A DNA stretch of 33,010 bases from the NCBI GenBank assembly GCA_015066665.1, contig SVNX01000024.1, forward strand, positions 1 to 33,010, written 5' to 3'. Positions 1 through 33,010 of the stretch are shown here, one piece after another. A model generated the notes under the pieces. The model made no database searches and was not told the DNA's origin. It worked only from the letters and a program-made list of their open reading frames with translations. Source of the stretch: Ruminococcus sp. GTDB lineage: Bacteria; Bacillota; Clostridia; Oscillospirales; Ruminococcaceae. The position numbers and the translations under genes are program-made. Each line of letters begins with the position of its first letter. Position 1 is the stretch's first letter.

Positions 1-184
1 GATGTCGAACGAAGTGAGACAGAGGGGACGGGCTGTTCAGCGGCAGCACCCTCCCTCTTTCCCCCTCCCCTTTGGGGAGGGGGTAGGGGGTGGGGCAAAA
101 TTAAGCGAAATCATACTTTTTCAACAGACTGACAGCCCGCAGAATGCGGGCTGTGACTGCACAGTCATTGGCATTTCCGAAGCT
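1..184. repeat. Noncoding stretch with GC-rich hairpin repeat and a terminator-like hairpin
   Basis: This stretch lies downstream of the CDF exporter gene. It holds a GC-rich inverted repeat (CCCCCTCCCC, a 4-base loop, GGGGAGGGGG; about 69-92) followed by a G-rich tail ending near 105. The same core recurs at 9114-9147 and in the array at 15.9-16.7 kb. A second hairpin (AGCCCGC, loop AGAAT, GCGGGCT; about 134-152) sits just after the stop codon of the exporter gene and could end its transcript, although no clear U-tract follows on that strand. Next to it, the minus strand reads CTGTTGAAAAAGT, resembling the ends of the MITE-like element near 27.36 kb. I see no gene here. Confidence 0.55.
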
Positions 185-1384
185 TCAGGCAAGCTCCTCC
201 GAACGCATCTTCGGGATGGGTGCAAAGCTCGCCTCCACCGTGATGACGCAGAAATGATCGGGGTGCCGCTCACGCACTGCCTGCTGGATCTCACGCTCAA
301 GCTGCTTGTCGGGGATGCCGAATTCCGGCGGCCGCACGCAGTCGAAAATCACATTGGTGTGGCTCGTGCCCGGCACAATACGCAGATCGTGAATCGACAG
401 TCTCTCATCGATCTTCGCCACAATGCCCGTGATCTCCCGCCGCAGATCGCCCACGGCGGCATCCGCCGTCACGATGGGATCATAGTGCACCACCATGTTC
501 AGGCCCTCTTCACGCAGGAAATCCCGCTCGATGTTGTCAATGACATCGTGGCTCGCAAGCACATCGGCCTCGGCGGCCATCTCCACATGGACGCTTGCAA
601 ACTGCCGTCCCGGGCCATAGTCATGAATCATCAGGTCATGCGTGCCGATGACGCCCGGATACTGCATGATCCGGTCACGGATGTGCTCGACCGTCTCCGC
701 ATCGGGGGCCTTGCCGAGCAGCGGACTCATGGCGTCACGCACCAGTCCCGCACCGCTCCAGAGGATGAAGGCCGCCACGAGCAGACCCATCCAGCCGTCC
801 AGCTCCAGCGGTGTGAAGGCCGAGAGCAGAAGTGCCGCCAGCACTGCACCGGTCGAGATGACATCGTTGCGGCTGTCGGCAGCCGTGGCGAGCAGCGCCT
901 GTGAATCGATCCGCTTGCCGACACGCAGGTTGAAGCACATCATCCACAGCTTCATCAGGATCGAACCTGCCAGCACCCCGACAGAGACCCAGCTGAATAC
1001 CACGGCCTCGGGGTGGATGATCTTGTCGATACTGGATTTGAGCAGCTCAAAGCCGATGAGAATGACCAGCATGGCCACCATCAGACCCGAGAGATATTCA
1101 TATCGTGCATGGCCGTAGGGATGCTCCTCGTCCGCCTGCTTTTCCGAAAGCTTGAAGCCGATGAGGCTGATGACGCTTGAAGACGCATCCGAGAGATTGT
1201 TGGCCGCATCCGCTGTGATGGACACGCTCCCCGAGAACAGTCCCACAAGGAACTTGCCTGCGCACAGCAGGACATTGCACACGATGCCCACCCAGCCCGA
1301 CAGCTTGCCATAGGCTGTGCGGACAGCGGGATCCTTTGTATTTTCATGATTCCGTACAAAAAGTTTGGCTAAAAGTTCTGTCAC
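185..1384 (-). CDS. Cation diffusion facilitator (CDF) family metal efflux transporter
   Basis: This is a roughly 399-residue inner-membrane antiporter of the CDF family, which exports divalent metals such as Zn, Mn, Fe or Co in exchange for protons. Family signs are the DAANNLSD segment in the second membrane helix, the HPYGHARYE motif in the following loop, a second metal-site helix with ADSRNDV, and a hydrophilic C-terminal half that matches the cytoplasmic dimerisation domain. I place the start at the GTG at 1384: AAGGAGA lies 6-8 bases upstream, and the longer reading frame to 1477 runs into the preceding gene and has no family resemblance. It is the last gene of a three-gene operon, 10 bases after the PII-like gene. 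The substrate cannot be read from sequence alone. Confidence 0.9.
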   Translation of the reverse strand: MTELLAKLFVRNHENTKDPAVRTAYGKLSGWVGIVCNVLLCAGKFLVGLFSGSVSITADAANNLSDASSSVISLIGFKLSEKQADEEHPYGHARYEYLSGLMVAMLVILIGFELLKSSIDKIIHPEAVVFSWVSVGVLAGSILMKLWMMCFNLRVGKRIDSQALLATAADSRNDVISTGAVLAALLLSAFTPLELDGWMGLLVAAFILWSGAGLVRDAMSPLLGKAPDAETVEHIRDRIMQYPGVIGTHDLMIHDYGPGRQFASVHVEMAAEADVLASHDVIDNIERDFLREEGLNMVVHYDPIVTADAAVGDLRREITGIVAKIDERLSIHDLRIVPGTSHTNVIFDCVRPPEFGIPDKQLEREIQQAVRERHPDHFCVITVEASFAPIPKMRSEELA

Positions 1385-1394
1385 AGCTGTCTCC

Positions 1395-2072
1395 TTACCG
1401 CAGGCCGACGGCACTGTCCACGGGCATGGAGAAGCAGATGCCCCTCGCCTCGTTTTCGATGCCGCACGCATCCACAATCGCTTGCATCACTGCGGCACGA
1501 TCCTCACGGGGTACCACCATCATCACAACGTCCTTCTCCTCCTGAATGGAGATGCCGAGGAAGCGGGCAGCCTCCTCGCCGCCCATGCCAAGGCCGTGCA
1601 GCATGGTGCCGCCTCGGGCACCGCTCTTCTTGGCCGCCTCCTTGACCTGCTCTGCATTGCCTCGCGTCACGATGGCAATGATCAGCTCATGTGTATACTG
1701 AAATTGTTCTGCCATGGGTTGTGTCCCCTCCTTCAATGCTTGTGCGGCTGTCAGCTGCATGAGCTTTCCGCAGAAGCCGCTCGATGCGGAAACCGGCACG
1801 GTAAAGGCAATGCCCATACCCTTTTTCGAGATCCGCAGTGATGTCTCCAATGCTTCATAATAGCCGCTGATGAGTCTGTGATCCATCGTGAACAGTGCCA
1901 CGGCCTTGCGGTTCTCCGAAAAGCCCAGCACCTCAAGCAGCTCCGAGTCGGCAAAGCCCTGACCGTGCGTGGCGGCCTTCGGCAGAAGCGTATACTGCCG
2001 CATCACCTGCAGCAGCTTGTCGTGCAGACTGTAATCGGCAATCGTCACAACCAGTTTATACTGACTGTTCAT
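1395..2072 (-). CDS. Tandem PII-like (P-II family) regulatory protein, 225 aa
   Basis: This is a soluble 225-residue protein built of two PII-like ferredoxin-fold halves, about residues 1-100 and 125-225. The halves align by eye: EVLGFSENRKAVALFTM matches RFLGISIQEEKDVVMMVV, and GIAFTVPVSA matches GICFSMPVDS. The second half carries GARGGTMLHGLG, typical of PII-like proteins encoded beside DUF1538 genes. The classical uridylylated tyrosine loop of GlnB/GlnK is not visible, so control by that modification is unlikely. The ATG at 2072 overlaps the end of the DUF1538 gene by 17 bases, implying coupled translation. By analogy with GlnK-AmtB it probably binds a nucleotide or small effector and gates the membrane partner; this is inference. 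Confidence 0.82.
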   Translation of the reverse strand: MNSQYKLVVTIADYSLHDKLLQVMRQYTLLPKAATHGQGFADSELLEVLGFSENRKAVALFTMDHRLISGYYEALETSLRISKKGMGIAFTVPVSASSGFCGKLMQLTAAQALKEGTQPMAEQFQYTHELIIAIVTRGNAEQVKEAAKKSGARGGTMLHGLGMGGEEAARFLGISIQEEKDVVMMVVPREDRAAVMQAIVDACGIENEARGICFSMPVDSAVGLR

Positions 2073-3642
2073 CCGGCATTCCTCCCTTCACAGGTTCATC
2101 CAGGTCAATCTCAAATTCAAGCAGTGCACCCTCGGACAGATCGATGAGCGGTGCTGCTGTGTGTGTTCTGCTGCGGAGCTTTGCAATGAGTCCCAGCATC
2201 TGGATTGTCAGCAGCGGCGTCATTGCCACCATTGCCACCACGCCGAATGCATCCGTCAGGGCATTGCCGCCCACGGCCTCACAGGCACCCTGTGCCAGCG
2301 GCAGCAGGAATGTGGCGGTCATCGGGCCGGATGCCACGCCGCCCGCATCGAACGATACGGAAGTAAAGATCGGCGGGACAAAGAATGTGATCACAAGTGC
2401 TGCCGCATAGCAGGGCAGCAGGATGTACAGCAGCGGAATGCCCGTCAGCACACGGAGCATCGACACGCCCGCCGAGACGGCCACGCCGATGGCCAGCGCC
2501 AGACCCATGGTCTTGGCGGAAATACCGCCCTCGGTGATGTCCTCGACCTGTTTTTTCAGCACATGCACCGCCGGCTCTGCCGCAACAATGCAGTAGCCGA
2601 TGAGGGCGCCCAGCGGCACCAGCGTCCATGCAAAGCTGCCCCCTGCCAGCTGCCGGCCGATCTCATAGCCCATGGGCATGAAGCCCACATTGACGCCCGT
2701 CAGGAAGATGATCAGACCCAGTGCCGTATAGACCAGACCCACGGCAATACCTGCAAGCTTACGCATCGGCAAGCGCAGCGCAAAGAGCTGATAGAGAATG
2801 AAGAAGCCCACGACCGGCAGCAGTGCACCGGCCACCTCAACGGCATATTCCGGCAGGGCATGCCAAAATGCCATCACCACATCACGCATGCTGTCATACA
2901 TCACGGGGGCTGCACTTTCCGCTGTCATGCCGGAGGTATCGTTGAACGCACCCAGCAGCAGCACCGTCAGGATCGGGCCGACGGAGCAGAGGGCAACCAG
3001 TCCGAAGCTGTCCTCCTCCGAGGTCTTGTCACCACGGAGCGAGGCAAGACCCAGACCCAGTGCCATGATGAACGGCACAGTCATGGGGCCGGTTGTCACA
3101 CCGCCGGAATCAAAGGCAATGGCGGTGAAATTGTCCGGAATCAGGGGCGAGAGCATCAGCCCGAACACCAGCATGTAGCAGCCGATCAGAATCCAGGAAA
3201 GCCGGATCTGCAGCAGAATACGCAGGAAGGCAATCACAAGGAACAAGCCGATGCCGACCGCTACGGCCAGAATCAGCACCATCGAATCCACAATGGGCAC
3301 CTGATCGGCCAAGACCTTGAGATCGGGCTCGGCGATCGTGATGATCACGCCGATCAGAAAACAGAGCAGTGCGATCAGCCAGACCTTGCGTGATTTGGTC
3401 AGATGCCGTCCGACCTGTTCGCCCATGGGCATCATCGATACATCCGCACCCAGTGTGAAGAGTGCAATGCCGATGATCAGCATCACTGCACCGATGCCGA
3501 ATGCCCCGATGGTCGCCGGTGCCATCTGCCCGAACAGCAGCGTTCCGCACAGCACAATCACAATGATGCACACCGGCAGTGCGGCCATGACGGATTCTCT
3601 GAGCTTCGGGAAAAGCGCTCTCAGAAATGATTGCAGTCTCAC
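2056..3642 (-). CDS. DUF1538 family membrane protein (two DUF1538 repeats)
   Basis: This is a 528-residue polytopic membrane protein with an internal duplication. Each half contains the same landmarks: MPMG (residues about 71 and 322) followed by a GR(H/Q)L segment, an AEP motif (104 and 355), and FDxGGVxxGPMT (177 and 431). Each half holds several hydrophobic segments, about a dozen in total, as in a transporter with inverted or repeated halves. The FD-GGV-GPMT motifs sit in re-entrant-looking segments and may form the substrate path. The family has no established function that I know of. The start is a GTG at 3642 with a GGAAGGG-type site about 10 bases upstream. It opens an operon with a tandem PII-like protein and a CDF metal exporter. 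Confidence 0.85.
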   Translation of the reverse strand: MRLQSFLRALFPKLRESVMAALPVCIIVIVLCGTLLFGQMAPATIGAFGIGAVMLIIGIALFTLGADVSMMPMGEQVGRHLTKSRKVWLIALLCFLIGVIITIAEPDLKVLADQVPIVDSMVLILAVAVGIGLFLVIAFLRILLQIRLSWILIGCYMLVFGLMLSPLIPDNFTAIAFDSGGVTTGPMTVPFIMALGLGLASLRGDKTSEEDSFGLVALCSVGPILTVLLLGAFNDTSGMTAESAAPVMYDSMRDVVMAFWHALPEYAVEVAGALLPVVGFFILYQLFALRLPMRKLAGIAVGLVYTALGLIIFLTGVNVGFMPMGYEIGRQLAGGSFAWTLVPLGALIGYCIVAAEPAVHVLKKQVEDITEGGISAKTMGLALAIGVAVSAGVSMLRVLTGIPLLYILLPCYAAALVITFFVPPIFTSVSFDAGGVASGPMTATFLLPLAQGACEAVGGNALTDAFGVVAMVAMTPLLTIQMLGLIAKLRSRTHTAAPLIDLSEGALLEFEIDLDEPVKGGMPDEQSV

Positions 3643-3681
3643 GTTTCACATCACCCTTCCGCAAATTGATTACATATTTAT

Positions 3682-3710
3682 ATTATACACCATTTCGGCG
3701 GGTTTGAAAA
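3682..3710 (-). promoter_or_regulatory. Probable sigma-A promoter of the DUF1538-PII-CDF operon
   Basis: On the minus strand TTTTCA (3710-3705) is followed after 17 bases by a perfect TATAAT (3687-3682), preceded by TG-containing extended -10 sequence. It lies 40 bases upstream of the GTG start and is divergent from the pyruvate kinase promoter. Confidence 0.6.
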
Positions 3711-3823
3711 GCCCCATCGGCATATTTTTTTACACAAAATTGCCATGGCATGAGGGAAGAATGCATTGCCATCGTACAAAGTTTACCGATTTGACATAGA
3801 TTTAACAGAAATGCGATTGCAAT

Positions 3824-3853
3824 TTGACACAGGGATGCAGTATAATATATAAT
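3824..3853 (+). promoter_or_regulatory. Sigma-A promoter of pyruvate kinase
   Basis: TTGACA (3824-3829), an 18-base spacer, and TATAAT (3848-3853). An overlapping TATAAT at 3841 is too close to this -35 box, but pairs less well with the TTGACA at 3791. The spacing gives a leader of about 65 bases before the start codon. Confidence 0.8.
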
Positions 3854-3926
3854 GGTGAAAATTCGGGGCTTTTCCGGAATCGGAGAGCCGCCCCCGACCA
3901 AATATCCAGAGAATGGAGTGCTGATG

Positions 3927-5345
3927 ATGAGAAAAACAAAGATTGTATGCACGATCGGCCCCGCAACGGACGACAGTACCGTCCTGCGTGATATGATGCT
4001 GGCGGGCATGAATGTCGCACGATTCAACTTCTCCCACGGCGATTATGCCACCCATGAGAAGCGATTCAAGCAGATTGTACAGCTGCGTGAGGAGCTGGGA
4101 CTGCCCGTTGCCACACTGCTCGATACAAAGGGCCCCGAGGTGCGTCTGCGCCGCTTTGTGGATGACAAGCCCGTGGAGATCAGCGACGGCGATGTCTACA
4201 CCCTGACCACAAACGATGTCCCCTGCACAAAGGAAGTCGGCAGCGTGACCTTTGCCAAGCTCCCGCAGGATGTCACACCCGGCACCCGCATTCTGATCAA
4301 CGACGGCGTGATTGAGCTCGTCGCCGAAAAGACCACCAAGACCGACATCATCTGCCGTGTCATCCACGGCGGCACCCTCTCCAACAACAAGGGCATCAAT
4401 GTCCCCGGCGTACGCCTGTCCATGCCCTACCTGAGCGATGCGGACATGAGCGACCTTGAATTCGGTGCCAAGATGGGCTATGACTTCATCGCCGCCAGCT
4501 TCGTCCGCTCCGCCGCTGACATCAACTACCTGCGCAAGTTCACCCACAGCCTCGGCTGGTTCGATGTACGCATCATCGCCAAGATCGAGAACCTCGACGG
4601 CGTGCAGAACATCGACGAGATTCTGGAAGCTGCCGACGGCATCATGGTTGCCCGCGGTGACATGGGCGTCGAGATTCCCTTCGAACAGATTCCGGCCATC
4701 CAGAAGCAGCTGATCCAGAAGGGCTACAACGCCGGCAAGCAGGTCATCACTGCGACCCAGATGCTCGAATCCATGATCAGCAATCCCCGTCCGACCCGTG
4801 CGGAGATCACGGACGTGGCGAATGCCATCTATGACGGCACAAGTGCAATCATGCTCTCCGGCGAGACCGCAGCGGGTCAGTATCCCGTGGAGACTGTCCG
4901 CACGATGGATCTGATTGCTTCCTCCACGGAGAAGAACATCGACTACAAGCATGAGTTTGACATCCGCCGTGAGACGGAGAATTCCAGCATTGCCGAGGGC
5001 ATTGCCCATGCGACCGTGACCACGGCACACGATCTGGATGCCAAGGTCATCATCACGGTTACAAAATGCGGTCAGACCGCAAGACTAATTTCCAAGTACC
5101 GTCCTGCTGTGCCGATCATTGGCTGCACAACCGAGGCACACTACCAGCGCAAGATGAACATGAGCTGGGGTGTACAGCCCGTCATCATCGATGAAGAGGA
5201 CAACACGGACGCCCTGTTTGCCAAGGCTGTTGCCGCAGCGAAGGAAAACGGATTTGTGGAAGAGGGCGACATCGTCGTCATCACCGCAGGCGTTCCGCTG
5301 GGCGTGACCGGCACCACAAACATGATGAAGGTTGAGAAGATCTGA
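3927..5345 (+). CDS. pyk: Pyruvate kinase
   Basis: This enzyme converts phosphoenolpyruvate and ADP to pyruvate and ATP, the last step of glycolysis. The 472-residue product opens with KIVCTIGPA, has NFSHGD near residue 32, the active-site segment ARGDMGVEIP near 241, then QMLESM and SGETAAGQYP. It is the short form that ends after the regulatory C-domain and lacks the extra PEP-utiliser domain found in Bacillus enzymes. Two adjacent ATG codons (3924 and 3927) are possible. I prefer 3927 because GGAG at 3915-3918 is then 8 bases away; the upstream in-frame extension does not resemble the family. A strong promoter lies upstream and a terminator hairpin follows the stop. Confidence 0.96.
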   Translation: MRKTKIVCTIGPATDDSTVLRDMMLAGMNVARFNFSHGDYATHEKRFKQIVQLREELGLPVATLLDTKGPEVRLRRFVDDKPVEISDGDVYTLTTNDVPCTKEVGSVTFAKLPQDVTPGTRILINDGVIELVAEKTTKTDIICRVIHGGTLSNNKGINVPGVRLSMPYLSDADMSDLEFGAKMGYDFIAASFVRSAADINYLRKFTHSLGWFDVRIIAKIENLDGVQNIDEILEAADGIMVARGDMGVEIPFEQIPAIQKQLIQKGYNAGKQVITATQMLESMISNPRPTRAEITDVANAIYDGTSAIMLSGETAAGQYPVETVRTMDLIASSTEKNIDYKHEFDIRRETENSSIAEGIAHATVTTAHDLDAKVIITVTKCGQTARLISKYRPAVPIIGCTTEAHYQRKMNMSWGVQPVIIDEEDNTDALFAKAVAAAKENGFVEEGDIVVITAGVPLGVTGTTNMMKVEKI

Positions 5346-5353
5346 CAACAATA

Positions 5354-5382
5354 CGGCTGCATCCTGCGATGCGGCCGTTTTG
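5354..5382 (+). terminator. Rho-independent terminator of pyk
   Basis: CGGCTGCATC (5354-5363), loop CTGC, GATGCGGCCG (5368-5377), followed by TTTTGGTTT. The stem is 10 pairs with one G-T pair, starting 8 bases after the stop codon. Confidence 0.8.
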
Positions 5383-5503
5383 GTTTGCCGGAAAAGTCCG
5401 TTCTGTTCCGCAGCACAGTGCATCTGCCTGCACAGGTTTCCCCCTGTTTCGACACTTTTCTCTGCAAATCCGCCCGATTCCTGTCGGAAAGCGTCATGCC
5501 GTC

Positions 5504-5533
5504 TTGACGGCACCGCCCCATCTGTGCTATGAT
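5504..5533 (+). promoter_or_regulatory. Sigma-A promoter upstream of a 46-codon ORF
   Basis: TTGACG (5504-5509), an 18-base spacer, TATGAT (5528-5533). It points into the small ORF at 5570. Confidence 0.6.
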
Positions 5534-5569
5534 GGAAAGCGAACGCTTTGTACGGAAAGGATGGATTCA

Positions 5570-5710
5570 ATGAAACAGAACATGTTTGCCGCCCTGCTTT
5601 TTGCCATGCTCACAGGGATGCAGACGGATGTCCCGCCGGACACCCCCAAGGAGCCGCCCTGCGAGTCCCAGCAGGAACAGACGGATACTGCGGACACAAT
5701 CCGGGCCTGA
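5570..5710 (+). CDS. Possible small secreted or membrane-anchored peptide, 46 aa
   Basis: A 46-codon frame begins at ATG 5570, 9 bases after GGAAAGG, and is preceded by a near-consensus promoter. The product starts with a charged tip (MKQN), then a hydrophobic stretch MFAALLFAMLTGM of signal-peptide character, and ends in a Pro/Glu/Gln/Asp-rich tail with a single cysteine. I do not recognise a family. The promoter, ribosome site and downstream terminator argue that the transcript is real; an alternative is that it is a noncoding RNA. An ATG at 5561 is in frame but sits directly against the ribosome site. Confidence 0.4.
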   Translation: MKQNMFAALLFAMLTGMQTDVPPDTPKEPPCESQQEQTDTADTIRA

Positions 5711-5756
5711 TCCCGATTCCAATTGCTGCGCCTGCCAAATCCGCAGAAAACAAAAA

Positions 5757-5780
5757 ACCGCCCATTACGGGCGGTTTTCT
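5757..5780. terminator. Bidirectional rho-independent terminator
   Basis: ACCGCCC (5757-5763), loop ATTAC, GGGCGGT (5769-5775), with A-rich sequence on the left and TTTTCTT on the right. It can stop the rightward small-ORF transcript and the long leftward operon ending with ispH-rpsA at 5794. Confidence 0.85.
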
Positions 5781-5793
5781 TATTCAGATGGAA

Positions 5794-7758
5794 TTATTCC
5801 TCATCCTCTGCTTCGTCCTCATCCTCAACATCTGCATCGTCGAGCAGTGCACGGATGGACAGGGAGATGCGGTTGTTGTCCAGATCGATGCCTGTGATCT
5901 TAACCTGAACCTCGTCACCTACGGATACAACGTCCTTCACGTTCTCAACGCGGCGGTCAGCCAGCTGAGAAATGTGAATCAGACCGTCAACGCCGTCGAT
6001 GATCTGTGCAAATGCACCGAAGGAAGTGATGGATACAACCTTAGCGGTGACAACATCACCAACCTCATAGTTGGCCTTGAACTTCTCCCAGGGATTGTCC
6101 TCAGTTCTCTTGTAGCCCAGAGAAATGCGGTCGTTCTCCTGATCGAGATCCTTGATGTATACCTTCAGAACGTCGCCTACTGCAACAACCTGGCTCGGAT
6201 GCTTGATTCTGTTCCAGGACAGCTCGGAAATGTGAACCATACCGTCAATGCCGCCCAGATCTACGAATGCACCGTAGCTTGTCAGGGACTTAACCTCGCC
6301 CTCGTACTCCTTGCCGATCTCAGCAGTTTCCCAGAACTTAGTCTTTGCAGCTTCCTTCTCCTTGCGGAGTACTTCCTTGATGGAACCAACAGCGGACTTT
6401 CTGCGCTCGGGTTCTTCAAGGATCACAAAGCTGACTTCCTGACCCTTCATTGCATCCAGAGATGCCTCACGGGGCAGACCTGTCTGAGAAGCGGGAATGA
6501 AGATGCGAACGCCCTCATAGTATACGTTCACGCCGCCCTTAACAACGCCGCTTACAACAGCTGTCAGAACAGTCTTCTCTTCCTTAGCCTTGATCACCTT
6601 TTCGATGCCAACCTGCTCGTCCACTCTCTTCTTGGACATGGCAGCGGTACCATCCTGATCGTTGACCTTGATAACGATCAGATCGATCTCATCGCCTACG
6701 GAAACGATGTCAGAAGGCTTCTTTGTGGGATCGTTTGTCAGCTCGGACAGCTGAACATAACCGGTCTGCTTTGCACCCAGATCCACAGTCACTTCTGTGC
6801 TGCCGATATCGGTTACGATGCCCTTTACCCTTGCATTGGTATGTAATTTCTTGAAGGTCTCATCGATTGCCTGTGCAAAATCGATATCCTCCTCAGTCAT
6901 TTCGTTCTTGATCATGTCTTCCATGGTCGTTACTACCTCCTTAATTATATGCGCCGGTGTTGATGCGCCGGCAGTTATGCCGATTTTCTCAGCATGAAAC
7001 AGGTCTAAAGTGTTAAGCTCGTCCGCATTTTCGATATGATAGGTCGGACAGTATCCTGAGCTGACGTCATAGAGCTTCACAGTATTTGAGCTGTGCTTGC
7101 CGCCTATGACGATCATGCAGTCGGACTGTGCCGCCAGTGCTGCGGTGTCGGTCTGCCTCTTCTCTGTGGCACTGCAGATGGTATCATACAAGGCTACATT
7201 CGGATCATCTTTAGGAAGAACCTTTAAACACTCTCCCCATATTATATTATTATACGTTGTTTGCGCAACAATTGCAAGCTTTTTTTCAAAAATTTTCGGA
7301 TTTTTTTCAAAATATGCCTTTAGCACAAATTCGTCCTTGAAAACAAAGTAATTTTCGTCACAATGACCAACGATTCCTTGCACCTCCGGATGGCTTTCAT
7401 CGCCGGCGATCAGGATGAAATAGCCCTCCGCCGTTTTCTCGGCGACGATCTTATGGATACGCTGCACAAAGGGGCAGGTGGCATCGATCAGGGGGTTGCC
7501 GAGCCCCGCGATTTCCTCATAGACCTTGCGGCCGACGCCGTGGGAGCGGATGACCACATGCTCATCGGGGCGCAGCTCGCTGACCTCATGGATGATGCGG
7601 GCGCCGCGGGCGACCATATCATTGACGACATCGCTGTTATGGATAATGGGGCCGAGGGTCGCAACGGGCACATGCTTTTCGAGTGCTTCATAGACCATCT
7701 GCACGGCACGGTCGACGCCGAAGCAGAAGCCTGCGGATTCAGAGACGGTGAGCTTCAT
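5794..7758 (-). CDS. ispH: IspH (HMBPP reductase) fused to ribosomal protein S1-like domains
   Basis: This 654-residue fusion combines two functions. Residues 1-280 are 4-hydroxy-3-methylbut-2-enyl diphosphate reductase, the last step of the MEP isoprenoid pathway. The iron-sulfur cysteines are C12, C95 and C195, and substrate-binding or catalytic residues are H40, H73, H123, E125 and T166. Residues from about 308 hold four S1 RNA-binding repeats (about 308-377, 396-466, 485-550, 568-636); the second is the most divergent, and the third and fourth carry GAFVDL and GAFAQI loops followed by HISEL and HISQL. An acidic tail ends the protein. The fusion is known in Clostridia. Its ATG overlaps the plsC stop (ATGA), so translation is coupled. 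It is the last gene of the operon, before a bidirectional terminator. Confidence 0.95.
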   Translation of the reverse strand: MKLTVSESAGFCFGVDRAVQMVYEALEKHVPVATLGPIIHNSDVVNDMVARGARIIHEVSELRPDEHVVIRSHGVGRKVYEEIAGLGNPLIDATCPFVQRIHKIVAEKTAEGYFILIAGDESHPEVQGIVGHCDENYFVFKDEFVLKAYFEKNPKIFEKKLAIVAQTTYNNIIWGECLKVLPKDDPNVALYDTICSATEKRQTDTAALAAQSDCMIVIGGKHSSNTVKLYDVSSGYCPTYHIENADELNTLDLFHAEKIGITAGASTPAHIIKEVVTTMEDMIKNEMTEEDIDFAQAIDETFKKLHTNARVKGIVTDIGSTEVTVDLGAKQTGYVQLSELTNDPTKKPSDIVSVGDEIDLIVIKVNDQDGTAAMSKKRVDEQVGIEKVIKAKEEKTVLTAVVSGVVKGGVNVYYEGVRIFIPASQTGLPREASLDAMKGQEVSFVILEEPERRKSAVGSIKEVLRKEKEAAKTKFWETAEIGKEYEGEVKSLTSYGAFVDLGGIDGMVHISELSWNRIKHPSQVVAVGDVLKVYIKDLDQENDRISLGYKRTEDNPWEKFKANYEVGDVVTAKVVSITSFGAFAQIIDGVDGLIHISQLADRRVENVKDVVSVGDEVQVKITGIDLDNNRISLSIRALLDDADVEDEDEAEDEE

Positions 7759-8396
7759 GCGGTTTCCTCCTGATTCTCGGTTAATTTCGGCACTTCCTCC
7801 GGCTCATCCACGAGTGCACGCACGCCGTCCATGATGCTGTTCTTGAGCGAACGCAGGTCACGGGGGTTGGGTTCTGCGGGGAGCTCGAGCTGGGAGGCGG
7901 GGATGGCGGGGCCGAAGCGCACGATAATTTTGCTCCGGAAATGGAGCTTTTCTCCCTCAAAATTGATGCCGACGGGGATGACATCGACACCGGCCATGGC
8001 AGCAATGAGCGCCACGCCTGTTTTGCCTCTGCCGACCTTGCCGGTCCTGCTGCGGGTACCCTCGGGGAAAATAAGCAGATTATGGCCGCTTTTGATCTTA
8101 TCGATCGCAGTATTGATGGCTGCGGAATCGCCCTTGCCGCGTTCTACGGGGAAGGCACCGAGGGCCTTGATGAGCCAGCAGAAGAGCTTATTGCCCTCAA
8201 AAAGCTCAGTTTTGGCCATGAAATTGAATTTCCCGTGGCCGCCGAGCACGACCACAACGGGGTCGACATAGCTTCTGTGGTTGGAGGCATAGACATAGCC
8301 GCCTTTTTTGGGGCAGTTTTCCCTGCCCTCGAAGCGCAGGTCATACCAGATATGCATGGCAATGCGCACGATGAAAACGATGAATCGATAAAACAT
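7755..8396 (-). CDS. plsC: 1-acyl-sn-glycerol-3-phosphate acyltransferase (PlsC family)
   Basis: This membrane-associated enzyme transfers an acyl chain to lysophosphatidate to make phosphatidate for phospholipid synthesis. The 213-residue product has a hydrophobic N-terminus, the catalytic NHRSYVD motif (His40 and Asp45) and the substrate-binding FPEGTRS motif (about 110-116), followed by a PVGI segment. The length is usual for short bacterial PlsC. It starts 10 bases after cmk with AGAGG upstream and overlaps ispH by 4 bases. The cmk-plsC-ispH-rpsA order is conserved in Clostridia. Confidence 0.93.
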   Translation of the reverse strand: MFYRFIVFIVRIAMHIWYDLRFEGRENCPKKGGYVYASNHRSYVDPVVVVLGGHGKFNFMAKTELFEGNKLFCWLIKALGAFPVERGKGDSAAINTAIDKIKSGHNLLIFPEGTRSRTGKVGRGKTGVALIAAMAGVDVIPVGINFEGEKLHFRSKIIVRFGPAIPASQLELPAEPNPRDLRSLKNSIMDGVRALVDEPEEVPKLTENQEETA

Positions 8397-8406
8397 GCTG
8401 CACCTC

Positions 8407-9078
8407 TCACAGACCGAGCGTATCGCGGATGAGTGCCGTCACATGCTCAACGACCTCATTGAAGCCCATATGGGACGAATCGACGAGGACGGCATCCTCT
8501 GCCTGACGCAGGGGGGCGATGGCACGATGGGAATCATTATAGTCACGCTGGCGGATATCCTCAAGGATCTGCTCATAGGGCGGGCAGTTCTCATCCTTTT
8601 CCTGCAGCTCGAGGTAGCGGCGGCTGGCACGCTCCTCAGCGGAAGCGGTGAGGAAGATCTTGAGGTCGGCATCGGGCAGGACGACCATGCCGATATCACG
8701 GCCATCCATAATGACATTGCTTTCGGCAGCGATTTTCTTCTGGAGGCCGAGCAGCAGGGCACGGACGGCACCGACTGCGGAGACCCTGGAAGCGGCCATG
8801 GAGACCTCGGGGGTGCGTATGTACTCGGTGACATCCTCATCATTGAGGATAACACGCTGCACGCCGCCGATGAATTTCAGAGACACATGGATATTGTCGA
8901 TTTCCTGCGTAATTTTCTCTTCCTCGAGGCATTCGTTGCGCAGGGCATACAGGCCGATGGCACGATAGAGGGCGCCGGTATCGGCATGAATGAAGCCCAG
9001 CTCCTCGGCAACGGCACGGGAGATACTGCTTTTGCCGGCACCGCTGGGGCCGTCAATGGCGATGTTATAGGTTTTCAT
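8407..9078 (-). CDS. cmk: Cytidylate kinase
   Basis: This enzyme phosphorylates CMP and dCMP to the diphosphates. The 223-residue product begins YNIAIDGPSGAGKSS, with the P-loop at residues 10-17, then HADTGALYRAIGL, the CMP-binding DGRDIGMVVLPDADLK segment and the lid segment ERASRRY. Length and motifs match the stand-alone bacterial enzyme. AAAGGAG is 8 bases upstream of the ATG. A GC-rich hairpin repeat separates it from yhiN upstream, while plsC follows after 10 bases. Confidence 0.95.
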   Translation of the reverse strand: MKTYNIAIDGPSGAGKSSISRAVAEELGFIHADTGALYRAIGLYALRNECLEEEKITQEIDNIHVSLKFIGGVQRVILNDEDVTEYIRTPEVSMAASRVSAVGAVRALLLGLQKKIAAESNVIMDGRDIGMVVLPDADLKIFLTASAEERASRRYLELQEKDENCPPYEQILEDIRQRDYNDSHRAIAPLRQAEDAVLVDSSHMGFNEVVEHVTALIRDTLGL

Positions 9079-9109
9079 AACTGACTCCTTTGATCATGTT
9101 CTTGGGACG

Positions 9110-9196
9110 GCGCCCCCTCCCCTGTGGGGAGGGGGTTGGGGGTGGGGCAACACCATGCAGGATCCCTGGACAGCGTCCAGGGTGAGTGCATGGTGC
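9110..9196. repeat. GC-rich repeat core plus nested hairpin between yhiN and cmk
   Basis: The 121-base gap between yhiN and cmk holds a copy of the GC-rich palindrome (CCCCCTCCCC, loop TGTG, GGGGAGGGGG, then a GGTTGGGGGTGGGGCA-type tail). Beside it is a long nested hairpin: CACCATGCA at 9151 pairs with TGCATGGTG at 9187-9195, and CCCTGGAC (9164-9171) pairs with GTCCAGGG (9175-9182) around loop AGC. It interrupts an otherwise tightly packed operon, so it may attenuate or process the transcript. Confidence 0.65.
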
Positions 9197-9199
9197 ACC

Positions 9200-10414
9200 T
9201 CACTCACATGCATGCGCCGCCAGATAGGCGGTCGAGAATGCGATCTGCAGGTTGAAGCCGCCCGTGTACCCATCGGCATCGAGCACTTCACCGGCAAAAT
9301 ACAAGCCCTGTACGAGCTTTGATTCCATTGTTTTCGGGGAGACCTCCTTGCAGAGCACGCCGCCCCGTGTGATGATGCCCTCGGCGATGGGTCTGGTGCC
9401 TCGCACTGTGAAGGCAAAATTCTTCAGCTCACTGCAGATACGAAGACGCTGGGGCTTTGTCAGGGAATTGCCCTTGAGATAGGGCGGCAGGGCGCATCGT
9501 CCGAGCAGCGGCGGGATCATGCCGGCAGGGACAAGCTTGCGCATGAGCGTCGAGAGCTGCTTGTTGGGCTGGGCATTGATCTCACGCTGGAGTCTTGCAT
9601 CGAGCTGCTCCTGCGTAAGTGCAGGCTTCATATCAATGTGAAGCGTGTAGGTTCCCTCTTTATCCATATGAGCCGAGGCGCTCAGCACCAGAGGCCCTGA
9701 CACGCCGAAATGCGTGAAGAGCATCTCACCGAGTTCCTCATAGACGATCTTTTCGTCCCGTTTGAGGCGCAGTGTAACATTCTTCAGGGAAATGCCCATC
9801 ATTTCGGCACAATCCCGTTCCAGTGTCTCCAGCGGCACAAGCGAAGGCCGCAGCGTACTGATGGTGTGGCCGGCCTTTTCTGCGAGGCGATAGCTGTCAC
9901 CATCCGAGCCGGTCGCCGGATAGGTGGCACCGCCCGCAGCCAGAATCACACGGTCGCCCGTAATGGTCTTGCCGCCGCAGCGCACGCCCTTGCAGACGCC
10001 GTCCTCGATCACAAGATCCGTCACACGGTCGCAGATGACATCCACGCCCGCACGCTGCATGGCACGGCGCAGTGCATCCACAATGTCCTCGGCACGGTCA
10101 CTGACCGGGAACACACGATTGCCGCGTTCCACCTTCAGTGGCACACCCAGCCCCTCAAAATACGCCATCACATCCTGCGGTGAGCAGGCCGCAAAAGCAC
10201 TGTAGAGGAACCGGCCGCCGCAGGGAATATTCTGCATGAGCACCTCGGTGGTGCAGTCATTGGTGAGATTGCACCTTCCCTTGCCCGTGATGCGCAGCTT
10301 CTTGCCGAGGCGGTTGTTCTTTTCGATCAGCAGCACCTGTTCCCCGCAGGAAGCCGCCTGCACGGCAGCAAAGCACCCTGCGGCACCGCCGCCGATGATG
10401 ATGGTTTTCCTCAT
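9200..10414 (-). CDS. YhiN/HI0933-family FAD-dependent flavoprotein
   Basis: This 404-residue protein belongs to the BaiN/YhiN/HI0933 group of NAD(P)/FAD-dependent oxidoreductases. The N-terminus has the dinucleotide motif IIIGGGAAGCFAA, followed by EKNNRLGKKLRITGKGRCN, a family hallmark, and LAAGGATYPATGSDGDSY in the middle. The C-terminus has FAGEVLDADGYTGGFNLQ, which completes the FAD site. The physiological substrate is generally unknown; some members act on bile-acid intermediates or aminoacetone. The ATG directly follows the DUF3006 stop codon and has AGGAGGGG upstream, so the two genes are cotranslated. It commonly precedes cmk in Clostridia. Confidence 0.9.
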   Translation of the reverse strand: MRKTIIIGGGAAGCFAAVQAASCGEQVLLIEKNNRLGKKLRITGKGRCNLTNDCTTEVLMQNIPCGGRFLYSAFAACSPQDVMAYFEGLGVPLKVERGNRVFPVSDRAEDIVDALRRAMQRAGVDVICDRVTDLVIEDGVCKGVRCGGKTITGDRVILAAGGATYPATGSDGDSYRLAEKAGHTISTLRPSLVPLETLERDCAEMMGISLKNVTLRLKRDEKIVYEELGEMLFTHFGVSGPLVLSASAHMDKEGTYTLHIDMKPALTQEQLDARLQREINAQPNKQLSTLMRKLVPAGMIPPLLGRCALPPYLKGNSLTKPQRLRICSELKNFAFTVRGTRPIAEGIITRGGVLCKEVSPKTMESKLVQGLYFAGEVLDADGYTGGFNLQIAFSTAYLAAHACE

Positions 10415-10624
10415 TCAACCCCTCCTAAGGCGTCTTCTGCGCGCGGCAATGGCAGCACGGCGGGCGGCTTCCGCTTCGGGATCACGCACCCAGCCCTGTT
10501 CTGTTTTGGCCAGAACACTGCCTTCTTCCGCATCGGCCGGCAGTTCATGCCGGGGAATCTGCAGGAAATCCTCACCGTGCTCGATCACAGCAAGCTCTCC
10601 CTCAAATCGGTCAATGATGTACAT
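10415..10624 (-). CDS. DUF3006 family small protein, 69 aa
   Basis: A 69-residue protein starting MYIIDRFEGELAVIEH, the characteristic opening of DUF3006: a small beta-rich domain (DRFEG, AVIE, a PxxxLP-like segment) ending in an Arg-rich tail. Its function is unknown. It is encoded between a ComEC-like metallo-beta-lactamase-fold protein (23 bases upstream) and the flavoprotein gene (no gap). DUF3006 genes often sit beside such hydrolase genes in Firmicutes, suggesting a partner role. Confidence 0.8.
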   Translation of the reverse strand: MYIIDRFEGELAVIEHGEDFLQIPRHELPADAEEGSVLAKTEQGWVRDPEAEAARRAAIAARRRRLRRG

Positions 10625-10647
10625 GTCAGGCTCCTTCCTTCACGCCT

Positions 10648-11589
10648 TTATTTTTCAGCCGTTTCTGCACCGACAAAGCCGCAGCTTCCGGTTTCCTTAT
10701 CATAGGCGAATACAATATCGCCCTCCTCGGCTGTGATATGTGTTTCGACATTCATTCTCTCCAGCGAATCCATCGGCTCCTTGCAGGGATGGCCGTAGTC
10801 ATTGTCCACACCGCAGGACACCGCCGCATACTTCGGGCGGACAGCAGCAAGGAACTCTGCACCGGAGGAGGTATCGCTGCCGTGATGTCCCACCTTGAGG
10901 AAATCCGCAGACACAGCGGCACCGCTTTCGAGAATTGTATTTTCCTCTGAAATCTCCATGTCACCTGTGAACAGGCAGCTCACCTTGTCATAGGTCACAC
11001 GCAGCACGAGGGATGCATTGTTGAGATCCTTCGCTTTGCCCGGAACGGGACCGAGCACCTCAACCACTGCACCGCCGAGCCTGAAGCTGTCCCCTGCCTG
11101 CATGGCACTGAAGGATGCGCCGCAGGCATCGGCTGCATCGAGGAAGCGTTCATAGGTCTTGGTGGTCGGGATGAGCGCATCGTCATACACCGGCTCGATC
11201 ACACGCTCAGCGGGCACGGCGGCAAGCACCTTCGGAAAGCCCCCGATATGATCGGAATGGCCATGTGTCCCCACAGCATAGCGGAGCTTTGTGACGCCCT
11301 GCTTTTCGAGGTAAGTGACGATGGCATCGGCTGCACCGGATTCCGCCGCATCGATAAGCATGGCTTCGCCGTCGGCGATGACAAGGATGCTGTCACCCTG
11401 TCCGACATCGATCACATGCACCTGCAGCTCGGTATCGGCTAATGCGGACTTCAGTGAATCCGGATGCTGCATGGCATATCGTCCGCTGATGCATGCAACG
11501 GCAAACAGGATTGTCACCACGATGCAGTACAGCACGACATTTTTGGTTTTCTTCTTTTTAGGCAGCTGTCTGCGCTTTCTCTGTGCCAT
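10648..11589 (-). CDS. ComEC/Rec2-related metallo-beta-lactamase-fold protein
   Basis: This 313-residue protein has a basic N-terminus, one membrane helix (about 18-36) and an extracytoplasmic metallo-beta-lactamase domain. Visible motifs are HVIDVGQGDSILV (58-70), THGHSDHIGG (108-117) as the metal site, LFTGDME, and VGHHGSD. These match the hydrolase domain of ComEC, the DNA-uptake channel, but the large channel domain is absent. Stand-alone members may be extracellular nucleases or phosphodiesterases; the substrate is unknown. AGGAGGG precedes the ATG, which lies 12 bases after the ftsK stop. Confidence 0.88.
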   Translation of the reverse strand: MAQRKRRQLPKKKKTKNVVLYCIVVTILFAVACISGRYAMQHPDSLKSALADTELQVHVIDVGQGDSILVIADGEAMLIDAAESGAADAIVTYLEKQGVTKLRYAVGTHGHSDHIGGFPKVLAAVPAERVIEPVYDDALIPTTKTYERFLDAADACGASFSAMQAGDSFRLGGAVVEVLGPVPGKAKDLNNASLVLRVTYDKVSCLFTGDMEISEENTILESGAAVSADFLKVGHHGSDTSSGAEFLAAVRPKYAAVSCGVDNDYGHPCKEPMDSLERMNVETHITAEEGDIVFAYDKETGSCGFVGAETAEK

Positions 11590-11601
11590 GGGGCCCTCCT
11601 G

Positions 11602-14118
11602 TCAGTCATTTTCGTTCATTTTCCGGAGCTTGCGCTCTTCGTACTGCATCTGCGTGAGCAGTACACGGCGGGGCTTGGCACCCTCATAGGGGCCGATGAT
11701 GCCCATTTCCTCCAGCTCGTCCATGATGCGGGCGGCTCTTGCATAGCCCAGCTTCAGGCGGCGCTGGAGATTGCTGGTGGAGGCCTGTCCGGCTGCCACC
11801 ACGACTTCAATCGCCTTCTCGAGCAGCTCATTGTCACCCTCTGGGACGCTGTCGTCGATTTCGGCGGGCTTCTTTTCTTCGCTCGATGCCGCAATGCGGT
11901 CAACGGCCTGCATGATTTCCTCGTTGTACTCACTGTCAGCACCCTGCTTGATGAAGCTGACCACACGCTCGATTTCCTGCGTGGAGACATAGCAGCCAAG
12001 CACGCGGACGGGCTTGGGCTGGCCGTTGGGCATGTAAAGCATATCGCCCTTGCCGAGAAGCTTTTCCGCACCGCCGGTATCCAGAATGGTACGGGAGTCG
12101 ATGTTGGATTTTACGGTCAGTGCAATACGGCTGGGGATGTTCGCCTTGATCAGACCCGTGATGATATCGGTGGTCGGACGCTGTGTGGCGATGATCAGGT
12201 GCATGCCGGCGGCTCTGGCCATCTGCGCGAGACGGCAGATGGAATCCTCGACCTCTTTAGAGGCGGCCATCATCAGGTCGGCCAGCTCATCAATGGCAAT
12301 GACGATCTGCGGCATGGGCGTCAGATCCGTACGCTCCTGACAGAGGCGGTTATAGTCGCCCAGATCACGCACACCGGTCTCCGCAAAGGTCTGGTAGCGC
12401 TGGAGCATCTCCTGCACGGCCCAGTTGAGGGCACCGGCGGCCTTCTTGGGATCGGTCACAACGGGAATGAGCAGATGCGGAATGCCGTCATACACACGGA
12501 ATTCTACAATCTTGGGGTCAATCAGAATGAGCTTGACTTCAGCGGGGGTCGCATGATAGAGAATGCTCATGATGATGGAATTGGTGCAGATGGATTTACC
12601 GGAACCGGTGGTGCCGGCAATGATCATATGGGGCATCTTGGCAATGTCGCCGATGATGGCGTTGCCGGCAATGTCCCTGCCGACAGCAAAGGTCAGCTTG
12701 CTCTTCGATTCCTGGAACTGCGGGGATTCAAGCAGCTCACGCAGAGACACGGTATCCCTGTTGGAATTGGGGATCTCAATGCCGATGGCGGCCTTTCCGG
12801 GGATGGGTGCTTCAATACGCACGCCGTCCGCCGCCAGACTCAGTGCAATGTCATCGGCAAGGCTTGTGATCTTGGAGACCTTCACACCGGCTGCGGGCTG
12901 AAGCTCATAGCGGGTGACGGCGGGGCCTCTGGCGATGTTGATGATGCGCACGCTCACATTGAAGCTCTGCAGAACGGAAGTCAGCACATCGGCCTTCTCA
13001 CGCAGCTCGGCGCCGGCGCCGGGATCATCGGCATGGCTCTCACCCTTATTCAGAAAGTCAAGGGACGGCAGCTGGTAAACGGCCTTGGGCGCAGGTGTTT
13101 CCTCCGCCTGCTGCGCAATCTCATCGGCGATCTCGGAAACAGCCTCCTGCCGCTCTTCCTCCTTGGTCTTTTTCTTCGGCTTTGTGGCCTTGCGGATCAG
13201 CTCGTCCAGTGCCGGATCCTTCTTTTCAGCCGGTTCTTCCTCGACGGTTTCGTTCGGGATATCGGCCATCACATCGTTCACAACGCCGGAAATCGGCACC
13301 AGTCCCTTTTTCTTTTTCAGGGACACAGCCGGCTCGTCCTGCTTCACAGGCACGTCCATCAGGAACCGCGGTTCCTCGTTCTTCTTTCGGGATTTCTTGG
13401 CACCGTCCTCGGCAATGGCAAGTGCCTCACGCTCGGAGCGGATCTCCTTCTCCAGCTCCTCGGCCTCAAAATCCTTGAGGATGCCGGCATCCTCCCTGTC
13501 CTCACGCAGCACGCCCCACGCCTTGCGGAAGGGGCTTGCCAGCATGGCAAAGAATTCGGTCAGGCTCTTCTTGGTCAGCCACATGATGCTCACGAAAAGC
13601 AGCAGGCAGATGATGATTTTCGAGCCGATGTCGCCGAACAGATCGAGCAGCGGAATGGCAATCAGCGCACTGAGGACGCCGCCGCCCTTCCATTCAATGC
13701 CCTCCTGATAGAGCATCTTGAGCGAGGAGAAAATCCCCTCCCCCTGCAGGCGGCCGCCGCCGAACATGATCTCGAGAAAGCCGCTGAACACGGCAGTCGC
13801 GATCAGCCCGAGCAGGGCACGGTACATGATTTTCTGCGGGGTTTCATCCTTGTCGAGCATCACTGCCGTATAGCAGAGCATGACCGGAATGAACAGCAGC
13901 GACAGACCGAAAAAGCCCTTGAGCACCTGATGGATCAGATACCATCCGGAGCTGCCCTGAATGAGGGCAAGCAGCAGGATCAGAATGGCCAGTGCAAACA
14001 GGAGCACCGACCACTGCTGGTTCACATTCGGGCGGATCTTCTTTTCTGCTGCGGGTTTGGATTCTTTTTTTGCGGGTGTTTTGGGTTTACGGCCGGTATT
14101 CTTTTTCTGTTCAGCCAC
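11602..14118 (-). CDS. ftsK: FtsK/SpoIIIE family DNA translocase
   Basis: This 838-residue membrane-anchored motor pumps chromosomal DNA through the division or sporulation septum. The order is: a basic N-terminus; four or five membrane helices (about 25-215); a charged linker (about 215-350); the RecA-like motor with TGSGKS near residue 505 and VIAIDELADLMM near 605; and a C-terminal winged-helix gamma domain (about 770-835, with SNLQRRLKLGYARAARI), which reads the orienting DNA sequence. The start is GTG at 14118 with AAAGGAG 6 bases upstream. Whether it acts in division, sporulation or both cannot be told; nearby tepA matches the spoIIIE locus of Bacillus. Confidence 0.95.
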   Translation of the reverse strand: MAEQKKNTGRKPKTPAKKESKPAAEKKIRPNVNQQWSVLLFALAILILLLALIQGSSGWYLIHQVLKGFFGLSLLFIPVMLCYTAVMLDKDETPQKIMYRALLGLIATAVFSGFLEIMFGGGRLQGEGIFSSLKMLYQEGIEWKGGGVLSALIAIPLLDLFGDIGSKIIICLLLFVSIMWLTKKSLTEFFAMLASPFRKAWGVLREDREDAGILKDFEAEELEKEIRSEREALAIAEDGAKKSRKKNEEPRFLMDVPVKQDEPAVSLKKKKGLVPISGVVNDVMADIPNETVEEEPAEKKDPALDELIRKATKPKKKTKEEERQEAVSEIADEIAQQAEETPAPKAVYQLPSLDFLNKGESHADDPGAGAELREKADVLTSVLQSFNVSVRIINIARGPAVTRYELQPAAGVKVSKITSLADDIALSLAADGVRIEAPIPGKAAIGIEIPNSNRDTVSLRELLESPQFQESKSKLTFAVGRDIAGNAIIGDIAKMPHMIIAGTTGSGKSICTNSIIMSILYHATPAEVKLILIDPKIVEFRVYDGIPHLLIPVVTDPKKAAGALNWAVQEMLQRYQTFAETGVRDLGDYNRLCQERTDLTPMPQIVIAIDELADLMMAASKEVEDSICRLAQMARAAGMHLIIATQRPTTDIITGLIKANIPSRIALTVKSNIDSRTILDTGGAEKLLGKGDMLYMPNGQPKPVRVLGCYVSTQEIERVVSFIKQGADSEYNEEIMQAVDRIAASSEEKKPAEIDDSVPEGDNELLEKAIEVVVAAGQASTSNLQRRLKLGYARAARIMDELEEMGIIGPYEGAKPRRVLLTQMQYEERKLRKMNEND

Positions 14119-14146
14119 TATGTACTCCTTTCATTTTTGCTGCAGA

Positions 14147-14998
14147 TCAGCGGATCAGCTCTGCAGCCCCGAAGCCGATGACAACCAGACCCAGAAGCAG
14201 GGTGTACACGGCAAAATACTTGAATTTATTGGACTTCACAAGCAGATCGACCAGACGGATGGCCAGAACGCCAACCACAGCGGCCACGATGAAGCCCACA
14301 ATATAGGACGGAATCTCGGACGGAACAAAGGCACGCTCCGCAATGGCGTCTTTGATTTCCACAAGGCAGCCCGCCAGAATGGTCGGGATGCCGAGCATGA
14401 ACGAATACTTCACAGCCATATCACGGCTCATGCCGGCAAAGAGGCCGCTGCAGATAGTCGAGCCACTGCGGGAAATGCCCGGGAACAGGGCAAGCGCCTG
14501 AAAGACGCCGACCGTCAGTGCTTCCTTCCATGTCAGCTCGCCCGCTTCCTTCTGACCCTTCTTACAGCGGTCGGAGAGGAAGAGGATCACGGCGGTATAA
14601 AGGAAAAAGCAGCCCAGTGCGATCAGATAGGTCTGGGCGACATATTCGATGGCATCGCGGAGAAAATAGAACGGCACCAGAATGACGAGCGAGAGCAGCA
14701 GCATCACGATCATGCGGCGCTCGGGATTGGCAAGACCCTCCTTGAAGAGCTTGCCGGTGAAGAGATCCTTCACCATATGCCATAGCTCTGCGGCCAGTGC
14801 CTTGACCGTGCTCCAGAAGGCGATGCAGGTGGCAAGCAAAGTGCCAAGATGGAGAAATGCTGAAAACAGAAACCCCGTCTCACTTGCCGGATTCCCTGTA
14901 ACATAGGCATAAAGCTGGAGATGACCGGAACTGGATACGGGCAGGAATTCGGTCAGCCCCTGAATGATTCCCTGAATGATGGCATCTAAAATAGACAT
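14147..14998 (-). CDS. uppP: Undecaprenyl-diphosphatase (UppP/BacA)
   Basis: This polytopic membrane enzyme dephosphorylates undecaprenyl diphosphate, recycling the lipid carrier for cell-wall synthesis; its overproduction gives bacitracin resistance. The 283-residue product has the catalytic EFLPVSSSGHLQ motif (17-28) and GISRSGST (174-181), both essential in the family, and about eight membrane segments. GGAGG followed by a run of T precedes the ATG. It is the second gene of the long operon, 41 bases after tepA and 28 bases before ftsK. A small hairpin (CCGCCCCATGGCGG, 15021-15034) lies in the gap and could tune its expression. Confidence 0.95.
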   Translation of the reverse strand: MSILDAIIQGIIQGLTEFLPVSSSGHLQLYAYVTGNPASETGFLFSAFLHLGTLLATCIAFWSTVKALAAELWHMVKDLFTGKLFKEGLANPERRMIVMLLLSLVILVPFYFLRDAIEYVAQTYLIALGCFFLYTAVILFLSDRCKKGQKEAGELTWKEALTVGVFQALALFPGISRSGSTICSGLFAGMSRDMAVKYSFMLGIPTILAGCLVEIKDAIAERAFVPSEIPSYIVGFIVAAVVGVLAIRLVDLLVKSNKFKYFAVYTLLLGLVVIGFGAAELIR

Positions 14999-15039
14999 AA
15001 AAAAACCTCCGGATATGTATCCGCCCCATGGCGGATGGA

Positions 15040-15777
15040 TTAGGTGTCTTCCGATTCGATCATGGCATACAGCGCACCGATGGCATCGGACAGGCTGCCA
15101 AGGCGGTCGATCAAACCCATTTCCACAGCCTGTTCCCCCGAGACCACGGAGCCGACGTCGGTGGCCAGTTCCTTTGTATTGGTCATGAGCCGGCGGAATG
15201 CCTGCTCGGAGATGCGGCTGTTGCGTGTGACAAAATCGATGATCCTGTCCTGAATGCGGTCGATATACGACAGGCTCTGCGGGACGCCGAGCATCATGCC
15301 GTTCATCCGCACGGGATGGATGGTCATGGAAGCGGACGGGACGATATAGGACTGTCTGGCGCTTACAGAGAGCGGCACGCCGATGGAATGCCCGCCGCCG
15401 ACCACAAGGGACACGGTGGGCGTCTGCATGCCGGCAATCAGCTCTGCGATGGCAAGTCCCGCCTCCACATCACCGCCGACCGTATTGAGGATGATGAGCA
15501 GCCCCTCGATGGTACTGTCCTGTTCGATCGCCACAAGTGCGGGGATGATGTGTTCATATTTGGTTGTTTTATTCTGGGAGGACAGCACATAATGCCCCTC
15601 GACCTGCCCGATGATGGTGAGGCAATGGATGAGATGTGCGGCATTCTGCGTCTGAATGCTCCCGTTTTTTTCAATCAGCTCTGCGGCATCAAGCTGCTGT
15701 TCGGTATCGGATGCGGTATCACCGGCATCCGGCCGTGCTTCCTGCGGCGGGGTATATTCTCCGCAGTTTCCGTGCAT
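15040..15777 (-). CDS. tepA: TepA-type ClpP-fold protease
   Basis: This 245-residue protein has a low-complexity N-terminal part (1-60) and a ClpP/crotonase-fold protease domain (about 70-240). Catalytic Ser131 lies in GGGHSIGVPL and His154 in MTIHPVRMNG; the Asp is likely in the following TNTKELATDVGSV segment. The oligomer contact GGDVEAGLAIAE precedes them. TepA was named for helping protein secretion in Bacillus, where it lies near spoIIIE, as here. The ATG at 15777 has AAAGGA about 12 bases upstream, directly after a perfect hairpin. It opens the nine-gene operon. Confidence 0.85.
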   Translation of the reverse strand: MHGNCGEYTPPQEARPDAGDTASDTEQQLDAAELIEKNGSIQTQNAAHLIHCLTIIGQVEGHYVLSSQNKTTKYEHIIPALVAIEQDSTIEGLLIILNTVGGDVEAGLAIAELIAGMQTPTVSLVVGGGHSIGVPLSVSARQSYIVPSASMTIHPVRMNGMMLGVPQSLSYIDRIQDRIIDFVTRNSRISEQAFRRLMTNTKELATDVGSVVSGEQAVEMGLIDRLGSLSDAIGALYAMIESEDT

Positions 15778-15790
15778 GGAACCACCGTCC

Positions 15791-15813
15791 TTTCTGTAGG
15801 ATTGCTACAGAAA
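15791..15813 (-). promoter_or_regulatory. Perfect hairpin in the tepA leader next to the ribosome binding site
   Basis: TTTCTGTAG (15791-15799), loop GATTG, CTACAGAAA (15805-15813): nine perfect pairs. In the transcript, the 3' arm (TTTCTGTAG complement) ends directly against AAAGGA of tepA, so the hairpin could influence ribosome access to the first gene of the long operon. Confidence 0.5.
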
Positions 15814-15894
15814 CAGTATGCCGGAAACGGTCGGAATTATTCGCATCTGCAAAGATGGCGGGTGCATTGTCTGCGACTGGAAACACTTATTTTT

Positions 15895-15922
15895 ATTATA
15901 CCACATTTCAGGAATATGTCAA
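15895..15922 (-). promoter_or_regulatory. Sigma-A promoter of the tepA-uppP-ftsK-...-ispH/rpsA operon
   Basis: On the minus strand TTGACA (15922-15917), a 16-base spacer and TATAAT (15900-15895), with an extended TGTGG before the -10. The leader to the tepA start is about 110 bases. No other equally good promoter was noticed inside the operon down to ispH-rpsA. Confidence 0.8.
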
Positions 15923-15944
15923 GTGCGGAGGGGGTGATTTTCCA

Positions 15945-16700
15945 GTGCTTGCGCATGAAACATAAAAATGGGGCAGCTGCCCCTGAACTGCCCCACCCCC
16001 TGACCCCCTCCCAAAGGGAGGGGGATTCGATGCGGGGGGCTGCGCCCCCCGCCCCCGCCAGGAGATTTTTGGGTGCTTATGCATGAAACATGAAAATGGC
16101 GCAGCTGCCCCCTGAACTGTCCCCCTGACCCCCTCCCAAAGGGAGGGGGATTCGATGCGGGGGGCTGCGCCCCCCGCCCCGCCAATGGGAACAGCCCTTT
16201 GATCCTTGAAAAGTTCATGCTGTTGCCGCAGGAGATTTTTTGGTGCTTGCGCATGAAACATAAAAATGGCTCAGCTTCCCCTGAACTGTCCCCCTGACCC
16301 CTTCCCAAAGGGAGGGGATTCGATGCGGGGGGCTGCGCCCCCGCCCCCGCCAATGGAAACAGCCCTTTGATCCTTGAAAAGTACATGCTGTTGCCGCAGG
16401 AGATTTTCCGGTGCTTGCGCATGAAATGTAAAAATGGGGCAGCTTCCCCTGAACTGTCCCCCTGACCCCCTCCCAAAGGGAGGGGGATTCGATGCGGGGG
16501 CTGCGCCCCCGCCCCCGCCAGGTGATTTTTTGGTGCTTGCGCATGAAACGTAAAAATGGGGTAACTCCCCCTGAACTGTCCCCCTGACCCCCTCCCAAAG
16601 GGAGGGGGATTCGATGCGGGGGGCTGCGCCCCCCGCCCCCGCCAGGAGATTTTTTGGTGCTTGCGCATGAAACGAAAAAGGGGCAGCTTCCCCTGAACTG
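15945..16700. repeat. Tandem array of GC-rich double-hairpin repeats (five units plus a partial sixth)
   Basis: Units begin with GTGCTTGCGCATGAAAC at 15945, 16073, 16243, 16411, 16533 and 16657 (periods 128, 170, 168, 122, 124). Each complete unit contains, in order, an AT-rich TAAAAATGG stretch, CCCCTGAACTG, the palindrome CCCTCCCAAAGGGAGGG, an ATTCGATGC linker, a second GC palindrome (GGGGGGCTGCGCCCCCC) and GCCAGGAGATTTTTT. The two long units carry an extra ~45 bases with its own AACAGC/GCTGTT hairpin. The first unit differs most, having CTGCCCCACCCCCTG where others have CTGTCCCCCTG. The array fills the gap between the tepA promoter and the TrpE-like gene; single relatives of the core occur near 69-105 and 9114-9147. 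Long open frames across it arise because the units lack stops and encode repeats, not a real protein. Confidence 0.9.
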
Positions 16701-16723
16701 CCCTGCTGCTTTCTCTCCCATCC

Positions 16724-16753
16724 TTGACAATCCACCGTGCTCTGTGCTATAAT
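16724..16753 (+). promoter_or_regulatory. Sigma-A promoter of the TrpE-like gene
   Basis: Perfect TTGACA (16724-16729), an 18-base spacer and perfect TATAAT (16748-16753), directly after the repeat array. The leader is about 32 bases. Confidence 0.85.
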
Positions 16754-16791
16754 ATACCCGAATCAACATCATATAAAAAAGGAGAATTTTC

Positions 16792-17730
16792 ATGCTGTTT
16801 CCGTCATTTGAAGAGGTGCAGGCGCTGTCTGCACAGTTCACTCTCATTCCTGTCTGCTTCACCTTTGCTGCCGACCACTGCAGCCCCCTCGGGATGTATC
16901 AGGCACTGGCGGAGGGCGAACCCTATGCCCTGCTGCTCGAAGGTGATTTTGCCGCAAACGGCCGCTATGCCATCGCTGCGGCTGCCCCCGCACTGACAGT
17001 CCGCATGGAGAATGCTGCCGTCAGCCTTAAAAACGGCGAAGAATGGGCCGCACTCCCCGATGCCGCACCCGCTGACTTCCTGCACACACTCCGGAACGCC
17101 TGCACATCACCTGCGTGCCAGCCCTTTTTCAGCGGCGGTCTCACCGGCTGCTGCCCCGATGCACAGGGAAGCAACGGCCTGCTCTGCCAGTTTCAGGAGC
17201 TGGCTGTCTATGACCGCATGAATGAAACCATCTCCATCGTGCTGCCCATCCACAGCACAGCCGATCTTGGTGCGCAGTATCAGGCCGCTGAAATCCGTGC
17301 GGCTGAGCTGGGCGCACGCATCGACCGCCATCGGGCACAGCCCCAGTACTGGGATGACAAGCCGCCCGTCCATGCGGCCTTCCCCATCACGGAGCATGAT
17401 TGCGCCCAGCACACGGTCACAATCGACAATGCCCCCGACAGCTTTGAGGTCTATCGCCGTCTCCGCCGCATGACAAACGGCGGCGGTCTTCTGTACCAGA
17501 AGCAGGACACAGGTGCACTGCTTGGCTGGTTCCCGATTGCCGATACGGACAAATCGCTCCGCACAGCCGGTTTTATGGATTTCTGCGGCAGAGAAGATCT
17601 GCGTCCGCTGGTCTGCGCTGCGGTCTATGAGCGTGACAGAGCCGCACTGACTGTGGGCGGCCGCTCAGCGGACGAAGCCAATGCACATGCTGTGTGCCTG
17701 CTGGATGCAATGAATGCTTCAAGACGGTAA
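16792..17730 (+). CDS. TrpE-like (anthranilate synthase component I-like) protein lacking the catalytic core
   Basis: The 312-residue product resembles the chorismate-utilising enzyme TrpE at both ends but is far shorter than the usual ~470-500. Residues 1-75 match the TrpE N-domain: a TLIPV opening, a (T/S)P-containing region, YALLLEG where TrpE has LLES, and GRYAIAAAAP where it has RYSFIG. FSGGLTGC (113-120) matches FxGGxxGY. FEVYRRLRRMTNGGGLLYQ (218-236) resembles YRxLRxxNPSPYMFY, and a final AALTVGGRSADEANAHA resembles the TrpE tail. In between, the core motifs (PIAGT, the AEH segment, DLGRND, GAPK) are missing, so it is unlikely to make anthranilate. AAAAGGAG precedes the ATG and the promoter is near-perfect, so it is expressed. 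It could be a pseudoenzyme or regulator; the function is unknown. Confidence 0.7.
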   Translation: MLFPSFEEVQALSAQFTLIPVCFTFAADHCSPLGMYQALAEGEPYALLLEGDFAANGRYAIAAAAPALTVRMENAAVSLKNGEEWAALPDAAPADFLHTLRNACTSPACQPFFSGGLTGCCPDAQGSNGLLCQFQELAVYDRMNETISIVLPIHSTADLGAQYQAAEIRAAELGARIDRHRAQPQYWDDKPPVHAAFPITEHDCAQHTVTIDNAPDSFEVYRRLRRMTNGGGLLYQKQDTGALLGWFPIADTDKSLRTAGFMDFCGREDLRPLVCAAVYERDRAALTVGGRSADEANAHAVCLLDAMNASRR

Positions 17731-17848
17731 CGAATTTCGGCAAAATGCTGAAAAACTGCCAAAATTCCCCTCTTTTCTATCATATCATCAAAATTCTGCC
17801 GGTAAACCCCGCCAATTTCTGTGGAAATGACAATTTTCCCGAAAAACC

Positions 17849-17877
17849 TTGACAAATGCCCGAGAATGGGATATAAT
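17849..17877 (+). promoter_or_regulatory. Sigma-A promoter of the HU gene
   Basis: Perfect TTGACA (17849-17854), a 17-base spacer, perfect TATAAT (17872-17877). A strong promoter for a nucleoid protein. Confidence 0.9.
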
Positions 17878-17910
17878 ACAGATATATTATTTAATTTGGA
17901 GGATGTAACG

Positions 17911-18186
17911 ATGAAAAAGGCTGAACTGATTCAGGCAGTTGCTGAGAAGCTCGACTGCACAAAGAAGGACGCAGATCTCGCAGTAAACGCAGTACTGGAT
18001 TCCATTAAGGAGACACTGGTTGCTGGTGAGAAGGTTTCCCTGACCGGCTTTGGTGTATTCGAGGTTCGTGAGCGCAGCGCTAAGCAGTGCAAGAACCCCC
18101 GCACCGGCGAAATGCAGGATGTACCGGCTTGCAAGGCTCCCGCTTTCAAGGCTGGCAAGAACCTGAAGGACGCTGTAAACAACTAA
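17911..18186 (+). CDS. hup: HU family DNA-binding protein
   Basis: This 91-residue nucleoid protein bends and compacts DNA as a dimer. It begins MKKAELIQAVAEKL, has the conserved VSLTGFGVFEVRER strand region, NPRTGEMQDVPA on the DNA-gripping arm, and ends PAFKAGKNLKDAVN. The start at 17911 has GGAGG about 8 bases upstream, and a longer in-frame reading to 17821 would swallow the promoter. A perfect promoter and a strong terminator mark it as a single-gene unit. Confidence 0.96.
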   Translation: MKKAELIQAVAEKLDCTKKDADLAVNAVLDSIKETLVAGEKVSLTGFGVFEVRERSAKQCKNPRTGEMQDVPACKAPAFKAGKNLKDAVNN

Positions 18187-18200
18187 GATAACCAAAAGAA

Positions 18201-18228
18201 ACGCATCGCGAAAGCGATGCGTTTTTTG
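18201..18228 (+). terminator. Rho-independent terminator of the HU gene
   Basis: ACGCATCGC (18201-18209), tetraloop GAAA, GCGATGCGT (18214-18222), then a T-run (18222-18227). It may also help to end the opposing pfl operon, but the A-run on that side is weak. Confidence 0.92.
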
Positions 18229-18246
18229 TTTATGGGGATAAATCCG

Positions 18247-18987
18247 CTATTTCTCCAAAAGCCGTGCCTTGAGACCCTTCATGATCTGCACACGGGCGGC
18301 TTCTGCGTCTTCCTTTGCAAGTGCGGGCACATCGGCAAGGGGATAGTCCATGCCGAGGGCTTCATATTTCGCCTTGCCCATATCGTGATAGGGCAGCACA
18401 TCGAGTGCCTTCAGCGTCTTCAGACCCCCGATAAAATGCCCGAGTGCCTCGAGGGATGCTGCATCATCCGTCCATCCCGGCACGACCACATGCCGGATCC
18501 AGAGCGGTACGCCCTCTGCGGCCAAAAATTCCGCAAATGCCAGAATATTGCGGTTGCTCTGCCCTGTGAGCCGGCGGTGCTTTTCATCATCAATGTGCTT
18601 GATGTCGAGCATCACAAGATCGGTCACGGCTGCAAGTTGCCGGCAGGCGTCCGGGTTTTCCGGCGAAAAGCAGATGCCGGAGGTATCAAGACAGGTGTGG
18701 ATACCCTTTGCCTTTGCCTTGGTGAACAGATCGGTGAGAAAATCCATCTGGAGCATCGGCTCGCCGCCCGTTGCCGTGATGCCGCCGCTTTTGAGAAATT
18801 CTTTGTAGCGTTCGTACTGCATGAGGATTTCTTCCGTGGTCATAACCATGCCCTGTGCCGGCTGCCATGTGTCGGGATTGTGGCAATAAAGGCATCGCAT
18901 GGGGCAGCCCTGAAAAAATACGACAAACCGGACTCCGGGGCCGTCGACCGTGCCGAAGCTCTCGGTGGAATGTACATAGCCTTGCAT
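18247..18987 (-). CDS. pflA: Pyruvate formate-lyase-activating enzyme
   Basis: This radical SAM enzyme installs the glycyl radical on pyruvate formate-lyase. The 246-residue product has the cluster motif CPMRCLYCHNP (Cys28, 32, 35), TATGGEPMLQ as the GGE motif, and LDTSG and LDIKHIDD segments, as in other PFL activases. The start at 18987 has AAAGGAGG upstream; a further 16 in-frame residues do not resemble the family. It is the last gene of the pfl operon, behind the separate glycyl radical domain protein on which it presumably acts. Confidence 0.95.
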   Translation of the reverse strand: MQGYVHSTESFGTVDGPGVRFVVFFQGCPMRCLYCHNPDTWQPAQGMVMTTEEILMQYERYKEFLKSGGITATGGEPMLQMDFLTDLFTKAKAKGIHTCLDTSGICFSPENPDACRQLAAVTDLVMLDIKHIDDEKHRRLTGQSNRNILAFAEFLAAEGVPLWIRHVVVPGWTDDAASLEALGHFIGGLKTLKALDVLPYHDMGKAKYEALGMDYPLADVPALAKEDAEAARVQIMKGLKARLLEK

Positions 18988-19071
18988 CGGATGCCTCCTT
19001 TTCAAAAACGCAGAGGGTGCGGCATGCTGCCGCACCCATTGCTTACACGATAATGATCCGGCCTTTTTCCA

Positions 19072-19323
19072 TCAGATTCCGGAATGGAAGGTTCTGGAAA
19101 TCACGTCATCCTGCTGTTCCTTGGTGAGCTTGATGAAGTTCACGGCATAGCCGGAGACGCGGATGGTCAGCTGCGGATACTTCTCCGGATGCTTCTGGGC
19201 ATCGAGAAGTGTCTCGCGGGTGAATACATTGACATTCAGGTGATGGCCGCCCTTGCTGACATAGCCGTCCAGCAGCTCCACCAGATTGTCTGCCTGTGCA
19301 TCATTGATTTCAATATTTGCCAT
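19072..19323 (-). CDS. Stand-alone glycyl radical domain subunit of pyruvate formate-lyase
   Basis: This 83-residue protein is the C-terminal glycyl radical domain that is missing from the large PFL subunit encoded upstream. It contains [19 protein letters not shown], then [17 protein letters not shown] with the radical glycine Gly58, and ends in [10 protein letters not shown], like the end of ordinary PflB. It has its own ATG at 19323 with AGGAGGAG upstream and begins [22 protein letters not shown], so it is not a frameshifted remnant. GrcA/YfiD in enterobacteria is a comparable spare domain, but there the main enzyme keeps its own. Here it should be required for activity, acting as a subunit. 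Confidence 0.9.
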
Positions 19324-19363
19324 AATTCTCTCCTCCTGTATGTGCAGCGGATTTCCTCGGTGA

Positions 19364-19624
19364 TCAGAAGAAATCCTCGTCATCGGATTCGTCAGACTCA
19401 TACTGTTTCTGCATTGTGTCCCCATCCTCATTGTCAAAGAAGGTCGGTACGGCACATGCGCCCGTACCGGAGCAGTCCGTGCTGTTGACGGTCTGCACAT
19501 GGGTCTTCTCCCCTACCTGAAGGTTGATGTGACCGGAGCCGCCCGCAACGAGCGCATCGATCATATCGGCCAGTTCTTCGGCCTGTGCCTCCAGATCATC
19601 CGGCTCATTCGGCATTCTGTTCAT
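19364..19624 (-). CDS. Small protein with a degenerate glycyl-radical-domain-like start, 86 aa
   Basis: This 86-codon frame lies between the large PFL subunit and its glycyl radical subunit. Its ATG (19624) lies inside the last codons of pflB with GCGGAGG a few bases upstream. The segment [24 protein letters not shown] resembles [24 protein letters not shown] in the neighbouring subunit, but the VSGYA radical loop is absent. It then has two cysteines in [10 protein letters not shown] and an acidic, Ser-rich tail. It is probably a duplicated, diverged copy of the domain's N-terminal part, kept perhaps as an assembly or regulatory subunit. An internal Met at 19615 is a possible alternative start. 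No known family recognised. Confidence 0.7.
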
Positions 19625-21689
19625 CCGCAGCCTCCGCTCTCAGTGCATCCAGATCCAGCTCGCCCGAGAACACCTTGGTGCTCTTGCCGAGGGCATCGGG
19701 GATGATGGAGAAGGTGTTCGAGATGCCGTCCTGTGCATGACGGAACGGCAGCTTTGCAACGGAAGAAAGCGATGCCACTGCACCGTGGGTATCTCTGCCG
19801 TGCATGGGATTGGCACCCGGTGCCAGCGGTACGCCCTGCTTGCGGCCGTCGGGGGTGTTGCCCGTCTTCTTGCCGTAAACCACATTCGAAGTGATGGTCA
19901 GGATGGACATGGTCGGCACGCCGTCACGATAAGTGTGATGCTTGCGGATCTTGTCCATGAAGATGCGGACGATGTCCACTGCAATGCTGTCCACACGGTC
20001 GTCGTCGTTGCCGTATTTCGGGAAGTCGCCCTCCACCTCATAGTCCACCACGATGCCGTTTTCATCACGCACGCACTTGACCTTGGCGTACTTGATGGCG
20101 CTCAGAGAATCCGCCACAACGGACAGACCTGCAATACCGGTCGCAAAATAACGCTTGACATCACGGTCATGCAGTGCCATCTGCAGGCGCTCATAGCTGT
20201 ACTTGTCGTGCATATAATGGATGACGTTGAGGGTGTTCACATACAGCCCTGCGAGCCATTCCATCATCTGGTCGTACTTGTCCATAACATCGTCATAGTC
20301 GAGATAATCGCCCTCAACGGGTCTGTACTTCGGGCCGACCTGCACCTTCATGACCTCGTCCACACCGCCGTTGATGGCGTAGAGCAGGCACTTTGCAAGG
20401 TTGGCTCTCGCACCGAAGAACTGCATCTCCTTGCCCACACGCATCGAGGATACGCAGCAGGCAATGGCATAGTCATCACCGTGGGTAATACGCATCAGGT
20501 CGTCGTTCTCATACTGGATGGAGGAGGACTTGATGGACATTTTTGCGCAGAACTTCTTGAAATTGCGAGGCAGGTGCACCGACCAGAGCACGGTCATGTT
20601 CGGCTCGGGTGCTGTGCCGAGATTGTTCAGGGTGTTGAGATAGCGGAAGGAATTCTTCGTCACAAGATGGGCACCGTCCACGGATACGCCGCCGATGGAC
20701 TCGGTCACCCATGTCGGGTCGCCGGAGAAGAGGGCATTGTATTCGGGGGTTCTTGCGAATTTCACCAGACGCAGCTTCATGATGAAGTGGTCGATCATCT
20801 CCTGTGCTTCACGCTCGGTGATGAGGCCCTTCTCCAGATCACGCTGGATGTAGATATCGAGGAAGGTGGAGGTACGGCCGAGGCTCATCGCCGCACCATT
20901 CTGCTCCTTGACCGCAGCCAGATAGCCGAAGTACAGCCACTGAATGGCTTCCTTGGCGTTTCTTGCGGGACGGGAGATGTCAAAACCATAGATCTGACCG
21001 AGTTCCTTCAGTTCTCCGAGTGCACGGATCTGCTCGGACAGTTCCTCACGCAGACGGATGTTCTTGGAGGTCATGCGGACAAAATGGGTATCCTGCTGAT
21101 GCTTCTTGTCCTCGATCAGACGATCGACGCCGTAGAGTGCCACTCTGCGGTAGTCACCGATGATGCGGCCGCGGCCGTAGGCATCGGGGAGACCTGTGAG
21201 GATGGCGGACTTTCTTGCCAGCTTCATCTCGGGCGTGTATGCGTCAAAAACACCCTGATTATGAGTTTTTCTGTATTTCGTAAAGATGTCAACAATTTCC
21301 GGATCCACTTCATAGCCATAGGACTTGCATGCTGTCTGTGCCATGCGAATGCCGCCGAAGGGCTGCAGCGCACGTTTGAAGGGCTTGTCCGTCTGGAAGC
21401 CCACAATCTGCTCAAGCGCCTGATTCAGATAGCCGGGGCCGTGGGAAGTGATGGTGGACACGATCTTTGTATCCATATCCAGCACGCCGCCTGCCTCACG
21501 CTCCTGACGGGACAGATCCATGACCTGTTCCCAGAGCTTTGTGGTCGCCTCAGTCGGTCCTTCCAGAAAGCTTTCGTCGCCGTCATAAGGCGTGTAGTTC
21601 TTCAGAATGAAGTCACGCACATTGATGGAGGTGTGACTCCATCGGCCGGGGGTAAAGCCTTCCCACTCGGGTTCAAAGATATTTGTCAT
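19605..21689 (-). CDS. pflB: Pyruvate formate-lyase catalytic subunit, split (no glycyl radical domain)
   Basis: This is the catalytic body of formate C-acetyltransferase, which converts pyruvate and CoA to acetyl-CoA and formate. The 694-residue product has the PFL-like N-terminus (FEPEWEGF, about residue 4), RIIGDYRR, the catalytic Cys pair in [11 protein letters not shown] (Cys411 and 412), [21 protein letters not shown], and [17 protein letters not shown] near the C-terminus. It stops after [18 protein letters not shown] where normal PflB continues into GGxHLNVNV and RVSGYA. These sequences are encoded by the separate gene at 19072-19323. ATG 21689 has AAAGGAAG upstream. A promoter lies 100 bases further up. 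Confidence 0.95.
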
Positions 21690-21785
21690 CTGACATCTTC
21701 CTTTCACCTGTATTCACATCCGCCCGCTCTGTGCGGGACCGGATGTGTGATTTTGCAATCGATAATTTTTTATCTTTACAAGTCT

Positions 21786-21814
21786 ATGATACAACTTTTC
21801 GGATGATTTGTCAA
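21786..21814 (-). promoter_or_regulatory. Sigma-A promoter of the pfl operon with an overlapping dyad
   Basis: On the minus strand TTGACA (21814-21809), a 17-base spacer, TATCAT (21791-21786). The -35 is embedded in a TTTGT/ACAAA dyad (about 21807-21818), which could be an operator. It resembles but does not match the redox sensor Rex consensus well. Confidence 0.7.
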
Positions 21815-21971
21815 CAAAGTTGCCCGGTGCACCGGGGACATTCTGCTTTTTCTCTATAATATTCTGCCGCCGGAACAAGAATTTATGCAAATTGCAAAGC
21901 CCCCTCCGGGAGGCTTTTCCAGCAATGGAAAACGACGGCAAAACCGCATAAAACCGCACTAAAGCAAAGCA

Positions 21972-22000
21972 GGAGCTTCCCGCATCCGGCAGGAAGCTCC
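21972..22000 (-). terminator. Probable terminator of the glycosyltransferase gene
   Basis: GGAGCTTCC (21972-21980) pairs perfectly with GGAAGCTCC (21992-22000) with an 11-base loop. On the minus strand it follows the glycosyltransferase stop (22040) and is followed by a T-rich TGCTTTGCTTT. Between here and the pfl promoter, 21819-21971, I see only short GC-rich dyads (for example AAGCCCCCTCCGGGAGGCTT). Confidence 0.65.
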
Positions 22001-22039
22001 AGCGGACATCACGGTAAGCCGTGCGCTGCGGCACAGGAT

Positions 22040-23062
22040 TCAGTTGAATTTGTAGATCTTCCGTGCGAGACGGTAGCCGTTGCCGAGGATCTGGCGTTTA
22101 CGCACCACGGGCATGCTGGCGAAGCCGCAGAGGGAGCGGTAGCGCAGCTGACGGTAGAGCTTTTCATCCATGGCATGAATATCCATCCAGAGCTTGCGGC
22201 GCTTGGCCTCATTCTCCTCGGTCTTGCCGAGTGTGAGGAATACGGACGCAATCAGGATCATCATGGACAGATAATGCAGCATGTAATTGCGCAGGCGGCG
22301 GGGGCCTTCCAGCGTCATGGGATTGCAGACCTCCAGCAGACGATAGATCACTCGCAGCTGCTGGTCGACCTGACGGATGAAGTTCTCCTCATTGACGGAC
22401 TGATCCTCTCTGCCGATGAAATAACAGTAGAAGTTCACATCCATATAATACATCGTCTTCACAAACGGCAGAGGCTGGTAGACGAAGATATTGTCGACAT
22501 AGAAGCAGTGATGCAGAAGCTCGGTCTTGCTGTCACGCAAAAGCTGCGTGCGGTAGATGACCGAATGCATCAGAATATGCTGGTCGGGACGGAAATGACC
22601 GACCTCATCCCAGCCGAAAACACGATTTTCCGGCAGTCTGCCGGTATATTTCAGGGTACGGCTTGTGCCGTCCTCCGCATGCTCATAGGTATAATTGGAA
22701 ATCAGCATGTCCACAGGCTCCGGACTTGCCGCAAACTCACGGAGCTTTGCCAGAATCTGGGGCAGGACATCGGTATTCACCCAGTCATCGGAATCGACAA
22801 CCTTGAAATACATGCCCGCTGCATGCTGCACGCCGGCATTGACGCCGGAACCGTGGCCGCCGTTTTCCTTATGAATCGCCTTGACGATGGTCGGATATGC
22901 CGCCTGATAGCGGTCGGCAATCTCGGCGGTATTGTCCTTTGTGGAACCGTCATTGACGATCAGGATCTCCATCTCCTCGCCGCCCGTCAGAAGCGTATCC
23001 AGACAGTGCTCCATGTAAGCCGCGGAATTATAGCAGGGAACGGCAACAGTCAGTAGTTTCAT
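22040..23062 (-). CDS. Glycosyltransferase family 2 protein
   Basis: This 340-residue protein has the GT-A fold of family 2 transferases. It starts LLTVAVPCYNSAAYME, has ILIVNDGSTKDNT (nucleotide-sugar site), then KENGGHGSGVNAG and the DXD-like VDSDDW, which binds the metal and donor. No membrane anchor is obvious. Members of this type transfer sugars in surface polysaccharide or glycolipid synthesis; substrate and acceptor cannot be told. GAGG is about 7 bases before the ATG. No glycan cluster surrounds it. Confidence 0.9.
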   Translation of the reverse strand: MKLLTVAVPCYNSAAYMEHCLDTLLTGGEEMEILIVNDGSTKDNTAEIADRYQAAYPTIVKAIHKENGGHGSGVNAGVQHAAGMYFKVVDSDDWVNTDVLPQILAKLREFAASPEPVDMLISNYTYEHAEDGTSRTLKYTGRLPENRVFGWDEVGHFRPDQHILMHSVIYRTQLLRDSKTELLHHCFYVDNIFVYQPLPFVKTMYYMDVNFYCYFIGREDQSVNEENFIRQVDQQLRVIYRLLEVCNPMTLEGPRRLRNYMLHYLSMMILIASVFLTLGKTEENEAKRRKLWMDIHAMDEKLYRQLRYRSLCGFASMPVVRKRQILGNGYRLARKIYKFN

Positions 23063-23212
23063 TGGACTTCCTCATTTCTGCGTCACGACATGCCGCCCAA
23101 TCTGCACGGAAATCGCATCATGCCGCATGTCTCCTTATCTCCAGTATACTATAGATTCCTCCTTAATACATGAACAGAACATGTCCCAAACGTGAACAAA
23201 GCATAAAATATG

Positions 23213-23243
23213 GCCGGTGACGGAAACGAAATCCGGCACCGGC
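23213..23243 (-). terminator. Probable terminator of spoIIID
   Basis: GCCGGTG (23213-23219) pairs with CACCGGC (23237-23243) and an inner CGG/CCG pair. On the minus strand CATATTTTATGC follows. It lies a few bases after the spoIIID stop (23250). Confidence 0.6.
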
Positions 23244-23249
23244 ATGGGT

Positions 23250-23537
23250 CTAACGATTGTATTTTTCGGCATCCTTCTGCGCATTTCTGCGTCTTGCGGC
23301 ATATTTCTCTTTCGTGGCAAGCCCGCCGCGGATGTGGCGTTCCTCCTTATTCCGCTGGAGGATTTCACGCACCTGTGCCGCAAGCTGCGGACGGATTTCG
23401 GGGAGACGTTCGCTGACGTCCTTATGTACGGTACTTTTGGAGATGCCAAACTGCCCTGCGGCGGCTCTGACTGTGGCGCAGTGATCCACAATATAGCATC
23501 CGAGTGCAATGGCCCTGTCATTCGGCTGACTGTGCAT
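23250..23537 (-). CDS. spoIIID: SpoIIID-like sporulation transcriptional regulator
   Basis: This 95-residue DNA-binding protein matches SpoIIID, the mother-cell regulator of sporulation genes. Hallmarks are IALGCYIVDHCATVR, the helix-turn-helix FGISKSTVHKDVSERLPEI, and EERHIRGGLATKEKY near the end, which contacts DNA in the family. The start at 23537 has GGGAG upstream; the in-frame extension to 23771 lacks homology. The C-terminal ~15 residues, rich in Arg/Lys/Ala, go slightly beyond the usual length. It suggests that the organism forms endospores or descends from a spore former. Confidence 0.93.
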   Translation of the reverse strand: MHSQPNDRAIALGCYIVDHCATVRAAAGQFGISKSTVHKDVSERLPEIRPQLAAQVREILQRNKEERHIRGGLATKEKYAARRRNAQKDAEKYNR

Positions 23538-23724
23538 ATTCTCACTCCCACTCTGGTGCCGGTCTGGCCGGCATGGATTGAACCGGTTCCGGTCTCTTTC
23601 CACTATATGCACGATGATTGGAGAATTATCCCCCAAAAAGCAAAAGCAAAAGCATTTCTTTGGGAAACATCCTTCCCACCCTGTCTGTTTTTTCCCTTTC
23701 CATGAAAAAAATTCCGCAAACCCC

Positions 23725-23753
23725 TTGTAATTTGTTAAGAAAAATGATATAAT
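23725..23753 (+). promoter_or_regulatory. Sigma-A promoter of the membrane protein gene
   Basis: TTGTAA (23725-23730), a 17-base spacer, TATAAT (23748-23753) with extended TGA before it. The ~100-base leader includes a hairpin (GCCGTC/GACGGC, near 23827-23845) directly before the GAGGG ribosome site. Confidence 0.75.
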
Positions 23754-23859
23754 ATGTATACACATGTTCATTACAGCTGTTTTACAGCTTCAGATCTGCA
23801 ATAAAACGTACTACAAGAAAGGATATGCCGTCCGGTTATGACGGCTGAGGGTTTGGACA

Positions 23860-24954
23860 ATGGGTGAATTTTTCTCAAATGCATGGACAAAACGTGTTGT
23901 ATCGCTGCTCAGTCCCCTTTACTGTGCAATGATCGTCATTCTCTCGTACTTCTCGATTTTCTATGATATGATCGTACAGAACACGGTTTCTGTCTGCGTG
24001 ATGGTCTCGGCCGTTTCTCTGATCGCTGCGGTCATTATGCTCTATACCCGTGAACAGGTCATCACGATCATCGTCAGTCTCCTGATGCTGCCCGCACTCC
24101 TGCCGGCGGTGCTCTTCTACTTCGGACAATGGTATGTGCTGATTCCGCCGCTGGTGGTGGCACTGGTGATGTTCTTTTTCTCGGGCCTTGGTGAAACGCC
24201 GAAAACCATTTTCGGCACCTGCTTCCTGCTGCTCTATCTGATGGGTTCGCTCGGCTACTTCCTGATGACCACGCTCTTTGCCCCCTCCACGGTCTCCACG
24301 GTTGTGGAATCCGGTGTTTCTCCCTCGGGTCTGTACCGCTATGAGGTGGTCAATACGGCGGATCGTTCCGACGGCAGCACAACCATCACCATCGAAACCA
24401 ACGAGCACAACAAGGATTATGACCTCATTCTCTTCCAGATCAAGGGACTGAGCCGCACCGCAATGCTCACCCGCCCCATGCAGGAAAAGAGCGTTGTGGA
24501 ATGGAAGACCGAAAAGCGTGTGGATATCACAAACCAGATCCACAACATCTCCGATAAGGTCGAGGTGACCCTCAGCGAGAACCAGATGACCCTGCTCGGC
24601 CGCCCCTGCTACAAGATCGATTCCGATCTCCTTGGTGACGGCACAATGATGGCGGAAGAATACCACGCCAAGACCCTCTCGCTCTCTTTTGACCAGATGG
24701 CCATGTGCGAGATTGAAGAGTCCACAGTTCAGCTTGACGCCCTGAATGAAAAGCAGCTTGACTATCTCGATATCACCATCACCGATCTGCGCACCATTCC
24801 CCTCACTTCCCTGACGGATGACGATCTGACAAAGCTCGGCATTCCGGAGGAGGGCGATGTCATGTACTGCAACGGCGAGGTCTGCTTCCGTTACTACATT
24901 GCCATTCTCGAGGAATACTTTGCCCTCTCCAAGCAGGAGATCGGCTTCTTCTAA
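23860..24954 (+). CDS. Multi-pass membrane protein with extracytoplasmic or cytoplasmic C-domain, unknown function
   Basis: I do not recognise this 364-residue protein. Residues about 15-145 form five hydrophobic segments (for example [36 protein letters not shown], and [15 protein letters not shown]). A soluble C-terminal part of about 215 residues follows, with alternating polar and hydrophobic residues of beta-strand type ([19 protein letters not shown]) and acidic content. No catalytic motif is evident. It has its own promoter and a GAGGG site, and xylA follows after 67 bases. A hairpin in the gap (AACCGGCGG/CCGTCGGTT, 24963-24984) lacks a T-run, so read-through to xylA is likely. Confidence 0.75.
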
Positions 24955-24962
24955 ACGCAAGC

Positions 24963-24984
24963 AACCGGCGGAAAACCGTCGGTT
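24963..24984 (+). terminator. Hairpin between the membrane protein gene and xylA
   Basis: AACCGGCGG (24963-24971), loop AAAA, CCGTCGGTT (24976-24984) with one G-T pair. No T-run follows, so it is a weak or no terminator and may instead set the relative levels of the two genes. Confidence 0.45.
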
Positions 24985-25021
24985 CATTATAAAAAGACAA
25001 AATATTATCAGGAGGTTCGTT

Positions 25022-26347
25022 ATGAGCGAATTTTTCAAAAACATCGGAAAGATCCCCTATGAGGGCAAGGCTTCCACAAATCCCCTGGCATTCAAGTACT
25101 ACAATCCCGACGAGGTGATCGCCGGCAAGACCATGAAGGAGCATCTGAAGTTTGCTCTTTCCTGGTGGCACACCATGGGCGGTGACGGCACCGATATGTT
25201 CGGCTGCGGCACCACCGATAAGAGCTGGGGCGAGACCGATGCAATGGCTAAGGCCAAGGCTAAGGTTGACTGCGCATTTGAAATCATGGACAAGCTGTCC
25301 ATCGACTATTTCTGCTGGCATGACCGTGACCTCTCCCCTGAGTTCGGTTCTCTGGCAGAGACCAACGAGAAGTTTGATGAGATCGTAGCCTATGTCAAGG
25401 AAAAGATGGCTGCGGATCCTTCCAAGAAGCTGCTCTGGGGTACTGCAAAGTGCTTCGATCATCCGAGATACATGCACGGTGCAGGCACATCTCCCTCCGC
25501 TGATGTATTCGCATTTGCAGCTGCTCAGATCAAGAAGGCTCTGGAAGCAACAGTTGCCATGGGCGGTCAGGGCTATGTATTCTGGGGCGGCCGTGAGGGC
25601 TATGAGACCCTGCTCAACACCGACATGGGTCTGGAGCTGGACAACATGGCTCGTCTGATGAAGCTCGCTGTTGATTACGGCAGAAGCATCGGCTTCACCG
25701 GCGATTTCTACGTTGAGCCCAAGCCCAAGGAGCCCACAAAGCACCAGTATGACTTCGACTCTGCAACTGTCATCGGCTTCCTGAACAAGTATGGCCTTGC
25801 AGATGATTTCAAGCTGAATATCGAAGCAAACCATGCAACCCTCGCACAGCACACCTTCCAGCATGAGCTGAGAGTGGCAAGAGTGAACGGCATGTTCGGT
25901 TCCATCGATGCCAACCAGGGCGATACCCTCCTCGGCTGGGATACCGACCAGTTCCCGACCAATGTATACGAGGCTGCTCTGTGCATGTATGAAGTGCTGA
26001 AGGCCGGCGGCTTCACAAACGGCGGTCTGAACTTCGACGCCAAGACCAGACGCGGTTCCTACACAATGGAAGACATCTTCCTGTCCTACATTGCTGGTAT
26101 GGATACCTTTGCACTGGGTCTGCGCATTGCGGACAAGATGATCTCCGACGGCAGACTAGATCAGTTCGTAGCTGACCGCTATGCAAGCTGGAACACCGGC
26201 ATCGGTGCAGACATCATCAGCGGTAAGGCAACTCTGGCCGATCTCGAGGCTTACGCACTTGAAAAGGGCGAAGTGACTGCTTCCCTCACAAGCGGCAGCC
26301 AGGAAAAGCTCGAGAGCATCATGAACAACATCATGTTCAATCTCTAA
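25022..26347 (+). CDS. xylA: Xylose isomerase
   Basis: This enzyme interconverts D-xylose and D-xylulose (and D-glucose/fructose less well) in pentose use. The 441-residue product is of the long type II. It has the catalytic [10 protein letters not shown] (His100, Asp103), [29 protein letters not shown] (metal site), [18 protein letters not shown] and [19 protein letters not shown]. The start at 25022 has AGGAGG 6 bases upstream; the frame extended to 24857 overlaps the previous gene. No xylulokinase gene is adjacent. A terminator hairpin follows. Confidence 0.97.
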
Positions 26348-26360
26348 TAAAAGCAATACA

Positions 26361-26390
26361 GAAAGCGGCAGACATGCCGCTTTCTTCTTC
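26361..26390 (+). terminator. Rho-independent terminator of xylA
   Basis: GAAAGCGGC (26361-26369), loop AGACAT, GCCGCTTTC (26376-26384), followed by TTCTTCCCTT. Confidence 0.8.
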
Positions 26391-26416
26391 CCTTCATTCC
26401 TCAAAGGAGGTATCCG

Positions 26417-27310
26417 ATGGCATATCCTGAAAAAATTGCGGCCGGTCTGCTCTGTGCGGGCATCCCGCTTCTGCTGGCGGGGACGGTCATTTTCTATCTG
26501 CACACGAATCGTCCTGCGGAACAGCCTGCGCTTCCCGCCGAGACGACCGTCTGCGAGACCACAGCAGCCGAAACCACGGACACAAGCATAACCCGGACCG
26601 AAACCACATACACTTCTACAACGACAACTTCCACAGAAACGACCCCTTCCGTCACATCCACCGCTGCGACCGAAACGGAAACCACTGCCTCAGAAACGGA
26701 GACCACTGCCATGCCGGAGGAGACCACCACGCAGGAAACCACCACTGCCGAAACCACCACTGCCGAAACCACCACGGAAACTTCAGCCGCTGCCGCACCG
26801 ACTTATATCGACGGCATTCTGGTCGTGAACAAGACCTATCCCCTGCCGAAGGACTACAACCCCGGCATGGATCCCGAATGCGAAGCGCAGTTTGCCCTGC
26901 TGCGGAAGGGGGCGAAGGAGGATGGCATCAACATCTATCTGTCATCGGGCTTCCGCTCATACACCTCACAGAGTTATATCTATCATAACAATGTGAAGCG
27001 ATGCGGCAAGGAGCTGGCGGATACATTCTCGGCAAGGCCGGGGCATTCGGAGCATCAGTCGGGACTGGCGATCGATGTGAACATCGTGAGCGACCGGTTC
27101 ATTGGCACACCGGAGGCCATCTGGCTTGCGGAGCATGCGCACGAATACGGTTTCATCATCCGTTATCCGGAGGACAAGACGCAGATCACGGGCTACAAGT
27201 ACGAGCCGTGGCACATCCGGTATCTTGGGCTTGAAACCGCGCAGGCGGTCTATGAGAGCGGCATGTGCCTGGAGGAATATCTTGGCATTACGTCCGTTTA
27301 TGCGGAGTAG
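26417..27310 (+). CDS. D-alanyl-D-alanine carboxypeptidase (M15/VanY-type) with Thr/Glu-rich linker
   Basis: This 297-residue membrane-anchored protein trims the terminal D-Ala from peptidoglycan peptides. Order: a short N-terminus, one membrane helix (about 8-28), a low-complexity Thr/Glu linker (about 35-125, many ETT units, for example TTTAETTTAETTTE), then the M15 catalytic domain. Zinc ligands are His213 and Asp220 in SEHQSGLAID and His266 in EPWHIRY, with SGFRSYTSQ before them. The linker resembles those of Ruminococcus surface enzymes and may be glycosylated. AAAGGAGG precedes the ATG. Its own promoter was not obvious, but it lies after the xylA terminator. The function is D,D-carboxypeptidase or a related L,D/D,D cell-wall activity. 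Confidence 0.92.
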   Translation: MAYPEKIAAGLLCAGIPLLLAGTVIFYLHTNRPAEQPALPAETTVCETTAAETTDTSITRTETTYTSTTTTSTETTPSVTSTAATETETTASETETTAMPEETTTQETTTAETTTAETTTETSAAAAPTYIDGILVVNKTYPLPKDYNPGMDPECEAQFALLRKGAKEDGINIYLSSGFRSYTSQSYIYHNNVKRCGKELADTFSARPGHSEHQSGLAIDVNIVSDRFIGTPEAIWLAEHAHEYGFIIRYPEDKTQITGYKYEPWHIRYLGLETAQAVYESGMCLEEYLGITSVYAE

Positions 27311-27342
27311 AACACCGGATTTTCCATTCTCAGACGATTGAA

Positions 27343-27369
27343 AAACACCCCGCCAATGGCGGGGTGTTT
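27343..27369 (+). terminator. Rho-independent terminator of the carboxypeptidase gene
   Basis: AAACACCCCGCC (27343-27354), loop AAT, GGCGGGGTGTTT (27358-27369): a 12-pair perfect stem. The right arm also begins the MITE-like element. Confidence 0.85.
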
Positions 27370-27632
27370 GAGACTGTCGAAAAAACTTCAAAAGATACTG
27401 CGGAGCAGCCTGAGGATTCCAAAGGGAATCATTCCCTTTGGCAGGGGGTCAAGGGGGACAGAGTCCCCCTTGCATGGTTCTGCAAAAATAGCCTCTATAT
27501 TTGGCTGAAAAATGTCCTCAGTCTTTAGTCTTGGTTTACCTTCCTCTGCGATGCGTGAGCGAGCAGACGCACTGTCCCATTGTCCCATAAAATAAATTGG
27601 TCTTTTCGACAAGCTGAAACACCCCGCCAATG
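27358..27632. mobile_element. MITE-like noncoding element with terminal inverted repeats
   Basis: The left end (27358-27388) starts GGCGGGGTGTTTGAGACTGTCG; the right end read in reverse complement (27628 down) starts GGCGGGGTGTTTCAGCTTGTCG. They agree at about 25 of 29 positions. AAT flanks both ends, suggesting a target duplication; AAACACCCCGCCAATG is a direct repeat at 27343-27358 and 27617-27632. Inside are a CCAAAGGGAA/TTCCCTTTGG palindrome and a GGGGGAC/GTCCCCC hairpin, but no transposase. The region 27311-27749 holds no gene. Confidence 0.6.
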
Positions 27633-27678
27633 CCTGATACTCTTAACGGAGAATAAGAAAACAACCGAATAGGACACG

Positions 27679-27717
27679 AAACCCGTGCAGAATCATTGCG
27701 ATCTTGCACGGGTTTTT
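27679..27717. terminator. Terminator downstream of the XRE regulator and MITE-like element
   Basis: AAACCCGTGCA (27679-27689) pairs with TGCACGGGTTT (27705-27715) across a 15-base loop, with a T-run (27713-27717) on the right strand. It can also act for the leftward XRE gene. Confidence 0.75.
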
Positions 27718-27749
27718 CTGATCAATAAAAGTTGCATTCTATTTTCCAC

Positions 27750-28097
27750 TCATGGTGATTTGGCTTCTTTTCTTTGAGCCTGTGCCTCCAGAAGTTCTGC
27801 GATGAGGTACTCTACTTTCCCCTTATCCCGTTCTGATAAGCAGTGCCAGCTATGCAACAGATTCTGTTCATCTTCGCTGAGTGACTGTTCGTCTCTATGC
27901 TTTTGATGACCAGCCAGATAATCAAGGCTTACTCCATAATATTCCGCAAGCTGAATCGCTCTCATAAATGGGAGTTCACGTTCTCCCTTTTCATATTTTC
28001 CATAATACTGTGCTGTTGTGCCTAAAAATTCAGCAACCTCTGTTTGTGTTTTGTCAGAGTCCTCTCTCAAATCACGAATCCGTTTGTACAAAGCCAT
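27750..28097 (-). CDS. XRE-family helix-turn-helix transcriptional regulator
   Basis: This 115-residue protein has an N-terminal Cro/CI-type helix-turn-helix (about 4-60), with KTQTEVAEFLGTTAQYYGKYEKGER as the DNA-reading region and SLDYLAG at its end. The C-terminal half (QNLLHSWHCLSERDKGKVEYL) is helical, likely for dimerisation. The ATG at 28097 is preferred: AGGGAG lies 8 bases upstream, whereas an in-frame GTG at 28106 sits almost on it. It is the first gene of the AT-rich island, and is divergent from a perfect promoter bracketed by inverted repeats, so it probably represses that promoter and itself. Confidence 0.88.
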   Translation of the reverse strand: MALYKRIRDLREDSDKTQTEVAEFLGTTAQYYGKYEKGERELPFMRAIQLAEYYGVSLDYLAGHQKHRDEQSLSEDEQNLLHSWHCLSERDKGKVEYLIAELLEAQAQRKEAKSP

Positions 28098-28125
28098 AAA
28101 TGACACTCCCTTCTATAAAGATTTT

Positions 28126-28200
28126 ATCACATATGACTAAAAGGTATTGACATTTCAGCTTAAATAGATTATAATATAGATAAGAATAGTCAGATGTGAT
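28126..28200. promoter_or_regulatory. Perfect promoter bracketed by two inverted 14-base operator-like repeats
   Basis: A rightward perfect promoter, TTGACA (28147-28152), 17 bases, TATAAT (28170-28175), lies between ATCACATATGACTA (28126-28139) and its near-perfect inverted copy TAGTCAGATGTGAT (28187-28200). The left repeat overlaps a likely leftward -10 (TAAAAT, 28126-28121) for the XRE gene. The right copy covers the expected rightward start site. Confidence 0.75.
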
Positions 28201-28399
28201 TATTTCTGAGTACTCTTTTATTTCTATTATTCTATTTGTGGGAGGTTTTAGTACAAAACGCAACCGATTTTTAAGCTTTCTTCTCGCAGGACTTATGGTA
28301 TTTTCATTCTTATCGGTGTTCCAGAACGCTTCATTCAGCCCATTCATTATGATGGAAACCAATCGTAGAGTCGTGTTAGTGGAGCTAATTAAATTATGA
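28196..28399 (+). CDS. Uncertain small hydrophobic ORF behind the perfect promoter
   Basis: A frame of 67 codons starts at a GTG (28196) about 14 bases after the predicted transcript start. The product would have hydrophobic stretches (FISIILFVGG, LSFLLAGLMVFSFLSVF) and a basic middle. No ribosome site is visible and the start lies in the operator repeat, so it may be noncoding. I include it because the promoter would transcribe this DNA. Apart from this frame, I see no supported gene between 28200 and 28675. Confidence 0.22.
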   Translation: MIISEYSFISIILFVGGFSTKRNRFLSFLLAGLMVFSFLSVFQNASFSPFIMMETNRRVVLVELIKL

Positions 28400-28675
28400 T
28401 AATACAATTTTGTCTAATACAAACGAAATGCTATCACTATTCACATAAACTTTTAAAAAACTCATTTTTCCCTCATTATTTTCTTCAATGGCATGTTTCA
28501 GTCCTTTTTTGCAACTTAGTAATTTGTGATAACTACCTAACTGTTGATTAAGTTCGAAGCAAGTGTAGAAACTAGACAACGTAATGTCTATTTTAAACAT
28601 GGAAGAGGATCTACACAGCTAAAATGAATATTTTTTAAATTTCGTCAAAACACACCTCATTTTCATCGAAAAGCA

Positions 28676-28704
28676 TTGAAATTTTATAAGAAATGTGGTA
28701 TAAT
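28676..28704 (+). promoter_or_regulatory. Sigma-A promoter of the radical-SAM peptide cluster
   Basis: TTGAAA (28676-28681), a 17-base spacer, TATAAT (28699-28704) with an extended TGTGG before it. A ~170-base leader follows, containing a 9-codon frame (MKKEIWSNL, near 28762) with no supported role. Confidence 0.75.
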
Positions 28705-28882
28705 AAAAATGTTGGGTGCCAAGTTCGACAACAATACTGTTTGATATGCTTATAAACGCTATGAAGAAGGAAATTTGGTCGAATCTATAAAATTCAAATT
28801 AAGAAAAAAGACACATTGGATTTTTCAGAGAAAAGACTTTCCGATCATGGTATATGTTAATGTGTCACTAAAGGAGATTTCT

Positions 28883-29062
28883 ATGTATAAAATGCAGGAA
28901 GAAGAATTTGATAAAATCAAGGCTACAAAAAAGCCAGAGCTCTGCAACCACGAGTTTGTAAAGTTATATACGCTTGGCACACATAGTGATTATGGATGTT
29001 TACTGTGCAAGGTTAAAACATTAACTCCAGAGTTGTTTTGTGACAAAAGGGAGAACGAATAA
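28883..29062 (+). CDS. Small protein with CxH...CxxC motif, 59 aa, first gene of the peptide cluster
   Basis: ATG 28883 is preceded by AAAGGAG (8 bases upstream). The 59-residue product has cysteines 22, 39, 42 and 53 and His24: LCNHEF, then GCLLCK, like a small zinc-binding ribbon, and a charged N-terminal third. It precedes the radical SAM gene by 61 bases under the same promoter. It could be an accessory zinc protein or a modified precursor peptide; its even spread of charge and no obvious leader/core break favour the former. No family recognised. Confidence 0.65.
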   Translation: MYKMQEEEFDKIKATKKPELCNHEFVKLYTLGTHSDYGCLLCKVKTLTPELFCDKRENE

Positions 29063-29123
29063 ATGTGCATATTAATTCTGTGTAGAATTGGCAATAATTT
29101 CTGAAAAATGGAGGAACTATAAC

Positions 29124-30467
29124 ATGCAAGGATCTTATAATGAAAATTTAGAGCAGAAATATAAAGTTCCGGATTGGGTCTTCTATAGGCTTTATGGCGA
29201 TAAAACATTTGTATATAACACAGAAGCATCACAAACTTTCGTTTTCAATGCAATCGTAAAGTATATTTTAGATGATTGTTGTGAGTATAAATCTCCAAGA
29301 GAGGTTTCAGATCATCTTATCCAAATGTTTGATTTTGGAGATTTAGAAGATTATGAAGTTCAGAATGAAATCGAAGGATTTATTAAAAACTTGCATACAG
29401 AAAATATTCTCGTAAAGGAAAACGAACTCTCAGAAAATAATGGAAATGATTTTGAATTCAGCTTAAGACGAGTTCACATACCTGATGCACAACTAATATC
29501 AGCTCAAATTGAGCTTACATATAGATGTCAGGAACGATGTAGGTATTGCTATTGCGTAACGGATAAGCCCACAAGGGAAGAACTGAGTACACCTGAAATC
29601 AAGCGGCTTTTAGATGAATTGTCTGATATGAATGTTCTTGATGTTATTTTTACTGGAGGAGACCTGTTTGTTCGTGAAGATGCATTTGAGCTTTTAGATT
29701 ATGCACATAGCAAACGCTTTCTTATTGATGTATTTACAAATGGGATCGCTTTAACGGATGCGGATTTAATTCACCTCAAATCACTGCATCTGCGTTCAAT
29801 ACAATTTACTATTTATAGTCATATCCCTGAAAAACACGACGCTTTTACTCAAGTAAATGGTTCTTTTGAAAAAACCATAAAAACCATAAAAAAATGTGTA
29901 ACTTTAGGTATACCTGTCAATATAAAAGCTATGGCAATGAAATGCAACAAAGATGATCTTGAAAATATTCTATTGTTAGCAAAAGAACTTGGCGCCACTA
30001 TACAAGTTGGTATGTATGTAAGCGCAACAAATAATGGAGATTTAAAACCGACAAAATACCGTTTTGAATGTACACAGGACTATATTGATGCAATGAAACT
30101 TGTTAATAAATATACACACAGTAATAATTATCCGGTAGATCCTTTCACCGATGAAGATCCTATATGTACCGCAGGTACTTCTACTATATATATTAATCCA
30201 TATGGTGATGTTTTTGCTTGCAATTCCCTGATACTATCGTGTGGCAATATAAAAGACAAATCAGTCCGAGAGATATGGCATAATTCAGAGATTATAAATA
30301 AAATAAGACGTTTAAAAAAGAAAGACATAAAGTGTCTTCAGAAATGTGAAAAAAGTAAATTTTGTGATTTTTGCCCCGGAAGTGCGTTGTTAGAGTCTGG
30401 TGATTGGTTGCAAAAATACGATGAAGCATGTAGATTTGCAGAAGCCAAGATGGTATTAAACTCTTAA
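29124..30467 (+). CDS. Radical SAM/SPASM peptide maturase with N-terminal PqqD-like domain
   Basis: This 447-residue enzyme has the architecture of RiPP maturases. Residues about 15-100 resemble a PqqD-like RiPP recognition element, which grips leader peptides. Residues about 125-330 are the radical SAM barrel, with LTYRCQERCRYCYC (Cys135, 139, 142) for the SAM-binding cluster and FTGGD (177-181). Residues about 345-440 are a SPASM domain binding two further clusters: Cys348, 366, 373, 404, 408, 414, 417 and 436, including CLQKCEKSKFCDFC. The start at 29124 has GGAGG 9 bases upstream; an in-frame TTG at 29088 does not. Such enzymes make thioether or carbon-carbon links. A 47-codon frame starts 18 bases after it. 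Confidence 0.93.
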   Translation: MQGSYNENLEQKYKVPDWVFYRLYGDKTFVYNTEASQTFVFNAIVKYILDDCCEYKSPREVSDHLIQMFDFGDLEDYEVQNEIEGFIKNLHTENILVKENELSENNGNDFEFSLRRVHIPDAQLISAQIELTYRCQERCRYCYCVTDKPTREELSTPEIKRLLDELSDMNVLDVIFTGGDLFVREDAFELLDYAHSKRFLIDVFTNGIALTDADLIHLKSLHLRSIQFTIYSHIPEKHDAFTQVNGSFEKTIKTIKKCVTLGIPVNIKAMAMKCNKDDLENILLLAKELGATIQVGMYVSATNNGDLKPTKYRFECTQDYIDAMKLVNKYTHSNNYPVDPFTDEDPICTAGTSTIYINPYGDVFACNSLILSCGNIKDKSVREIWHNSEIINKIRRLKKKDIKCLQKCEKSKFCDFCPGSALLESGDWLQKYDEACRFAEAKMVLNS

Positions 30468-30485
30468 ACAAAGGAGGTGTAATTA

Positions 30486-30629
30486 ATGAATACAAAGCGA
30501 CCTAAAATGCAACTCCCTAAAATGATAGATAAAATCAACTATCAGCAAATAGTAGTGAGTTTATATGAGAACTATAGAAATCCTTTGGCAAAATGCAACT
30601 GCAATAGTGTCAACATGAAAAAATATTGA
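30486..30629 (+). CDS. Putative RiPP precursor peptide, 47 aa
   Basis: This ORF, too short for most gene callers, starts at ATG 30486, 5 bases after a perfect AAAGGAGGTG and 18 bases after the radical SAM gene. The 47-residue product has a basic, Met/Lys/Pro-rich start (MNTKRPKMQLPKM), an amphipathic middle (IDKINYQQIVVSLYENY) that could be recognised by the PqqD-like domain, and a C-terminal core NPLAKCNCNSVNMKKY with two cysteines spaced Cys-Asn-Cys-Asn. Position and leader/core layout fit a radical SAM-modified peptide, with one or two Cys-based thioether links possible. This is inferred; no known precursor family is recognised. Confidence 0.72.
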   Translation: MNTKRPKMQLPKMIDKINYQQIVVSLYENYRNPLAKCNCNSVNMKKY

Positions 30630-30712
30630 TATCTGATTAAACAAGTCTTAAAAATGCATTAGTAGCATTAAAATTGTGGTTTCTGCAACATTGAATCAAA
30701 TCTACATAAGGT

Positions 30713-30746
30713 GGGCTCTGCTGAAAATGATGCAGAGCCCATTTTC
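30713..30746 (+). terminator. Rho-independent terminator of the radical-SAM peptide cluster
   Basis: GGGCTCTGC (30713-30721), a 10-base loop, GCAGAGCCC (30732-30740), followed by ATTTTC. The AT-rich gap 30630-30712 has no gene. Confidence 0.8.
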
Positions 30747-30849
30747 ATATATAAGGAAAATAGATCAGTCACCACTAATAACATTATAGTGCAATATATC
30801 ATTAGGATACACTATAATTTCACCCCACCACCAAATGCAAATTATCTAA

Positions 30850-32091
30850 CTACCCTGCCTGCCTCACACAATAATTACTGAACCTGTTGAAGCTGACAAC
30901 ACAGATCTCCGCTTCATAAAATGCATCGCAGTAATCGGTAACACTATCAAACAGCTTATCAAGCTCCTGCTTTGTGCAGTGCCAGTCGAGCGATTCGGGA
31001 AGTTTCACCAGAACTGTGTGACTGCCATTTTGGAAAACATAATCAAAAATATCGTTATACTGCCGTTTTGCGTCCTTCGGGATGTGAAACGGCAGTTTCT
31101 TTATGCATTCAGAAAGTTGCTTCTCCAGAGCGAATTCATTGAGCTGAGTTAGAATTCCATTTGCAACGTCACTCGGCGCTGTAACCAATCTGCTCACGTT
31201 CAGATAAAAGAATCTATGCCAGAAATCCACATAGGAGTTGAGGATAGAGTAGTGGTGCTCCTTGACTTCAATCAACCCAACAGCAATTAGTGCATCAAGG
31301 TATTTTTTACACTGATTATTCGGAACAGCCATGTGCTTGGCGATTTCACTCAAGCGGTGCTTCCCTCTTGCAATAGCATACAGAATCTCATGATAAGACT
31401 CAGGCGTACGGAATTGCTCGCTTAACATCTGTGGCATCAAATGATACAACATGGAGTCTGTTGAAATCCAGCCGTTTAGATTATCAAAAAAAGACTTAGT
31501 CTCATCATAATCATTCAGCAAAGCAGACAGACCACCTGTAACAGCACACAACCTTGCAACATCCACTGCGCTCATTTTTTGAGCGTGTTTTTTTATATCC
31601 ACTGATGTGTACAATGGTACTCTGAATAGCTCATGTTTCCCGAACGAAGCCTCGCATCGACAAGGCAATAAAAACAGGTTCTTCATATCCGTCAACGATT
31701 CGGAAAGCTGTTCAATTGCAGTGATAACTTCAGATTCAGACTTGCTGTGTTCCAGATCATCAAGAACGACTTTGGTATAGTGCTTCTTGAAAAATGGAAC
31801 AAGGCACCGAAATGCTTCCTGCCACGTCATTGCAGAGGATAAGTCGCACCACACACTGAACGTGCGCTTAAACTGTGCAAGCGCAGTGCGGTGGTCAAGT
31901 CCTCGAAAGCTGAAATACATATTGCATTTTGTATTCTGTGTAAAGCTTAGCGCAAGCTGTGTCTTGCCCGTTCCCGAAATGCTGCATATTTTAATAATAC
32001 GGTCACGCACATGATTCTCGATACAACTACGCAGATGAGATGTGATTCTGCGCTGTAACTCTTCCAAGTGAATCTGTATATTCAATTTCAT
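30850..32091 (-). CDS. AAA-type ATPase of the archaeal-ATPase/DUF234-like group
   Basis: This 413-residue protein has a P-loop SISGTGKT (37-44) and Walker B VVLDDLE (108-114), followed by a winged-helix segment (about 250-300, RLSEIAKHMAVPNNQCKKYL) and YSILNSYVDFWHRFFYLN, a hallmark of ATPases with DUF234-like tails. The last ~100 residues should hold the DUF234-like domain, but I see no nuclease motif. Such ATPases are scattered in mobile DNA and have no agreed role. GGAGG is 7 bases before the ATG and a strong promoter precedes it; it is convergent with the peptide cluster. A role in defence or in the island is possible but not shown. Confidence 0.78.
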   Translation of the reverse strand: MKLNIQIHLEELQRRITSHLRSCIENHVRDRIIKICSISGTGKTQLALSFTQNTKCNMYFSFRGLDHRTALAQFKRTFSVWCDLSSAMTWQEAFRCLVPFFKKHYTKVVLDDLEHSKSESEVITAIEQLSESLTDMKNLFLLPCRCEASFGKHELFRVPLYTSVDIKKHAQKMSAVDVARLCAVTGGLSALLNDYDETKSFFDNLNGWISTDSMLYHLMPQMLSEQFRTPESYHEILYAIARGKHRLSEIAKHMAVPNNQCKKYLDALIAVGLIEVKEHHYSILNSYVDFWHRFFYLNVSRLVTAPSDVANGILTQLNEFALEKQLSECIKKLPFHIPKDAKRQYNDIFDYVFQNGSHTVLVKLPESLDWHCTKQELDKLFDSVTDYCDAFYEAEICVVSFNRFSNYCVRQAG

Positions 32092-32133
32092 TTCAGTACC
32101 TCCAAATTGTCATAACGTAATATGACCAATTCT

Positions 32134-32162
32134 ATTTTATCACGAGAATTGCACGCTGTCAA
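32134..32162 (-). promoter_or_regulatory. Sigma-A promoter of the AAA ATPase gene
   Basis: On the minus strand TTGACA (32162-32157), a 17-base spacer, TAAAAT (32139-32134), about 40 bases before the start codon. Confidence 0.8.
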
Positions 32163-32613
32163 TCGAAAATCAGGTGTTACAGATGTTCGATTTTTGTGCA
32201 TGGGAAATAAAAAGAACGATTTTGAAATGGTGTCCGATTGTGCAGGTAACTGAACTTGTTTCAAAAGGGGTGGTTTTTGGCAGCGTATCGCTCCTCTTAA
32301 GTAGAAGGCAATGAACAGAATTAACTGCATAAACAGCATCTTGAAAACTGAATATCACAATTTGCAAAACGAAGTTCTGATGGTGGGGTGGTGAGCCGTA
32401 CCAGCCGCATGAGAAATCCGCCATGACCTCGAAAGAGCGAGCGAACAATATATTCTCAGATCTGCACAGCCAATGCAGCAGGCGATGAAAGTCAGAGCGG
32501 AGTGGTCGTGAATGAACCCTCCCGACAGCGTGAAAGGCATTATGCATTTGTAAATTGCAAGAAATCTGAAAAAAGGAGGTTGTGTTAATAAAAATTCGAA
32601 AGGACGTGATAAC
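32163..32613. other. Intergenic region upstream of the RepA-like gene, no gene seen
   Basis: This ~450-base stretch has no supported reading frame on either strand. It contains an AT-rich left part and a purine-rich, moderately GC-rich part (about 32380-32560). A strong GGAGG at 32574 has no well-spaced start; the closest supported ribosome site is AAAGGA for the gene at 32614. It could hold a regulatory RNA or the replication/mobilisation site of the element; nothing in it proves this. Confidence 0.4.
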
Positions 32614-33010
32614 ATGAAAAAACTCGAAATAAAATCCTGCGAAGAAATCATGAGCACTGCATACAAACCGCTTGAATACTGCGTTGACGGTTTGCTTACA
32701 CAGGGATTGTATATTCTTGCAGGTGCGCCGAAAGTCGGTAAGTCGTGGTTAGCTCTTGACATCTGTCTTTCGGTTGCAAAAGGTGAAGATGTGCTGAAAC
32801 ACCGGACGAACATCGGCACTGCACTCTATCTTTGCCTTGAGGACAGCTACCACCGTATTCAGAATCGTTTGTATGAGCTGACGGATGAACCAACAGAGAA
32901 TCTGTATTTTGCAATCATGTCGGAATCTCTCGGTAACGGATTGGAGTCGCAGATTGAAAAATTCAAATCAGAGCATTCTGACACAAAGCTGATTGTAATT
33001 GATACCTTAC
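32614..33010 (+). CDS. RepA-like AAA ATPase (DnaB/RecA-type fold), partial at the right edge
   Basis: Only the first 132 codons are present; the gene runs off the window. The visible part begins MKKLEIKSCEEI, then LTQGLYILAGAPKVGKSW with the Walker A motif GAPKVGKS (37-44), ALYLCLEDSYHRIQNRL (the E-D motif of this ATPase family), and ends at a Walker B-like KLIVIDTL (125-132). This resembles the RepA/AAA_25 replicative ATPases of plasmids, phages and integrative elements in Firmicutes, so it probably marks the start of a mobile element. The ATG has AAAGGA 9 bases upstream. Confidence 0.8.
   Translation, partial: MKKLEIKSCEEIMSTAYKPLEYCVDGLLTQGLYILAGAPKVGKSWLALDICLSVAKGEDVLKHRTNIGTALYLCLEDSYHRIQNRLYELTDEPTENLYFAIMSESLGNGLESQIEKFKSEHSDTKLIVIDTL

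Follow-up and report, generated by a model that had tools for sequence, protein, structure and literature searches.

The window analysed here is an entire contig (C15; 33,010 bases) of a 2.03-Mb genome comprising 40 contigs. Its G+C content begins to drop to about 33% at around 28.0 kb and amounts to 32.8% over positions 28676–30748 compared with 55.6% over 1–27500, in agreement with the AT-rich island noted in a preliminary description of this DNA. The elements which that description had placed there, namely a promoter-like site, a small cysteine protein, a maturase gene, a peptide ORF and a hairpin, were all located in the sequence, each on the plus strand. The first of them, TTGAAA-17-TATAAT at 28676–28704, agrees with the consensus at 11 of 12 positions, is the best of 10 promoter-like sites within 28500–30900 and may serve the transcript. 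Such sites are, however, no more common in that interval than in shuffled sequences (10 versus a mean of 12.9). A 59-amino-acid protein with a CxH...CxxC pattern is encoded at 28883–29062. Its likely start is the ATG at 28883, located behind AAAGGAGA, and not that of one of the longer TTG or ATG frames.

The gene of the putative peptide maturase (447 amino acids; 29124–30467) starts with an ATG preceded by the Shine-Dalgarno sequence GGAGGA (29110–29115). Directly downstream lies a 47-amino-acid ORF (30486–30629), a candidate precursor peptide with two C-terminal cysteines (CNC). Its putative core, delimited by analogy with the cysteine-containing C-terminal parts of the peptides of relatives, would consist of residues 31–47 including C37 and C39 (30576–30626). 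The perfect ribosome-binding site attributed to this ORF is indeed present: AAAGGAGGTG at 30470–30479, six bases 5' of the ATG at 30486, is found at this one place in the 33 kb, against an expectation of 0.02 copies. The postulated terminator corresponds to a strong hairpin at 30708–30745 (−23.2 kcal/mol; z scores of −5.0 and −3.9 for stretches of 48 and 71 nt, respectively), yet one that is missing from the list of a strict terminator scan, its loop comprising 10 bases and its T run being short. Within the contig, whose end at 33010 is 2.3 kb to the right, the earlier statement that no transporter is visible holds, as neither a transporter nor a peptidase was seen beside the cassette; export genes may lie further to the right, past the contig end. 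Neither a tRNA nor an Rfam match reaching the gathering score was found anywhere in the window.

Several other features are found in the surroundings of these genes. On the opposite strand, 0.8 kb upstream, a gene for an HTH_3 repressor-like protein (27750–28106; HTH_3, 55.4 bits; PHROG 8, E 4.8e-19) lies where the AT-rich stretch begins on the left. Over 197 bases, its DNA is 66.5% identical to that of a phage contig from human faeces, and it is possible that the gene represents a regulator or a phage remnant. Just left of the AT-rich stretch there is an inverted repeat (27354–27386 and 27600–27632) of 33 nt with 85% complementarity and a distance of 213 nt between its arms, while the repeats listed for the window include no direct repeat that obviously brackets the cassette. 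On the right, a 413-amino-acid ORF on the minus strand (30850–32091) faces the cassette. Its winged-helix matches are below cut-off (HTH_45, 22.2 versus 25.5 bits), its PADLOC match to PDC-S27 is weak (40.5 bits, residues 166–294), and its distant relatives (18 records, on archaeal and Rhodothermus plasmids) are annotated as ATP-binding proteins.

The maturase and its relatives

Sequence comparisons and a predicted structural model provide good support for the 447-amino-acid protein being a RiPP-type peptide maturase composed of RRE, radical-SAM and SPASM domains and thus of the SkfB/AlbA/StsB type. It matches the Pfam families PF04055 (72.6 bits) and PF13186 (SPASM; 39.1 bits) above their cut-offs. 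The CX3CX2C radical-SAM cluster motif (29526–29549) is made up of C135, C139 and C142, and the SPASM domain (30165–30431) holds seven candidate auxiliary-cluster cysteines (C348, C366, C404, C408, C414, C417 and C436). The CX3C spacing at 404–408 is one residue longer than the CX2C of most aligned relatives including L049, the nearest one. The N-terminal PqqD-like RRE (about residues 19–97; 29178–29414) falls short of the cut-off in Pfam (E 0.024), but we count it as present because a profile built from the window, L049 and L203 matches one of six PqqD-like sequences with a probability of 91.5%, and because of the topology of the model, in which residues 19–92 form three strands followed by three helices (mean pLDDT 89.8). 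For L049, the PqqD match exceeds the cut-off (25.8 versus 23.4 bits). The PqqD–radical SAM–SPASM enzyme with the expected cluster cysteines that had been described initially is confirmed by these data. Among solved proteins, SkfB ranks first in the single-sequence search (72.8 bits, residues 125–411). Profile matches to solved peptide maturases comprise SkfB, PqqE and the entries 5wgg and 5v1q, which we take to be CteB and SuiB, respectively; entry 5wgg is matched by the profile of alignment A5 over positions 15–399.

Each of the best 25 of 61 NCBIfam matches scores far below its cut-off. We therefore regard the protein as a peptide maturase by its domains but as a member of none of the named families. 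The highest score was obtained for AhbD (146.5 bits), and that for NirJ2 was 140.9 bits; with cut-offs of 500 bits each, identity with these heme enzymes was rejected. AlbA (92.4 versus 850 bits) and SkfB (83.6 versus 300 bits) also score far below their cut-offs. Membership in the StsB/streptosactin family was dismissed based on the StsB score (NF045574; 101 versus 625 bits) and on the 47-amino-acid ORF, which matches no NCBIfam family up to E = 1 and hence is not a precursor of the StsA type (NF045558). A role in defence as a prokaryotic viperin was likewise discarded because the PADLOC match to pVip covers only residues 130–282 of 447 (profile positions 8–161 of 262; 48.6 bits).

Alternatively, the enzyme might act on a protein or a small molecule unrelated to either ORF, for example as a radical-SAM protein of heme synthesis or enzyme maturation, and the 47-amino-acid ORF might be no gene. 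Such a function would be in line with AhbD and NirJ2 heading the NCBIfam matches, and with an ORF that has no detectable relative and no codon bias. We consider it unlikely in view of the large distance to the family cut-offs, of the ORF being framed by a perfect Shine-Dalgarno site and a hairpin, and of the RRE, a leader-binding domain according to PMC7470986.

Searches with the single protein revealed no close relative of the maturase in the genomes of 150 relatives (with E up to 1e-3), of 396 members of the family (1e-20), or of 394 members of the order and 398 of the phylum (1e-28), samples that may overlap; apart from the window itself, none of the matches listed for them exceeds 35% identity, and most are partial. 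No close relative was found in genome_contigs with the single protein or in viral_contigs with either the single protein or alignment A4, and A1 retrieved from viral_contigs only relatives of 20–29% identity (69 loci). With the single protein, identity reached at most 26% in the phage collection and at most 28% among the matches listed for the plasmid collection. As a query, alignment A1 yielded at least 382 relatives, and 80 loci were retained from these. The best among the matches listed is L049 from Ruminococcaceae bacterium AB4001 (39–40% identity; 39% over residues 8–442). A class-level search of 391 genomes with A4 added L203 and L204. L203 is 33% identical to the window's maturase over 320 residues, and within 16 genomes of the family to which the L203 genome belongs, a match (E up to 1e-35) was present only in that genome itself. 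A tree with 43 rows groups the window with L049 (99/95), then with L203 (97/85) and L031 (88/91, not starred). This group sits in a 23-row clade (96/90, drawn open) together with L081, L060/L046, L032/L072 and a group of 13 rows, and the clade is rich in maturases that have a peptide ORF adjacent to them.

Candidate substrates and the peptides of related loci

L049, the locus of the nearest relative found, bears on the choice of a substrate. As in the window, a peptide ORF lies directly downstream of the maturase gene and is followed by a hairpin; it encodes 35 amino acids including two cysteines, and its ATG overlaps the maturase stop codon. The locus differs from the window in that a gene for the 59-amino-acid protein is missing. 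According to Pfam, the five large neighbours within 9.3 kb comprise proteins with GXGXG and pyridine-nucleotide oxidoreductase matches, presumably of the glutamate-synthase type, an ammonium transporter with P-II, a glutamine synthetase III and one unknown protein, and no peptide exporter or peptidase is among them. By eye, the L049 peptide cannot be aligned with that of the window except for a K/R-P near the N-terminus. We know of no characterisation of this cassette.

Short cysteine-tailed ORFs are also frequent in the remainder of the clade. An ATG-initiated ORF of 28–75 codons with at least two cysteines in the last 25 residues was present within the set distance in 14 of 20 clade loci as compared with 80 of the 370 genes from all loci that served as controls (Fisher p about 1e-5), whereby the criteria were fixed after the peptides had been viewed, the controls contain duplicate loci, and the count excludes the second maturase of L046 as well as the long-branch row L081. 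With controls taken from the same loci only, the association becomes weaker (14 of 20 versus 13 of 39; p 0.012). The six loci without such an ORF are L203, L031, L060, L046, L069 and L074. In the case of L203, the second-nearest relative, there is an upstream 69-amino-acid candidate of another type, and the contig of L031 begins 56 bases before the gene; for L060, L046 and L074, candidate peptides were accepted by eye.

A leader motif, [YF]x[KR]P with a hydrophobic residue after it, is common to many of the clade peptides. It was put to a leave-one-out test based on 13 clade segments. The picked peptide ranked first in 13 of the 15 loci of relatives, peptides and segments having been chosen by eye; L203, L031 and L069 were omitted as they lack such a peptide, and L048 and L130 as near-duplicates of L045 and L033. 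The 47-amino-acid ORF of the window matches the motif weakly (rank 16 of 386; rank 35 of 395 in a first version of the test with segments of 15 relatives, some from outside the clade). Lack of the motif in the window peptide is not decisive because it is also absent by eye from the peptides of L032 (rank 1 of 59) and L072 (rank 7 of 108). The L060 peptide has a partial motif (rank 6 of 100). Another clade peptide, that of L071, shows a weak match to StsA (24.7 bits versus a cut-off of 42).

The survey of related loci also led to some observations on the peptides as such. Plasmids of E. coli (L045:2656–2772; NZ_LT985265.1) and Photobacterium (L048:2582–2698; NZ_CP150463.1) encode an identical 38-amino-acid cysteine peptide, MSYSKPTVLAK...GRPCNPPGPSGR, which is absent from the listed CDS (the plasmid gene table being incomplete). 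The radical-SAM genes downstream of it encode proteins that share 77% identity. The peptide DNAs differ at 17 of 117 bases, and all 17 differences are synonymous. Nearly identical cores are found in L033, from a genome of the window's family, and in the viral contig L130; megablast gave no match among 20,395 E. coli records. In three plasmids, a recombinase-family gene adjoins the peptide–maturase cassette, on its strand in L045 and L048 and on the other one in L046, and L032 and L033 are flanked by pieces that we take to be integrase-like, which suggests that cassettes of this type are mobile. A further peptide family, distinguished by the stretch GSYAAGC, is encoded upstream of Bacteroidota maturases (L062:1355–1477, L068:1029–1154, L070:3164–3301, and L082, which begins 208 bases before the maturase). 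In L062, L068 and L070 the maturase gene is followed by one whose product starts with a D-x-H-x-HVG-like stretch, presumably a metal hydrolase.

Taking these results together, the maturase and the 47-amino-acid peptide make up the best reading of the locus, given that L049 has the same two-gene form and that 14 of the 20 clade relatives have a cysteine-tailed ORF nearby. The 47-amino-acid ORF is probably the substrate. Its position directly downstream of the maturase gene and its unique Shine-Dalgarno site support this part of the preliminary proposal. On the other hand, Pfam, NCBIfam and other searches outside the plasmid collection detected no relative (best matches E 0.016 or worse), the leader match is the weak one mentioned above, and codon usage fails to set the ORF apart from the short ORFs around it. 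Of the two adverse signs named beforehand, the lack of conservation of the 47-residue sequence is thus the one that these searches showed.

The preliminary description had also included the 59-amino-acid protein in the cluster, and we do not retain it there. Its only convincing homologues found are the products of 55-codon genes in two Coprococcus phages (54% identity), situated in the head-gene region just before the portal gene, and no homologue occurs in the other collected maturase loci, many of which have only 1.5 kb of flank. For these reasons we consider the protein to be probably a phage-derived neighbour that is no part of the RiPP cassette. Scans of viral sequences with it yielded nothing. 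A weak match (E 0.008, the only one besides its own genome) is due to chance, being antisense to what we take to be an S16-like ribosomal protein gene, and a plasmid match at E = 1 was also attributed to chance.

Nevertheless, the protein might itself be modified by the maturase, instead of or besides the 47-amino-acid peptide. It is encoded 61 nt upstream on the same strand, contains four cysteines, and its KKPEL stretch scores highest (8.9) against the leader motif among 24 ORFs of the 28.1–31.0 kb interval, above the 47-amino-acid ORF. The phage homologues preserve the CxH and CxxC positions, a pattern suggestive of zinc binding, but not KKPEL; in addition, no Coprococcus phage is among the matches listed for the maturase search of the phage collection. 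Together with its absence from the other maturase loci, this makes the 59-amino-acid protein an improbable substrate. Even less probable is that the locus stems from a larger imported cluster which lost its transporter and peptidase and of which a decayed or inactive remainder is left. The AT-rich island, the phage-like neighbour and the missing export genes would be compatible with it, but the maturase frame is intact, the cluster cysteines are present, and L049 likewise consists of two genes whose large neighbours include neither a peptide exporter nor a peptidase. It appears most improbable that the maturase captured a zinc-type protein from a phage head region, with a newly gained leader-like KKPEL stretch, as a second substrate or partner beside the 47-amino-acid peptide, forming a three-gene unit with a role between host and phage (e.g. 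as a modified decoy or inhibitor).

Predicted chemistry and comparison with known systems

In sactisynthases, the RRE binds the leader of the precursor and auxiliary clusters assist in thioether closure. We favour, with a fair degree of confidence, a horizontally acquired two-gene RiPP cassette whose maturase modifies the 47-amino-acid peptide, import by horizontal transfer being probable. The N-terminal RRE of the maturase would bind the leader of the peptide, and the radical-SAM cluster would generate a 5'-deoxyadenosyl radical by which hydrogen is taken from a core residue. The SPASM auxiliary clusters might then help to join the thiol of C37 and/or C39 to that residue, resulting in a thioether (sactionine or related) and in the loss of 2 Da per link on these cysteines. 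Radical formation, hydrogen abstraction and thioether closure are the steps described for sactisynthases (PMC8172795). Sactionine rings with a single intervening residue are known from the QMP family (PMC13361665), so that short rings would be possible. On balance, we lean towards such cysteine thioether chemistry as the predicted modification. Leader removal and export could be accomplished by proteins encoded elsewhere, or else the product may act inside the cell. By analogy with streptosactin, it may putatively serve as a self-acting antimicrobial or as a signalling peptide.

To the maturase group formed by the window, L049, L203 and L031, our analysis adds an orphan two-gene RiPP cassette that lacks visible export genes. 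The window's maturase is 33–40% identical to those of L049 and L203, and the candidate peptides of the group are very different. If the 47-amino-acid peptide is the substrate, the group shows that peptides with hardly any sequence in common can be served by related maturases, which would bear on the prediction of RiPP products and on leader engineering.

Clark and Seyedsayamdost reportedly compiled an atlas of radical-SAM RiPPs in 2022. This atlas is cited in PMC10352776. With SkfB and AlbA, the maturases of sporulation killing factor and subtilosin, the window's enzyme shares the order RRE–radical SAM–SPASM, but it scores far below the respective NCBIfam cut-offs and its candidate peptide is unrelated to theirs. 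Moreover, SkfB and AlbA operons carry export and protease genes, none of which were seen beside the window's maturase. Among the maturases of ranthipeptides (CteB, PapB), CteB likewise combines RRE, radical-SAM and SPASM domains. The precursors of this class are characterized by a repeated cysteine pattern, which is lacking in the 47-amino-acid peptide. GggA and GggB of the streptosactin system presumably correspond to NCBIfam StsA and StsB. As described in PMC8172795, a short precursor with cysteine thioethers is encoded there beside a radical-SAM/SPASM maturase, an arrangement resembling the one found here, and the clade peptide of L071 weakly matches StsA. The streptosactin cluster also includes a protease and regulators (PMC8172795), whereas no protease was seen beside the window pair, and the HTH repressor-like gene upstream of it is on the other strand. 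Considering these similarities and differences, the cassette looks like one more member of a large and already known class of peptide-modifying systems and not like a new kind.
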